In this document: one piece after another, positions 1 to 64,000 of the stretch | Numbering within the stretch: the first letter of the stretch is position 1 | How the letters are laid out: each line of letters opens with the position of its first letter | Assembly (NCBI GenBank): GCA_036001465.1 | Contig: DASYUH010000013.1 | Location: 1-64,000 of the forward strand | Length of the DNA stretch: 64,000 nucleotides | Direction: 5' to 3' | DNA from: Candidatus Polarisedimenticolia bacterium | GTDB lineage: Bacteria; Acidobacteriota; Polarisedimenticolia; Gp22-AA2 | The notes under the pieces: generated by a model | What the model saw: only the letters and a program-made list of their open reading frames with translations | What the model was told of the DNA's origin: nothing | Database searches by the model: none | Made by a program: the position numbers and the translations under genes

Positions 1-270
1 TCAGCAGGGGCTGATCTGACAGCCGCCGGCGACAGTCCTGCAGTTGTAGGGCGAGCCGGAGCTCTTGCAGCTCGGACCCCCACCCGGCCCCTTCGCGCAG
101 GCCTTGAATTCGCAACCCGGCGCCGCCACCGCCTGGCTCGCGCCCAGGTCAGCCAGCGCCGACAGATAGGGCGTCGTCGCATTCGGCGACAGACTGCTGA
201 AGATCGTCATGCCCGAGATGACGGCCGCCACGACAAGAACGCGAACCGCGAACTGTAATGCGCGCATCAT
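1..270 (-). CDS. Small secreted Cys-rich protein, unknown function
   Basis: The 89-residue protein has an N-terminal hydrophobic stretch (about residues 5-30) that looks like a signal peptide or membrane anchor. A Ser/Ala/Leu linker follows, then a C-terminal part rich in Gly, Ser and Cys. Six cysteines lie in the last 38 residues (CEFKAC, SCK, NC, GGCQISPC), which suggests a disulfide-stapled extracellular domain. The start is a double ATG preceded by a good GGAGGAG ribosome-binding site. The gene is complete; its TGA lies at the window edge. I do not recognise the family. Export is inferred, not shown. Confidence 0.6.
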   Translation of the reverse strand: MMRALQFAVRVLVVAAVISGMTIFSSLSPNATTPYLSALADLGASQAVAAPGCEFKACAKGPGGGPSCKSSGSPYNCRTVAGGCQISPC

Positions 271-373
271 GGCTCCTCCTCCCGCTGGCTGGCCGCCGCT
301 GCAGACCTACCTGCCGGCGGAGACAGCGGAATCTGAAGTCATTCTAGTACTGGGGGCCGCCTGGACAACAGTC

Positions 374-451
374 TGGCGTCCCCAACGGGATTTGAACCCG
401 TGTTACCGCCTTGAAAGGGCGGTGTCCTAGGCCAGACTAGACGATGGGGAC
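374..451 (-). tRNA. tRNA-Glu (anticodon UUC), encoded CCA
   Basis: On the minus strand the sequence folds as a cloverleaf. The acceptor GTCCCCA pairs with TGGGGAC. The anticodon stem CCGCC/GGCGG carries the loop CTTTCAA, giving anticodon UUC. The T-loop is GTTCAAATC. Discriminator G is followed by a genomically encoded CCA. Confidence 0.95.
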
Positions 452-521
452 CCAGTGCGGCGATGCCGTGGGGCGCGGGCCGATGTGGGCGAGGAATGCT
501 AGCCGCCGCGTCACACGGCTG

Positions 522-977
522 TCAAGAATCGACGAGCACGAGAGTCATCATTTCCCGCTGGGTGGACGCGAAGCCGTGCCTCTCATACACTTCCCGCGCC
601 CGCCGGTTGTCGAAGCCGACGGCCAGGTGAAGCGCGCGCCCGCCGAGATCGCGGCTGGCTCCCGAGACAAACTCGAGGACGCGCGTCCCGAGGCCCAGCC
701 CGCGACAGCGCTCGACGATGAACAGCTCGTCAATGAACATCTCCCGGCCGCCCGCCTCGAGGCCGTAGTCGAACGTCAGGACCACGTACCCGGCAATCGC
801 CTCGTCCTGTCGGACGAGATAGACACGCCCGAGGGCCGGATCGGCCAGCAGCGCCCGCAGCGCCGGCCCCTGCACGTCGGGGCAAAACGCCGCCCCTTCG
901 ATGGGGTAGTACTCGCGCATCATGTCGAGAATGATCGCGGCATCGCCCGGGCCGGCGGAGACATAAATTGGATCCAT
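522..977 (-). CDS. GNAT-family N-acetyltransferase
   Basis: The protein has about 151 residues. It shows the GNAT fold signature: an acetyl-CoA pyrophosphate-binding motif A of the R-x-x-G-x-G/A type (CRGLGLGTRVLEFV), followed by a beta-strand and the C-terminal REVYERHGF motif usual in this family. The ATG at 977 (MDPIYVSAG) was chosen because conserved sequence begins there and an AGGA lies upstream. A longer reading frame to 1097 looks non-coding. The substrate cannot be told from sequence. It lies between tRNA-Glu and the divergent nuclease-like gene. Confidence 0.82.
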   Translation of the reverse strand: MDPIYVSAGPGDAAIILDMMREYYPIEGAAFCPDVQGPALRALLADPALGRVYLVRQDEAIAGYVVLTFDYGLEAGGREMFIDELFIVERCRGLGLGTRVLEFVSGASRDLGGRALHLAVGFDNRRAREVYERHGFASTQREMMTLVLVDS

Positions 978-1177
978 GTCGACGTCCTGAATCAACTTGA
1001 CGGGTCGAAGCTGGGCTCCCTGCGGGAATCTTCTCCACCGGCGACTATTGTTCCACGCCGGCCCCGACAGTGATAGAGTCTTCCCACAGCAGTACATCCT
1101 TTGAATACTCTTGGACCGAAAGCGTCGCTTGGCCTATCGCCCCGGACGCGAGAGGTCTCATACCGGAGGACTCCGAG

Positions 1178-2023
1178 ATGGCTCAGATCCCGAAGAAGAT
1201 CCAAGAACGACTGTTTCGCGAAGTACCGAAGTTGCAACGCGTCCTGCAGGCGGGCAAGCACCGCGACATCAACGAATCGGACACGGGATTAATCGTGGCC
1301 GACATCCTTTCAACCGTCTTTGGTTTCGATAGGTACTCCGAAGTCACAAGCGAGATGGCGATCCGGGGGACCTATTGTGATCTTGCCGTAAAGGTCGATG
1401 GAAAGGTGCAGTACCTGGTCGAAGTCAAAGCCATCGGCCTCGATCTCAAGGACACTCATCTGAAGCAGGCCGTGGACTATGGCGCGAATCAGGGGATCCC
1501 GTATGTCGTGCTCACCAACGGCATCCTGTGGAAGATCCATCGAATCCGGTTCGAAAAGCCGATCCAGAACGATGAGATCTGCGCCTTCAATTTCCTGGAA
1601 CTCAGCCCTCGCAGGGACGCGGACCAGGAGCAACTCTACCTGCTCTGCAAGGAAGGGCTGAGCAAGGCAGCGATTGAGGAATTCAGTGAGCATGTCCAGA
1701 CGGTCAATCGCTTCGTCATCTCAGCGGTGCTGCTCACAGACCCGGTCGTCGACCTCATCCGTCGAGAAATGCGTCGCCTCGCCCCAGGGCTCCGCGTGGA
1801 TGAAGAGGAGGTGCTGTCCATCCTGCAGAACGAAGTTCTCAAGCGCGAGGTCATCGAGGGCGCCAAGGCGCATGAGGCAATGAGCCGCGTAAAGCGCGCC
1901 GCCGGACGCTCTCTCAGGAAGGAGCGCGAGGATGAAGCGCGACAGCCTTCTGCCTCGGCCGGAACTCCGCCAATGTTGCCAGTGGCGGCAAAGCCTGGCT
2001 CAGAGCCGCAGCCTTCGCAATAA
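1178..2023 (+). CDS. PD-(D/E)XK nuclease-domain protein (HsdR N-terminal-like)
   Basis: The protein has 281 residues. The N-terminal half resembles the nuclease domain of type I restriction HsdR subunits and stand-alone type IV-like restriction proteins. A PD-(D/E)XK core is visible: Asp68 (TYCDLAVK), then Glu82-Val-Lys84 (LVEVKAIG). There is no helicase motor and no methylase or specificity subunit beside it, so it is an orphan. The C-terminal 35 residues are charged and Pro-rich. The ATG follows GGAGGA with good spacing. The gene has visibly more A/T and less biased third positions than its neighbours and lies between tRNA-Glu and tRNA-Lys, which suggests acquisition by transfer. A defence role is inferred; a housekeeping nuclease is possible. 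Confidence 0.75.
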   Translation: MAQIPKKIQERLFREVPKLQRVLQAGKHRDINESDTGLIVADILSTVFGFDRYSEVTSEMAIRGTYCDLAVKVDGKVQYLVEVKAIGLDLKDTHLKQAVDYGANQGIPYVVLTNGILWKIHRIRFEKPIQNDEICAFNFLELSPRRDADQEQLYLLCKEGLSKAAIEEFSEHVQTVNRFVISAVLLTDPVVDLIRREMRRLAPGLRVDEEEVLSILQNEVLKREVIEGAKAHEAMSRVKRAAGRSLRKEREDEARQPSASAGTPPMLPVAAKPGSEPQPSQ

Positions 2024-2062
2024 ACGAGGGGCCCCTACGCTTCGTAACTTCAAGAAATTTCT

Positions 2063-2138
2063 TGGTGAGCCGTGCTGGACTCGAACCAGCGACCCTGTGC
2101 TTAAAAGGCACATGCTCTACCGCCTGAGCTAACGGCCC
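2063..2138 (-). tRNA. tRNA-Lys (anticodon UUU), encoded CCA
   Basis: The acceptor GGGCCGT pairs with ACGGCTC (one G-T pair). The anticodon stem TGTGC/GCACA holds the loop CTTTTAA, giving anticodon UUU. The D-arm is TAGCTCAGGCGGTAGAGCA and the T-loop GGTTCGAGTCC. Discriminator A and an encoded CCA follow. A perfect 14-bp palindrome (caagaaatttcttg, 2051-2064) abuts the 3' end but lacks a U-tract. Confidence 0.95.
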
Positions 2139-2219
2139 ACGCCTCGAGGACGGCCGCCATTCTACATCCTTCACGCGCGGAGCCGCACGGGTGTAACATT
2201 TCCCGGCAACGGAGGGGGC

Positions 2220-3356
2220 ATGCAGCTGGAAGCCACGCTGGCCGGCACGTTCTACTGCGATGGCGCGATCCTCGCGAAGGAATGGGAGCGGATCTTCGGC
2301 CGCACGTGGGTCTGCGCCGGACGCGAGGAGCGGGTGGCCGAGCCGGGACAGTTCATCACCCTCGAGATCGGCCGGGAGAGCGTCCTCGTCATGCGCGACC
2401 GCGAGGGGCGGCTGGGGGCCTTCTTCAACGTCTGCCGGCACCGGGGGGCGCGGCTGGTCACGGCCCCGGAAGGGCGCCTGAAGGGGGCGCTGAGCTGCCC
2501 CTACCATGCCTGGACCTACTCCCTGGACGGGCGGCTGGCCGGCACGCCGCACCTGTGGGAAAGTGCGGGGCTGCCGAGGGAGCAGTTTTCCCTCTGCCCG
2601 CTGGCGGTCGGGACGTGGGGGGGATTTGTCTTCATCAACCTGGACGCCGAGCGGGCCAGCCCTCTCCTGCAGGACCTGGGGGACCTCCCCGCCCGCCTGC
2701 GGCGCTACCCCCTGGACAGGCTGCGGATCGGCGCCCGCGCCGAGCACGAGGTGGCCTGCAACTGGAAGATCCTGGTCGAGAACTACCTGGAGTGCTACCA
2801 CTGCCCCGGCGTGCACCCGGAGCTCTGTGATCTGGTGCCGCTGTATCGCAAGGGGGTCGTGGATGCGGCGGGTTCGGGAGACGTCGCCTGGTTCCGGGAG
2901 GGGGCGGTCACCTTCACTCTGGACGGCACCACGAAGCGGCCGTTCCTCACGGGGCTCAACGACGACGAGAAGCGACGGTACGACGGCGAGAGCGTCTTCC
3001 CGACGCTTCTCCTGAACGTCTTCCCGGACTATGCGCAGTACCGGATGCTCCGGCCGCTCGCTCCGGACCGCACCCGCATCGTCACCGAGTGGCTGTTCGA
3101 ACCCGAGACGATGGCGCGGCCGGACTTCGACCCGGCCGACGCCATCGAGTTCATCAACCTGATAGGGCGCCAGGACTGGACCGTCTGCGAGCTCGTCCAG
3201 CAGGGGGTCGGGTCACGGTCCCACGGACACGGGGTCTTCACGCCGCAGGAGACCCACTCCGGCGCGTTCAAGCGGTGGTACCTGGAGCGCCTCGAGTCGG
3301 AGCATCCCGTCGCCCGAGAAGCGCCCGCACGGCCAGGTAGGCCAGAGGCCCGCTGA
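2220..3356 (+). CDS. Rieske-type aromatic ring-hydroxylating oxygenase, alpha subunit
   Basis: The 378-residue protein matches the large subunit of Rieske non-heme iron oxygenases, including choline/carnitine-monooxygenase-like members. The [2Fe-2S] Rieske motif is C-x-H (CRHRGARLV) followed by C-x2-H (CPYHAWTYS) near residues 70-97. The catalytic domain has the mononuclear iron region NWKILVENYLECYHCPGVHP around residues 182-201. The ATG at 2220 follows GGAGGGGG. A weak promoter (TTCACG, 18 bp, TAACAT) can be drawn at 2170-2199. No reductase or ferredoxin partner is adjacent, so the electron donor must be elsewhere. The last 89 bp overlap the convergent permease gene. The substrate is unknown. 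Confidence 0.88.
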   Translation: MQLEATLAGTFYCDGAILAKEWERIFGRTWVCAGREERVAEPGQFITLEIGRESVLVMRDREGRLGAFFNVCRHRGARLVTAPEGRLKGALSCPYHAWTYSLDGRLAGTPHLWESAGLPREQFSLCPLAVGTWGGFVFINLDAERASPLLQDLGDLPARLRRYPLDRLRIGARAEHEVACNWKILVENYLECYHCPGVHPELCDLVPLYRKGVVDAAGSGDVAWFREGAVTFTLDGTTKRPFLTGLNDDEKRRYDGESVFPTLLLNVFPDYAQYRMLRPLAPDRTRIVTEWLFEPETMARPDFDPADAIEFINLIGRQDWTVCELVQQGVGSRSHGHGVFTPQETHSGAFKRWYLERLESEHPVAREAPARPGRPEAR

Positions 3357-4620
3357 CAAGCCCCAGAATCCCCGCCCAGGCCAGCCGCCTCGCTCCAATC
3401 GGCACTCCCGCCCAGCAGATCAGAAACGGCCCGATGCAGATGGCGAGGGCCCCGATCCATCCTCCCGGGACGCGGAAGCGGCGCGGCAGGTCGGGGCGCG
3501 TCCGGCGGAGCCTGAGGAACGACAGGTAGATGAGGGTGTAGATCCCCAGGTTCAGCCACTGGTTCCACACCACGATGTCCGTGAAGCTGCCGATCGTGAG
3601 GGCGATCACCGTGTAGGCCGTCCCCTCGAACAGGAGCGACACCCACGGGGCGCCGAACCGGGCGCCGATCGACGCGAACAGCGCCGGGAAACGTCCCTCC
3701 TGAGCCAGGACCAGCGGGACGCGCGTGTTGATCATGAGCGCGCCGTGGAACAGCGAGACGTTGCTGATCAGCCCGCCGATGGCAATCCAGCCGCCCAGCC
3801 ATTCGCCGCCGAGCCGGAATCCCAGGGTCGAGAAGTGGTGGTCGTCCCACTGGCTGTACGCCGGATCGATCGAGAGGCCGACCAGGATCGGCAGGAGGTA
3901 GCCGAGGAACAGGGCCGGGATGGCCAGCGTGTAGGCGCGTCCGTAGGCGCGTGTCGGATCCCTGACCTCCCCCGCCACGATCGAGACCGAGTCGAGCGTG
4001 TTGTAGCACCACATCCCGTACATCAGGGAGAGGCCGAGCCCCTCGAGGGTCCCCTTGCCCGCGGCGACCAGGGGGGTCACGGCCGATGCGTGGAGCCGCG
4101 GCGTCCCGAGGAGGACGAACAGGACGAACGGCGCCAGGATGAACAGGGTGAAGCCGACCGCCAGGCCGCCGCCGGTCCGGATGCCGCGCAGGTTGATGCA
4201 GACGAAGAGCCAGATCACGAGAACCCGAAGAAGCCGCTCCTGCCAGGGGGCGATGTCGGTCACCCAGTACTTCAGGTACTCGCAGAAGAGCATCGGGTAG
4301 ATCGACGTGTCGGCCAGCATCTTGATCCAGTACCACCAGGCGGTCTGGAAGCCCCAGAACTTGCCGAAGGCCAGCTCGACCCAGCGGAAGAACCCTCCCT
4401 CCTCGGGGACGGCGCTGGACAGCTCGGTGGCGACCAGGGCATGCGACAGGCCCCAGAAGACCAGGCCGACGATGAGCATCAGGACGGCGGCGCCCGGTCC
4501 GCCGTCCCTGACCATCGCCTCGAGCCCGAACGGGCCGGACGAGACGAAGACAAAGATGGTCCCGGCCAGGGTCAGGACACCCAGCCCGCGGCGCAGGCCA
4601 TGCGTGGAGGAGGTGGTCAC
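3268..4620 (-). CDS. APC-superfamily amino-acid permease
   Basis: The 450-residue integral membrane protein has about twelve predicted helices. It carries the N-terminal APC hallmark: a first helix ending in SSGPFGLEAM, then AVPEEGGFFRWVELAFGKFWGF, typical of the amino acid-polyamine-organocation family. It should catalyse proton-coupled uptake or exchange of amino acids or polyamines across the inner membrane. The C-terminus is short and basic. The stop lies inside the 3' end of the convergent Rieske gene. The ATG at 4620 lies just past the terminator of the upstream giant protease gene, so it probably has its own promoter. Substrate is not predictable here. Confidence 0.88.
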   Translation of the reverse strand: MTTSSTHGLRRGLGVLTLAGTIFVFVSSGPFGLEAMVRDGGPGAAVLMLIVGLVFWGLSHALVATELSSAVPEEGGFFRWVELAFGKFWGFQTAWWYWIKMLADTSIYPMLFCEYLKYWVTDIAPWQERLLRVLVIWLFVCINLRGIRTGGGLAVGFTLFILAPFVLFVLLGTPRLHASAVTPLVAAGKGTLEGLGLSLMYGMWCYNTLDSVSIVAGEVRDPTRAYGRAYTLAIPALFLGYLLPILVGLSIDPAYSQWDDHHFSTLGFRLGGEWLGGWIAIGGLISNVSLFHGALMINTRVPLVLAQEGRFPALFASIGARFGAPWVSLLFEGTAYTVIALTIGSFTDIVVWNQWLNLGIYTLIYLSFLRLRRTRPDLPRRFRVPGGWIGALAICIGPFLICWAGVPIGARRLAWAGILGLVSGPLAYLAVRALLGRRDAPTRGAPGTTA

Positions 4621-4637
4621 CTGGCGCGAAGCCTACC

Positions 4638-4666
4638 AAAAAAAAGAGGCCCTTGCGGGCCTCTTT
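4638..4666 (-). terminator. Rho-independent terminator after the giant subtilase gene
   Basis: On the minus strand the stem GAGGCCC / GGGCCTC closes a GCAA tetraloop. It is extended by AAA/TTT flanks and followed by a run of eight T. It lies 24 bp beyond the stop of the 8.8-kb gene and just before the permease start. Confidence 0.93.
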
Positions 4667-4689
4667 GTCGTGCGTGTGTCTCGTTCCTT

Positions 4690-7600
4690 CTACGGACAGG
4701 TGGCCGCTGGCGGCGTCAGGCGGACCGTGTTGTTGACCCCGCGCCCGAGGGCCGTCTTCGCCCCCGCCGTCACGCTGCTGTGGCCGGCGAGGTAGTAGAA
4801 CATGGCGTTCGGCAGCGGCTGAGACACGGCCAGCGCGATCGGGATGTCGGTCCCGACCAGCACGCCGACGCCGGTGCCGCAGGCCAGGATGGCCAGCGAG
4901 CTCAACGCCGTGTCGGGAACACCGGCCGTGGTCGACTGGCCGTCATCGGACTGCGCGCCGCTGAACGCATCGTAGCCGGACATGGTCGGCGGCTGCGGCC
5001 GCGCCGGGAAGTGCAGGGTCGTGATGCCGGTGGCGCGATCGTGCGTCAGGGTCAGGAAGACGTCCGTGCCGTCGCCCGGGTAGACCTTGATCGCGGCGCT
5101 GGCGCCCGTCGTCGTGGTGCAGGCCGGATTGCTGCTGCAACGCGCCATCACCTGGTACGAGGCATCGGCGGCCGGTGAATCCCGGAAGATCGCCTGCGCC
5201 GAGAAGTCCTGCGCGAGGACGCCGTCCTTCAGGAACCTGAACTGCACCTCGCCGTCCGAGCATCCGCCGGGGTTGGTGGTGCCGCTCGCCGACAGCTCGG
5301 CCGTCTCCCCTTTCTCGTAGATGCCGTTGCCGTTGGCGTCTGCGGCCGTCAGGCTCACGATGAAGCCCTTGTCGTTCAGGCTCGAATTGCACTTTTGATC
5401 CGGACCGGCCGGGCAGGTCGATGCCGGCGGCGTGTCTGGATCCGGCACGGGCGACGCCTGGGTGGTGATGGCTCCCGTGACCGTGATGTCATCCACCCAC
5501 CAGCCGTCCTCGTTCAGGCTGTTGTTCCAGCAGGTGCCGGCGCCGCAGCCGTAGGTCTGGTAGTCCTGAGACGGGCCGTTGAGATCGAACTCCCAGCTCG
5601 AGCCAATCCAGCGGATCTGCACCCGCGCGCCGAGGTAGTTCGTCAGGTTGAACCGGGTCAGCACCCAGAGGGCGCCGCTCGGCGGCGCCAGGCTCCCCGG
5701 GACGCCCGGGCCCGGGCAGCCGTAGGTCGTGTTCGCCCCCCAGGCGTTGCCGCAGTGCGACCAGACTCCCAGCGGATAGCACATGGTCTCGTGCGTGCCG
5801 CGCGGTGCGGGATCCGCCGTGCCGGTGTCGGTCGGGGTCAGGTTGCAGTAGGTGACCCGGGCGCCGTAATGGCTCCAGACGTACGGAATGTGATCGTAGA
5901 CGTTCTCGAACGGGGCCAGCTTGTCCCAGGGCCCCCAGGTGTCGCCGCTGCCCGGGGCCGGATCCGGGTTGACGTCGACGCGGATCTGCACGTCGCCGTA
6001 GTCCACCGCCGAGCCGCGCGGAACGTCGGCCTGGATGTTGTCCATCATGTCGGCGATGTGGAAGAACGACAACTGCAGGTCGCCCGCGATCGGAAGCGGC
6101 GTCAGGTTGATCGGCCTCGTGGTGAACGCCGCGAGCTCCCGGAATCCCGTGGTGTCGCCCACGCGACTGTTCGCGTCGGTGTGGCGTCCCCAATGGAGGG
6201 AGTTGTTGCCCGAATAGGCCAGCCCGCCGTTGACCGGGGTCAGCATCAAGGTGGTGTTCGACCCCACGACGTGCGTCGCCAGGCATGTCCCGGGCGGGCA
6301 GTGAATGTGCCACTGCATGTCGTTGTCCGGATCGATGATGCACCCCGGATCCAGGGGCGGGATCAGATAGCCGCCGCAGCCGATTCCGGCGAGCGAGTTC
6401 AGGCCCCCCTGGGCGCTGCCGACCGTGTACCCGATGGTGTCGTTCGGCACTCCGGTGCGCCCGTCGCTGAGGTCGACTCCGCCGCCGTCCGTATCGAGGT
6501 CGAAGTCCTCGAACACGGTCCCGGCGGCCATGCCCGGCCGCGGGGCGGGCACCTTCGTGAGCGTCACGCCGGTCGGCAGGTCCAGGTCGAGGAGGATCTG
6601 GAACCCGACTTTGCGCGCCGTTCCCAGCGCTTCGCGCGACGTGATGTTCAGCGTGAAGTCCCCCTTCGCCGGATTGGCGGCGACGACCGTCTGCGTGCTC
6701 GCCGACACGGTGAATTCGAACGGGCGGCGCTGGCCGCCGATGTTCGCCGTGTCCACGCGCTCGCCCACCGCCAGGTTGCCGACCTTCACGGACGGCTTGC
6801 TCACGCACTGGATGTCGCCCTTGTCGGCCGTGGCGACGTACAGGGTCACATCGCTCAGGGGGATCGGACCGGCGTTCCTCACGGCCATCGTCATCTCGCA
6901 CTTCTCGCCGCTGTCGCAGAAGGCGTCGTGGTCGCCGTTGAGATCGTTGACCTGGACCGCCTCGACGATCAGGTTCGGGAGCACGAGCCGGCCGCAGTTG
7001 ACCAGGAGGCCGAAGTTCACGACGTCGTCGGGAATGCCGTTGTTGTCGCCGTCCACCATGGCGGCGGAGTCGCAGACATCGCCGACTCCGTCGTTGTCGG
7101 CGTCGGCCTGGCGGAAGGTTCCGCCGATGATCGGCGGGTTGGCGGTCACCGGGCAGTTGTCAACGTTGTCCGGGACGACGTCCACGTCCATGTCGTCGTT
7201 GAGGCTCGAGCAGCCGCCGCTGTTGACCACGCCGGCGACCGAGCAGGTCTCCTGTGTGAGAGGCCCGCAGGTGCACTGCGCCGAGGAGCTGGTGCACACC
7301 TTGGTCGGGTCCTCTTGGCAGATGCCGGTCGAGGGGCACTGCGCCTGGGTGGTGCATTGTATCTGGCTGGATCGGCTGCACGAGCCCATCGTCAGGTCCT
7401 GCCTGTGGGCCCCGTTGCAGTCGCCGTCGCAGGCGTCGCCGATGCCGTCGACGTCCGCGTCGGCCTGCGTGGGGTTCGGGGTCCTCACGCACTTGTCGAG
7501 GCGATCGACGAATCCGTCCGCGTCGCGGTCGGAGTTCGAATCGCAGGCCGTGCCCCGGCCGCTCTGCCCCAGGGTCTGGGTGGGGTTGTACACGTCCTTG

Positions 7601-10600
7601 CAGTTGTCGATCTGGTTGACCACCCCGTCGAAGTCGATGTCGTCCAGATCGCAGGCATCCCCGACGCCGTCGTTGTCCGAATCCTTCTGGTCGGGGTTCG
7701 GTGTGGTCGCACCCGGACAGTTGTCGCAGATGTTGCCGATCCCGTCGCCGTCGGCGTCCGCCTGCGTCGGGTTGTAGTCGAACTTGCAGTTGTCGGCGTT
7801 GAACAGCACGCCGTCCCCGTCCAGGTTGTCGAAGTCGTTCTGGGCCACCACCCCGTCGCCGCTGCCGTCGCACTGCGGGTCCTGGTAGTAGAACTGGATC
7901 GTGGTGTCCCCGGTCGACACGAAGAGCGTCGTGTCCGAATTGAGCGCCTGGCTCACCGAGACGCTGCCGATGAAGATCCCCGACGAGGCCGGCGTCTCGG
8001 TCAGGGTGAACGACTTGATCGGATGCAGGGCCGAGACCACCCCCGTCGAGAAGGGCCGGGCGTCGCTCTCGGACGACGCGAGGACCTGGACCGTCCCTGC
8101 ATTGGTGCGCTTCGGGTCGTTGACCGTCACGGTCAGGGCCTCGTTGCACTCGAACAGGGCCGTCCGATCCACCGAAAGGGTGGCGCACTGCTGTCCGGCC
8201 GGTTGGCCGGCCTGCCCGAATCTCTGGCAGGCCGGGGTGTGCGGCGGCACGAACGCCCCCTCGTCCAGCGGGTGACGCTCGTCCCACTCGAAGACGACGT
8301 CGTCGATCCCGAAGCCGTAGTCGGACGGATTGGCCGCGTCCTCCACGGTCCAGAAGCCGATCCCCAGGGCCCAGCGCACGCCCGGATTGACGTCGAACGG
8401 CGTGATCGCCGAGGTCGGGCCTCCCGGGCCGGTGACCGGCGAGGTGAATCCGCCGGCGTAGTTGATCAGGTCGAAGTCGAGGTTGCGGACCGGCCCCTCG
8501 GTGTTGTTCGTCCATCCCCCGGGGGGAGGCGGTGCGCCGGGGGTCGGGTAGGGCAATTCGTTCGACAACCCCTCCGGCATCGGCGAGCTGCTGTTCGGGT
8601 TGGTGTTCTGGGTGAAACCCGTGAATCCGAGTTCGTCGCCGCTCACGAACTGGCTCCCTCCTCCGCCGACGAGCGAATGATCGGCGTCGCCACTCAGCGG
8701 ACCGAAGGTGTAGGGCAGCGCGGAGGACCCCGGATAGAAGCCCGTGCCGGTATCGGTCGCGAAGAAGCCGACCTGGTAGTCGATCCCTCCGTAGCTCTGG
8801 TCGAATTCCTGGCACATCAGGCAGTTGCCGCTGTCGTCATCGAGGTTGTTGTCGACGTTGAAGTTGGCGCCGGTGTTCTCGTTCTGGGTCTGCATCATCG
8901 TATTGAAGCCGAAGCGCTGGAACTCGGCCGTGTACGGCAGGTTGCGGCTGTCCAGCGTCTGGTGCACCTTGGCGATGATCGGCGAGATGACGAAATCCTC
9001 GACGAACTCCGAGCCCGGAGGGGTGGAGGTGTCGACGGCGGTGAGGTGGTTGTCGCACGCGCCTCCGGTTCCCGGCGTCGTGGAATCGCCGTCCCCGGTG
9101 TGCCAGATGCCGGCCCCGTTGTTCTGGAACAGGGCCAGCGGATTGTTGTCAGGGATCGCGGTCTGGAACCCGCACACGCCGGTCGAGACGTATTCCCAGG
9201 ACAGGGCGCGCGCCGTCCCCGGCTTGCTCGCGGGGTGGCGGAAGCCGTTCCATCCGCCGTTGTTCAGATCGAAGTGGAACGGGGCCTTGTCGCTCCCGGG
9301 AGTGGGCCCGCTCGCCGCGAACAGCATCCCCTTGTCCAGGATGCCGTTCGGGATCAGGTCGGGCTCGTTCTGGTCCCGGGATCCGTTGTTGTTCGTGTCC
9401 TCTCCGAGGGTGTTGGTCACCAGGCCGCCGGCGGTGCCCGGGATGAACATCGAGCTCCAGGTCAGGTCTTCGTCCGGCAGCACGATTCCCAGGAACGGGT
9501 CCGTCGTGTCGGCGCGGTCGATCTGGAGATTGCGGTTGAAGTCCCGGATCTCGCGCACGCCTCCCTGCGGGTAATCGGTCGAATAGTGGAACGTCTCGTA
9601 GTCGGAATTGATGGCGTGCCGGAAGCTGAAGGTCTGGCGCGGCAGCTGGATCCTGCCGGAAGAGGCCTGCAGCGTCAGCTTCATGTCCACCAGGCGATTC
9701 GCGACCGCGAGCGCGTTGGCGGTCGGCGCATCGATCCGCAGGGCGAACGTCGCCGCGCTGATCTGGCCTCCCGGAATCCGCCCGATCGACTGGGGCGAAT
9801 TCAGGATGCGGACGGCGGCGGCTCCGGGGCCGCTCGCCGTCAGGGTCGCGGTCACGTCGGAGTAGTCATGGTCCATGTTCGTGTTGACGAACGTCACCGA
9901 GTAGGTGAGGTTCTCGCCGGCGTCCAGGAACTGGTCCTGATCGCAGCCCCCTCCGATGAACGCCTGCTGGGTGTAATCCTCGTTCTCGATCGTGAAGCGC
10001 CAGGCGACCAGGTTCGGCGCGCAGGAGATGCGGGCCGAAGCCGACGCGTCGCGCGGCGAGTCGGTGTAGCGCACGCGCACCGAGTACGGCTCGTCGCTCG
10101 TGTTCCCGTTCGTCTCCAGGATGCCGTTGTTCTGGACGGCGGGGAGCCCTTCGCGCAAAGGCAGACGCGGCGAGGAGTAGGCGTTGCTCGATCCGGCGGT
10201 GAACCCGAAGCCACGCTCGGAGTCCACCACGGTGCCGTTCTTCGTGACCACCTCGAAGGTCGAGGCGGCGGCCACGGCCGTGGCGTTCGTGCCGAGATCG
10301 AAGATCGTGGCGGTGACGTCGTCCGCGCAGCCGTACAGGCTCCGGTCCAGCCGGGCCGTCGAGGCCGGGAACGTGCGGGAGGTCCCGCCGATGGTCTGCG
10401 TGCCGATCCCCTGGATCGGACCGGCCAGGATCAGGCCGTAGGGCTGGCCGTTCGAGTCGAGGAGCGTGTCGCCGTCCGTGTCCTCCCCGGGATCCAGGCG
10501 GAAGTTGGCGGGGTTGGTGTCCTCGTTCGCGCCCGTGATCACCGTGATCTGCCCGGGAGTTGCCCCGCCGGTTCCGCGCTTCACGCGCACCTTCCACATG

Positions 10601-13494
10601 CCGGTGTAGAGCTGCGAATCGGCCGGACTGCCGTCCCCGTTCGGGTCGGCCGACAGGTGCACCGCCTCGATCGGGTTCCGCCGATCGCCGATGTCCGTGA
10701 CCCCCACGGCCCGCCCCTGGCTCCACTGGCCCCGCTTCACGCCGCCGAGCATGTAGTTGTTGCCGTCATAGACGATGTTGTCGCCGGTCAGGTTGATGTT
10801 GTGGTCGGGACCGGGGGATTCGACCTCGAGATCGAGGTCGTTGATGAGGGAGCCCGCGCTGGCCGCGACGCTCGGCGGATCGCTCCAGGCCACAGCGATG
10901 CGCAGCTGGCCGCGGCTCACCAGCCCGCCGGTGCCGGACGGAATGGTGCTGTCGGAATCGACCATGAAGTTGTGCTCGATCAGCGTCGTGGTATTGTTGA
11001 TCGGCGGCTCGCCGGTCGCGACGTTGTCGTAGATCAGCAGGCCGACCGCCGGATACTCGATGGTGTTCGGCGCGCCGATTCCTTTCCCCGCCGGCCAGTT
11101 CGCCAGCGGCAGGATGGAGCTCAGCACGGGACGCCCGTACCCCTGCTCGTTGTTGCCGATGACGCCGACGGAGGTGCCGCTGACCGTGCCCATATTGGTG
11201 GCGCGCGTGAAGGCCAGGGTCTGATCGTTGATGGTGGGGAACTCCGCGTCGATCTCCTCGAGGAAATTCGCCGACGCGGCGACCGCCGCCTTCACCAGGG
11301 AGCCCGAGACGTTGGCCACGCGGTCCGTCGTCACGCGCGAACCGGTCGGGTAGAAGCCCTGCGCGAAGTAGTCGCGCACGAGGGCCGCGACGCCCGCGAC
11401 CTCGGCGGCGGCGTACGAAGTCCCGAAGTTCGCGTCGTCCAGGATGGCGTCGACCGGCTGGGCGGAGTCGTTGTCGCGGCTCCTCCAGACGGCGTGGGAC
11501 ACGGTGTTGGGTCCGAAGAAGAAGCCGGTGATGTCCGCACCGACGCCGACGACGATCGGCGCGGTGCGCAGCGATCCCGCGGTGGCCGGTCCCTTGGAGG
11601 AGAAGTTCAGGATGTTCTCCTCCAGGTTCATGGTGAAGGCGGTCAGCACGTCCTGGAAGTGGCCGCCGACCGAGACCAGGTTCTTCGCGGTCGAGGGGGG
11701 CGACACCTGCATCGGGGCGATCGCGTTCGGGTCGTTGTCGGCCGCGGTCCCGTCGAACAGATCCGGATACTGATTGCGCGCCGCGCCGTTGAACGAAGAG
11801 AAGAACTGCTGGCCCTTCAGCGTACCCTGGTTGCCGACCGGCGCGAACACCATGTAATCGCGGTTGTTCACCAGGAACTTGTCGATGTCCCGGGCTTCCT
11901 GCGGGTAGGTGCCGTCGGTGGTCGGGTTCGAGAGGAACAAATCGAAGTTGGGGGTGCCGAACGGCAGGACGTGCAGGTGCGCGTCCCCCTCGCCGCCGAC
12001 GACGCCGTTGCAGGCGCCGGCACCGGCCCCTGACCGCGGGCAGATGGCCAGCTGAAGGCGGGTCTCGATCGATCCGGGAACCACGTTGCCTCCGCGCTCC
12101 AGGAGTTCGTTGATGATGCACAGGTCGGACGTCGCGGCGTCCTGCATGATGATGCGCGCGCCCTTGGCCACGCCGTCCATCTCCAGGTTGTCCACCCGCG
12201 GCCGGATGTTGTAGGTGTGCTTCGACACGCGCGCGCCGACCACCGACCCGTCTCCCGCGATGATCCCGGCCACCACATTGCCGTGCGTGCCGCTGCCCGA
12301 AAGGGTCCCGTCACACGACGTGCCGTTGTCCCCAGCGTTCTGGATCGAGTGGACCTTGCGGTGGTTCGTGGCGGGGTAAGCGTGCGACAGATCGAACACC
12401 TGCGTCGCCGTCTGCGAGAACTGCACCGAGTCGCCGGAGATGCCGTTGTCGGTCACCGTGACGATCTGGGGCGGCACCTGGTCGGTGCCGTTGTTCACCC
12501 GCTCGCCGTTGAGGTTCGTGTCGATGCCGCCGCCGTCGATCCCGGCGTCGTGGTACGGCTTCTGGAACGGCAGGTTTTCCTTGAGGTTGCCGACCATCGC
12601 GGTCGTCGGGGTTTCGGTGTTCGACAGCAGGAATTCGGCGCGTTCGTAGATGAAACTCACGCGGCTCTTCCGGGCGAGCTGGGCGATCTTCGAGTGGGGC
12701 ACGGTCGCCTCGTACGACAGGCCATCGAGCGAGTACTGGGCCGCCCGGCCGGGGCCCGCCACCTGCTCGACCGTGCGCCGCGCCTCGTCCGGATCCGTGC
12801 CGCGGAAGAAGTTCACGATCACGTCCAGATCCGGGCTCAGGGCCCTCGATTTCTGCAGCATCGGAGTCCGCCCGAGCCTCGGATCGATGCGGAAGAAGGC
12901 CTCCCACGGAAGGGCCGCCTCGACGAAACCGGCGCGCGCCAGGGCCTCTTCGGCGCCCGCCGGGACCTCGACCAGAAGCGATCGGCTTTCCAGCGCATCG
13001 TGGACCCGCAGGCCGAGCTTCTTGAGATCCTCACCGAGCTCGTCCATGGTCCGGGTGCTCAGAGCCGCTTCGCTCAACTGGATGGCGTTGAACCCTGTGG
13101 CGATCTCGCCGCGCCTCCCCTGCCCGGTCAGCCGGCGGCCGGCGGCTCCCGCCAGCTCCGGCACACGGGCCCGCAGTTCCCCGATCGAGGCGGGATCGAC
13201 GAACCCGAGCGGCGTCTCGATCATCCGGTGTCGCTGGCCCGGGGAGACGTCCCAGCGGGCCTCGAGCCCCGCGAGCGGCGAGCGGCCCTGCGGCCTCTCG
13301 AACACCGACGGCTGCTGGAGCTTGCGAGCGACCTCGAACTCGGCCGTCTGCCGGGTGAATTCACGCTCCTGGGCGGGCCTCGACTGGTCGCGCGCGGCCC
13401 AAGTGGCGAGGCTGAAGAGCGCGAGCGCGCCGCAGACCGCAACCGACGCGAGCACCACGCTGGCCAGGGATCGTCGCTTAAGGCTGGAACCCAT
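4690..13494 (-). CDS. Giant exported S8 (subtilisin/KP-43-like) protease with thrombospondin type 3 repeats
   Basis: The protein has 2934 residues. A basic N-terminus and a hydrophobic segment (about residues 11-33) direct export. The subtilase domain spans about residues 320-750 with a full catalytic triad: Asp349 (VTDNGISGDS), His404 (GTHGNVVAG) and Ser693 (FGTSYAAAEVAG). The long His-Ser spacing and the following beta-barrel (IAVAWSDPP, then LINDLDLEV, about 860-990) fit the KP-43 subgroup. CARDB-like and beta-sandwich regions follow. A calcium-binding thrombospondin type 3 array lies at about 1880-2150 (repeats such as DADGDGIGNICDNCPG), broken by a Cys-rich insert. Start ATG follows GGGAGG. 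It is likely secreted or surface-bound, degrading external protein. Exact domain borders are approximate. Confidence 0.88.
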   Translation of the reverse strand: MGSSLKRRSLASVVLASVAVCGALALFSLATWAARDQSRPAQEREFTRQTAEFEVARKLQQPSVFERPQGRSPLAGLEARWDVSPGQRHRMIETPLGFVDPASIGELRARVPELAGAAGRRLTGQGRRGEIATGFNAIQLSEAALSTRTMDELGEDLKKLGLRVHDALESRSLLVEVPAGAEEALARAGFVEAALPWEAFFRIDPRLGRTPMLQKSRALSPDLDVIVNFFRGTDPDEARRTVEQVAGPGRAAQYSLDGLSYEATVPHSKIAQLARKSRVSFIYERAEFLLSNTETPTTAMVGNLKENLPFQKPYHDAGIDGGGIDTNLNGERVNNGTDQVPPQIVTVTDNGISGDSVQFSQTATQVFDLSHAYPATNHRKVHSIQNAGDNGTSCDGTLSGSGTHGNVVAGIIAGDGSVVGARVSKHTYNIRPRVDNLEMDGVAKGARIIMQDAATSDLCIINELLERGGNVVPGSIETRLQLAICPRSGAGAGACNGVVGGEGDAHLHVLPFGTPNFDLFLSNPTTDGTYPQEARDIDKFLVNNRDYMVFAPVGNQGTLKGQQFFSSFNGAARNQYPDLFDGTAADNDPNAIAPMQVSPPSTAKNLVSVGGHFQDVLTAFTMNLEENILNFSSKGPATAGSLRTAPIVVGVGADITGFFFGPNTVSHAVWRSRDNDSAQPVDAILDDANFGTSYAAAEVAGVAALVRDYFAQGFYPTGSRVTTDRVANVSGSLVKAAVAASANFLEEIDAEFPTINDQTLAFTRATNMGTVSGTSVGVIGNNEQGYGRPVLSSILPLANWPAGKGIGAPNTIEYPAVGLLIYDNVATGEPPINNTTTLIEHNFMVDSDSTIPSGTGGLVSRGQLRIAVAWSDPPSVAASAGSLINDLDLEVESPGPDHNINLTGDNIVYDGNNYMLGGVKRGQWSQGRAVGVTDIGDRRNPIEAVHLSADPNGDGSPADSQLYTGMWKVRVKRGTGGATPGQITVITGANEDTNPANFRLDPGEDTDGDTLLDSNGQPYGLILAGPIQGIGTQTIGGTSRTFPASTARLDRSLYGCADDVTATIFDLGTNATAVAAASTFEVVTKNGTVVDSERGFGFTAGSSNAYSSPRLPLREGLPAVQNNGILETNGNTSDEPYSVRVRYTDSPRDASASARISCAPNLVAWRFTIENEDYTQQAFIGGGCDQDQFLDAGENLTYSVTFVNTNMDHDYSDVTATLTASGPGAAAVRILNSPQSIGRIPGGQISAATFALRIDAPTANALAVANRLVDMKLTLQASSGRIQLPRQTFSFRHAINSDYETFHYSTDYPQGGVREIRDFNRNLQIDRADTTDPFLGIVLPDEDLTWSSMFIPGTAGGLVTNTLGEDTNNNGSRDQNEPDLIPNGILDKGMLFAASGPTPGSDKAPFHFDLNNGGWNGFRHPASKPGTARALSWEYVSTGVCGFQTAIPDNNPLALFQNNGAGIWHTGDGDSTTPGTGGACDNHLTAVDTSTPPGSEFVEDFVISPIIAKVHQTLDSRNLPYTAEFQRFGFNTMMQTQNENTGANFNVDNNLDDDSGNCLMCQEFDQSYGGIDYQVGFFATDTGTGFYPGSSALPYTFGPLSGDADHSLVGGGGSQFVSGDELGFTGFTQNTNPNSSSPMPEGLSNELPYPTPGAPPPPGGWTNNTEGPVRNLDFDLINYAGGFTSPVTGPGGPTSAITPFDVNPGVRWALGIGFWTVEDAANPSDYGFGIDDVVFEWDERHPLDEGAFVPPHTPACQRFGQAGQPAGQQCATLSVDRTALFECNEALTVTVNDPKRTNAGTVQVLASSESDARPFSTGVVSALHPIKSFTLTETPASSGIFIGSVSVSQALNSDTTLFVSTGDTTIQFYYQDPQCDGSGDGVVAQNDFDNLDGDGVLFNADNCKFDYNPTQADADGDGIGNICDNCPGATTPNPDQKDSDNDGVGDACDLDDIDFDGVVNQIDNCKDVYNPTQTLGQSGRGTACDSNSDRDADGFVDRLDKCVRTPNPTQADADVDGIGDACDGDCNGAHRQDLTMGSCSRSSQIQCTTQAQCPSTGICQEDPTKVCTSSSAQCTCGPLTQETCSVAGVVNSGGCSSLNDDMDVDVVPDNVDNCPVTANPPIIGGTFRQADADNDGVGDVCDSAAMVDGDNNGIPDDVVNFGLLVNCGRLVLPNLIVEAVQVNDLNGDHDAFCDSGEKCEMTMAVRNAGPIPLSDVTLYVATADKGDIQCVSKPSVKVGNLAVGERVDTANIGGQRRPFEFTVSASTQTVVAANPAKGDFTLNITSREALGTARKVGFQILLDLDLPTGVTLTKVPAPRPGMAAGTVFEDFDLDTDGGGVDLSDGRTGVPNDTIGYTVGSAQGGLNSLAGIGCGGYLIPPLDPGCIIDPDNDMQWHIHCPPGTCLATHVVGSNTTLMLTPVNGGLAYSGNNSLHWGRHTDANSRVGDTTGFRELAAFTTRPINLTPLPIAGDLQLSFFHIADMMDNIQADVPRGSAVDYGDVQIRVDVNPDPAPGSGDTWGPWDKLAPFENVYDHIPYVWSHYGARVTYCNLTPTDTGTADPAPRGTHETMCYPLGVWSHCGNAWGANTTYGCPGPGVPGSLAPPSGALWVLTRFNLTNYLGARVQIRWIGSSWEFDLNGPSQDYQTYGCGAGTCWNNSLNEDGWWVDDITVTGAITTQASPVPDPDTPPASTCPAGPDQKCNSSLNDKGFIVSLTAADANGNGIYEKGETAELSASGTTNPGGCSDGEVQFRFLKDGVLAQDFSAQAIFRDSPAADASYQVMARCSSNPACTTTTGASAAIKVYPGDGTDVFLTLTHDRATGITTLHFPARPQPPTMSGYDAFSGAQSDDGQSTTAGVPDTALSSLAILACGTGVGVLVGTDIPIALAVSQPLPNAMFYYLAGHSSVTAGAKTALGRGVNNTVRLTPPAATCP

Positions 13495-13771
13495 GGGAAC
13501 CTCCCTCTTTACGTGAGCGGAGAAAGAGCGATGTAGGCTCGGGGGGAAACGAGTCTGTTTCCAGTAGTCTTGGCACTCAGTATGACCATGACAGGGCCGG
13601 CGCAGACAAGCGCATCCACGGCTCGCGCGGCTGCCACCGCCCGTCTCGTCAATTCATGTACGGTGAAACGCTCCCGGAGTCAACTTCAATCCATCTTCAG
13701 GGACTGCTTCGGCTTCCGGAAGCCTGACCCGGTCCGGCCGAGAAGGCCTGCCAGGAGCGCGGTTCAGGGCC
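13495..13771. other. Intergenic region between decarboxylase and giant protease genes
   Basis: This 277-bp gap lies between two minus-strand genes. It contains a perfect 14-bp palindrome (ggcttccggaagcc, near 13713) without a U-tract. On the minus strand a TTGACT lies about 165 bp before the protease start, but no good -10 follows it, so promoter assignment is weak. Reading frames here look non-coding. Confidence 0.4.
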
Positions 13772-15268
13772 TCAGAATCGCAGCGAGGAGGCCGTCATTT
13801 GGATGTGCCCCAGGACGGCGTCCACGTCCTCCCGGCGGGTGAGGTAATTGAACACGCCGAAACGGAAGTAGACGATCCGCCCCATCGCGATGGTCGGGAA
13901 CCAGGCGAATCCGCCCTTCTCGACCGTCTGCTGGATGCGGACCTGGGCACGGTTCAGCCGGTCCCGCACGGCGGGGCGCTGCAGGGTTCCGGCCGGGGCT
14001 CTTCTCGCCCAACCCGGCAGGTAGCGAAAGCAGACGCTGGCGCACTCCATGGGCGCCGGAAACGGCTCGAAGCAGTCCGATTCCCGCACCCGTCGCTCGA
14101 GGTGCCCGGCGACGTCCATGGTCCGGTCGACCAGACGTCCCAGGCCCCGGCGTCCCAGCGTCTTGAGGGTGAACCAGAGCTTCAGGCCGCGGAACGGTCG
14201 CGACCCCTCGAGCGAATAATGATAGAAATCGAGCCGCTCGGGTTCCGCCTCGAGCGCCTTCTTCAGGTAACCCGGCTCGATCCGGAAGCTGTCGTTCAGG
14301 GCCCGGCCGTTTCTGACGAAGAGCCCGCCCAGGCTGAACGGCTGGAACAGCCACTTGTGCGGGTCGATGGTGACACTGTCGGCCTGCTCGATGCCGCCGA
14401 GCCGCTCGCGGTACCGGTCGGAGACCAGGAACGCCCCTCCGTAGGCCGCGTCCACATGGAAATGCAGGCGATGCGCACGCGCCACCCGGGCCGTGGCTCG
14501 CAGCGGATCGATGTGTCCGGTGTTGGTGGTCCCGGCGGTCGCCACGACCGCCATCGGCACCAGCCGGCGGGAGCGGTCTTTGCGAATCGCCTCGTCCAGC
14601 CGATCGGGGCGCATCTTCATCCGCCCGTCGACCGCGATGCGCACCAGGGCGTCCTCCCCCAGTCCGAGCAGGTCGAGGGAGCGGGCGACGGAAAAGTGCG
14701 CCTGGTCCGAGGCGTACACCCGGAGCCTTCCGACCAGACGGGACGACAGTCCGTGCCGTCTCGCTCCGATCCCCGAAACGCGATCGCGCGCCATCTTGAG
14801 CGCGATGGTGTTGGCCACCCCTCCCCCGCTGGTGAACACGCCGAAGGCCTTCGGCCCGAACCCGATCCGGTCGTTCATCCAGCGGATCAGCCGCATTTCG
14901 AGGTGCGTGGCGGCTGGGGCGGCCTTCCAGGCGTCGACCGACTGGTTCAGGAAGGCGGCCGGCAGTTCCGCGAAGGCCGCCACCGGCAGGGGCGCGGGGT
15001 TGAACAGGCCGAAGATTCTCGGGTGGGACATGTGCATCGAATGACGGAAGATCGTGCGGCGGCACTCCTCGAGCACCCGCTCCGGGCTCCGGCCGCGCTC
15101 GGGGAGCGGCTCGTCGAACAGTCGGTCGAGGTCGGCGATCGAGGCGCCACTGTACGTCGGGCGCGCCCCTCCGTAGATGTGATCGAGGGTGACCGCGAGA
15201 AGCCTCCGGCCGTAACGGCCGGCGCGTCGTCGCGTCGGAAGGAGCCCATCCTCGGAGCGTCGTCTCAA
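13772..15268 (-). CDS. PLP-dependent group II decarboxylase (aromatic amino acid/glutamate decarboxylase family)
   Basis: The 498-residue protein belongs to fold-type I group II decarboxylases. The PLP Schiff-base lysine is Lys305 in TIDPHKWLFQPF. The cofactor-binding Asp lies in HFHVDAAYGGAF and the phosphate-binding region in TSGGGVANTIALKMAR. It converts an amino acid to its amine and CO2. The resemblance is to DOPA/tryptophan/tyrosine decarboxylases more than to GadB, but substrate is uncertain. The start is a TTG at 15268, supported by GAGG 8 nt upstream; no better in-frame start is available before conserved sequence. The gene follows the ABC transporter by 10 bp, suggesting that imported amino acid is decarboxylated. 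Confidence 0.85.
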   Translation of the reverse strand: MRRRSEDGLLPTRRRAGRYGRRLLAVTLDHIYGGARPTYSGASIADLDRLFDEPLPERGRSPERVLEECRRTIFRHSMHMSHPRIFGLFNPAPLPVAAFAELPAAFLNQSVDAWKAAPAATHLEMRLIRWMNDRIGFGPKAFGVFTSGGGVANTIALKMARDRVSGIGARRHGLSSRLVGRLRVYASDQAHFSVARSLDLLGLGEDALVRIAVDGRMKMRPDRLDEAIRKDRSRRLVPMAVVATAGTTNTGHIDPLRATARVARAHRLHFHVDAAYGGAFLVSDRYRERLGGIEQADSVTIDPHKWLFQPFSLGGLFVRNGRALNDSFRIEPGYLKKALEAEPERLDFYHYSLEGSRPFRGLKLWFTLKTLGRRGLGRLVDRTMDVAGHLERRVRESDCFEPFPAPMECASVCFRYLPGWARRAPAGTLQRPAVRDRLNRAQVRIQQTVEKGGFAWFPTIAMGRIVYFRFGVFNYLTRREDVDAVLGHIQMTASSLRF

Positions 15269-15278
15269 GGCGTGGACC

Positions 15279-16825
<1,547 letters not shown>

Positions 16826-16829
<4 letters not shown>

Positions 16830-17647
16830 AGGAAGCTCTTGAGGAACTCGCGCGTTCTCGGGTCGCGCGGCGCGGTGAACAGGGTCGCGGGCGGCCCCGA
16901 CTCGACCACGAGCCCCTCGTGCATGAACAGGATGATGTCCGCAACGTCCCGGGCGAAGCGCATCTCGTGCGTCACCACCACCTGGGTCATCCCCTCGTCG
17001 TGAAGCTGCCGCATGATCAGAAGCACCTCGTTCACCAGCGTCGGATCGAGGGACGAGGTCGGCTCGTCGTAGAGCACCGCGATGGGCGACATGGCCAGGG
17101 CGCGGGCGATGGCGGCGCGCTGCTGCTGGCCTCCGGACAGCTGCGCGGGGTAGTAGTCGAGGCGATCCCCGAGCCCGACCTTGCCCAGGAGCTCCCGCGC
17201 CCTCGCCCGCGCCTCGTCCCGGCGCACTTTCTTGACGACGGTCGGAGCCAGCGCGGCGTTCTCGAGGGCGGTCAGGTGCGGGAACAGGTTGAAGCTCTGG
17301 AACACCATGCCGACCTCCTCGCGCAGGCGCCGCAGCCGCGGCTTCAGATCGTGCGGGAAGCGGCCGTCGTGCCGCTCGAGGGTCACGTCGCCGATCGTCA
17401 CCCGCCCGTGGTCGAGGAGCTCCAGGCCGTTCAGGCAGCGCAGCAGCGTCGACTTGCCGCAGCCGGACGGACCGATGATCACCACCAGCGCCCCCTCGGG
17501 AACCGAGAAGGTCACGCCGCGCACCGCCCGGGCCTCACCGAAGCTCTTGCGCACGTCCTCGAGGACGATCAGGTCGCGCCCGGGTCCACCCACCCTCCCC
17601 TCCTCTCCTCTCGTCGGCCGGAGCGCATCGCGCGGGCCGCTTTTCAT
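16826..17647 (-). CDS. Amino-acid ABC transporter, ATP-binding protein
   Basis: The protein has 273 residues of the GlnQ/HisP type. It shows Walker A (GPSGCGKST), the ABC signature (LSGGQQQRAAIARAL), Walker B (AVLYDEPTSSLDP) and the H-loop (VVTHEMRFA). It powers the fused receptor-permease encoded next, with which it overlaps by 4 bp. About 23 residues precede the conserved start at LIVLEDVRKSF, so an internal start is possible; the ATG at 17647 has no strong ribosome-binding site. It is divergent from the cystathionine gamma-synthase family gene, with only 72 bp between them. Confidence 0.92.
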
Positions 17648-17669
17648 TTCGGGGACGGAAGGCTAGCAT
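17641..17669 (+). promoter_or_regulatory. Candidate promoter for the Cys/Met PLP enzyme gene
   Basis: TTTTCA, a 17-bp spacer and TAGCAT lie 50 bp before the ATG at 17720. The match to the sigma-70 consensus is 4/6 at each box. The same TAGCAT -10 form occurs before other genes in this window. Confidence 0.35.
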
Positions 17670-17719
17670 GGCGGGGCCGGCGGAGGAAGGTCGGAGGGCA
17701 AACCGGGCAAGGAGGCCTC

Positions 17720-18880
17720 ATGGACAAGTCGGGATACAGGATGGAAACCCTCGCGGTGCACTCGGGTGAGCGGCGGCCGGGGCCGGAAGGCTCGGTGGTG
17801 TTCCCGATTTACCAGGGAACGGTCTACTCGTTCGAGCCGGGGACCGACTATCACGACATTCGCTACATCCGGCTGAACAGCACCCCTTCCCAGCGCTACC
17901 TTCACGACAGGCTGGCGGCGCTGGAGGGGGCGGAGGCCGCGGTGGCGACCTCCTCGGGGATGGCGGCGGTGACCGCGATCCTGCTCGCCTTCCTGAAGAA
18001 GGGAGACCACCTGCTGGCGGGAAACTGCCTCTACGGCGGGACGCACGACTTTCTCACCCGACATGCCGAGGACCTGGGACTGAGCCATACCTTCGTGGAC
18101 GATCAGAGACCCGACACCTGGAAGGCTGCGGCGCGCCCCAACACCCGCCTCTTCCTGGTCGAGACGATCACCAACCCGCTGATGCGCGTGCCGCGGCTCG
18201 AGGAGGTCGTCGCGTTCGCCCGCTCGGAGCGGTTGATCACGGTGATCGACAACACCTTCGCGAGCCCGGTCAATTTCCGGCCGCTGGACCGGGGGTTCGA
18301 CGTGTCGTTTCACAGTGCCACCAAGTACCTGAACGGCCATTCCGATCTCGTGGCCGGCTGCGTTCTCGGAAGCCGGGAGCACGTCGACCGCGTGCGCCGC
18401 ACGCTCAACCTCTACGGAGGCACCCTCGACCCGCATGCCGGCTTCCTCCTGGCGCGCGGCACCAAGACACTGGCCCTCCGCGTCCGGGCCCAGAACGCCA
18501 ACGCCCTTGCCTTGGCGCGCTTCCTGGCGCAGAGCCCCAAGGTGAAGGAGGTGAATTACGCCGGCCTGGAGAGCCACCCCGATCACGCCCACGCCCGCAG
18601 GCTTCTGTCGGGGTTCGGGGGGATGCTCAGCCTGCGTCTCAATGGGGGCGCCGGGGCGGCCGGGCGGCTCATCGGGGAGGTCAGGATTCCCTACTGCGCG
18701 CCGAGCCTCGGCGGCGTTGAAACCCTGATCGTCCAGCCGGCCCGGACCTCGCACGCCGGCATGCGCCCCGAGGATCGGGAGCGCCTGGGGGTCACCGACG
18801 ATCTGGTCCGGGTGAGCTGTGGCATCGAGGCCGCGGAGGATCTGGTCGAGGACTTCCGGCAGGCCCTGGACAGGATCTAG
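17720..18880 (+). CDS. Cystathionine gamma-synthase / methionine gamma-lyase family PLP enzyme
   Basis: The 386-residue enzyme belongs to the Cys/Met metabolism PLP family. The cofactor lysine is Lys202 in FHSATKYLNGHSDLVAG. The family motifs VIDNTFASP and, near the C-terminus, PSLGGVETLI are present. Members either join O-acyl-homoserine with cysteine (synthase) or cleave cystathionine or methionine (lyase); the sequence alone does not decide. The ATG follows GGAGG by 4 nt. The gene stands alone, divergent from an amino-acid ABC transporter. Its TAG stop forms one end of a palindromic element shared with the convergent purA. Confidence 0.9.
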   Translation: MDKSGYRMETLAVHSGERRPGPEGSVVFPIYQGTVYSFEPGTDYHDIRYIRLNSTPSQRYLHDRLAALEGAEAAVATSSGMAAVTAILLAFLKKGDHLLAGNCLYGGTHDFLTRHAEDLGLSHTFVDDQRPDTWKAAARPNTRLFLVETITNPLMRVPRLEEVVAFARSERLITVIDNTFASPVNFRPLDRGFDVSFHSATKYLNGHSDLVAGCVLGSREHVDRVRRTLNLYGGTLDPHAGFLLARGTKTLALRVRAQNANALALARFLAQSPKVKEVNYAGLESHPDHAHARRLLSGFGGMLSLRLNGGAGAAGRLIGEVRIPYCAPSLGGVETLIVQPARTSHAGMRPEDRERLGVTDDLVRVSCGIEAAEDLVEDFRQALDRI

Positions 18881-18911
18881 GAGCCCGTCCGGGCATTCGC
18901 CCGGGTCCTAG
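18877..18911. repeat. Palindromic element with TAG stops at both ends (likely bidirectional terminator)
   Basis: CTAGGA at 18877-18882 pairs with TCCTAG at 18906-18911, and an inner CCGGGC/GCCCGG pair closes a short loop. The left CTAG supplies the stop of the plus-strand PLP enzyme; the right CTAG supplies the stop of minus-strand purA. Similar elements lie at 33254 and 41606 (shared ggagcc[c/t]gtccg). There is no U-tract. Confidence 0.6.
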
Positions 18912-20242
18912 AATCCGGCGCGCACCGCCTGGCGCACCGGCAGCCACTTCGCGATCCGGCCCCGGGGCAGGATGATCGTCCCGTCGCGCTGGGGCGACGT
19001 CGAGATGATCCCGATCTCGCACCCGACCGTCTCCTCGATTCGCCGCACGTAGCGACGCGCCGGCTCCGGCAGGTCCTCGAAGCGTCGCGCCGGGCTCGTG
19101 TCGGCCTTCCACCCGGGCAGGACCTCCCAGATCGGGCGGCACGACCTGAGGACCGAGATATCGGCCGGCAGGACGTCGTACCTCCGGCCCTCGTGCTCGT
19201 AGGCGACGCAGATCGGGATCTCGTCGAACGCGTCCAGGACATCGAAGAGAGTGAGCGCCAGGCACTCGATCTGGTTGATCATGACCGAATAGCGCGCCAC
19301 CAGCGCGTCGAACCAGCCGCAGCGGCGCGGCCGGCCGGTGGTGCTGCCGAATTCGCGGCCCCGTTCGCGGATGCGCCGGCCGGAGTCGTTGTCCTGCTCC
19401 GTCGGGAAGGGCCCTTCCCCCACGCGCGTCGAATAGGCCTTCAGCACCCCGATCACTCCCTCCAGGCGGATGGGGCTGATGCCGAGGCCGGTGCAGGCCC
19501 CACCGGCCGTCGAGCTGGACGATGTCACATAGGGGTACGTGCCGTGGTCCAGGTCGAGCATGGTGCCCTGCGCCCCCTCGCACAGAACCACCGCCCCCTG
19601 GTCGAGGCGCTGGTTCAGCAGGAGCGACGTGTCGGTGAGGAACGGCGCGAGGCGGGCGGCCTGCTCCCTGAGGCGCGCGGCGACCTCTCCGGGCGGCGGA
19701 TCCCACTCCGCGGGCAGGCGGTCGCCGCTGGCGCTGCGGGTCAGCCGCGCCAGCGCGCTCACCTTCTCCTCCAGGCCGGCCGAATCGGCCAGGTCGGCGA
19801 TCCGCAGGCCATAACGGCCCGCCTTGCTCTCGTACGTCGGTCCGACTCCGAGGCGGGTCGTGCCTATCTTCGCGTCCTTGACCCCTTCCTCGCGCGCGAT
19901 GTCGCAGCCACGCTGGTACGGCAAAATGAGGTGGGCCCGATCGCTGATTCGAAGGTTGTCTTCGACCCGCACGCCCGCTCCCCGGAGCTCGTCAACCTCC
20001 CTGAGGAGCGCTCCGGGCTCGACGACGACCCCGTTGCCGATGATGCACAGGACGCTTTCCCTGAGGATTCCGGACGGGATGTGGTGCAGGGCGAAGCGCC
20101 GGTCGCCGACGCAGATGGTATGCCCCGCGTTCGGCCCGCCACCATAGCGCGCCACGATGTCGACGCGCTCGGTCAGGAGGTCGACGATTTTCCCCTTCCC
20201 CTCATCACCCCATTGCGAACCGACGACGACGAAGCCGGACAT
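18908..20242 (-). CDS. purA: Adenylosuccinate synthetase
   Basis: The 444-residue enzyme joins IMP and aspartate, using GTP, in the first committed step to AMP. The N-terminal GDEGKGK P-loop (GSQWGDEGKGKIVDLL) with catalytic Asp and Lys is intact. NAGHTI and the C-terminal PVRQAVRAGF region are present, and length matches the family. The ATG at 20242 was chosen because the conserved N-terminus begins there and GGGAGA lies upstream. Monocistronic appearance: it is preceded by a terminator of the next upstream gene and ends in a palindrome. Confidence 0.97.
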   Translation of the reverse strand: MSGFVVVGSQWGDEGKGKIVDLLTERVDIVARYGGGPNAGHTICVGDRRFALHHIPSGILRESVLCIIGNGVVVEPGALLREVDELRGAGVRVEDNLRISDRAHLILPYQRGCDIAREEGVKDAKIGTTRLGVGPTYESKAGRYGLRIADLADSAGLEEKVSALARLTRSASGDRLPAEWDPPPGEVAARLREQAARLAPFLTDTSLLLNQRLDQGAVVLCEGAQGTMLDLDHGTYPYVTSSSSTAGGACTGLGISPIRLEGVIGVLKAYSTRVGEGPFPTEQDNDSGRRIRERGREFGSTTGRPRRCGWFDALVARYSVMINQIECLALTLFDVLDAFDEIPICVAYEHEGRRYDVLPADISVLRSCRPIWEVLPGWKADTSPARRFEDLPEPARRYVRRIEETVGCEIGIISTSPQRDGTIILPRGRIAKWLPVRQAVRAGF

Positions 20243-20317
20243 GGTGTCTCCCTGGAATCCGACCGGAGCAGGCAAAGGGGGTCAGGCGGAGGTTCCTCTG
20301 CCGCGACATGCTAGCAG

Positions 20318-20341
20318 AAAAACGCCCCGGCGCGCCGGGGC
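20318..20341 (-). terminator. Rho-independent terminator after the zinc-ribbon response regulator
   Basis: On the minus strand GCCCCGG/CCGGGGC closes a CGCG loop and is followed by five T. It lies about 48 bp past the regulator's stop and upstream of purA, separating the two genes. Confidence 0.75.
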
Positions 20342-20388
20342 GGCCGCGTCCGGACCCGCGCGACCCGGCGCCATACTCGGACAATCTC

Positions 20389-20970
20389 CTAGTGAGGAAG
20401 GATTTGCTGGACGCGGAACAGGAGGGAGTCCTTGATCTGCTGCTTGTCCAGGAAGCCCGTGACGCCCGCGGCCTGAAGGAAGTCGAGGACGTCCTTCTTG
20501 AACACCGCGCTCATGATCAGGATCGGCGTCTCCTTGGCCCGGGCCGACTTCTTGATCTCGCGCAAAACGTCGAACCCGGTCATCTTCGGCATCAGCAGAT
20601 CCAGGAGGACGAGATCGGGGTGCTCGTTCTGAACCAGGTCGAGCGCCTGCCTCCCGTCCTCGGCTTCGAGGACCTGGTATCCGGCCGAGGTCAGAATGCG
20701 CGCCGCGATCCGGCGCACCGTGACGGTGTCGTCCGCCACCAGGACTTTCTTGCGATGCTCGGTCTTTTCGAATGAATCGGGGGTGGAGGAGGACTTCACT
20801 TCATCCTGCACCAGGTCGATGCGGACGATCTCCTGGCAGCTGCTGCAGAGGTACTTGATGACCTGCGACTGGCCGTCCACCTCGCGCAGGCGGATGACGT
20901 TCTTGCAGTGCGGGCAGCGCACGATCAAGGCCGGTTCTCCGTCGTCCAAGGTAATTCCGGGGCGCGGCAT
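20389..20970 (-). CDS. Response-regulator receiver protein with N-terminal zinc ribbon
   Basis: The protein has 193 residues. An N-terminal zinc-ribbon resembling the MJ0042 finger is formed by Cys19, Cys22, Cys42 and Cys45 (CPHCKNV and CSSCQEI). After a polar linker comes a CheY-like receiver (about 74-193) with acidic pair Asp80/Asp81, phospho-acceptor Asp124 (LVLLDLLMPKMTGFD), Ser154 and a Lys in GFLDKQ. There is no output domain after the receiver, so it probably signals by protein contact. ATG at 20970 is used; a GTG two codons upstream is possible. It is divergent from hutH, but no histidine kinase is adjacent. Confidence 0.88.
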   Translation of the reverse strand: MPRPGITLDDGEPALIVRCPHCKNVIRLREVDGQSQVIKYLCSSCQEIVRIDLVQDEVKSSSTPDSFEKTEHRKKVLVADDTVTVRRIAARILTSAGYQVLEAEDGRQALDLVQNEHPDLVLLDLLMPKMTGFDVLREIKKSARAKETPILIMSAVFKKDVLDFLQAAGVTGFLDKQQIKDSLLFRVQQILPH

Positions 20971-21009
20971 TTGCACGCAGGGTTACCAAATTGTGACCCG
21001 TGAGGCCCT

Positions 21010-22553
21010 GTGCTAGACTCCGCCGTGTCACCCGAAATCGTCCTGAATGGCGAACACCTGCGCCTGGAGGACGTCCTCCTGGTCGCCCGCGGAGGCGTCC
21101 GGGTCGCGCTGGCGGCGGCCGCCCGCCGACGCGTCGAGCAATCCCGCGCCGTCATCGAATCGATCCTCGCCTCCGATCGCCAGGTCTATGGAGTCAACAC
21201 CGGGTTCGGCCTGCTCAAGGACATCCGCATTCCACGCGACCAGCTCGACGCGCTGCAGCTCAACCTGATCCGGAGCCACGCCGCGGGCGTGGGAGCGCCG
21301 CTGCCGGCCGCGGCCACGAGGGCCATGATGCTCCTGCGGGCGCACGTCCTGGCCCGCGGACACTCGGGCGTGCGGCCCGATCTGGTGGAGACTCTTCTCG
21401 CCCACCTGAACGCCGATCTCCTCCCCGTCGTCCCCGAGCAGGGCTCGATCGGCGCCAGCGGCGACCTGGCCCCCCTGTCGCACCTCGCCCTCGCGCTCGT
21501 GGGGGAGGGGGAGGCGATGTTGCGCGGCGTGCGCATGAAGGCGCAGGCCGCCCTCGAGAAGGCCGGCATCCGGCCCTTCCGACTCGGCCCCAAGGAGGGA
21601 CTGGCGCTGGTCAACGGCACGCAGCTCATCACCGCGGTCGGTGCCCTGGCCCTCCTGGAAGCCGAGGATCTGGCGGTTTTGGCCGACATCGCCGGCGCGT
21701 GCACGCTCGAGGCCCTGAAGGGCAGCCACCATGCCTTCGAGGAGAGGATCCACGCCCTGCGGCCGCACGCGGGCCAGCTGCAGAGCGCGGCCAACCTGCG
21801 CCGGCTCCTCGAGGGGAGCGGCATCGCCCGTTCCCACGAGGACTGCGGCCGCGTGCAGGACTCCTATTCCCTGCGGTGCATGCCCCAGGTGCACGGCAGC
21901 GCCCGGGACGGCATGCGCTTCACCCGCTCCGTCCTGGAAGTCGAGGTCGACGCGGTCACCGACAACCCGATCGTGTTCCCCGAGGCGGGAGACGTCGTGT
22001 CGGGCGGCAATTTCCATGGCGAGTCTCCGGCCCTGGCGCTGGATTGCCTCGCCATCGCGACCGCGTCGCTCGGGTCGATCTCGGAGAGACGCATCGACCG
22101 GCTGATGAATCCGGTCCTGAGCGGGCTTCCGGCGTTCCTCACGCGCGATCCGGGAGTCCACTCGGGGCTGATGATGGCCCACGTCACCGCCGCCGCCCTC
22201 GTCTCGGAAAACAAGATCCTGTGCCATCCGGCGAGCGTCGACTCGATCCCGACCGAGGCGAACCAGGAGGACCACGTCTCGATGGGTCCGATCGCGGCGC
22301 GCAAGGCGCGGGAGGTGGTGCAGCACGTGCGCCAGGTGATGGCCATCGAGATCCTGTCCGCCTGCCAGGCGCTCGACCTGGTGGCGCCCCTCCTTCCCGG
22401 GCGCGGCGTCCGCTCGGTGCACGAGGCGGTCCGGCGCGCCGTGCCGTTCATGGAACGCGACCGCGTCCTGGCGGACGATCTCCGGGTGATGGCCGATCTC
22501 GCCGCCGACGGCACGCTGCGCACCGCGGCCGAGCGGACCGTCGGGGCGCTGCG

Positions 22554-22557
<4 letters not shown>
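21010..22557 (+). CDS. hutH: Histidine ammonia-lyase
   Basis: The 515-residue enzyme deaminates histidine to urocanate. The self-made MIO cofactor tripeptide Ala-Ser-Gly is present in [17 protein letters not shown] around residues 149-151. The catalytic Tyr region (YGVNTGFG) and [11 protein letters not shown] are conserved. The start is a GTG at 21010, with GAGG just upstream; another GTG at 21025 (VSPEIVLNG) is an alternative. Its stop overlaps the hutU start by 4 bp, so the two steps of histidine breakdown are translationally coupled. hutI and hutG/F were not seen in this window. Confidence 0.95.
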
Positions 22558-24218
<1,661 letters not shown>

Positions 24219-24231
24219 GGTCCTCCATCCC

Positions 24232-25413
24232 ATGAACAAGCGCATCGCCCTGGCCAGGGGCCGCGAGCGGCGGGTCAAGGCCGGGCATCTCTGGGTCTAC
24301 GCCGGAGAAATCGCCTCGGTCGAGGAGGGCGCCGAGCCGGGCGACACCGTCGACGTGAGCGACCACAAGGGCCGCTTCCTCGGGCGGGGCTACTACAATC
24401 CCGCGTCCACGATCGCGGTCCGGCTCCTCACCCGCGACAGCAAGGAGCCGCTCGATACCGGGCTCCTGCGCCGACGCGTCGCCCAGGCGATCGCCTACCG
24501 GCGGCATTTCTATGCCGCGGGGGAATCCTGCCGGCTGGTGTTCGGCGAAGGAGACCTCCTCCCGGGCCTCACGGTCGACCGCTACGGCCCGGCGCTCGCG
24601 CTGCAGATCTCGACCCTCGGCATGGACCGGATGCGCGACGACATCGTGGCGGCGCTGCAGGACGCGGTCCATCCGCGCGGCATCTACGAGCGCAGCGATC
24701 TGCCGACGCGCCAGCGCGAGGGGCTCGAGGCCCGGACCGGGCTCCTCCTGGGCGAGGTGCCCGACGAGATCGAAATTTCCCTCGACGAGATGCGCTTCCT
24801 CGTCCGCCCGCGGGCGGGACAGAAGACCGGCATGTATCTCGACCACCGATTCAATCGACGCGCCCTGCAGCCTCTCGCTCGCGGCCGGCGCGTGCTGGAC
24901 GTCTTCTGCAACTCCGGATCGTTCGGCCTGTACGCCCTGAAGGCCGGCGCCGAGCGCTGCACGGGGATCGAGATCTCCCCCGAGTGCCTGGAGGTGGCGC
25001 GGCGCAACGCCTCCTTGAACGACATGGATTCCCGCTGCGAGTGGGTCGAGGGGAACGCCTTCGACCACCTCAAGGAGCTCGACCGTCGGCAGGAACGCTT
25101 CGGCTTGATCGTCCTCGATCCGCCGGCCTTCACCAAGAGCGCCCGGGCGCTCGACGCCGCCGTGCGCGGTTACAAAGAGATCAACCTGCGCGCCTTCAAG
25201 CTGGCGGCGCCGGGGGCCCTCCTCGTCACCTCCTCGTGCTCGTACCACCTCGGGCCGGAGGAGTTCCTGGCCGTCCTGCAGGACGCCGCCTCGGATGCCG
25301 GCCGGGACGTCTCACTCGTCGAGATGCGCGGACAGGCTCCCGATCACCCCGTGCACCTCTTCGTCCCCGAGACACGCTACCTCAAGTGCGCGATCCTTCT
25401 CGTGCGCAACTGA
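24232..25413 (+). CDS. rlmI: Class I SAM-dependent rRNA (cytosine-5) methyltransferase, RlmI-like
   Basis: The 393-residue protein has an N-terminal PUA RNA-binding domain (about 1-80; RRVKAGHLWVYAGEI). A central domain leads to a Rossmann methyltransferase with SAM motif LDVFCNSGSFGLYALKAGA and catalytic-loop motif VLDPPAFTKS. This arrangement is that of RlmI/YccW, which methylates 23S rRNA at C1962, though some paralogues differ in target. The ATG at 24232 follows hutU by 13 bp, with only a weak GAGG upstream; it may share the hut transcript. Confidence 0.88.
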   Translation: MNKRIALARGRERRVKAGHLWVYAGEIASVEEGAEPGDTVDVSDHKGRFLGRGYYNPASTIAVRLLTRDSKEPLDTGLLRRRVAQAIAYRRHFYAAGESCRLVFGEGDLLPGLTVDRYGPALALQISTLGMDRMRDDIVAALQDAVHPRGIYERSDLPTRQREGLEARTGLLLGEVPDEIEISLDEMRFLVRPRAGQKTGMYLDHRFNRRALQPLARGRRVLDVFCNSGSFGLYALKAGAERCTGIEISPECLEVARRNASLNDMDSRCEWVEGNAFDHLKELDRRQERFGLIVLDPPAFTKSARALDAAVRGYKEINLRAFKLAAPGALLVTSSCSYHLGPEEFLAVLQDAASDAGRDVSLVEMRGQAPDHPVHLFVPETRYLKCAILLVRN

Positions 25414-25451
25414 CCGAGCCACGTCCGAGGCCTCCCCGACATCTCGGCACA

Positions 25452-25506
25452 GGTGACGGGCCGCAGCGTGGCGTGGCGATTTCGAGCCGCGGCGTGGCCC
25501 GTCACC
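25452..25506. repeat. Small inverted-repeat element with core gcgatttcgagccgcg
   Basis: The perfect 11-bp arms ggtgacgggcc (25452) and ggcccgtcacc (25496) enclose a core that includes cgatttcgagccgcg. The same core occurs at 54747-54761 inside another inverted repeat, and a related one in reverse near 54571-54581. It lies in the gap between rlmI and the rmuC promoter. Confidence 0.55.
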
Positions 25507-25521
25507 CGCGACGGAGGATGG

Positions 25522-25550
25522 TTGACAGCCTGATCGGGCGCCGATAGACT
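25522..25550 (+). promoter_or_regulatory. Promoter for rmuC
   Basis: A perfect -35 TTGACA, a 17-bp spacer and -10 TAGACT (4/6) lie 70 bp before the rmuC ATG. Confidence 0.65.
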
Positions 25551-25619
25551 AGCCCGCCAGTCCGGACGCCCCGGGCGTCCCGATGGCTGTCGCGTCCCTC
25601 CCGGCCGGTTCCGGAGTCC

Positions 25620-26765
25620 ATGGCGATCGAGAACCCAGTGATGTGGGCCGTCCTGGTGGTTCTTGCCGCGACGGTTTTCGGTCTCGGCCTCGTGCTCCTG
25701 CGCCGCAGGACCCCGGTGGTCTCCCCTCCCGATCCGACGCTCGGTCTCCTGCAGCAGCAGGTGTCGCGCCTGGCCGAGCAGATCAACCAGCTCGGCGCGC
25801 AGATCCCCCGTGACGTCGGGACGTCGCTGAGCCAGCTGACCGGCCAGATGGCGGCCCGGCTGTCGGAGAACGCCCAGGCCCTGCAGAAAGCGAGCGCCGA
25901 CACGGGCAAGCTGATCGCCGACATCAACCTGCGTCTCGGGGAGCTGCGGCAGAGCAGCCAGGAGATCCTGGCGCTGGGCCAGGACGTCCGCGGTCTGCAG
26001 CAGATCTTCCAGGCGCCCAAGATCCGCGGCGGCCTGGGGGAGATGTCCCTGGGCTCGCTCCTCCAGCAGGTGTTCCCGGCCGGCCATTTTGCGCTGCAGC
26101 ATGCGTTTCGGGACGGACTGATCGTGGACGCCGTCCTGCGGCTGCCGGGCGGGCTGGTCCCCATCGACTCCAAATTCCCGCTGGCGGGCTTTCGCCTGAT
26201 CCTCGAGGCCCCCGCCGCGGAGCGCGAGCGCGCGCGACGCGCGTTCGGGCGCGACGTGCGCCGGCACATCGACGACATCGCCGGCAAGTACATCCGACCT
26301 TCCGAAGGGACGCTCGATTTCGCCCTGATGTACGTCCCCGCGGAGAACGTCTTCTACGAGCTCATCGCGCGCGACGAGGCGGATGCGGAGGGGGACGACC
26401 TGAGTGCCTACGCCCAGAAGCGTCGTGTCCTGCCCGTGTCGCCGAACAGCATCTACGCCTACCTGCAGGCGATCGCCTACGGCCTGATGGGCCTGCGGAT
26501 CGAGGAGCGCGCCCGGGAGATCCTCAAGGGGCTGCAGCAGCTGGGCGGCGACTTCGGCACCTTCAAGGCGGCCTTCGACCTCGGGCTGAGGCACTTCAAG
26601 AACGCGCAGAACGCCTTTTCCGAGGCCGGCGATCGCGCCGACCGGCTCGGGGACAAGATCCAGCAGTACGCCCGCGTCGCCCAGGAGCCCCCCGGCGACG
26701 AGGCCGTCGCCCCGCCCGCCGTGCAGTCCGAAGAGCGCGTCCACGCGCGGCAGGCGGATCGATGA
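25620..26765 (+). CDS. rmuC: DNA recombination protein RmuC
   Basis: The 381-residue protein has an N-terminal membrane helix (about 8-28), then a coiled-coil region rich in Gln and Ala (about 45-125). The RmuC domain follows (about 130-340: LQQIFQAPKIRGGLGEMSL, DSKFPLAGF, MYVPAENVFYELIA, NSIYAYLQAIAYGL). RmuC limits recombination at inverted repeats and is a predicted PD-(D/E)XK nuclease-fold protein; the DSKFP stretch belongs to that core. It is a membrane-anchored cytoplasmic protein. The stop overlaps the next start by 4 bp, and a good promoter lies upstream. Confidence 0.93.
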   Translation: MAIENPVMWAVLVVLAATVFGLGLVLLRRRTPVVSPPDPTLGLLQQQVSRLAEQINQLGAQIPRDVGTSLSQLTGQMAARLSENAQALQKASADTGKLIADINLRLGELRQSSQEILALGQDVRGLQQIFQAPKIRGGLGEMSLGSLLQQVFPAGHFALQHAFRDGLIVDAVLRLPGGLVPIDSKFPLAGFRLILEAPAAERERARRAFGRDVRRHIDDIAGKYIRPSEGTLDFALMYVPAENVFYELIARDEADAEGDDLSAYAQKRRVLPVSPNSIYAYLQAIAYGLMGLRIEERAREILKGLQQLGGDFGTFKAAFDLGLRHFKNAQNAFSEAGDRADRLGDKIQQYARVAQEPPGDEAVAPPAVQSEERVHARQADR

Positions 26766-27595
26766 GGCCGGCCGGCCGGAGGCGCCGCCCGTCCCCGAGG
26801 CCCGCCGTCGCGGCCGCCGTACTCCTCCTGATCGCGGTCCTTCCGGCGGCGCCGGCGCGGGCCGCCAAGATGTTCTCGCTGAGTCTCGACGACGTCGCCA
26901 ACGGCCGCGCGGAGGTGGTCGACCTGTCCCACGACCTCCGGGAAGGGATGCCGCTCTTCCCGGGCGGGATTCCCTTCACGCTCGAGACGCTGACGCAGCT
27001 CGCCGACGGCTATTACATGAACTCGTTCGTCTCGGGCGAGCACACCGGCACGCACGTGGACGCCCCGGCCCATTTCGGCAAGGGTCTGCCGGCGGTCGAC
27101 GAGATCCCGCCGACGCGCCTGGTCAGCCAGGGGATCCTGATCGACGTGCAGTCGAGGGCGGGGGCCAATCCCGACTACCTGTTGACCCTGGCGGATCTGC
27201 AGGGCTGGGAGAAGGCCAACGGCCGCATCCCGCCGCGCACGATGGTCATTCTCAACACCGGATGGCACCAGCGCTGGGAGAATCCCGACCGCTACCTGAA
27301 CCGGGACGATGCCGGCGGGCTGCACTTCCCCGGTTTTTCGGCGGAGGCGGCCCGGTTTCTGCTGAGGGAGCGTGACGTGAACGGCATCGGAATCGACACC
27401 GCCAGCGTCGACGCGGGCAAGTCGACGACCTTCGATGTGCACAAGGTCATGCTCCAGGGCGGCCGCTATCAGGTCGAGAACCTCGACAACCTGAATCTCC
27501 TGCCGGTGCGCGGGTTCAGCGTCATCGTCGCGCCGATGAAGATCAGCCGGGGCTCGGGGGCCCCCGCACGCGTGCTGGCCATCGTGCCTCGCTGA
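26762..27595 (+). CDS. Exported cyclase/kynurenine formamidase-family metal hydrolase
   Basis: The 277-residue protein begins with an Arg-rich stretch and a hydrophobic core ending in APARAA, a likely signal peptide (about 1-35). The cyclase domain carries the metal-binding motif HTGTHVDAPAHF plus the later GIDTASVD. Family members are metal-dependent hydrolases such as kynurenine formamidase or isatin hydrolase; an export signal is less common. The ATG overlaps the rmuC stop (ATGA). The substrate is unknown; a role in tryptophan breakdown is possible but unsupported by neighbours. Confidence 0.85.
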   Translation: MRPAGRRRRPSPRPAVAAAVLLLIAVLPAAPARAAKMFSLSLDDVANGRAEVVDLSHDLREGMPLFPGGIPFTLETLTQLADGYYMNSFVSGEHTGTHVDAPAHFGKGLPAVDEIPPTRLVSQGILIDVQSRAGANPDYLLTLADLQGWEKANGRIPPRTMVILNTGWHQRWENPDRYLNRDDAGGLHFPGFSAEAARFLLRERDVNGIGIDTASVDAGKSTTFDVHKVMLQGGRYQVENLDNLNLLPVRGFSVIVAPMKISRGSGAPARVLAIVPR

Positions 27596-27614
27596 TCCCC
27601 TCGACGAGCGTCGT

Positions 27615-28496
27615 GTGACCCCCTCCGGGCCGCCCCGCCGGCCGCCGCGCGAATCTCACCGCCACGGTCCGCCGCGCGACCGCCCGAAACACGGTCCCGG
27701 GCGCCCGGCGCCCTCGGGGGCGCCACGCAACATCCGGCTGCTCATCGAGTACGAGGGGAGCCGTTATGCCGGGTGGCAGGTCCAGGAGCAGCAGCGGACC
27801 GTGGCGGGGGAAATCCAGGCGGCGATCCGCGCCACGCTCCACGAGACGCCCAAGCTCATCGGTGCCGGCCGGACGGACCAGGGCGTGCACGCCGAAGGGC
27901 AGGTGGCGAACTTCTACAGCCGCTCGGCTCTGCCTCCGCCCCAGGTCGCCGAGGCGCTGAACCAGGTCCTGCCGGCCGACATCAACATCCTCGAGGCGCG
28001 CGACGTCCCGGCCACCTTCCATTCCCGTCACGACGCGCTGGCGCGGCGTTACCGCTATCAGATCGCCGCGCGGCGGTCGGCCTTCTTCAAGCGCCTCATA
28101 TGGTGGGTGCGGCAGCCGCTCCTGTTCGGGGCCATGGAGGAGGCTTCCCGGAGCCTCGTCGGGCGCCACGACTTCTCCTCGTTCGCCGATCGAAGCGCCG
28201 AGATCGCCGAGCCCCGGGTGCAGGTCTTCGCGGCCTCCCTGAGGCATGGCGAATTCCTGACCTCCTTCACCATCGAGGCCGACCACTTCCTGCCGCGCAT
28301 GGTGCGGCGCGTCGTCGGCGTCCTCGTCCAGATCGGGCTGGGGAACCTGCCGCCCGAGGCGATCGGGAGATTCCTGTCCGCAACGGTGGACGACCCGGCG
28401 CAGTGGACGGCCCCTTCGTCCGGCCTGTTCCTCGAGCGCGTCCTGTATCCCGGGGAGCATGGCGCCCCTCCACCGCGCCGGCCGACCGGTCGCTAG
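27615..28496 (+). CDS. truA: tRNA pseudouridine synthase A
   Basis: The protein makes pseudouridine at positions 38-40 of tRNA anticodon arms. The catalytic Asp lies in GAGRTDQGVHAEGQ. The C-terminal motif HFLPRMVRRVVGVLVQIG is typical. Of 293 residues, the first 38 are an unusual Pro/Arg/His-rich extension; the conserved domain begins at NIRLLIEYEGSRYAGWQ. A GTG at 27615 is the only upstream start and lies 19 bp after the cyclase gene, so it is probably part of the rmuC operon. Confidence 0.93.
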   Translation: MTPSGPPRRPPRESHRHGPPRDRPKHGPGRPAPSGAPRNIRLLIEYEGSRYAGWQVQEQQRTVAGEIQAAIRATLHETPKLIGAGRTDQGVHAEGQVANFYSRSALPPPQVAEALNQVLPADINILEARDVPATFHSRHDALARRYRYQIAARRSAFFKRLIWWVRQPLLFGAMEEASRSLVGRHDFSSFADRSAEIAEPRVQVFAASLRHGEFLTSFTIEADHFLPRMVRRVVGVLVQIGLGNLPPEAIGRFLSATVDDPAQWTAPSSGLFLERVLYPGEHGAPPPRRPTGR

Positions 28497-28532
28497 GATC
28501 CTGTCCGCGTCTTCGGCCGGGCGGGACGCATA

Positions 28533-28562
28533 TTGCCCGGATCCCCCGTCCGTCGCTATACT
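28533..28562 (+). promoter_or_regulatory. Candidate promoter for the M28 peptidase gene
   Basis: TTGCCC, an 18-bp spacer and TATACT (5/6 match to TATAAT) lie about 50 bp before the ATG at 28613. Confidence 0.5.
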
Positions 28563-28612
28563 CCGGCCGCGCCCGCTTCCGGGCGCCCCATCCGTGGAAT
28601 CGAAGGAGCCTT

Positions 28613-30325
<1,713 letters not shown>

Positions 30326-30350
30326 CCGAGTCCTGGGGGCCTGTCGCGCC

Positions 30351-30608
30351 CTAGCCCGCGGGTTGCAGGACCACGGCGTCCGGCGGGCGCGGGCCGTCGG
30401 CGCGGCGGCTCTCGCCGGCGTACCCGCAGCTCCGCCGCACGAACCGCCGGCGCTCGTGGTTGTATTCGCCGGCGCAGTAGGCTCCGTGCCATATGTTGCC
30501 GTCCTGGCGCGCGACCTCGATTAGAAACAGGTCGCCGGAGCCGCATTCCGGACAGCGCGTTCCTCCGACGTCCCGCGCCGGCAGAGCCGGCGGCAGCGAA
30601 CGACTCAT
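30351..30608 (-). CDS. Small zinc-ribbon-like protein, unknown function
   Basis: The 85-residue protein contains CPECGSGD followed by YCAGEYN and RRSCGYAG, four cysteines (C-x2-C, C, C) that could bind one zinc. The N-terminus is Pro/Arg-rich. A GGGAGA ribosome-binding site precedes the ATG. It is convergent with the M28 peptidase and its start is divergent from the exported methyltransferase region. I do not recognise a named family. Coding status is supported by the cysteine pattern but remains moderate. Confidence 0.55.
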   Translation of the reverse strand: MSRSLPPALPARDVGGTRCPECGSGDLFLIEVARQDGNIWHGAYCAGEYNHERRRFVRRSCGYAGESRRADGPRPPDAVVLQPAG

Positions 30609-30862
30609 TGTCCGTCTCCCGTTGGATGTTCGCCTCCGATCTACGTGCGCGACGGGCCCGAGTCAAGGGGGAAATCGCCCGGGCTCCGCGCGGCGTTCGT
30701 GGCCTGGGGGTCTCCGGGGCCGCGCCGGTGGCGGCCGCGGCGCGGCGGCGGCGCGGCGCGCGCGCCGGCTGCGTCGCGTGCGTGCCCGTCCCTTGCGGCG
30801 CAGGTCTCGTGGGCGATCGCGGGGACGCGCCCCGGACCGATCTGGGGCAGAATGAATCTCGC

Positions 30863-31576
30863 ATGAGGCGGCGCGGTGCGATTCTCGTGGCCCTGTCCCT
30901 GATGGCCCTGTCGGGAGGGGCCGTGGCCGCTGTGGGGGCCGACGACGCCGTTCCGCCGCCGCCCCGCCTGGCGGATCTCGCGAGGCGCATCCAGATTGTC
31001 TGCTTCGAATCGTATCCCGAACGACTCCTGCGGCGGATGTCAGGACGGCGCGGGCCGATCCCCGAGGAGGTGCGCGCGGACCCGCGGCTCCAGGTCAAGT
31101 ACCTGAAGTCCGAGTGGGTCGTCCGCAAGGGACTCTTCTATCCCACCTGGCTCGACGAGCTCCTGCCCGCCCTGCAGTCCGCCGTGCGCCCCGGCGCCCG
31201 CTTCCTCGATCTGGGAAGCGGTGACGGACGCGTCGTGTTCCTGGCCGCCGGCATGGGCGCGCGCGCCACCGGCATCGAGTTCAACCGGGGGCTGTACCGC
31301 CTGGCGCGCACGGCCCGTGCCCGGCTGGACGGACTTCCTGGCATCGATCGGGCCGTGTTGAAGCGCGGCGACTTCTTCAAGGAGGATTTTTCGGACTACG
31401 ACGTCTTCTTCTATTTCGGGAGCGGCAGCTCGGCGGAGCAGGCGCTGCTCGCCAAGCTTCGCCGCGAAATGCGCCCCGATGCCCTCCTGATCCTGGCGCA
31501 TATCCAGGGACCGGTGCCGGGTTTCGAGCGGGTGGCGGATCATGGCGTGGCCGGGGTCTACCGACCGGCCCCCTAG
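30863..31576 (+). CDS. Predicted exported class I SAM methyltransferase
   Basis: The 237-residue protein starts with MRRRG and a hydrophobic stretch ending AVAAVGA, a likely signal peptide or anchor. A class I methyltransferase domain follows, with SAM motif I FLDLGSGDGRVVFLAA and an acidic end of strand 2 (ATGIEFNRGLY). The resemblance is to small DOT1-like or tRNA/protein methyltransferases; target unknown. The in-frame region upstream to 30608 is very GC-rich and looks non-coding, so the ATG at 30863 was chosen although its ribosome-binding site is weak. Confidence 0.78.
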   Translation: MRRRGAILVALSLMALSGGAVAAVGADDAVPPPPRLADLARRIQIVCFESYPERLLRRMSGRRGPIPEEVRADPRLQVKYLKSEWVVRKGLFYPTWLDELLPALQSAVRPGARFLDLGSGDGRVVFLAAGMGARATGIEFNRGLYRLARTARARLDGLPGIDRAVLKRGDFFKEDFSDYDVFFYFGSGSSAEQALLAKLRREMRPDALLILAHIQGPVPGFERVADHGVAGVYRPAP

Positions 31577-31627
31577 GCTCCCGGGAATCCGCCCGGCTGT
31601 CGAGCCGGCAGCGGCCGGGAGCCGGGT

Positions 31628-31703
<76 letters not shown>

Positions 31704-31738
31704 ACACGACCTGGCACGACGGCGGATGAGATCTGTAA

Positions 31739-31813
31739 TGGTGGGCCGTGCTGGATTTGAACCAGCGACTTCTACCGTGTGAGGATAGCACTCTCCCGCT
31801 GAGTTAACGGCCC
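31739..31813 (-). tRNA. tRNA-Val (anticodon CAC), encoded CCA
   Basis: The acceptor GGGCCGT pairs perfectly with ACGGCCC. The anticodon stem CTATC/GGTAG holds CTCACAC, giving anticodon CAC. The T-loop is GGTTCAAATCC; discriminator A and CCA are encoded. It lies 35 bp upstream of tRNA-Ala on the same strand. Confidence 0.95.
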
Positions 31814-31886
31814 ATCCAGGCGCGGGATTATAGCATCGAGGGACGAGCCCCGGGCGCGGTCTCCTCGGTCACGCTCCCGGGAGAGT

Positions 31887-32948
31887 CTAGATGCGGTAGG
31901 CCTCGAGCACCTGGTCGGCGACCGGAGGCACGATCAGGACCTCTTCACGCCCGTCGCGGCGCGCCGCGACCTCGACCAGAGACTCCCCGCGGCGGTCGGA
32001 GTAGCGTGCCGTGATCGAGGCAATCAGGATTTTCAGGTTCTCGTCGGGGTCTCCCTCGACCACGGTGATGGGGCTTCCGCAGCGCAGCGCCTCGAAGCGC
32101 CAGCCCGGCAGGTCGAATCGCGCCAGGAACTGGTTCTCGCTCTCATCGCGGGCCACGATGATCTTGACGGCATCCGACAGGCGAAAATGCCGGCCGACCT
32201 TCAGGAGGATCATCTCGTCGCGGCGGATCCGGTCCGGTTCGGCGTGCAGGCGCTTGTCGTGGAAGCGTCGGGCAAAGCTCTCGTCCGCCAGGTAGCAGCA
32301 GCCGCCGGACGGCTGGGGGTAGTCGGCGATCCCCCATTTCTCTCCGAGCGCCATCTGGTCCCTGCGCGAGCGGCCGGAGAGGCCCAGAAGCCCCTCCCGA
32401 TCCACCCAGCCGAGCTGCTCCGGGATGGTCGGCGGCAGGTGCCGGGCGGAGAGCGGCCGCAGCAGGTACCCTTCGATGCCGCACTCCTTCTCGATCATCC
32501 GGAGAGCCTGCATGTGCTGGGACATCGGCCGCTGCCCCAGGACCTCGCCGGTGAACACGAAGTGCCCCCCGTGCTCCCGCATGTACTCGGCGGCGCCGTG
32601 GATCATGAAGATGCGGCAGTCGATGCAGGGATTGGCCCGCTTGCCGTACCCGTGCTTGGGGTTGAGCACCATCTTCATGTAGGCCTCGCCGGCGTCCAGG
32701 ATCTCGATCGGAATCCCCAGGTCGGCGCCGGCGCGCAGGCCCTCGTTGCGCATCCGCTTCGGGTCCTCCTCGGGGCGGGCCATCGCCCGCCGATGGTCGT
32801 TCATGCAGAACCCGGTCGAATAATGAAGGCCCGTGACCTCGATCCCCTGCTCGAGGAGGACGCGCGCCGCCAGCGTGCTGTCCAGCCCTCCCGACATGAG
32901 GCCGATCGCCTTGATCGGGCCGGGCCGTCCTTCCGGTGCCGCGTTCAT
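31887..32948 (-). CDS. PP-loop ATPase, MnmA-like tRNA thiolation protein
   Basis: The 353-residue protein has an N-terminal adenine-nucleotide alpha-hydrolase fold with PP-loop SGGLDSTLAARVLL. Conserved cysteines follow: NPCIDCRIFM and, further on, PSGGCCYL. The resemblance is to MnmA/TtuA-type tRNA thiolases that activate uridine with ATP and receive sulfur; the paired Cys motifs could hold a catalytic disulfide or an Fe-S cluster. The ATG at 32948 overlaps the stop of the TusA-like gene (ATGA), linking it to a sulfur donor. Two tRNA genes lie downstream. Target nucleotide not established. Confidence 0.78.
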   Translation of the reverse strand: MNAAPEGRPGPIKAIGLMSGGLDSTLAARVLLEQGIEVTGLHYSTGFCMNDHRRAMARPEEDPKRMRNEGLRAGADLGIPIEILDAGEAYMKMVLNPKHGYGKRANPCIDCRIFMIHGAAEYMREHGGHFVFTGEVLGQRPMSQHMQALRMIEKECGIEGYLLRPLSARHLPPTIPEQLGWVDREGLLGLSGRSRRDQMALGEKWGIADYPQPSGGCCYLADESFARRFHDKRLHAEPDRIRRDEMILLKVGRHFRLSDAVKIIVARDESENQFLARFDLPGWRFEALRCGSPITVVEGDPDENLKILIASITARYSDRRGESLVEVAARRDGREEVLIVPPVADQVLEAYRI

Positions 32949-33205
32949 CGCGTCGCCCCCTTGCCGCCCGCCTTCCTGACGAACAGCCCGTATTCCGCTC
33001 CCTGCTGCGTGTGGCCCAGATACTCGTGTCCCGTCGACCGGCACCATGCCGGCATGTCGATCAGGATCACCCGATCATCCGAGACGACCTTCAGGATTCG
33101 GCCGGTCTCCATCTTCCGGATCCGCTCGGCCGTCTTGATGATCGGCACGGGACAGTAGAGGCCGACGGTGTCGAGCACATCGTCCGCCTGCGTGGCGTCG
33201 CGCAT
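32945..33205 (-). CDS. TusA-family sulfurtransferase
   Basis: The 86-residue protein carries the TusA signature C-P-x-P in DTVGLYCPVPIIKTAERIRKM, where the Cys carries persulfide sulfur. The rest of the two-layer fold is present (ILKVVSDDRVILIDMPAWC). Family members relay sulfur to tRNA thiolases, molybdenum enzymes or selenium pathways. The stop overlaps the PP-loop ATPase start, so it is the likely sulfur donor for that protein. A palindromic element lies between it and the upstream M28 gene. Confidence 0.88.
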   Translation of the reverse strand: MRDATQADDVLDTVGLYCPVPIIKTAERIRKMETGRILKVVSDDRVILIDMPAWCRSTGHEYLGHTQQGAEYGLFVRKAGGKGATR

Positions 33206-33253
33206 GGCACGGCATCTTAACAAAGGAAGGAGCCCCGGGGCAACGCGCGCGCC

Positions 33254-33284
33254 GGGAGCCTGTCCGAGCAGGGGGCGGGCTCCC
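33254..33284. repeat. Palindromic element, second copy
   Basis: GGGAGCC at 33254-33260 pairs with GGCTCCC at 33278-33284. The left arm contains ggagcctgtccg, shared with the elements at 18877 and 41606. A CTAG just to the right (33294-33297) supplies the stop of the minus-strand M28 gene. Confidence 0.5.
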
Positions 33285-33294
33285 AGGAGCCCTG

Positions 33295-35514
33295 CTAGGG
33301 GGCCCGCGCGGGGCCGAGGAGGCGGTGGGCCCCTTCGATTGTCCCGTGGTGCACGATCACCTTGGGGCCATCCGCGACCGGAGCGAGTCCCATGAGGTCC
33401 GCCGCGAAATCGGCACGCAGCTCGACCAGGAGATCGCCTCCCCCCGGCACCAGGAGCCGGAAGGTCCCTACCGGATCGCGCCGGGGGATGACTTCCGTGA
33501 AGGTGTAACGGTGGCGCAGCTCGTCTCCCCTCCCGGGCACGCGGAATCCGGAGCTCGAGGTGAACACGTAGCTGATCCGATCGGTCGGGATCGGCGCCTT
33601 GAGGCGCGTCGTGACGACCTTCTCCTCGACCGCTTCGCCCGACGAGACTTCCGCCGCGAACTCGACGCGGCCCGAGGGGAAGGGCAGCGGGATCCGGTCG
33701 CTGGTCTCGTCCCGGGGCAGGACGCGGCCGCCGGACCCGGCGAGCCGCACGCCGCCCAGGTTGTCCCGGGATCGAATCGTGGCGACGGCCTTCTCCGACC
33801 TCAGATCGAGCCGCTGCCGCACGCGCACGACCTGACGGTGCCGGTCGTCGTAGGGAGCGAGGATCGAGTTGATCGCCGTGAGCGCCAGGGCCAGCGCCAG
33901 TGCCGTGACGCCGACGTGTCGCCCCGACAGCCACCACCAGAACCGGCTGTGAAGGCAATCCTGGAACGACGCCACGTGCGCCACGTAGAGGACGAGCGGC
34001 AGGGTCAGTGAGAAGGCGACCGCGAACAACAGCGGCAGGGACAGGGACACACCCCCCAGATCGACGAGCGTGTGGTAGTCCTCCAGGCTCATGAGGAGCG
34101 TCAGGGGCGCCGCCGCCGCGAGCCCGAGCGCCAGCTTCCGCCCGGTGTTCTTCAGGAAGGGCGAAACCAGGAACGCCAGGACCGGCGCCGCCATGATCGC
34201 CGCGGGCTCTGGCCAACCGAAATGAAGCGAGGCGGCCACGCACCCCGCCGGAATCAGGTAGGCGGCGGCCAGATACGGGCCGGGTTCCACGGTCGGTTTG
34301 ATGCGCCGGAACAGGTTGAGAGCCACCCAGCCGGTCAGGAGGGACCAGGCCATCGCCTGGGCCACGTGCAGCCCATGATGGGCCGTCCACGGGTAACGCA
34401 CCCCGTGAACGATCTCCATGAGCCGCTCCGACAGGAACAGCCCGGACAGGCCGATGGCGGTCGCGGCGGACGTGACGATGATGACGCGCAGGGTCTCGGC
34501 TATCGCGCGCGGCCGGGCGACGTCCCGGATCCGCCAGAGCGCGAGCAGGACCCACCCCAGCAGGGCCGCCCAGGCGACGGACAGCAGCGCCACGGACGGC
34601 AGGATGAAGCCGCGGCCGAATACCTGAATCGGCAGGTAATGCGGGTCGTCGGTCGCATCGAGGGATCCGGTATCCAGGTCCTGCAGAATGCGATTGACGA
34701 CCCGCACCGCCCTGTCAAGCGCCTTTCTGCGCACACCTCCGACGCTGTCCTCGACCGTGTGGTAGGTCCAGGCGGGATAGGTTCCCAGGAGCAGGAACGC
34801 CGGGATCTGGCGATCCAGGAACGGCTCGTGGTCCGAGGAGAAGGGCAGGTCGAGGAATCGCGGCGCCAGGGTCCAGAGCGGGCGGGAGGCAACCCCCTTC
34901 ACCCTCGTCTCCCGGGCGGCGCGCAGCAGGAGCCGCTGGGCCCACAGGGCGGGCGGCCTGGGGACCGGAGCCACCAGGAGATCTCCCCTCCCGACGAGCT
35001 CGAGGGCCATCATCGCCTTCACGTCGGAGAGATCCTCCCGATCGACGTAGAAGCGCGATCCGAGAAGCCCTTCCTCCTCGGCGCAGAAGGAGATGAACAC
35101 GTAGGTCAGCCGGTGGGGCCTCCGCGCCAGGGCCCGGGCCGCTTCGATGAGCACCGCGACGCCCGAGGCATCATCGTTGGCTCCCGGCACCGAATCGCTC
35201 GCCGAGTCGTGGTGCGCCGCCACGATGATCGTCGCGGGCGACGTGCCCGCGAGCCGCCCGATGACGTTGCCGGAGCCGACCGATCGCTCGCCGTCCTTGT
35301 AGGGGGCCACCGCGACCTCCTGGACGGACACCGCGACGCCGGCTTCCTCCAGTCGGGAGCGCACGTACTCGGCGGCCTGCCGTTCCCCCTCGGTCCCGGT
35401 CTTGCGCGGGCCGATACTCCGGGCGAGCGCCACCACGTGGCGGAAGGCCGCGTCCCCGGCGGCAGAGGAGTCCACCTCATCGGCCAGGACGGGATGAGCC
35501 ACCGCGAGCGCCAC
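33295..35514 (-). CDS. Membrane-anchored M28-family peptidase
   Basis: The protein has about 739 residues. The N-terminal M28 domain has VAAHHDSASDSVPGANDDASGVAVLIEAAR, CAEEEGLLGSRFY and the late TYHTVEDS, matching zinc ligands of the family. A C-terminal half with eight or more membrane helices (about 300-560) and a final extracytoplasmic beta-rich domain resembles the ER/vacuolar M28 type. The GTG at 35514 is the first standard start, but it cuts a clear signal peptide whose coding continues upstream in frame. AGGAGG at 35565-35570 then precedes an AUU (35562) or CUG (35550), so the true start is probably non-standard. The product should face the periplasm. Confidence 0.85.
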   Translation of the reverse strand: MALAVAHPVLADEVDSSAAGDAAFRHVVALARSIGPRKTGTEGERQAAEYVRSRLEEAGVAVSVQEVAVAPYKDGERSVGSGNVIGRLAGTSPATIIVAAHHDSASDSVPGANDDASGVAVLIEAARALARRPHRLTYVFISFCAEEEGLLGSRFYVDREDLSDVKAMMALELVGRGDLLVAPVPRPPALWAQRLLLRAARETRVKGVASRPLWTLAPRFLDLPFSSDHEPFLDRQIPAFLLLGTYPAWTYHTVEDSVGGVRRKALDRAVRVVNRILQDLDTGSLDATDDPHYLPIQVFGRGFILPSVALLSVAWAALLGWVLLALWRIRDVARPRAIAETLRVIIVTSAATAIGLSGLFLSERLMEIVHGVRYPWTAHHGLHVAQAMAWSLLTGWVALNLFRRIKPTVEPGPYLAAAYLIPAGCVAASLHFGWPEPAAIMAAPVLAFLVSPFLKNTGRKLALGLAAAAPLTLLMSLEDYHTLVDLGGVSLSLPLLFAVAFSLTLPLVLYVAHVASFQDCLHSRFWWWLSGRHVGVTALALALALTAINSILAPYDDRHRQVVRVRQRLDLRSEKAVATIRSRDNLGGVRLAGSGGRVLPRDETSDRIPLPFPSGRVEFAAEVSSGEAVEEKVVTTRLKAPIPTDRISYVFTSSSGFRVPGRGDELRHRYTFTEVIPRRDPVGTFRLLVPGGGDLLVELRADFAADLMGLAPVADGPKVIVHHGTIEGAHRLLGPARAP

Positions 35515-35583
35515 GAGAGCGGCAAGCGCCGGACGTCGTACGAGTCCCAGGGTGGCGACAATAACCTCCTGATTTTCCGATTC

Positions 35584-35612
35584 TTGACTCGCGGGCGGGC
35601 GTAGATTAGCAT
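35584..35612 (+). promoter_or_regulatory. Promoter for the NtrY-like kinase gene
   Basis: TTGACT (5/6), a 17-bp spacer and TAGCAT (4/6) lie 120 bp before the GTG start at 35733. Confidence 0.55.
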
Positions 35613-35732
35613 ACCGATTCGCCTTCGGAGATCGGCAGTCCTCTCCCGATCACGCCATGCAATCGACCGGATGCGCCCCGCCCGGAGGTTCGCCCTGGCC
35701 CGTCCGCACGTTACGCGAGCCGGAATGACCCG

Positions 35733-38700
35733 GTGACCGCCGCCCTCCTGCTGGTCCTCGAAGGGCTCATCCTCCTCATCCTCGGTCTCGACCTGTCGCT
35801 CGGGTTTCTCCTCCTCTCGTCCCCGGTCCGGATCGCGCTGGCGGTGGGCGCTGCGGGCGCCCTCGGCCTGCTGGTGACCCTGGGGCGCCGCATCCCCCGA
35901 ACCCCTCGACCGGCGCTCCTGGTCCTGGCCGCTTCGGGGCTCGTGCTGGCCGTGCTGGGTGCCATGGAGGCTCGCGCCGTCCGCCTCCTCAAGGAACGCT
36001 GGGAAACCGGTGCGAGCGAGCGCCTGGAGGCGCGCGCACGGATTCTCGAGGAGGACTTCCGGCAGTTCCTGGGCGACCTCGTCCGCCCCATCGACCCCGC
36101 CGACGTTCCCGTCGGAGATCGTCGCGCCGCCTTCACCGCCCTGCTCGAGGCGCAACGGCGCAGCCGCCTTCCTGCGGAGCGGCTCGGCTTCTCGATCTAC
36201 GGCGCGGACGGCACGCTCATCGCCTGGCAGGGGAACAGCGCCGGACCGCCCCGGGATGTCCTGTCGATCCCCTGCCCCGGACCTTCGTACGGAACAGGGG
36301 GGGACGCGGCGACGCGGCGCCTCTATGCCGTCCTCTGCTCCGCGGCGGGCGTGCGCTGGGTCGTGGAATTCGCCCTCGATTCGCCACCCGCAGCCGGCTC
36401 GCGCGACGCCGCCACCACGGGATTCGCCTTTCTGCCGCACTGGCACGAGGCCGGTCCCGCCGTCGTGCGCCTGCGCGAGGACCGCGGGGCACAGGACGAC
36501 CTGACGCTTCTGTTCGAACGCCAGGGCGACCGCTACTGGGGACGCCGCGGGAACGAGGGTGGAACGACCCTGGCGTTTCCCCTGCGCGCGCCGTCCGGCG
36601 AGCGCCTGGCGCTCGTCACTCTGCGCGACCGCCTGGTGTCCCAGGAGATTGAAGAGACCCGCCGCCACTTCCGCATCTTTGGCGGACTGGTGCTCGCGGC
36701 CGCGATCCTTCTCGCCTGGCTCCTGCCGCTGCAGAGCGGCGGAATCCGCCCGCGGACCGCTCGCGCCCTGATGGCCAGCGCCGCCGTCTGGACGACGCGC
36801 TGGGCCCTCCTGATCCTCAGCGAGCCGTCCGGCGCGGCGCCTCACGCGGTCTATGAGATCCCGGACGCCTCGTCCTCGATCCTCCTGTCTCTTGTGCGCT
36901 CGCCCGCCGACCTCCTCTTGACGGCCGTGGCCTGCTGCGCCCAGGCGTTCATCCTGCAGCTCGCTCTGGAGAGCCTCGGGCGCCGCGTTCCGGCGCGCCG
37001 GCCGCGGCTGGTTCGCGCCGCCGCGGGGACCGCGGCGATCCTCGTGTTCGCGAGCGTCGTCCACACGCTGCACCTGTTTCTCGATCGGCTGGTCCTCGAC
37101 GTCCGGCTCGATTTCAGCCGGGTCGTTCCCGGCGAGCTCGCCTCCCCCAGGCTGGCGATCCAGGCGGCGCTTTTTCTCTTCGCCCTCGCCGCCGGCCTCC
37201 TGTTTCGCGCCCTGGTGGACGTCGCGCTCCGCCACGGCACGACCGCCGACGATTGGCGCTGGCTCCGCTGGCTTCGAGGCGCCGGCTCCTCAGGCGTCCC
37301 CCGGGCCCTGCGCGCCGCGGCCGCGATCCTGGCGTTGACTCTGGGATACGCCTCGCTGCTCCATCACTCCTACGATCGCCTGCGGCGCGAGACGTTCGAG
37401 GACGAGCTGCGCCCCCTCGTCCTGGAGCAGAAGGCGATGCGCCGGCGCGCGTTGCGGGCCTCGATGTCCCTGGCCCGCGATCCCGATTTTGCTGCGCTGG
37501 CGGCCCTGGCGGCCGAGGCGAAGACCGGCTCGGGGGCGGCCTATCGCCTCTGGCTGGCCACGCCGATCGCCGATCAGGGGCTCGCGTCCTCGGTGCGAAT
37601 CTTCGATGCCGACGGACGTGCGAGCGGCGGCTTCGCCGTCGACTTCGCGCCCACGCTGGACGTCCCGTTCGAGGAGGCGGTTGCGGCCGCCCGAGGAGAC
37701 CTCGTTTCGGTCCCCCCACGACCGGGGACGGCGGTGCGCAAGCCCGTGATCTTCGGATCGCGCTGGGTCGGCGGCACCCGGCACCCGTTGCTGGTCGTCC
37801 TCACCGTGTCGGACGATTACGGCAACCTGCCGATTCTTGGCGACCGGACGGTGGGAGCGGGGCTGTTCCGCGCCGGCATCCGACCACGCGGAAACCCGGA
37901 GCTCCTGCGCTCCGATCCTCTCATGGCCGTCTTCTCGAAGGACATGGTGCGCCTCTACGAGTCGGGAGGGGAGATTCCTCCTCCATCGCCCTCGGCGCGC
38001 GCGGCCCTCGATCGAATCGGACAAGCCTGGGCCACGGACCAGCTCCGTGGGGGCGAGGCCCTGATCCTCTACGTCAGGGGGCCCCAGGAAGTCTTCGCGC
38101 TCGCGTACCTTCACCCGAGCCGCACCGCTCTGCTCGCCTCGTACCTGCGCCTTTTCCTGCTCAACGCCGCCCTGGCGATTCTCGCCGCGGGACTGGCGCG
38201 CGTGATACGACGCACGGCATCGCTGCGGATGCCGCGGCTTCCCACCGTGGCCACTTATTCCGGGCGGCTGGTGGCCCTGTTCCTGCTGGCGGGACTCCTG
38301 CCCCTCCTGACCCTGGCCTTTCTCACGGCCCGCTCGACGACCCTGGGCATCGACCGCGACATCACCACGTCGGGGCTGGCATCGCTTCAAGTCGCACGGC
38401 GCGTCGCCGAGGACTATTTCACCGTCACCCGGCCCGAGGAGGCCGGCTCCCTGGACGACGACGTGGTCTACTGGCTGAGCCGCGTCGTGCGCCAGGACAT
38501 CAACATCTACGTCGGGGCCGAGCTCCTCTCCACCAGCTCGCGCGAGCTGTACAGCTCGGGGCTTCTCAGCCAGCGGCTGAACGGCGAGTCCTACCGGGCG
38601 ATCTACCTGGAGGGGGAGCCGTTCTGGCTGGCGGAGGACCGCACCGTGGGCCTGGACTACCTCACGCTCAGCGCGCCGATGCGCATCGATCGACAGGGCA

Positions 38701-40115
38701 CGATGGGGCTGATCTCGATTCCCCTCCTCGAGCACCGGCACGCCGCAGCCCGGAAGGAAGAGGACGTGCGCGACGCGGTCCTCATCGTCACCTGCTTCGC
38801 CGTGCTCGTGCTGGCGCTCGTGGGGCACGTCCTGGGAGTCCGTGCGTCCCGCCCGATCACGCTCCTGGTAGGCGCCGCGCGGCGCGTGGCGGGCGGGGAT
38901 CTCGACGTGCGTGTCGACGCGACGGCCAGCGACGAGACCGCCCTTCTGGTCGAGGCCTTCAACCGCATGGCCGACTCGCTGCGGCAGCAACGCCAGGACC
39001 TCAGGCGGCACGCCGACTACATCGAGAAAATCCTCAAGAGCGCCACCACGGGAGTCGTGTCGATCGACGGGTCGGGCACGATCATCACCATCAATCCGGC
39101 GGCTCAGGCGCTCCTGGCCGGCGGCGCGGCCGGCCCGGTCCCGGGCGACGACCTGACCCGGCACCTTGCGGGGGAATCCACCCTGGCGCCCCTGCTGCCT
39201 TCCCTGCACCGCTCGCTGGCCGGACGGGTCGAGCGCGAAGTGGAGGTGGCGCTCGCCGCGCGCCGGGGTGCAGCGCGGGCGAGCGCGCCCGCGGACGGGC
39301 CGCGCCGCGTGCGCGCGGTGTTCATCCCGTTCGCTCCGGAGGAGAACCGTCCGCCGGGCCTGATTGTGCTCCTGGAGGACGTGACCGAGATCGTCCGCTC
39401 CGGACGGCTGGCCGCCTGGGCGGAGATGGCGAGGCGCGTGGCGCACGAGATCAAGAACCCTCTCACCCCCATCCTGCTCTCGGTCGAGCACGTGCGCCGC
39501 GTCTTCAAGGCGAGGGATGCCCGATTCGAGCGGGTCCTGGAGGAGTGCCTCGACAACATCCGCAGGCAGGTCGAGGTCCTGCGGCAGATCGCCTTCGAGT
39601 TCTCGACCTACGCCCGCCTGCCCCACCTGAAGCAGGAGCCGGCGCACGTGGGGGCCCTGATCGACGAGGCGCTCGGACCCTACGCTGCGGCCGCGCCCGC
39701 CGGGATCCAGATTCGGCGGGAGGTCCCCGAAAGCCTGCCGGCCGTCCTGGTCGATCGTCCCATCATGATCCGGGCGCTGGTGAACCTGATCGAGAACGCT
39801 CTTCAGGCGATGCCTGAGGGAGGCGCACTGGCCGTCTCGGCCCATGCCGCCGACGGCCCCTCCGGAGAGGCGCGCGTGGCAATCGAGGTGCGCGACACCG
39901 GGTGCGGCATCGCCGAGGCCCTCCTGCCACGGCTGTTCGAGCCGTACTTCTCCACCAAGAGCGGCGGCACCGGTCTCGGGCTGGGCCTCGCCCGCCGGGC
40001 GGTCGAGGAGCACGGCGGCACGCTCGAGCTCCAATCCCGCGAAGGCCAGGGAACGGTCGTGACCCTCGCTTTGCCGGCGGCTCCGGCCGGGGCGGCCACG
40101 GGAGCGGCGTCGTGA
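35733..40115 (+). CDS. Large NtrY-like sensor histidine kinase
   Basis: The 1460-residue membrane protein is about twice the usual NtrY length. Many hydrophobic segments are spread over the first 1035 residues with two or more extracytoplasmic regions between them. A HAMP domain lies at about 1036-1086 and a PAS domain at about 1093-1220. The HisKA motif has phospho-accepting His1238 (RRVAHEIKNPLTPILL). The HATPase domain shows NLIENALQAMPEGG, DTGCGI and GGTGLGLGLA. The start is a GTG at 35733; an ATG just upstream runs into a stop. No response regulator is adjacent. It overlaps the following lipoprotein gene (GTGA), hinting at a joint function. The signal sensed is unknown. Confidence 0.88.
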   Translation: MTAALLLVLEGLILLILGLDLSLGFLLLSSPVRIALAVGAAGALGLLVTLGRRIPRTPRPALLVLAASGLVLAVLGAMEARAVRLLKERWETGASERLEARARILEEDFRQFLGDLVRPIDPADVPVGDRRAAFTALLEAQRRSRLPAERLGFSIYGADGTLIAWQGNSAGPPRDVLSIPCPGPSYGTGGDAATRRLYAVLCSAAGVRWVVEFALDSPPAAGSRDAATTGFAFLPHWHEAGPAVVRLREDRGAQDDLTLLFERQGDRYWGRRGNEGGTTLAFPLRAPSGERLALVTLRDRLVSQEIEETRRHFRIFGGLVLAAAILLAWLLPLQSGGIRPRTARALMASAAVWTTRWALLILSEPSGAAPHAVYEIPDASSSILLSLVRSPADLLLTAVACCAQAFILQLALESLGRRVPARRPRLVRAAAGTAAILVFASVVHTLHLFLDRLVLDVRLDFSRVVPGELASPRLAIQAALFLFALAAGLLFRALVDVALRHGTTADDWRWLRWLRGAGSSGVPRALRAAAAILALTLGYASLLHHSYDRLRRETFEDELRPLVLEQKAMRRRALRASMSLARDPDFAALAALAAEAKTGSGAAYRLWLATPIADQGLASSVRIFDADGRASGGFAVDFAPTLDVPFEEAVAAARGDLVSVPPRPGTAVRKPVIFGSRWVGGTRHPLLVVLTVSDDYGNLPILGDRTVGAGLFRAGIRPRGNPELLRSDPLMAVFSKDMVRLYESGGEIPPPSPSARAALDRIGQAWATDQLRGGEALILYVRGPQEVFALAYLHPSRTALLASYLRLFLLNAALAILAAGLARVIRRTASLRMPRLPTVATYSGRLVALFLLAGLLPLLTLAFLTARSTTLGIDRDITTSGLASLQVARRVAEDYFTVTRPEEAGSLDDDVVYWLSRVVRQDINIYVGAELLSTSSRELYSSGLLSQRLNGESYRAIYLEGEPFWLAEDRTVGLDYLTLSAPMRIDRQGTMGLISIPLLEHRHAAARKEEDVRDAVLIVTCFAVLVLALVGHVLGVRASRPITLLVGAARRVAGGDLDVRVDATASDETALLVEAFNRMADSLRQQRQDLRRHADYIEKILKSATTGVVSIDGSGTIITINPAAQALLAGGAAGPVPGDDLTRHLAGESTLAPLLPSLHRSLAGRVEREVEVALAARRGAARASAPADGPRRVRAVFIPFAPEENRPPGLIVLLEDVTEIVRSGRLAAWAEMARRVAHEIKNPLTPILLSVEHVRRVFKARDARFERVLEECLDNIRRQVEVLRQIAFEFSTYARLPHLKQEPAHVGALIDEALGPYAAAAPAGIQIRREVPESLPAVLVDRPIMIRALVNLIENALQAMPEGGALAVSAHAADGPSGEARVAIEVRDTGCGIAEALLPRLFEPYFSTKSGGTGLGLGLARRAVEEHGGTLELQSREGQGTVVTLALPAAPAGAATGAAS

Positions 40116-41821
40116 CTTCCCGGTCCGTCGGCCGGGTGATACGGGTCCTCATCGCGCTCTCCCTAGTCGCTCTTGCGGCGGGCTGCGAAAAGGAGACCCA
40201 CCGGGCGGCGCGCAGGACGTTCCAGGAGATCCTGGCGGCGGACCTGAAGGACGACGATCGGGCGGCCGCGCTCGAAGCGTTCGTGCGGGACTTTCCGGAG
40301 CACAAGACGAATCCGTACCTGGCGCGCGCCTGCGGCCTGCTGGCCGATCACCACGCCCGCGCCGGCCGCGCCGATATCGCGGCGTCGTGGTACGAACGGG
40401 CGATCCGGGCCGTGCCCGACGACCCCGACCTGCTCAATGCCCTCGGATACCACTATGCCCAGAACGGAATGAACCTGGACCGGGCGGTGACCGTCCTGGA
40501 GCAGGCCGTCCGCCTCGCCGAGTCGCGCCAGTACCCACCCCGAAGGCAGGGTTTCATCAAGGACTCCCTGGGGTGGGCGTACCGCATGCGGGGAGACCTG
40601 CCGCTCTCGGTCGCCCTGCTCGAGGAGGCGGCGCGTCTCGCCCCGGGCGTGCCGATCATCCGGGAACACCTGGCCGGGGCCTACCACGCCCTCGGAGAGC
40701 GCGACAAGGCGGTGTCGGTCTACCTCGAGCTCTACGTGGAGGGGCGCGCCACCCGCGCCGATCTGGGCGCCGCCATCCGGAGCCTCGGACGCGAAGGCGG
40801 GCCGGCTTACGCGCGCCAGGTGGAACGCCACCTCGCGGAAGGCCTGCGCGGCATCATGGAGGCCGATCGGCGTGCAGCCCGGGCGGTCGGGGCGGACCTG
40901 GTCACGCTCGTCTCCGCCGATGGTCTGAGGCTCGCCGCATCGCTCTTCCGTCCCCGCACCGATGAGCGGCGCCCGGTCGGTGGCGTCCTCCTGCTCCACC
41001 CCCTCGGCTCCAGCCGCGCGGCGTGCACCTCCCAGGCATCCGCCCTGGTCGCCCGCGGCCTGATGGTGCTCAGCCTCGATCTGCGAGGTCATGGGGCCAG
41101 CGTCAGCGAGACCGTCCCGGATTCGCACGCCTTCAGCGCCCGGCTGGATTCCAATCTCGACGCCTCCGATCAGGACGCCCAGGCCGCCCTGGCGTTCCTG
41201 GCACATCAGCCGCGGGTCGACCCGTCCCGAATCGGCGTGGTTGGAGGAGGTCTGGGAGCGCTCGTGGCGGCGCGGACCGTTCGTGCCGAAGGGGCGCCGG
41301 ACCGGACCGGTGTCGTCTCCGTTCCAGGTCCGCGGGCGCTCGTCCTTCGGTCCCCCTGGGGACGCGCCGACGCGTACCGGCGCCTGCTGGCCGGGTTCGA
41401 TCCGCGCTTCGTCCTGCTGGTCGCGGGTGCCGAGGAAGGGGGCGCGCTGGCGACGGTCCGGGCGCTCGCCGGCGCCGACGGATCCTACGGGCCGAGGAGC
41501 CTCGTCGTCGAAGGCCCCGGGGGGCACTACGATTTTGACGAGTCCAATCCCGACATCGACGGTTCCGTGGCCGACTTCCTGGTCGAGCGCCTCCTGCCCG
41601 GGGGCCAGGAGCCCGTCCGAATACCCGGACAGGCTCCTAGATCGACTCGAGAAGCCGGTGGCTCGGCGGAGCGTCGAGAAGGGCCGAGCGCTTCTGCGCC
41701 AGGGCCTTCCCCTCCCGGTCCTCCTGGGAGGAGAAACGGTCGCGGTAGTCGCGATTCACCCAGCGCACTTCGGCGTGGTACTCGGCGGGGTCCTCCAGGC
41801 TGCGCAGGAGGACCTGGTTGA
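40112..41821 (+). CDS. TPR lipoprotein with degenerate alpha/beta-hydrolase domain; stop apparently lost
   Basis: The protein has 569 residues as read. It has a lipoprotein signal with lipobox LAAGC (Cys about residue 24), TPR-like helices (about 60-250) and an alpha/beta-hydrolase domain (about 270-500: LLLHPLGSSRA, LDLRGHGAS). The nucleophile elbow expected as G-x-S-x-G reads G-G-G-L-G at 378-382, so the catalytic Ser is replaced by Gly380; a late His (GPGGHYDFD) remains. Codon 499 is CAG where related elements have TAG; beyond it the frame runs 71 residues through the opposite-strand gene. It is coupled to the sensor kinase by a GTGA overlap. Function unknown; possibly binding rather than hydrolysis. 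Confidence 0.78.
   Translation: MTSRSVGRVIRVLIALSLVALAAGCEKETHRAARRTFQEILAADLKDDDRAAALEAFVRDFPEHKTNPYLARACGLLADHHARAGRADIAASWYERAIRAVPDDPDLLNALGYHYAQNGMNLDRAVTVLEQAVRLAESRQYPPRRQGFIKDSLGWAYRMRGDLPLSVALLEEAARLAPGVPIIREHLAGAYHALGERDKAVSVYLELYVEGRATRADLGAAIRSLGREGGPAYARQVERHLAEGLRGIMEADRRAARAVGADLVTLVSADGLRLAASLFRPRTDERRPVGGVLLLHPLGSSRAACTSQASALVARGLMVLSLDLRGHGASVSETVPDSHAFSARLDSNLDASDQDAQAALAFLAHQPRVDPSRIGVVGGGLGALVAARTVRAEGAPDRTGVVSVPGPRALVLRSPWGRADAYRRLLAGFDPRFVLLVAGAEEGGALATVRALAGADGSYGPRSLVVEGPGGHYDFDESNPDIDGSVADFLVERLLPGGQEPVRIPGQAPRSTREAGGSAERREGPSASAPGPSPPGPPGRRNGRGSRDSPSALRRGTRRGPPGCAGGPG
41606..41640. repeat. Palindromic element, third copy, with one stop changed
   Basis: AGGAGCC (41607)/GGCTCCT (41632) and GTCCG/CGGAC form a near-perfect stem around AATAC. 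The right end is CTAG and gives the stop of the minus-strand monooxygenase-like gene. The left end is CCAG instead of the CTAG seen at 18877, which removes the plus-strand stop. Confidence 0.6.
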
Positions 41822-41927
41822 TGAAGCCGCGCGCGCGCCGCATCAGGGCGGTCCATTCCTGCTGCTGAGCCTCGAACTCCTGCTCCTTGCCGCTTTTCAC
41901 CCGAAAGGTGACCTGGTCGACGATCAT
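41637..41927 (-). CDS. Antibiotic biosynthesis monooxygenase-like (ABM) small protein
   Basis: The 96-residue protein resembles the dimeric ferredoxin-like ABM fold: an opening strand (MIVDQVTFRVKSGKEQEFE), a helix, then GFINQVLLRSLEDPAEYHAEVRWVNRDYRDRF. Such proteins include small oxygenases and heme-degrading enzymes, and many of unknown role. The ATG follows GGAGAG. It lies 10 bp after a secreted protein gene, at the possible end of the long trp transcript. Its 3' end is overlapped by the read-through tail of the convergent lipoprotein gene. Confidence 0.75.
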   Translation of the reverse strand: MIVDQVTFRVKSGKEQEFEAQQQEWTALMRRARGFINQVLLRSLEDPAEYHAEVRWVNRDYRDRFSSQEDREGKALAQKRSALLDAPPSHRLLESI

Positions 41928-41937
41928 GAACGCTCTC

Positions 41938-42537
41938 CTAGCGCGAGGCGCCGGCCCCTCCGGGGACGGCGGGCGTGAAGACCACGTCGGCGCCAATCTC
42001 GATCCGGTGGTCGAGCACGGCGATACGACGAATGTCCAGATTGAGCGCGACGGGCCGGTCGCTGAATCTCCAGAGGTCCTCGACAAGCTCCGGCATCTCG
42101 AAGCGGGGCAGCGAGTCCTTCAGATCGATCGACCCCAGGCCCGGAAGCTGCACCGGCAGGCTCGAGACGACGACGAAGTACCGGTTCTGCGCGTCGTCGT
42201 GGCGCAGCGTGAACACGGGCGTCAGGATCTGATCGATCGGAATGGCGGCGCCCCTCAAGCGCACCTTGAGCGTCGCCTTCGAATCCAGAAGCCGCAGATC
42301 CCTCGGTTCGGAAAGCGTCAGGTCGATCTTGATGTAGGAGTTGCCGACGCTGAAGGTGTAGGGCGTAGCGGCCTTGAGCAGATCCAGAAGAGCGGTCTCG
42401 CCGATCGTGAAGCGGACCTCCGATCGATCGGCCGTCTGTGGCGCGGGCGTCGCTCCGGGGGCCGCGGGAGCGGGCGCGGCCGGGGCGAGCGCCAGAAGTC
42501 CCGCCAGGATGCCACAGACCACCCGTGCACGCATCAT
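41938..42537 (-). CDS. Secreted protein of unknown function
   Basis: The protein has 199 residues from the ATG at 42537. A signal peptide (about 1-28, ending APAPAAP) is followed by a Pro/Ala linker and a beta-rich domain (FTIGETALLDLLKAATPYTF, VRLRGAAIPIDQILTPVF). The pattern recalls periplasmic lipid-binding-like folds, but I do not recognise a family. A TATACT -10-like box lies at 42546-42551 without a -35 partner. It is followed by the ABM-like gene and preceded by a MetE-like gene at 42 bp. Confidence 0.65.
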   Translation of the reverse strand: MMRARVVCGILAGLLALAPAAPAPAAPGATPAPQTADRSEVRFTIGETALLDLLKAATPYTFSVGNSYIKIDLTLSEPRDLRLLDSKATLKVRLRGAAIPIDQILTPVFTLRHDDAQNRYFVVVSSLPVQLPGLGSIDLKDSLPRFEMPELVEDLWRFSDRPVALNLDIRRIAVLDHRIEIGADVVFTPAVPGGAGASR

Positions 42538-42579
42538 GAACAGCGAGTATAGCACGCCGGATCCGGGCCCCCCGGCGCC

Positions 42580-43506
42580 TCAGGCGCTCCGCTCGCACGC
42601 CTGTGCCAGGGCCTGGAGCTTGGCCGAGGCGATCGGGATTGTCAGGCCGCCGAGATCGGACGCGGTGCCGAGCAGCAGCCGATCCGCAGGCGGGAGGCCG
42701 CGCGTCCCTTCGAGCAGCGCCCTGATCTCGCCGGGGTCTTCGACGCGGGCCGCCTGCCCATCGACGAGGCCCAGGGAAAGCTTGAGGGTGTCGGGAAACG
42801 GCGTCCCGTCCAGCAGGCCCAGGCTGGCCCGGCCCCGGACGCAGTCGAGGCTGAGGCAGGCGATCCGCTTCAAGCGGGCGATCCCCGGGTAGACCCCTGC
42901 GACGTCGCCCCCTTCCAGGTGGAGGCACAGTGCGGCACGAATCCCCCGGCCCAGCACCTCCCAGAGCCGGGTGAACAGGGGGAAGTCCTCCTTCGACTGC
43001 AGCAGCGCCGGCTCGTCGATCTGCAGCCAGTCCGCGCCGGCCGTCTGCAGGGCCCGGAGCTCCTGATTGAGGGCGATCGCCAGAGCCATCGCCAGAGCCA
43101 TCCTGTCGTCGTAGGCGCGGTCCTCTGCCAGGCGGGCCAGGGTGTAGGGGCCGATGAGCACAGGCTTGACCGGCTTCGGCGAGCCGTCCCGGGCGAACAG
43201 GAAATCCTCGCACAGAATCGGCCCCTTCCAGGCGATTTCCGAGGCGACGATCGGCACACGGTAGGAGGTGCCGCTCCCGGGGAACCCCTCACGAGACTCT
43301 CCCAGAAGGACGCCGTCGAGATGGCCCGCGACCTGCGACACCGGATCCGCCCTGCGGACCAGCCCGTCGGTCACGAGGCCCAGCCCGGCGCGGATCTGGA
43401 GGTCGATCGTCTCGCGCGTGATGCGATCGAGGACGGCCCCGTCCGGCGCGGTCCCCCCGGACGGGCGCGTCCACGGAAACGATCCGTTGTTGGTGGCGAT
43501 CATCAT
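42580..43506 (-). CDS. MetE-like (cobalamin-independent methionine synthase C-domain) protein with altered metal site
   Basis: The 308-residue protein has the TIM-barrel layout of short MetE-like proteins (MMIATNNGSFPW, TDGLVRR, GPYTLARLA, DWLQIDEPAL, CLHLEGGD). In true MetE the zinc ligands are His-x-Cys, a Glu and a late Cys. Here the His (about residue 195) is kept, but the Cys position is Glu (HLE), the Glu region reads LSLDC and the late NPDCGLKT segment reads GTASDLGG. Methionine synthesis is therefore doubtful; a related methyl or alkyl transfer is possible. The ATG overlaps the stop of the beta-propeller gene, and CGGAG lies upstream. Confidence 0.75.
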   Translation of the reverse strand: MMIATNNGSFPWTRPSGGTAPDGAVLDRITRETIDLQIRAGLGLVTDGLVRRADPVSQVAGHLDGVLLGESREGFPGSGTSYRVPIVASEIAWKGPILCEDFLFARDGSPKPVKPVLIGPYTLARLAEDRAYDDRMALAMALAIALNQELRALQTAGADWLQIDEPALLQSKEDFPLFTRLWEVLGRGIRAALCLHLEGGDVAGVYPGIARLKRIACLSLDCVRGRASLGLLDGTPFPDTLKLSLGLVDGQAARVEDPGEIRALLEGTRGLPPADRLLLGTASDLGGLTIPIASAKLQALAQACERSA

Positions 43507-44576
43507 GGACTCCGCAGTGAGCTCCCGGGGGTCCGGGAACGAGGGCCCGCTCCGCGGCCCTCGTTGCGGCTCGGCACGAAGGCGATTCCGTCGGGATGGG
43601 CCCCGACCGGGATCGTCCGCGTCACTTCGAGCGAGCTCGTCGAGAGGACCGAGACCGTGTTCGAATCGTTGTTGCAGATGAAGGCACGGGCCCCCTTGAG
43701 GTCGGTCACGACGCCGCCGGGCCGCCGTCCGACCCGCACCGTGGTCTTCACCCGGCGCGCCAGGACATCGAGGATGGTGACGTCGTCCGACCCGCGGTTC
43801 GGCACCAGGGCGGTGAACGAGTTCGGGGTCACGCCGACGCGGATGGGCGTCCTGCCGGTCGGCAGCCGCGCCAGGACGGCGCCGGAGCCGGCGTCCAGGA
43901 TGGCGACCTGGTCCGAGCCCTGCAGGGCGACGACGATCCAGCGTTCGTTGGGCGTGACGGCAATTCCTTCCGGCCCGTCGCCCACCGGCATGTGCCTGAT
44001 GACGCGCAGCTCGGGTATCCTCAGAAAGGTCACGCTGTCCGAGTCGACGTTGGTCACGCAGGCCTTCTTTCCCCCGGCCAGGGTGACGGCCATGTGGGGG
44101 CGCGCCTGCGTGGTCGTGACCGAGCGCAGGACGACGTCCCTGGACACATCCACGACAAACAGCCGTCGGCTCCCCTCGCTGGTCACCAGCAGGTGCCGTC
44201 CGTCCGGTGTCACGACCAGGCCATGCGGAGCATCCAGACGATCCGGGCGCAGCGTGCGGAGGACGCGTCCGGCCTTCAGATCGACGACCGACACGCTCTT
44301 GTCCTTCATGTTGGACACGTACGCCTTGCGGCCGTCGGGAGTCGCCGCGACCTCGTGCGGCTCCTTCCCGACCGGGATGGTCGCCAGCTTCTCGTAGGAC
44401 GGAACGTCGAACACCATCAACGTGTCGTCGTTCTTGTTGAGGACGAGCAGGTGACCTTCCGAGGCGGGGGCCGCATCCTGCGCGCGGACGGGCCCCGCCG
44501 GGAGGAGCCCCAGGGCGGCCCACAACGGCAGCCACGCGGCCACACCCCTCACGCCCGCCGGCCCCTTGGATCTCAT
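43503..44576 (-). CDS. Secreted YVTN/NHL-type beta-propeller protein
   Basis: The 357-residue protein has a signal peptide (about 1-33, ending PVRAQ). Seven or so propeller repeats follow with YVTN-like units: LLVLNKNDDTLMVFDV, AYVSNMKDKSVSVVDL, VAVTPDGR-type turns and GPEGIAVTPNERWIVVALQG. Such proteins bind ligands or carry out lactonase or quinoprotein-like reactions in the periplasm; no catalytic signature is apparent. The ATG at 44576 was chosen for the signal peptide; it is 22 bp past tyrA. The stop overlaps the MetE-like start (ATGA). Confidence 0.85.
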   Translation of the reverse strand: MRSKGPAGVRGVAAWLPLWAALGLLPAGPVRAQDAAPASEGHLLVLNKNDDTLMVFDVPSYEKLATIPVGKEPHEVAATPDGRKAYVSNMKDKSVSVVDLKAGRVLRTLRPDRLDAPHGLVVTPDGRHLLVTSEGSRRLFVVDVSRDVVLRSVTTTQARPHMAVTLAGGKKACVTNVDSDSVTFLRIPELRVIRHMPVGDGPEGIAVTPNERWIVVALQGSDQVAILDAGSGAVLARLPTGRTPIRVGVTPNSFTALVPNRGSDDVTILDVLARRVKTTVRVGRRPGGVVTDLKGARAFICNNDSNTVSVLSTSSLEVTRTIPVGAHPDGIAFVPSRNEGRGAGPRSRTPGSSLRSP

Positions 44577-44598
44577 CCGCGCCCCGCCGCCACCCCGT

Positions 44599-45513
44599 TC
44601 ACCGGTGCATCCTAGCAGACGGACGCATGGAGCGCTCGCGCCGCGCCAGGCGGGCGCGGAACCTCGCCGCGCGGCGGAAGTCCCGCGCCAGTCCTCGCCC
44701 CATCCGAAGTCGGAGCCGCCGCAGCTCGCGGATGAAATCATCCAGGGCCGCGGTGGCGGCGGAGCGATTGGACCTCAGGATGGCGTCCCACAGCCCGGGA
44801 GGACTCGAAGCAAGCCGGCTCATCTGCCGGAAGGCCGGTCCGGAGAATTCCAGGAGCGGGCCTGCGGGCGAGGCGGCGGCGGCGTTCACCAGGGCCACGC
44901 TGATGAGCTGCGGCAGGTGGCTCAGGCGCGCCATGGCCTCGTCGTGGCGGCGCGCGTCGAGCCGTGCCGGGCGGGCCCCCAGGAGCTCGACCAGGCTGGC
45001 GAGCCGCCCGAGAGCCTCCGCCTTCGGCCCGCCCTGTCCGCGCGCCGCCCCGGGGCAGAGGATCCAGGGCGCTCCCCGGAAGAGAGACGCATCGGCGCTC
45101 CGGATCCCTGAACGCTCGGAGCCGGCCATCGGATGTCCGCCGACGAACCGATTGGCCAGGCCGAGCCGGCGGGCGGCGCCGAGGATTTCTCCCTTGGTGC
45201 TCCCCACGTCGGTGATCAGGGCGCGAGGCCCCGCGAGGCGCGCCACACGGGGCAGCGTCTTCATGATGCCGTCCACCGGCAGGGCGAGCAACACCAGGTC
45301 GGCGCCTCGCAGGCCCCGGACAAGCGAGGGGGTCGATTCGTCTACCGCCCCCCTGAGGCGCGCCGCCCGAAGCACGGCGGGCCGGTCGATTCCGACGACC
45401 TGCACGCGGGGCACCTGCCGCCGCATCGCCAGGCCGATCGACCCGCCGATCAGGCCGACCCCGACGATGGCGACCCGACGGAAGGGGGCCCTGCCGCGGA
45501 CCTCATGCCTCAA
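44599..45513 (-). CDS. tyrA: Prephenate dehydrogenase
   Basis: The 304-residue enzyme oxidises prephenate (or arogenate) towards tyrosine. The N-terminal Rossmann motif [17 protein letters not shown] binds NAD(P). [11 protein letters not shown] and [12 protein letters not shown] are the conserved substrate and catalytic segments; [10 protein letters not shown] lies in the helical dimer domain. No fused mutase or ACT domain is present; the mutase is a separate gene two positions upstream. The ATG overlaps the DAHP synthase stop (ATGA). Confidence 0.93.
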
Positions 45514-46526
45514 ATCGACCGCCCGATCGCCGGCGCGATGATACGCAGCTGCGCCATGAGCTCGGCGAACTGCTCCGGATAGATCGATTGCGGGCCGTCC
45601 GACAGGGCCGCCTCCGGCTCGTGGTGCACCTCGACCATGATGCCGTCGGCTCCGGCGGCCACGGCGGCGCGCGCCATGGGAATGACCTTGTCACGCAACC
45701 CGGTGCCGTGGCTGGGATCGGCGACGATCGGCAGGTGGCTCAGCTTCTTGATGATCGGGATGGCCGAGATGTCCATGGTGTTGCGGGTGTAGTTCTCGAA
45801 CGTCCGGATGCCGCGCTCGCACAGCATGACGTCCCGGTTGCCGCCCGCCATGATGTATTCCGCCGACAGCAGCCACTCCTGGATCGTGGCCGACAGGCCG
45901 CGCTTCAGCATGACCGGCTTCTTCTGCCGGCCGAGCTCCTTCAGGAGGTTGAAGTTCTGCATGTTGCGCGCCCCCACCTGGAGGATGTCCGTGCAGGCGG
46001 CCACCTGCTCGACTTGGTTGGTGTCCATGACCTCGGTGACCACGTAGAGACCGTGCCGGTCCGCGACCGTCCGGAGGTGCCTGAGCCCCTCCACGCCGAG
46101 CCCCTGGAAGGCGTACGGGGAGGTGCGCGGCTTGAAGGCGCCGCCGCGCAGGATGCGCGCGCCATACCGCCTCACGGAGCTGGCGATGATGTCGAGCTGC
46201 TTCTCGCTCTCCACCGCGCACGGTCCGGCCATCATGATGATGTCGCGTCCGCCAATCGCCACGTCGCCGATCCGGATCACCGTGTCCTCGGGCTGGAAGG
46301 TGCGCCCGGCCAGCTTGTAGGGCTCGGTGATCTTCACCACCTCCTGGACGCCCGGCATGATCTCGAATTCCCTGGGATCGAGGGGCGTCCGGCTCGCTCC
46401 CACCACGCCGATCACCGTCCGCGTGGAGCCGGTCGAGCGGTGAGCGTCGTATCCCTTCTGCGTCAAGGAGGCAATCACCTTCTCGATCTGGTCCTCGCTG
46501 GCGTGCCCGTTCATCACAATCACCAT
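45510..46526 (-). CDS. aroF: 3-deoxy-7-phosphoheptulonate synthase (KDO8P-type, with N-terminal regulatory domain)
   Basis: The 338-residue enzyme condenses phosphoenolpyruvate and erythrose 4-phosphate in the first shikimate-pathway step. An N-terminal ferredoxin-like domain (about 1-70, [18 protein letters not shown]) is the kind that confers feedback control in Thermotoga-type DAHP synthases. The barrel shows [38 protein letters not shown] and PSHGTG. It lies 46 bp downstream of the chorismate mutase gene and overlaps tyrA by 4 bp. Confidence 0.95.
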
Positions 46527-46572
46527 GGGCGTGTCCTCGCTCCTCCTGATTCCCGGTGTCCCGGAAGCCGAT

Positions 46573-46971
46573 TCAGTCCTTCGGATCTCCGGGGTCTCCC
46601 GGCCCGCCGGGCGCGCTTCGACCGGGGGGCGCGGCGCCGCTTCCGTCCGTCACCATGCGCTCGATCCGTCGCGACTCGTCGATGATCCGCTCGAACAGCC
46701 TGCGCAACGCCTCGGACTGGAGAGGTCCGCCGTTCGTCCGCTGGACGTTGCCCAGGACCTCTTCCTCCCTCGCAGGCTGGTAGATCGGCAGGCCGCGCTC
46801 CTGCTTGATGCGGCCGAGCGCGATGGCGCAGCCGGCGCGATCGTTCAGGAGCCGCACCATTCTCCGGTCGATCGCATCGATCCGGCGGCGCAGATCGTCC
46901 ATCGCGTCGGGCCGTCCTCCCCCGGCCGCCCCCGATTTCGATGGGCTCCTCACACCGCGTCGTCCCGCCAT
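46573..46971 (-). CDS. AroQ-class chorismate mutase, stand-alone
   Basis: The 132-residue protein has an all-helical AroQ domain (about 24-105): [33 protein letters not shown] and a final helix [13 protein letters not shown]. It turns chorismate into prephenate for Phe and Tyr. A basic N-terminus of about 20 residues and a Pro/Gly-rich tail of about 25 flank the domain. The ATG at 46971 is 4 bp past the trpA stop; an internal ATG at the domain start is also possible. Placement after trpA joins the Trp branch to the Tyr/Phe branch in one transcript. Confidence 0.88.
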
Positions 46972-46975
46972 GTCC

Positions 46976-47797
46976 TCAGGTCCCCAGGGGGGCCGACAGA
47001 GAGCGGCAGAACGCCTCGACCCGGTCCTCGAGATCGGGGGACGTGGCGTTCTCCTCCACCAGGCGGACGAGGGCGCTGCCGACCACGACCCCGTCCGCGA
47101 AGGATGCGATCGATCGGACCTGGTCAGGTCGGCCGATCCCGAACCCCACCGCGATCGGCAGCCGGGATGCCTGGCGGGCGGCGCGCACCTGGTCGGCCAG
47201 GCCGGCAGGAAGGTCGTCGGACACTCCCGTGACTCCGGTGCGCGAAATGAAGTAGATGAAGCCGCCGGACAGGGCGCCCACCGACTGCACCCTCTCGGGC
47301 GAGGAGGTCGGCGACAGGAGGCCGACGAGATCGATCCCCGCCTCCCCCAGCGCGCCGCGCAGATCGTCAGCCTCGTCCAGCGGCAGATCGGTGACCAGGA
47401 CGCCATCGACCCCCGAGCGCCCGGCCTCGAGCGCGAACGGCCCGACCCCCATGCGGTGCACGGGATTGTAGTAGGTGAACAACACGACGGGTGGCCCACC
47501 GTCCCGGCGCACCTCGGCCGCCAGTCCCAGGCAGGAGCGCAACGTCACGCCGTTCCGGAGCGCTCGCTCCGCCGCCCGCTGGTTGACCGGTCCGTCCGCG
47601 ATCGGATCGGAGAACGGCACCCCGATCTCCAACAGATCCGCGCCGCCGCGCTGGAGCGCTCCGGCCAGACGGCGGGTGGTGGGAAGGTCCGGATCGCCCG
47701 CCGTGACGTACGGAATCAGGGCGCAACGCCCGCGGCTGCGCGCCGCCGCGAAGGCGGCGGCGATCCGGCCTGCGGCCCTGCCCGGATTCCGGCTCAC
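46976..47797 (-). CDS. trpA: Tryptophan synthase alpha subunit
   Basis: The 273-residue TIM barrel cleaves indole-3-glycerol phosphate to indole. The catalytic Glu lies in [17 protein letters not shown] and the catalytic Asp in [15 protein letters not shown]; loop residues [10 protein letters not shown] are conserved. The start is a GTG at 47797 that overlaps the trpB stop (GTGA), so alpha and beta subunits are translationally coupled. Confidence 0.97.
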
Positions 47798-48996
47798 AGC
47801 CCGCCCGCCTCCTCCCCTTCCCGGCGCGCCACCTGGGCGACGTCCTTGTCGCCGCGGCCGGACAGGTTGACGATGACCCGCGCTCCCAGGCGCCCATCCG
47901 CGCCTTCGCGCAGGAGCCACGCGACCGCGTGCGCCGACTCCAGCGCCGGGATGATCCCCTCCAGCTCGGCCAGGCCGTGGAACGCGGCAAGCGCCTCCTC
48001 GTCCGAGACATGCGTGTAGGTGGCGCGCCCCGTGTCGCGCAGGTGCGCGTGCTCCGGACCGACGGCAGCGTAGTCCAGGCCCGCCGAGATCGAGTGGGTC
48101 CCGACGATGTTCCCATCCTCGTCCTGGAGGAGAAAGGTCCGCGTCCCGTGCAGGACTCCGACGCTGCCGCCGGCGAAACGGGCGGCGTGGCACCCGGGCT
48201 CGAGTCCCGCGCCCCCCGCCTCGACTCCGATGAGGCGCACATCCCGATCGTCCAGGAAGGCGTGGAACAGCCCGATCGAATTGCTGCCTCCTCCGACGCA
48301 GGCGATGAGGGCGTCCGGCAAGACCCCCTCGGCCTCCAGGATCTGCAGGCGCGCCTCGTGGCCGATGACCGACTGGAAGTCCCGCACCATGGCCGGGTAC
48401 GGGTGGGCACCGAGGACCGAGCCGAGGACGTAGTGCGTGTCACGGACGTTCGTCACCCAGTCGCGCATCGCCTCGCTGATGGCGTCCTTGAGCGTGCGGC
48501 TCCCGGCGCCGACGGGCCTCACCTCCGCACCGAGCAGCTTCATCCGGTAGACGTTGAGCGCCTGCCGTCGCATGTCCTCCTCGCCCATGTAGATGGCGCA
48601 GCGCATGCGGAACAGGGCCGCCACCGTGGCGGTGGCGACGCCGTGCTGACCGGCGCCGGTCTCGGCGATGATGCGCGCCTTCCCCATGCGGCGCGCCAGC
48701 AGGGCCTGGCCTATCGTGTTGTTGATCTTGTGCGCCCCCGTGTGCGCCAGGTCTTCGCGCTTCAGGTAGACCCGCGTCCTCCCCCCGAGGCGGGCCGCCA
48801 GGTTGTCGGCCCGATACAGGGGAGTCGGCCTCCCGGCGTAGGTTTTCAGATAGTGATCGAGCTCCCTGTGGAAGCCCGCGTCGGTTCGTGCGGCCTTCCA
48901 GGCCGACTCGAGCTCGAGAAGCGGGCTCATCAGCGTCTCGGGAACGTAGCGCCCGCCGTAGGGACCGAACCGTCCTCGATCGTCGGGGGTCTTCAT
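47794..48996 (-). CDS. trpB: Tryptophan synthase beta subunit
   Basis: The 400-residue PLP enzyme joins indole and serine. The cofactor Lys lies in [36 protein letters not shown] and the phosphate-binding [14 protein letters not shown] are intact, and the N-terminus [14 protein letters not shown] is canonical for TrpB1. The ATG overlaps the trpF stop (ATGA) and its own stop overlaps trpA (GTGA). Confidence 0.98.
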
Positions 48997-49631
48997 GCCC
49001 GGCTCTCCGCAGCCTCTGCCGCCCGGTGCACGCGGCTCATGAATTCGGCCAGGAGCCGGCGGTCCTTGCGCCCGGGGGCGCTCTCGACACCGCTGTTGAC
49101 ATCCACGGCGTACGGACGGGCCGCGGCGATCGCGGCGGCCACGTTGTCCGGTGTGAGCCCCCCCGCCAGGATCACCCGACCGTAGGCCGACACCTGGCGC
49201 GCGACGCTCCAGTCGAACGTCATTCCGGTCCCGCCCCGTCTGCCGGGCTGGTGGGCGTCGAGAAGCGAGGCACCGCAGCGATAGAGCCGCACCGACTCGG
49301 GCCTGAACTCGGGGCCGACCCGGTGCGCCTTGTACCACGGAAAGGCGATCCCCTGGCACGCCTCAGGCGGCTCGTCGCCATGCAGCTGCAGGCAGTTGAG
49401 CCCCGCGAGCAGGGCGGTCCCCTCCATGACCGCCGGCAGCTCGTCCGCGAACACGCCCACGCGGGTCACGAAAGGCGGGAGGGCCGCGCAGATATCCCGC
49501 GCCCGGTCGGCCGTGATGCGCCGGGGACTTCCTTCGACGAAATTGAAGCCGAAGGCGTCGACTCCCAGCTCGAGCGCCACCAGGGCGTCCTCCAACCGGG
49601 TGATGCCGCACAGCTTGACGCGCATGCTCAC
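48993..49631 (-). CDS. trpF: Phosphoribosylanthranilate isomerase
   Basis: The 212-residue barrel isomerises phosphoribosylanthranilate. Catalytic Cys is in [12 protein letters not shown] and Asp in [24 protein letters not shown] and [10 protein letters not shown] are typical. The start is a GTG (49631) that overlaps the trpC stop. It is a separate gene here, not fused to trpC. Confidence 0.96.
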
Positions 49632-50413
49632 GGCGGCCCCCCGATCAGGGTCCGCAGCGCCTCGCCCGGATCCGCCTCCCGCATCAGCCGCTCGCCGACC
49701 AGGACGGCGTGATACCCCGCGGCGCGCAACCGTTCGATGTCCTGAGGCGACTCGATCCCGCTCTCGCTGACCCTCAGGATCCCATCGGGCAGGCGCGGAG
49801 CGATGCGCAGGGAGTTTTCGATCGAGACCGTCATGGTCGCCAGGTCGCGGTTGTTCACGCCGATGAGCGCCGCCCCCGCGCCGAGCGCCCGGTCCGCCTC
49901 GTCCTCCGAGTGCACCTCCACCAGGGGCTCCATGTGGAGCGAGCGCGCCACGCCGATCAGGGTCCCCAGCTCCCTGGAGGTGAGGATGCGCGCGATCAGC
50001 AGGATCGAATCGGCTCCGAGCACGCGGCTCTCGTAGACCTGGTACTCCTCAAGGATGAAATCCTTCCTCAGGATGGGCACCGAGACCGCCCGCTTCGCCT
50101 GGCCGAGGTGCTCGGGCGCGCCGAGGAAGAACCCCGCCTCGGTGAGCACCGAGAGAGCCGCCGCTCCGGCCTGCTCGTAGACTGCGGCGATCCTGGCCAC
50201 GTCGGCGCCGGGCTTGATGTCCCCCTTCGACGGCGAGGCGCGCTTGATCTCCGCGATGATGGAGACGCTCCCCGGGCGGCGCAGCGCCTGCGGGAGATCG
50301 CGCGGCGGCAGCGCCGTCGTGGCCAGCTCGATCATGCGCCGCACCGGTGACTCGGCCTTGTCGCGCGCGATCTGCGCGCGCTTGGCCTGCACGATCTTCT
50401 CCAGAATGTCCAT
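49628..50413 (-). CDS. trpC: Indole-3-glycerol phosphate synthase
   Basis: The 261-residue barrel closes the indole ring. Catalytic lysines are in IIAEIKRASPSKGDI and PILRKDFILEEYQV; the phosphate-binding regions GVNNRDL and VSESGIES are conserved. The ATG at 50413 is one base past the trpD stop; the gene overlaps trpF at the end (GTGA). Confidence 0.97.
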   Translation of the reverse strand: MDILEKIVQAKRAQIARDKAESPVRRMIELATTALPPRDLPQALRRPGSVSIIAEIKRASPSKGDIKPGADVARIAAVYEQAGAAALSVLTEAGFFLGAPEHLGQAKRAVSVPILRKDFILEEYQVYESRVLGADSILLIARILTSRELGTLIGVARSLHMEPLVEVHSEDEADRALGAGAALIGVNNRDLATMTVSIENSLRIAPRLPDGILRVSESGIESPQDIERLRAAGYHAVLVGERLMREADPGEALRTLIGGPP

Positions 50414-50414
50414 G

Positions 50415-51442
50415 TCATCCCTCCGGCCGGCAGATGGCGCGCAGGTTCTCGACGATGCGCCGCGCTCCGCCCGAATCGATTGCGCCGGCCGCCAGCGCGA
50501 CTCCCTCCCGCAGATCCCCGGCCCGGCCGGCCACGAGGAGCGCCGCCGCGGCGTTGATCAGGACCACGTCGCGGCGCGGCCCGCGCTCGCCATCCAGGAC
50601 GCCCCGGGCGATCGAGACATTGCGCCGCACGTCCCCCCCGCCCAGATCCTCCAGGCTGGCGCGGCCGAGTCCCGCGTCCTCCGGCTCGAGGCTTCCGAGA
50701 ACCACGCGGCCGTCTCGCAGCTCCGCGAACCGGGTGGTCGCGTGCAGCGTGATCTCGTCCAGGCCGCCGCCGTGCACGACCAGCGCGCGTTCCGATCCGA
50801 GCTCCCTCAGGACCTCGGCCACCTGACCCAGCCGCGCGGGATCGAACACGCCCAGCAGCTGGTGCCTCGCCCCGGCCGGATTGATCAGGGGCCCCAGGAG
50901 ATTGAACACCGTGCGCACGCCCATCTCGCGGCGCACCGGAGCCGCGTGGCGCATCGCCTCGTGCAGGGCCGGCGCGTAGAGAAAGCCGATTCCGACCTCC
51001 TCGAGGCAGCGCTCGACGGCGGACACCGGCACGTCCACCTTGATGCCCAGCCCTTCCAGCAGGTCGGCGCTGCCGCAGCGGCTGCTCACGGAGCGATTGC
51101 CGTGCTTCGCGACCACGACACCCGCGGCCGCCACGACGAAGGCGGCCAGCGTGCTGATGTTGAAGGTCCCTGCACCGTCCCCGCCCGTCCCGCAGGTGTC
51201 CAGGATCACCCGGGCGCCGCAGCGCACCCGCGTGGCCCGCGCCCGCATGACCCGCGCGAATGCGGCGATCTCCGAGACCGTCTCGCCGCGCATGCGGAGC
51301 GCAACGAGGAAGGCCGCGAGGCGCGCCGGCGCGACCCGGCCGTCCATGATCGCCTCGAAGGAGGCGACCGCCTCGTCGTCCGAGAGGCCGCCCCCCTCCA
51401 CCACGCGCGCCAGGACCGCCTGCACCGCGTCACCGCCGTCCA

Positions 51443-51446
<4 letters not shown>
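50415..51446 (-). CDS. trpD: Anthranilate phosphoribosyltransferase
   Basis: The protein has 343 residues. It transfers phosphoribosyl from PRPP to anthranilate. The PRPP motif DTCGTGGDGAGTFNIST and KHGNRSVSSRCGSADLLE are intact, as is NLLGPLINPAG. The ATG at 51446 overlaps the trpG TGA (ATGA) in the style of this operon; another ATG three codons upstream is possible. Confidence 0.97.
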
Positions 51447-52014
<568 letters not shown>

Positions 52015-52018
<4 letters not shown>

Positions 52019-53484
52019 GCCTGCGCCTCCGCCCGCTCGATCGCCTCGATCAGCGCCCCGGCCTTGCTCAGGCACTCGCGGTGCTCCGACGCCGGGTTCG
52101 AGTCGGCGACGATGCCGGCCCCCGCCTGGACGTGAGCCACGCCCCGGGCCATGACCGTGGTCCGGATGGTGATGCAGGAGTCCAGGTTCCCGGAGTAGTC
52201 GATGTACCCCACCGCCCCCGCATACGGCCCGCGACGCGTCGTTTCGAGCTCCTCGATGATTTCCATGGCGCGCACCTTGGGGGCGCCGGACACCGTGCCG
52301 GCCGGGAAACAGGCGATCAGCCCGTCGAAGGCGTCCTGCCCCGGGCGCAGCCTCCCGGAGACCTCCGAGACCAGGTGCATGACGTGCGAGAAGCGCTCCA
52401 CCGCCATGAAACGCGTGACTGCGATGCTCCCCGCACGGCTGACACGCCCGAGGTCGTTCCGCCCCAGGTCCACCAGCATGACGTGCTCGGCCCTCTCCTT
52501 CGGGTCTGCCAGAAGGTCCTCCTCCTGCCGCCGGTCCTCCTCGTCGTCGCGGCCGCGCGGTCGCGTGCCGGCGATCGGCCGCGTCTGGATGCGGTCCCCC
52601 TCGACCCGGACCAGCATCTCGGGGGAGGCCCCCGCCAGGCTGACCTCGCCGAAGTCCAGGTAGTACATGTACGGCGACGGGTTGATGCGGCGCAACGCCC
52701 GGTAGATGGAGAAGGGAGAGGCGGCCGCCCGGCGCTCGAAGCGCTGCGACAGCACGACCTGGAAGATGTCGCCGGCGCGGATGTAGTCCTTCGCCCGATC
52801 GACGCCTTCCTTGTACCGCGCCGGCGACACGTTCGACCTCCAGCGATCGCGGCTCCGTATCCTGCGCTGCTCGGGCGGCGCGGGCCGGCGGAGGAGGCGT
52901 TCGATCGCCTCGATCGTGCGCCGTGCCGCGCGGTACCTGTCGAGAAGGGCACCCGGCCCGAGCCGGCGCCCGTTCTCCTCGGTCTTGATGTTGGAGACAA
53001 TCTGGATCCGCTGCCTCAGGTGGTCGAAGGCCAGCACCGTGTCGTAGATCCCGAACAGGATGTCTGGAACCCGCAGGTCGTCCTCGACCCCGCACGGCAG
53101 GCGCTCCACCAGGCGGGCCACGTCGTACGACAGGTACCCGACGGCACCGCCGGTGAAGCGCGGCAGGTCCGGGAAGCGGACCGGACGATGCCGCGCCATC
53201 GCCCGCCGGAGCGCCAGAAGCGGCGGCCCGCCGTCCCCGTCCATCCCGACCGTGGCGCGCACGACGGCGGAGGGGTCGCGCCCCAGGAACGAGTAGCGGG
53301 CGATCGCCTCCCCCCCCTCCACCGATTCGAGCAGGAACGGCTGGCGGGCGCCGCGCGCCAGGCGCAGGAACGCCGCCACGGGGGTGAGCAGATCGGCGCC
53401 GACCTCCCGGCAGAGTGGAATGACGTTGCCCTGGCGCGCCAGCTCCGCGAGGTCCCCCGGATGGATGTTGAACCCGTCCTTCAC
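52015..53484 (-). CDS. trpE: Anthranilate synthase component I
   Basis: The 489-residue enzyme makes anthranilate from chorismate. The chorismate-binding half has FQVVLSQRFE, RPIAGTRPRG and GTVSGAPKVRAMEI; the N-terminal half carries the LLESVEGG region used for tryptophan feedback in this family. The start is a GTG at 53484 overlapping the stop of the upstream lipoprotein gene (GTGA), so its translation is coupled to that gene. Confidence 0.97.
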
Positions 53485-54167
53485 GGCTTCTCCTCGTCGT
53501 CCTTGTCCTTCTCGAGGATCCCGAGCGTGCGCGGCACCTCGAACACCACCTGGATCGGCTCGTCGATCTCCTTCACCTTGAAGAGCAGGCGCAGCGGCAC
53601 GCCGTTCAGCCCGGACTCCGGGATCGGGAAGTAGATCACGTCCTCCATGAAGCCGTGGGGAGGCAGAATCAACTGCTCGATCAGGAGCGACCGCCTGGCC
53701 GAGGACGGATAGAAATCGCTCGGGATGTGGGTCATCAGGCCGACCCCGGTCGCCGTGAACTGGCGGTTCTGCACGAACAGCCGGCGGTCGAGATCGAGCC
53801 GCCCGTAGTTCTCGGCCACCTCCCGCGCCGGGGCGATCGAGTATTGCCGGCCGAGAGGATCCTCCAGCGTGAACGCCTCCCGCGTGATGGTGAACGTGAC
53901 CTTCGACTTGTTGCCGACCTGCACGAAGAGGGGAAAGTACGCTTCCTTCCGGATGAAGCGGGCGCCCTCCACCCCGACCACCAGGCTCGCCAAGCTGCCG
54001 TCTTCCTTGTAATTGAACGCGCTCAGCTTGTCGCTGTACGGAGAGACCACGTTCGGGTTGCGCTCGAGGGACATGCAACCTCCGCAACCGGCCGCCATGG
54101 CGGCGACCACGATCAGCCTGATGACTCCGACTCCCGCGATCCTCTGCATCATCGTCAGCCTCTTCAT
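53481..54167 (-). CDS. Predicted lipoprotein, first structural gene of the trp operon
   Basis: The 228-residue protein has a signal sequence with lipobox-like MAAGC (Cys28) followed by GGC. The mature part is beta-rich (ARFIRKEAYFPLFVQVGNKS, VTFTITREAFTLEDPLG) and suggests an Ig-like or DUF-type periplasmic domain; I do not recognise a family. The ATG follows GGGAGG. Its stop overlaps the trpE GTG, so it is co-transcribed and translationally coupled with tryptophan biosynthesis, although nothing in its sequence suggests an enzyme of that pathway. Confidence 0.78.
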   Translation of the reverse strand: MKRLTMMQRIAGVGVIRLIVVAAMAAGCGGCMSLERNPNVVSPYSDKLSAFNYKEDGSLASLVVGVEGARFIRKEAYFPLFVQVGNKSKVTFTITREAFTLEDPLGRQYSIAPAREVAENYGRLDLDRRLFVQNRQFTATGVGLMTHIPSDFYPSSARRSLLIEQLILPPHGFMEDVIYFPIPESGLNGVPLRLLFKVKEIDEPIQVVFEVPRTLGILEKDKDDEEKP

Positions 54168-54208
54168 GACACGCCTCCCGAAGTGGTGTCCCCGCCGTGC
54201 CAGCGACC

Positions 54209-54283
54209 CCGGCCGCAGGACGGACGAACTCCCGCGCGGCCGGCGCCTTCCGGAAAGGACGGGACAGCGAGGGCCCCGCCGGC
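54209..54283 (-). promoter_or_regulatory. Attenuator-like leader RNA of the trp operon (mutually exclusive stems)
   Basis: Between the leader peptide stop and the lipoprotein gene, GCCGGCG (54283-54277) can pair with CGCCGGC (54245-54239). Alternatively CCGGCCGC (54243-54236) can pair with GCGGCCGG (54216-54209). The two stems use the same middle segment and exclude each other. No U-tract follows, so a classic terminator is not evident. Confidence 0.45.
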
Positions 54284-54290
54284 TCTCCGG

Positions 54291-54407
54291 TCAGCGCCAC
54301 CAAAAGTAGTGGTTTGTATGGTGGAACAGGGGGTTGTGACGGGGCGGCGCCGTCTCGCGGAGCGCGAGGTCCACAAAGTCGTCCTCGCCGATGGGCCGGG
54401 CGTGCAA
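54291..54407 (-). CDS. trpL: trp operon leader peptide with tandem Trp codons
   Basis: The 38-codon reading frame starts at TTG (54407), 7 nt after a GGGAG ribosome-binding site and about 23 nt after the predicted transcription start. It ends ...FHHTNHYFWWR then TGA. Two adjacent UGG codons, with Tyr and Phe codons just before and several His codons, lie next to the stop, the arrangement expected of a ribosome-stalling sensor. The following 120 nt can form mutually exclusive hairpins. It precedes a transcript coding for trpE-A, chorismate mutase, DAHP synthase and tyrA. The peptide is longer than the usual 14-25 residues; the start codon is inferred. Confidence 0.65.
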   Translation of the reverse strand: MHARPIGEDDFVDLALRETAPPRHNPLFHHTNHYFWWR

Positions 54408-54435
54408 GGCGGTTCTCCCGAAAAACGGCCCGGCT

Positions 54436-54464
54436 ACTCTAGTACAGCCATCCGGGAGTGTCAA
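54436..54464 (-). promoter_or_regulatory. Promoter of the trp operon
   Basis: On the minus strand a perfect TTGACA (54464-54459), a 17-bp spacer and TAGAGT (54441-54436, 4/6) predict transcription start near 54430, leaving a leader of about 263 nt before the first structural gene. Confidence 0.68.
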
Positions 54465-54492
54465 TCGCGCACCGGCGCAAGGCCTTCTTAGC

Positions 54493-54611
54493 CACCGGTG
54501 GCGGGGCGCAGCGCGGGGCGGCTCATGCTCGGCGACGGGATCGTCCAGCTCGCCCGGGCTCCGCGACTTGCCTCGAAATCGCCGCCCCGCGCTGCGCCCC
54601 GCCACCTGTGG
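54493..54611. repeat. Inverted-repeat element A (31-bp arms)
   Basis: The arm at 54493-54523 (starting ccaccggtggcggggcgcag) is the reverse complement of 54581-54611 with one mismatch; the spacer is 57 bp. The left spacer and reversed right spacer share cgatttcgag and gagcatgag with element B. It has no transposase and no reading frame that looks coding; it is MITE- or REP-like. Confidence 0.65.
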
Positions 54612-54717
54612 TTACGGATGCCTCGCTCCGTCACGCGGAATGGCTCCCCCGTTTCGCTGCGGCCGACAGCCGAGCCGCTCTCGGGTCGATGCGTGGAGAA
54701 AATCCAAGAGGTGCGTC

Positions 54718-54838
54718 GCGGGCCGGAGCGGGGCGGCGCGGCGTGCCGATTTCGAGCCGCGCCATGCGTGACACCTGGAATCAAGATGACCTTCGCGAGC
54801 GAGCATGAGGCGCGCCGCGCCGCCCCGCTCCGGCCCGC
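54718..54838. repeat. Inverted-repeat element B (26-bp perfect arms)
   Basis: The arm at 54718-54743 (gcgggccggagcggggcggc...) is an exact reverse complement of 54813-54838; the spacer is 69 bp and includes cgatttcgagccgcg (54747-54761), also present at 25477-25491, and gagcatgag, shared with element A. It lies just past the aroDE stop. Confidence 0.65.
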
Positions 54839-54858
54839 AACTCGCAACAGGGAAGGTC

Positions 54859-56343
54859 TCAGCGCCGTCGGCGCCGCGAGGGCGGGGATGGCAGGCCGGC
54901 GAGCGCGGCGCGCCGCATCACCTCGAGGGGCGCCCGCCTGCCCGTGAACAGCTCGAACTGCGCGGCCGCCTGGGCGACGAACATCTCGAGCCCGTCGATG
55001 ACTACGAGGCCGCGGGCCCGCGCCTCCCTCAGGAGACGGGTCTCGGGAGGGTTGTAGATGATGTCGTAGACCACGGGAGCCGCGATCCAGGTTCCGGGAA
55101 TCGGCGTGCGATCGATCTCCGGCGCCAGCCCGACGGACGTGGCGTTGATCAGGAGATCCGCATCGAACCCGCGCAGGCGGGCCCAGGGCAGGTGCCGTAC
55201 CTGAAGCGCGCGGGCCAGATCGCGGGCCCGCGAGGGAGTGCGGTTGAACAGGGTCACGCGCGCGCCCTCCGCCACGAGTCCATGGACCAGCGCCCGCGCG
55301 GCGCCTCCGGCCCCCATCACCGCCACGCGCAGTCCCTGGAGCGTCAGGCGGGATCGAAGCGGCGCCACGGCCGCCTCGACATCGGTGTTGAAGCCTTCGA
55401 GGCGGTTCCAGATCTTGACGACGGTATTGACCGCGCCGATCCGCCGGGCCGGCCCGTCCAGGGCGTCGAGGTGGGGCAGAATCGCCTCCTTGTGAGGCAG
55501 CGTGACGCTCAACCCGCAGATCCGCATCTCGCTCAGAATCGGCAGGAACTCCGCCATCGTCCTGGCCTCGAGCGGCAGGTACCTGTAGTCCAGATCGAGG
55601 GCCCCGAGAGCCGCATTGTGGACGCGCGGCGACAGCGAGTGGCCGATGGGGAAGCCGAGAACACCCAGGAGGCGCGTGCCGGGCCCGATGCGGTCGAAGC
55701 GGTACAGGTCGAAGAGGTCCTCGAGCGGGACCTGGCCCGGCGCGCTGTCGGCGGTCCCGCGCGCCGGGGCATAGAGCGCCGCCGATCCCCACAGAGGGGC
55801 CAGGATGCGGCTGGGGATCCCCCTTCCGCCCATGCAGAAGGCGATCAGGGTGCCCGGGGTCGCCGAACGCAACAGGTCCCTCATCCGGAGGAGGTCGCTG
55901 GCGGCGTCGGCGAACGTGACGATCTTCAGGAGCGCCTCGCCCGCGGACTGGCGCATCTCCCGGTGCAGCGCCTGCAGGTCGGCCGGAGTTCCGTTGAAGT
56001 CGTGGTAGGACAGGATCCGTCGCGCCCGGCCGCGCCCCTTCATCAGCACCTGGTCCGGATCGCCGAACTCCAGATCGATGTACTCGACCCCGGCCTGGAG
56101 CGCCCTCCGCAGCAGGGGCTCACGCTCCGAGGGACGCGCCCCGCCTCCCTGCTGGCGGCTGCGGACCGTGGCGAGCTTCGGCTTGCCCTGGAGGGCGAGC
56201 AGCCGATCGAGGTCGAGGTCCCGGACGAGATCCAGGCGGAGCTCGACGACGTCGGCCCGCGGATCCGCCGCCAGATAGGCGCGCCGCATGGCGTCGGTGG
56301 TGTCGCAGGCGAGGACCTGGATGACCAGGCAGCGCGAGGGCAA
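54859..56343 (-). CDS. aroDE: Bifunctional 3-dehydroquinate dehydratase (type I) / shikimate dehydrogenase
   Basis: The 494-residue protein carries two consecutive shikimate-pathway steps. The N-terminal type I dehydratase (about 1-215) has catalytic His in LSYHDFNGT and Schiff-base Lys in EALLKIVTFA. The C-terminal dehydrogenase (about 220-480) has GFPIGHSLSPRVHNAAL, TLPHKEAILPHLD, GAVNTVV and NADP motif VMGAGGAARALVHGL. Such fusions are known from plants and some bacteria. The start is a TTG at 56343 with GGAG 6 nt upstream. It lies 35 bp past cysK; the Arg-rich tail ends next to inverted-repeat element B. Confidence 0.94.
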   Translation of the reverse strand: MPSRCLVIQVLACDTTDAMRRAYLAADPRADVVELRLDLVRDLDLDRLLALQGKPKLATVRSRQQGGGARPSEREPLLRRALQAGVEYIDLEFGDPDQVLMKGRGRARRILSYHDFNGTPADLQALHREMRQSAGEALLKIVTFADAASDLLRMRDLLRSATPGTLIAFCMGGRGIPSRILAPLWGSAALYAPARGTADSAPGQVPLEDLFDLYRFDRIGPGTRLLGVLGFPIGHSLSPRVHNAALGALDLDYRYLPLEARTMAEFLPILSEMRICGLSVTLPHKEAILPHLDALDGPARRIGAVNTVVKIWNRLEGFNTDVEAAVAPLRSRLTLQGLRVAVMGAGGAARALVHGLVAEGARVTLFNRTPSRARDLARALQVRHLPWARLRGFDADLLINATSVGLAPEIDRTPIPGTWIAAPVVYDIIYNPPETRLLREARARGLVVIDGLEMFVAQAAAQFELFTGRRAPLEVMRRAALAGLPSPPSRRRRR

Positions 56344-56378
56344 GGAGCTCTCCAGCGAGTGGCGGCGGAGGGCCCTCC

Positions 56379-57302
56379 TCAGGAGGGATCGGGGCCCTTC
56401 GGGTACAGCGACGTGCTCAGGTACTTCTCGCCGCGGTCCGGCAGGAGCGTGACGATCTGGCCGCTCCGGATCCGCCGGGCGATCAGGAGGGCCGCATGCA
56501 TCGCCGTGCCGGACGAGATCCCCGCGAAGATCCCCTCCAGCCGGGCCAGGTCGCGGGCGGCCCGGTAGGCGTCCTCATCGGCGACGGTGAGCCGCTCGTC
56601 CACCAGGCTCCAGTCCATGATCTCCGGCACCCGCGATTCCGTCATGTTTCGAAGCCCCTGCTGGGTGTGACGTTCCTGGGGCTCGACCGAGACCACCTTG
56701 AGGCGCGCGTTGCGCTCCTTGAGGCGCCGGGCCATCCCGACCAGGGTGCCGCACGTGCCGAGCGTGAGCACCAGCCAGTCGACGCGCCCTCCGCTCTGCC
56801 GCCAGATCTCCTCCGCGGTCCCCTCGTAGTGCGCCCGGGCGTTGTCCGGGTTGACGTACTGGCCGACGCGAAAATACCGGTCGGGATGCCCGGCGTGCAG
56901 CCGATCGGCCAGGTCCCAGGCCTCGTCGGAACCGCCGTCCTTCGAGGTGAACACGATCTCGGCACCCAGGGCCAGGAGGATCTGCCGCCTCTCGACCGAG
57001 ACTTTCTGGGCCATGGTGATCATCACGGGGTATCCCTTGACGGCGCCGACCATCGCGAGGCCGATGCCGGTGTTGCCGCTGGACGACTCCAGCAGGGTCA
57101 TCCCCGCTTTCAGATCGCCCCGCCTCTCGGCCTCTTCGACGATGCGCAGGGCGATTCTCTCCTTCACGCTCCCCATCGGATTGAACCCCTCCAGCTTGGC
57201 GAGGATGACCGCGTTCGGCTCGGGGTTCATGCGACGAATGCGCACCAGAGGCGTGTTGCCGATGGTCTCGAGGATGTTCTCGCAGACGCGCGGTGGTTCC
57301 AT
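56379..57302 (-). CDS. cysK: Cysteine synthase (O-acetylserine sulfhydrylase family)
   Basis: The 307-residue PLP enzyme makes cysteine from O-acetylserine and sulfide. The cofactor Lys lies in LEGFNPMGSVKERIALRI; SSSGNTGIGLAM and TLGTCGTLVGMARRL are the substrate and phosphate loops. The family GTGGT-type loop reads GTCGT, so use of O-phosphoserine or cystathionine-type substrates cannot be excluded. The ATG at 57302 was chosen at the conserved start. A TATAAT at 57312-57317 on the minus strand lies just upstream without a clear -35. It is divergent from selD. Confidence 0.92.
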   Translation of the reverse strand: MEPPRVCENILETIGNTPLVRIRRMNPEPNAVILAKLEGFNPMGSVKERIALRIVEEAERRGDLKAGMTLLESSSGNTGIGLAMVGAVKGYPVMITMAQKVSVERRQILLALGAEIVFTSKDGGSDEAWDLADRLHAGHPDRYFRVGQYVNPDNARAHYEGTAEEIWRQSGGRVDWLVLTLGTCGTLVGMARRLKERNARLKVVSVEPQERHTQQGLRNMTESRVPEIMDWSLVDERLTVADEDAYRAARDLARLEGIFAGISSGTAMHAALLIARRIRSGQIVTLLPDRGEKYLSTSLYPKGPDPS

Positions 57303-57325
57303 GGCGGCGGCATTATAAGGCGGAT

Positions 57326-57355
57326 TTGACAAGCCCCGAGGCGGGGCGCTAGCAT
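57326..57355 (+). promoter_or_regulatory. Promoter for selD
   Basis: A perfect TTGACA (57326-57331), an 18-bp spacer and TAGCAT (57350-57355) lie 35 bp before the ATG at 57390. Confidence 0.6.
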
Positions 57356-57389
57356 GCCCCTTCCTTTTTCACCACGATCGGGAGACGCG

Positions 57390-58451
57390 ATGGACGAACC
57401 GACTGCGGCGAAACTCACGAGCCACGCCCGTTCCGGCGGCTGAGCGGCCAAGCTCAGTCCGGTGGACTTGAGCGAAATCGTCAAGGAATTCGCCGGGGCG
57501 GCCAAGACCGATCCGAACCTGCTCGTCGGCTTCGAGACCGGCGACGACGCGGGCGTGTATCGCCTGACCGACGACCTGGCCCTGGTGCAGACGGTCGATT
57601 ACATCACCCCCGTGGTGGACGACCCTTTCCTTTACGGTCAGGTGGCGGCGGCGAATTCCATTTCCGACGTGTACGCCATGGGCGGGCGCCCGCTCACGGC
57701 GATGAACCTGTGCAATTTCCCCGCGAAGAACATCGATCGGAACTCCCTGCGCCGCATCCTCGAAGGGGGCTTCAGCAAGATCAAGGAGGCCGGCGCGACA
57801 TTGGTGGGTGGCCACACCGTCAGGGACGACGAGCTGAAGTATGGACTGTCGGTCACCGGCCTCATCGATCCGAAACGGATCCTGACCAACGCCGCCGCCC
57901 GGGCGGGGGACCACCTGGTGCTCACCAAGCCGGTCGGCACCGGCGTCATCATCACGGGCTTTCGCCGCGGGCTGGCCGATGACGACCTGCTCATGCGCGC
58001 GGTGAACTGGATGGCCACGCTCAATCGCGTCGCCTGCGAGACGATGCTCGAGTTCGATTCCCACGGCTGCACCGACATCACCGGCTTCGGCCTGAGCGGC
58101 CACGCCCTCGGCATGGCCAAGGGGAGCAATGTCCGCATGCGGATCCGCTTCAACGATGTTCCGAAATACCCCGAGAGCCTCGAGCTCATCGCCCAGGGCG
58201 TCGCCACTTCGGTGACCGCTTCCAACCTGGAGGTGGTGCAGGGCTCCCTGACTTTTTCGGGGCGCTTCACCGAAGAAGACAAGTGGCTTGTCGTCGACCC
58301 GCAGACCTCCGGAGGGCTGCTCATCACGCTGCCCGCCGAACAGGCGCCGAAGCTCGTCGCCCGCCTGCGCGAGCGCGGCAACCAGGTGGCCGCGATCATC
58401 GGCGAGGTCGTGCCCGCCGAGGGGAAGCCGGGGCTCGAGTATCTCAAGTAG
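57390..58451 (+). CDS. selD: Selenophosphate synthase, itself a selenoprotein (UGA = Sec18)
   Basis: The enzyme makes selenophosphate from selenide and ATP. From the ATG at 57390 (GGGAG 5 nt upstream) the frame meets one TGA at 57441-57443, codon 18, then stays open to 58451 (353 residues). The TGA sits in the active-site motif SGG-U-AAK, where other SelD proteins have Cys or Sec before the catalytic Lys. Downstream family motifs are intact: GDDAGVYRL, DYITPVVDDPF, GGHTVRDDELKYG and DPQTSGGLL. A GTG after the TGA has no ribosome-binding site and would omit the active site. A bSECIS-like hairpin follows the TGA. The gene is divergent from cysK; no selA, selB or tRNA-Sec lies in this window. 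Confidence 0.92.
57452..57473 (+). promoter_or_regulatory. Candidate bSECIS hairpin for Sec insertion in selD
   Basis: GCTCA-GTCC pairs with GGAC-TGAGC with one bulged T, closing a GGT loop. The loop starts 17 nt past the UGA, within the usual bSECIS range, and has the G and U expected in a bacterial SECIS loop. Confidence 0.65.
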
Positions 58452-58465
58452 GGCCCGCGCGCCGA

Positions 58466-60946
58466 TCAGAGAGTCGACATCGGGTCGACGTCGATCGCCA
58501 CGCGTTCCACGCGGCCCGGATCCCGCTCGAGCTCCGTGAGCGTCTCCGCCAGGGCGGCCTGCATCTCCTTCCGGCTGCCCGCCTTCACCAGGAGCTGGAC
58601 CCGGTATTCGCCGCGCAGCCGCTCCAGCGGGGCGGGCGCCGGCCCCATGATCTGCAGCCGCCGCCCCGCCCGTTTCCGCAAGACCTGCCCGACCTGGGCC
58701 GCCTGGGCGCGGGCCCGGTCCTCCGATCGGTTTCTGACGATGACGCTCGCGAGCGTCGAGTACGGCGGGTAGTTCATGGCACGCCGGTAGGCCAGCTCCC
58801 GGGTCGCGAAGCCGGTGAAATCATGCTCGCAGGCGAAGCGAATGGCGTGATGATCGGCGTAATAGGCCTGGACGATCACTTCCCCCTCGCGCTCGCCGCG
58901 TCCGCTGCGCCCTGCCACCTGGGCCAGGAGCTGGAAGGCCCGTTCCCCCGCGCGGAAGTCGGGCAGGCCGAGGAGGGCGTCGGCGGCCAGGACGCCGACC
59001 AGCGTCACGTTGGGGAAGTCGTGCCCCTTGGCGATCATCTGCGTGCCGAGGAGAATGTCGATCTCCCCTCGCTCGACCCGGGTGAGGAGCGCCTCCACCG
59101 ATCCACGGCCGCGCGCCGTGTCCCTGTCCAGGCGCTCGACCCGGGCTCCGGGAAGCGCCCCCTTGAGCACCTCCTCCAGGCGCTCGGTGCCGGTGCCGCC
59201 AAAATGCAGATGGCCGCTCCCGCATGACGGGCAGGACGCCGGCACCTCCCGGCTGACGTCGCAGTAGTGGCAGCGAAGTCGCTTCTGCCGGAGGTGCAGC
59301 GTCATCGGGATGCTGCAGTGACGGCACTGGATCTGCTCCCCGCAGGCGCGGCAGAGCGCGAAAGTCGAGAACCCACGGCGATTGAGCAGCACCAGGCTCT
59401 GCTCGCGTCGCCTCAGCCGCTCCTCGAGCGCCTGGAGGAGACGCCTTGACAGGACCGACTCGTGCCGGGTCTCCTCGAATTCCTGCCGCATGTCGACCCG
59501 CGCCACCGGCGGCAGGCCGGCACGGCCGATGCGCTCCGGAAGGGGGAGCAGCCGGTATCGGCCGCTCTGCGCCTGGAGGTAGCTCTCCATGGACGGCGTC
59601 GCCGAACCCAGCACCACGACCGCTCCCGCCATCTTCCCGCGCATGATCGCCAGGTCGCGGGCGTTGTAGCGCGGGTGCTCGTCCTGCTTGTAGGAGGCGT
59701 CGTGCTCCTCGTCCACGACGATGAGGCCCAGATCGGGAACCGGCGCGAACACCGCCGACCGCGCTCCGAGGACCACCAGGGCGCGGCCGCTGCGGATCCT
59801 CCTCCACTCGTCATAGCGCTCACCGTCCGTCAGTCCGGAATGAAGCAGCGCCAGGACCTCCCCGAAGCGCGATCGCATGCGCCTGGCCAGGAGCGGGGTC
59901 AGCCCGATTTCCGGGACGAGGTAGAGCGCCCGGCGCCCCGCCTGAACCGCCGCCTCGATGGACCGCAGATAGACCTCCGTCTTGCCGCTGCCGGTGATCC
60001 CGTGCAGGAGGCAGGTCGTGAACGTGCCGGCCGCGAAGGCGTCCCGGATGGCCTGGATCGCCTTCACCTGGTCGGTCGTGGGCGTCACCTCCGGGCTGTC
60101 CAGGACCGGCATCTCGAGCGACACGGGAAGTCGCGGGATCTCCCGTGTCTCGAGCGCCAGGTGGCCCCGCCGCTCGAGAGAGCGCAGCGTGCCGCGAGCG
60201 GCCCCCGATCGCCTCAGGAGCTCCGACACTTCGAGCCGCCCGCCGGCCTCGGTCAGGGCGTCGAGCACCAGCCGCTGCCGCCCGCCCCGAGCGCCTTCCG
60301 CGGTCTTCAGGATAGCGTGCTCCTCGAGGAGCGGTCGCGGCCCGGCGGACGCGGCGATCTCGGTCACCTCGATCAGGCCCGCCCGCCGCAGGCGCGCCAG
60401 GTCGCGCGCCTTGAAGCGCGGGCCCACCCGTCGCTTCAGGTCCTCGAGTCGGATCGCCGCCCCGCGATCGGAGGTGAACTCCGCCACCACCCCGAGAATC
60501 TCGCGCGCCGCCGGGTCGGAGGCGATGGCCGGAAGCGAGGCGTCGCGCAGGACGCCTCCCCCCGCCTCGAGTGCGGCGCGGCCTTCCCGGGTGATCGACG
60601 CCACCTGCCGGACCACCGCCTGCATTCCGGGCAGGGCGCAGCGGATCATCTCCCCGAGCGAGGCCAGATAGTAGTCGGCGGCGAAGCGGGCCAGCCCGAG
60701 AACCGCGTCGTCCAGGACCGGCTCGGGGTCGAGCACCTGCTCGATCGGCTTCAGGGCGCCCGCGAAACCCTGCGGGCCATCCCCGGCGAGGACCTCCAGG
60801 AGATAGCCGGTCAGCTTGCGGCGGCCGAACGGCACGACGACCCGCACGCCGCGGCGGCAGCGCGGGGCGAGGGCGGGGGGAATCGCATACGAGAACAGGC
60901 GGCGCAACGGTCGCGGCACGGCGACCGAGGCCACAAGGAGGCTCAT
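58466..60946 (-). CDS. priA: Primosomal protein N' (replication restart helicase)
   Basis: The 826-residue superfamily 2 helicase restarts stalled replication forks. The N-terminal 3'-DNA-binding domain (ASVAVPRPLRRLFSYAIP) is followed by Walker A GITGSGKTEVY, DEEH box (VVDEEHDASYKQDE) and GSATPSMES. The zinc-binding cysteine clusters (CRACGEQIQCRHC and CHYC...CPSC) are inserted before the C-terminal motor motifs (GTQMIAKGHDFPNV, GRSGRG). The ATG at 60946 overlaps the UDG gene stop (ATGA). It ends 14 bp from the convergent selD. Confidence 0.97.
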   Translation of the reverse strand: MSLLVASVAVPRPLRRLFSYAIPPALAPRCRRGVRVVVPFGRRKLTGYLLEVLAGDGPQGFAGALKPIEQVLDPEPVLDDAVLGLARFAADYYLASLGEMIRCALPGMQAVVRQVASITREGRAALEAGGGVLRDASLPAIASDPAAREILGVVAEFTSDRGAAIRLEDLKRRVGPRFKARDLARLRRAGLIEVTEIAASAGPRPLLEEHAILKTAEGARGGRQRLVLDALTEAGGRLEVSELLRRSGAARGTLRSLERRGHLALETREIPRLPVSLEMPVLDSPEVTPTTDQVKAIQAIRDAFAAGTFTTCLLHGITGSGKTEVYLRSIEAAVQAGRRALYLVPEIGLTPLLARRMRSRFGEVLALLHSGLTDGERYDEWRRIRSGRALVVLGARSAVFAPVPDLGLIVVDEEHDASYKQDEHPRYNARDLAIMRGKMAGAVVVLGSATPSMESYLQAQSGRYRLLPLPERIGRAGLPPVARVDMRQEFEETRHESVLSRRLLQALEERLRRREQSLVLLNRRGFSTFALCRACGEQIQCRHCSIPMTLHLRQKRLRCHYCDVSREVPASCPSCGSGHLHFGGTGTERLEEVLKGALPGARVERLDRDTARGRGSVEALLTRVERGEIDILLGTQMIAKGHDFPNVTLVGVLAADALLGLPDFRAGERAFQLLAQVAGRSGRGEREGEVIVQAYYADHHAIRFACEHDFTGFATRELAYRRAMNYPPYSTLASVIVRNRSEDRARAQAAQVGQVLRKRAGRRLQIMGPAPAPLERLRGEYRVQLLVKAGSRKEMQAALAETLTELERDPGRVERVAIDVDPMSTL

Positions 60947-61797
60947 CCGGCCTCTTTCAGCTCGGCCATCACCTTCTTCATGTCGTCCCACACCTCCCGC
61001 TTGGCGGCCGGGTTGCGCAGCAGGTAGGCGGGGTGGAACGTCGGCATGACGCGGATGCCGTCGAGGTCGCGAAAGACGCCGCGCAGGCGCGTGATCGTGT
61101 CCCGCGTGCCGAGCACCGTCTGCGTCGCGGGCGTCCCCAGGCAGACGATGACGCGCGGGCGTATCGCCTGGACCTGCTGGAACAGGAAGGGGGAGCACGT
61201 GGCGATCTCATCGGGGAGCGGCGTACGGTTCTCCGGCGGACGGCACTTCACCACGTTGGCGATATAGACCTCCTCCCGCTTCAGCCCCATCGACTCGATG
61301 ATGCGCGTGAGCAGCTGCCCGGCGCGCCCGACGAACGGCTCCCCCTTCAGGTCCTCGTCCGCCCCGGGGCCCTCTCCGATGAACATCAGCCTGGCGCTCG
61401 GGCTGCCGACGCCGAAGACGATCTGGGTCCGCTTGAGACTCAATCCGCAGCGCGTGCAGTCGCCCAGGTCGTCCCGGATCAGGCGCAGCGCCGCCGCGGG
61501 GTCGGGGGCCGCGGGCGATCGGGTCGAAGCCAGAGGAGAGACGGCCGGCTCTCCGCCGCGCACACCTCGCCGCGGCTTCGCGGCCGGGACGCCGGCCTCA
61601 CCAGGCAGGCCGCCGAAGAGCCCCGCCTGCACCGCGGCCCGCGCCAGTCCCCCCGCCGTGCCGTCGTCGGCGCGCCGATCGGGGGACGGGGCCGCGCGGC
61701 GCGAGCCCGTCGCGCCCGCCCTCTCCGGCAAGGCATCCACTCCGAGGAGACGGAGCCATTCCAATCGCGTCCGCAACGCCTGCCGCGCGCGCCTCAC
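60943..61797 (-). CDS. udg: Family 4 uracil-DNA glycosylase (Fe-S)
   Basis: The 284-residue protein has an N-terminal disordered, Arg/Ala/Pro-rich region (about 1-95) and a type 4 UDG domain. The motif [23 protein letters not shown] holds the catalytic site; [12 protein letters not shown] is motif B. Four cysteines for a [4Fe-4S] cluster are visible ([25 protein letters not shown]). It removes uracil from DNA. The GTG at 61797 overlaps the coaB stop and its own stop overlaps priA. Confidence 0.93.
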
Positions 61798-62495
61798 GAG
61801 GCCGTCCTCCCCGGGGCGCCGGAGCGACCTGCCCGGTCCGGCAGGAGCGGCTCGACCAGATCGAGAAGCGCCGCCGCCATCGCCTCCTTCGGCATCAGCG
61901 GCAGCTCGATGGTCCTTCCCTGCCGATCGATCACCAGGGCGCGGTTGGTGTCCGCCTCGAACCCCTCCCCCTCCTTCCCGATCCGGTTCGCCACGATCAG
62001 ATCCAGGTTCTTCCGGCGGAGCTTCTTCAGGGCGTTCGACTCGAGATCGCCGGTCTCGGCGGCGAATCCGACCAGGACCTGGCCCGGCTTCTTGCGCCGC
62101 CCCAGCTCTTCCAGGATGTCCGGCGTCGGCAGGAGGCGCAGGAGGATGGCCCGGTCCGCGACGCTCTCCCTTCGCGCCTTGCGGCGCAGCACGTCCTTCT
62201 TGACCTTGCCGGGGGCGCGCACCTCGGGGCGGTAATCGGCGACCGCGGCGGCCTTCAGCACCAGGTCCGCCCCCTGGGCCTGGTTGAGCGCGGCCCGGAA
62301 CATCTCGTCCGCCGTGGCAACGCACACCAGGTTGACCCCGGCAGGCGCCTCCAGGTGGGTCGGCCCGCAGATCAGGGTCACGTCCGCGCCGCGCCGCAAC
62401 GCTTCGGCGGCCAGCGCGAATCCCATCTTGCCGGTGGACGGATTGCTGATGAAGCGGGCCGGATCGAACGGTTCCCGGGTGGGCCCGGCGGTCAC
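61794..62495 (-). CDS. coaB: Phosphopantothenate-cysteine ligase part (CoaB) of a split or frameshifted coaBC
   Basis: The 233-residue reading frame from GTG 62495 begins inside the conserved CoaB N-terminus: [19 protein letters not shown]. It contains [29 protein letters not shown] and GFAAETGD, so the ligase domain is whole. Upstream of the GTG the same frame continues as [17 protein letters not shown], the sequence expected in a fused CoaBC, back to a run of nine A in coaC. It is thus either made from its own GTG (GTGA overlap), or from a -1 frameshift or slippage, or the two genes are one with an indel. Confidence 0.85.
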
Positions 62496-63181
62496 GAGGA
62501 TACGGCGTCCTTCAAGCGACCCCGGAGTTTTTTTTTACCCGTCCCGATGGCGGCCGCGACGATGGTCTCGGTGTCCGCCATCCGTCCGATCCCCTCGTCG
62601 CCGCAGGCCAGCATTCCCTCCTGCGGCTCGAGCACGCGGACACCGCGCGCCTTCAGGACGGCGAGATTGGCCTGCGTCGCCGGATGCTCCCACATCCAGA
62701 CATTCATGGCCGGGGCGACGAGGACGGGTGCGCTCACGGCCAGGTAGAACGTGCTCAGGAAATCGTCCGCGATGCCGTGCGCGAACTTCGCGAGGATGTC
62801 GGCCGTCGCCGGTGCGACCAGCAGGAGGTCCAGCCCCCTCGTCAGAGAGATGTGCTGGATGTCGGGTCCCCGGGACAGGTCCCACTGGTCGCTCATCACG
62901 TCCTGCCCGCTCAGCGTCTGCAGCGTCAGAGGGGTGATGAACTGCCGGCCGCCGGCGGTCATGATGACGTGCACCTCCGCCCCCGCCTTCACGAGGCCGC
63001 GCACGATCTCGGCGGACTTGTAGGCCGCGATGCCGCCGCTCACCCCGAGGGCGATGCGGGGGCGACCACCGGCCGGCAGGATCTCCCGGGGGCCGGTCAA
63101 TGCGGCGCGGGGCCTCCCCCCGGAGGCCCCGCTTCTCCTGCGCCCGATGCGTCCGCCGGACGCGTCAGCGCCCCGGCTCAT
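62492..63181 (-). CDS. coaC: Phosphopantothenoylcysteine decarboxylase part (CoaC) of a split or frameshifted coaBC
   Basis: The 229-residue protein has an N-terminal extension rich in Gly/Arg (about 1-40). The flavin-binding decarboxylase domain follows: LGVSGGIAAYKSAEIVRGL, the active-site His in DIQHISLTRG, VAPATADILAKFAHGIADD and APAMNVWMWEHPA. Near the C-terminus nine A (62536-62528) encode KKK; after them the frame ends within 12 residues that do not resemble CoaBC, whereas the -1 frame leads straight into CoaB. Its start overlaps rpoZ by 17 bp, so a slightly later start is possible. Confidence 0.88.
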   Translation of the reverse strand: MSRGADASGGRIGRRRSGASGGRPRAALTGPREILPAGGRPRIALGVSGGIAAYKSAEIVRGLVKAGAEVHVIMTAGGRQFITPLTLQTLSGQDVMSDQWDLSRGPDIQHISLTRGLDLLLVAPATADILAKFAHGIADDFLSTFYLAVSAPVLVAPAMNVWMWEHPATQANLAVLKARGVRVLEPQEGMLACGDEGIGRMADTETIVAAAIGTGKKKLRGRLKDAVSS

Positions 63182-63437
63182 GGTCGTCCAGGACTGCTCC
63201 GTCGCCCGGATAGGCCTCGGTGGTGACTTCGGCCACCTCCTCGACGGGATACTCTTCCGGGAACGGGCCGTAACTGTACGGGATCACGCCGGCGATCACC
63301 TCCTGCATCGCGACCGTCACCGCCTTGAAGGCGTTGGTCTCGATGCGTGGCCGGGCGCCTCGCTGCAACTGCCGGCAGCGCTCGCCTGCGACACTGATGA
63401 ACTCGAACTTGTTGCCGATGGATGCGGTCGAAATCAT
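63165..63437 (-). CDS. rpoZ: RNA polymerase omega subunit
   Basis: The 90-residue protein matches omega: NKFEFISVAGERCRQLQRGARPRIE followed by FKAVTVAMQEVIAG. It helps assemble and stabilise the beta' subunit. An acidic tail of about 35 residues follows the conserved core. It lies between gmk and coaC, the common gmk-rpoZ-coaBC order. Confidence 0.9.
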   Translation of the reverse strand: MISTASIGNKFEFISVAGERCRQLQRGARPRIETNAFKAVTVAMQEVIAGVIPYSYGPFPEEYPVEEVAEVTTEAYPGDGAVLDDHEPGR

Positions 63438-63503
63438 CGAACCTCCCCAGAGGGCCCCGGATTGGACAAGGGGGCCTATTCTAGTCGAAAAGCCGGCCCG
63501 CTC

Positions 63504-64000
63504 CTAACCTTCGGCGGAGAACTCCCGGAGGATGGCCTCGACGCGCGCCGCCTGGCGTTTCTGGCTGCAGCGGGTGGCCGTGACGACGGCCCGCAGCAGA
63601 CGGTAGGCCTCCTCCAGGTCGTCATTCACGATGACGAAGTCATAGGCCGGACATTTCTCGACCTCCCCCCTGGCCAGGCCGAGCCGTCGCGCGACCTCCT
63701 CGGGAGCGTCGGTTCCGCGCTTCTCCAGGCGGACCCTCAGGGCCGCCCTGCCGGGCGGCAGGACGAAGATCAGGACGGCCTCGGGGATGAGCCGTCTGAT
63801 GCTCATCGCTCCCTGCGTGTCGACATCGAGGAGGATGTCCTGGCCGCGCTCCGCCGCCTCCTGCACAGACCGCGCGGACGTGCCGTAGAGGTGCCCCCCC
63901 ACCACGGCCCACTCGACGAATTCCCCCTGCTCGCGGCGGCGCTCGAACTCCGGGCGGCCCACGAAGTGGTAGTCGATCCCGTCCTTCTCCCCGTCGCGGG
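63504..64000 (-). CDS. gmk: Guanylate kinase, N-terminal part outside the window
   Basis: The visible 165 codons run to the window edge without a start. The segment GEKDGIDYHFVGRPEFERR and the later GHLYGTSARSVQEAAERGQD and DVDTQGAMSIRR are canonical for guanylate kinase, which phosphorylates GMP; KCPAYDFVIVNDDLEEAY closes the domain. The P-loop lies beyond the window. It precedes rpoZ by 66 bp. Confidence 0.95.
   Translation of the reverse strand, partial: RDGEKDGIDYHFVGRPEFERRREQGEFVEWAVVGGHLYGTSARSVQEAAERGQDILLDVDTQGAMSIRRLIPEAVLIFVLPPGRAALRVRLEKRGTDAPEEVARRLGLARGEVEKCPAYDFVIVNDDLEEAYRLLRAVVTATRCSQKRQAARVEAILREFSAEG

Follow-up and report, generated by a model that had tools for sequence, protein, structure and literature searches.

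A probable U-less trp attenuator with a tandem-Trp leader peptide in one family of Acidobacteriota

Introduction

The trpL leader of E. coli, which lies just 5' of the trp operon, carries a tandem UGG followed by CGC and ends at a stop codon a short distance further on. Trp attenuators in Actinobacteria such as Corynebacterium and Streptomyces contain GC-rich terminators followed by poly-U (PMC1262725). Rho has been proposed to act at the terminator-less cysteine leaders of mycobacteria (PMC1262725), and at E. coli tnaC a ribosome stalled there keeps Rho off the rut site (PMC8429421). The literature that we searched, which left out most subscription papers, names no Trp leader in Acidobacteriota; we make no claim to priority.

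Here we describe a region upstream of the trp genes in a 64-kb stretch of DNA (the window) from a soil lineage of Acidobacteriota. From its sequence, this region is probably a ribosome-mediated trp attenuator of the Trp-codon type, in a variant without a U-tract.

Results

We compared the window genome (G000) with seven other species genomes of the same family (G001 to G007). The leader comprises the following elements:

54436..54464, minus strand: promoter TTGACA-17-TAGAGT, from a pattern match and an independent consensus scan
54291..54407, minus strand: leader ORF LHARPIGEDDFVDLALRETAPPRHNPLFHHTNHYFWWR, TTG start at 54407, 38 codons plus UGA
54297..54302, minus strand: tandem Trp codons UGG UGG, then CGC UGA, invariant in 6 genomes

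An earlier, sequence-only reading had proposed this promoter, a ribosome-binding site, a TTG start and a 38-codon frame ending in HYFWWR, and both its coordinates and its description hold. The promoter opens with TTGACA at 54464 and, after a 17-nt spacer, closes with TAGAGT ending at 54436; the consensus scan placed it among 3 promoter-like sites in 20 kb, where 0.8 were expected. A Shine-Dalgarno sequence, GGGAGA, lies shortly 5' of the TTG at 54407, and the frame runs to HYFWWR-stop, with TGG TGG CGC TGA ending at 54291. An in-frame GTG at codon 12, with GAGGA 5' of it, was considered as an alternative start and rejected, since neither G005 nor G006 has a start in frame at this position. Rfam covariance models returned only 4 tRNAs in the whole window, with no T-box or other element at the leader, and Trp_leader (RF00513) gave no match in the window at the gathering score. 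A search of the genome showed that TrpR is absent. The N-terminal half of the leader (54390-54345) also contains a GAGG-CCUC-GAGG triple, in which CCUC can pair with either GAGG; this possible pause or switch hairpin is kept in five of the six leaders found (one arm is GGGG in G004).

Downstream of the leader, the gene order is lipoprotein-like gene, trpEGDCFBA, chorismate mutase, DAHP synthase and tyrA:

53481..54167, minus strand: lipoprotein-like gene, 228 aa, no Pfam or NCBIfam match, overlaps the trpE start
52015..53484, minus strand: trpE, GTG start, TIGR00564 above cut-off
44599..52030, minus strand: trpG, trpD, trpC, trpF, trpB, trpA, chorismate mutase, DAHP synthase, prephenate dehydrogenase

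The leader does lie upstream of the trp genes, as first described, but that description passed over the lipoprotein-like gene between leader and trpE. Gene family matches agree with its placement of chorismate mutase, DAHP synthase and TyrA in the same operon. G005 and G006 have an additional peptidase gene separating the leader from the lipoprotein gene, and the leader therefore keeps its form before different first genes. The lipoprotein-like family (homologues L005-L033) often adjoins trpE in the class and has several copies per genome. On the other side of the leader, towards aroDE (54466-54865), lie two imperfect palindromes of ~170 nt, which are related to some two dozen other sites in the genome (70-94% identity), forming a dispersed REP/BIME-like repeat that is missing from the aroDE-leader spacer in the relatives seen.

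The leader was found 5' of the lipoprotein-trpE genes in G001, G002, G004, G005 and G006, as well as in the window genome. The loci of G003, which has no lipoprotein match and only a trpE-like gene at 47% identity, and of G007, which is 63% complete, were not readable and were left out. In this set of six sequences from one family, 6/6 readable loci keep the promoter, Shine-Dalgarno sequence, GTG or TTG start, frame and WWR-stop, with 55-57 nt between the -35 element and the start codon and a leader of 38-42 codons. The C-termini are HYFWWR, FYYWWR, HYHWWR, SYYWWR, SYYWWR and SYCWWR, all encoded with TGG TGG CGC TGA. The sequence-only reading had staked its case on the WW codons and reading frame recurring among relatives, and both recur at every readable locus. 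Alignment with the related trpE leaders retains its WWR-stop end but neither the Phe residue nor the alternative stems that it had named. A Tyr codon precedes UGG by 1 or 2 codons in 6/6 leaders and Phe is not kept, so that the suggested co-sensing of Phe and Tyr is possible but weak. In G006, the most distant genome, the N-terminus of the leader is almost unrecognisable and the C-terminal end is retained, which indicates that selection acts on the Trp codons.

A profile search with the peptide in 41 class genomes matched only the five closest family loci (E 7e-23 to 6e-26), and neither this search nor a scan of genome contigs found the leader outside the family. A phylum-wide pattern search for TGGTGGCGCTGA plus promoter was uninformative, as it allowed a gap of 110-140 nt and the real gap is 156 nt.

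Elsewhere in the class, we found Trp leaders of a second kind. At 30 trpE loci of the class, short ORFs with WW near the end numbered 15 in sense and 2 in antisense. Ten are leaders of 21-32 codons 5' of a stand-alone trpE (G012, G013, G016, G020, G021, G023, G024, G027, G030 and G033; loci L075, L076, L079-L083 and L085-L087), and in these a GC hairpin with a U-tract follows, directly before trpE. The 5' arm of the terminator (usually CCCACCUCC) also complements an in-frame segment 3' of the W-run (usually GGAGGUG); G030 (GAGGCGG) and G016 (CGGATGG) have altered triples that still match. The antiterminator duplex scored clearly above shuffles in only 4/10 of these leaders, and the case for the class type rests on the repeated anatomy together with the changed-but-matching triples. 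As judged from these features, the ten leaders look like textbook attenuators, and Trp attenuation therefore appears to be at home in the class. A phylum-wide pattern search for this type gave mostly chance matches outside the class, and a reversed control gave similar numbers. G020 has a second WWWW leader at another locus (L133, G020:C119:49809), with the same antiterminator motif.

Immediately 5' of the Trp codons, the leader of the window is strongly biased in composition:

54303..54347, minus strand: C-rich, G-poor tract, candidate rut; C 0.49, G 0.07; ends at the first Trp codon

Of all 45-nt stretches on the same strand of the 64-kb window, it is one of the two with the strongest C>G bias. 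It falls short of a full rut site, since a span of 78 nt places the leader no higher than the top 1%. In the six leaders, C-minus-G over the 45 nt 5' of the Trp codons ranges from 0.20 to 0.42 (0.31, 0.36, 0.36, 0.20 and 0.24 in the relatives, the tract being weaker in G005 and G006), compared with -0.13 to 0.27 in the class-type leaders. Such a bias would explain the His, Thr, Asn, Pro and Phe codons of the peptide's tail (CAC, ACA, AAC, CCC and UUC). The window genome encodes a full rho on C11 (716 bits). A second Rho-like gene lies at G000:C22:39969-40874 (L106; 454 bits, profile positions 112-413).

The RNA 3' of the Trp codons can adopt competing structures:

54229..54300, minus strand: folding region with helices CCGG:CCGG, CGGCGGG:CCCGYCS and competing YCCCG:CGGGR; no covariation
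54209..54243, minus strand: CCGGCCGC...GCGGCCGG hairpin without U-tract; stable (z -2.7), private to the window genome

The two mutually exclusive GC stems originally proposed, GCCGGCG (54283-54277) with CGCCGGC (54245-54239) and CCGGCCGC (54243-54236) with GCGGCCGG (54216-54209), are present and compete for 54243-54239, but neither recurs in the family relatives, whose conserved helices differ. In the six sequences, GCGC and CCGG at the leader end can pair with downstream CCGG and GCGC; an inner helix, CGGCGGG:CCCGCCG, lies inside this pairing, and YCCCGG:CGGGAG competes for the same CCGG. The conserved helices keep 83-96% of their pairs across the six sequences. A switch between alternative helices is only plausible, because the pairs are kept but compensatory changes do not exceed chance in the six sequences and folding energies lie within shuffles in the relatives except G001.

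These helices suggest attenuation by a terminator hairpin without a U-tract, a possible explanation but one we hold with reserve. The CCGG in YCCCGG would have two alternative partners: an upstream one, the CCGG right after the leader stop, in a pairing that encloses the inner CGGCGGG:CCCGCCG helix, and a downstream one, CGGGAG, with which it would form the terminating hairpin. Consistent with this, nearly all six sequences can form the helices (cells paired: 86% and 91%, compared with 33-69% in slid versions), the relatives' MFE folds split into the two alternative states, G005 has AGCCCCUUCC..GGAAGGGGCUUUC further downstream, and the class relatives employ the same logic with a U-tract. The lack of covariation and of better-than-shuffled folding in most sequences speaks against it, as does the lack of a U-tract in the window and in the other relatives, except for a short UUUC in G005. 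The sequence-only reading had likewise remarked on the missing U-tract, and we confirmed that the window has none from the leader to the first gene. Terminator-like sites in the 20 kb surrounding the operon are not enriched (5 vs 4.8 in shuffles). We rank Rho slightly ahead of such a hairpin because of the C-rich tract and the precedents of tnaC and the mycobacterial cysteine leaders.

Control at the level of translation, in which translation of the leader would free or block the ribosome-binding site of the first structural gene, is unlikely. Leader and genes are probably on one transcript, and the mycobacterial cysteine leaders also lack terminators (PMC1262725). However, the first gene varies (lipoprotein or peptidase), conservation extends neither to its Shine-Dalgarno sequence nor to the preceding 60-80 nt, and it stops ~65 nt 3' of the leader stop.

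The pattern of substitutions indicates what kind of selection acts on the leader. In comparisons of G000, G001 and G004, third positions changed in 3/38, 4/38 and 5/39 leader codons, whereas the rate in the corresponding trpE genes was 0.33-0.35 per codon (Fisher p 0.0003, 0.001 and 0.007), so that third positions change about 3-4 times less in the leader. First and second positions of the leader change at least as much as those of trpE in these genomes, and nonsynonymous changes outnumber synonymous ones. With its third positions frozen relative to trpE, the leader is constrained at the RNA level, retaining its Trp codons and frame, rather than in the manner of an ordinary protein, and this points to a role in cis. 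That it is a short functional protein, or an ORF that arose by chance, without regulatory function is highly improbable given these changes and the loss of the N-terminus but not of WWR-stop in G006, even though 4/6 leaders conserve the N-terminal half around ARPIGEDDFVDL and a fifth has it in recognisable form.

Discussion

The window shares with attenuators in general a conserved, short, translatable ORF with regulatory codons before the cognate biosynthetic operon. The GC hairpin with U-tract before the first gene that characterizes classical intrinsic termination is absent from the leader-to-first-gene interval of the window and present in the ten class relatives. Control of the trp operon through Trp codons, as first proposed, is strongly supported by the conserved WWR-stop, frame, start and promoter and by the textbook-like attenuators of the class; since the leader end is conserved in relatives, the cell very probably senses Trp shortage by ribosome stalling there.

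In the mechanism that we propose, the leader ORF would be translated during its own transcription. A shortage of charged tRNA-Trp would stall the ribosome at UGG-UGG, 2-3 codons before the stop, and the operon would be transcribed; when Trp is plentiful, the ribosome would reach UGA and leave, and transcription would end before the structural genes. The output is likely to be at the level of transcription. Our tentative first choice for this output is that Rho loads on the C-rich tract after the ribosome departs, a Trp-stalled ribosome covering the tract end. We are more doubtful of the stricter proposal that the rut tract is part of the leader ORF itself and that a Trp-starved ribosome at its end blocks Rho, switching the operon on without any terminator hairpin. 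If Rho is indeed involved, the leader would be a Trp-starvation mirror image of tnaC. Together, a class with textbook-like trpE attenuators and one family with the same sensing device, U-less and at another operon head, offer a testable set.

The leader resembles E. coli trpL (Rfam Trp_leader RF00513) in its tandem UGG-CGC, the stop near the Trp codons and the trp operon next to it. It differs in length (38-42 codons in the family vs 14), in its GTG or TTG start, and in having no U-tract and no Rfam match; the operon differs from the E. coli type in its extra aromatic genes and lipoprotein-like gene. The class-type attenuators share with it the class and a W-rich leader 5' of trpE, whereas they have, as a rule, an ATG start, a W-run in mid-ORF, an in-frame antiterminator segment, a U-tract terminator and a stand-alone trpE. 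By these sequence features, the leader of the window's family is of another type, U-less and placed at another operon head. Actinobacterial trp leaders likewise have double or triple UGG in high-GC genomes, but they use poly-U terminators (PMC1262725). The cysteine leader peptides of Mycobacterium are similar in that the codon run is at the ORF end, a terminator hairpin is lacking and Rho has been proposed; they differ in sensing Cys, and their possible Rho-binding motifs are not conserved (PMC1262725), whereas the C-rich tract of the family described here is. E. coli tnaC matches the proposed mechanism in that a stalled ribosome would keep Rho off the rut site, but there the stall occurs at the stop codon with high free Trp and rut lies downstream (PMC8429421). 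In the window, it would be Trp shortage that stalls the ribosome, at a point just downstream of the tract.
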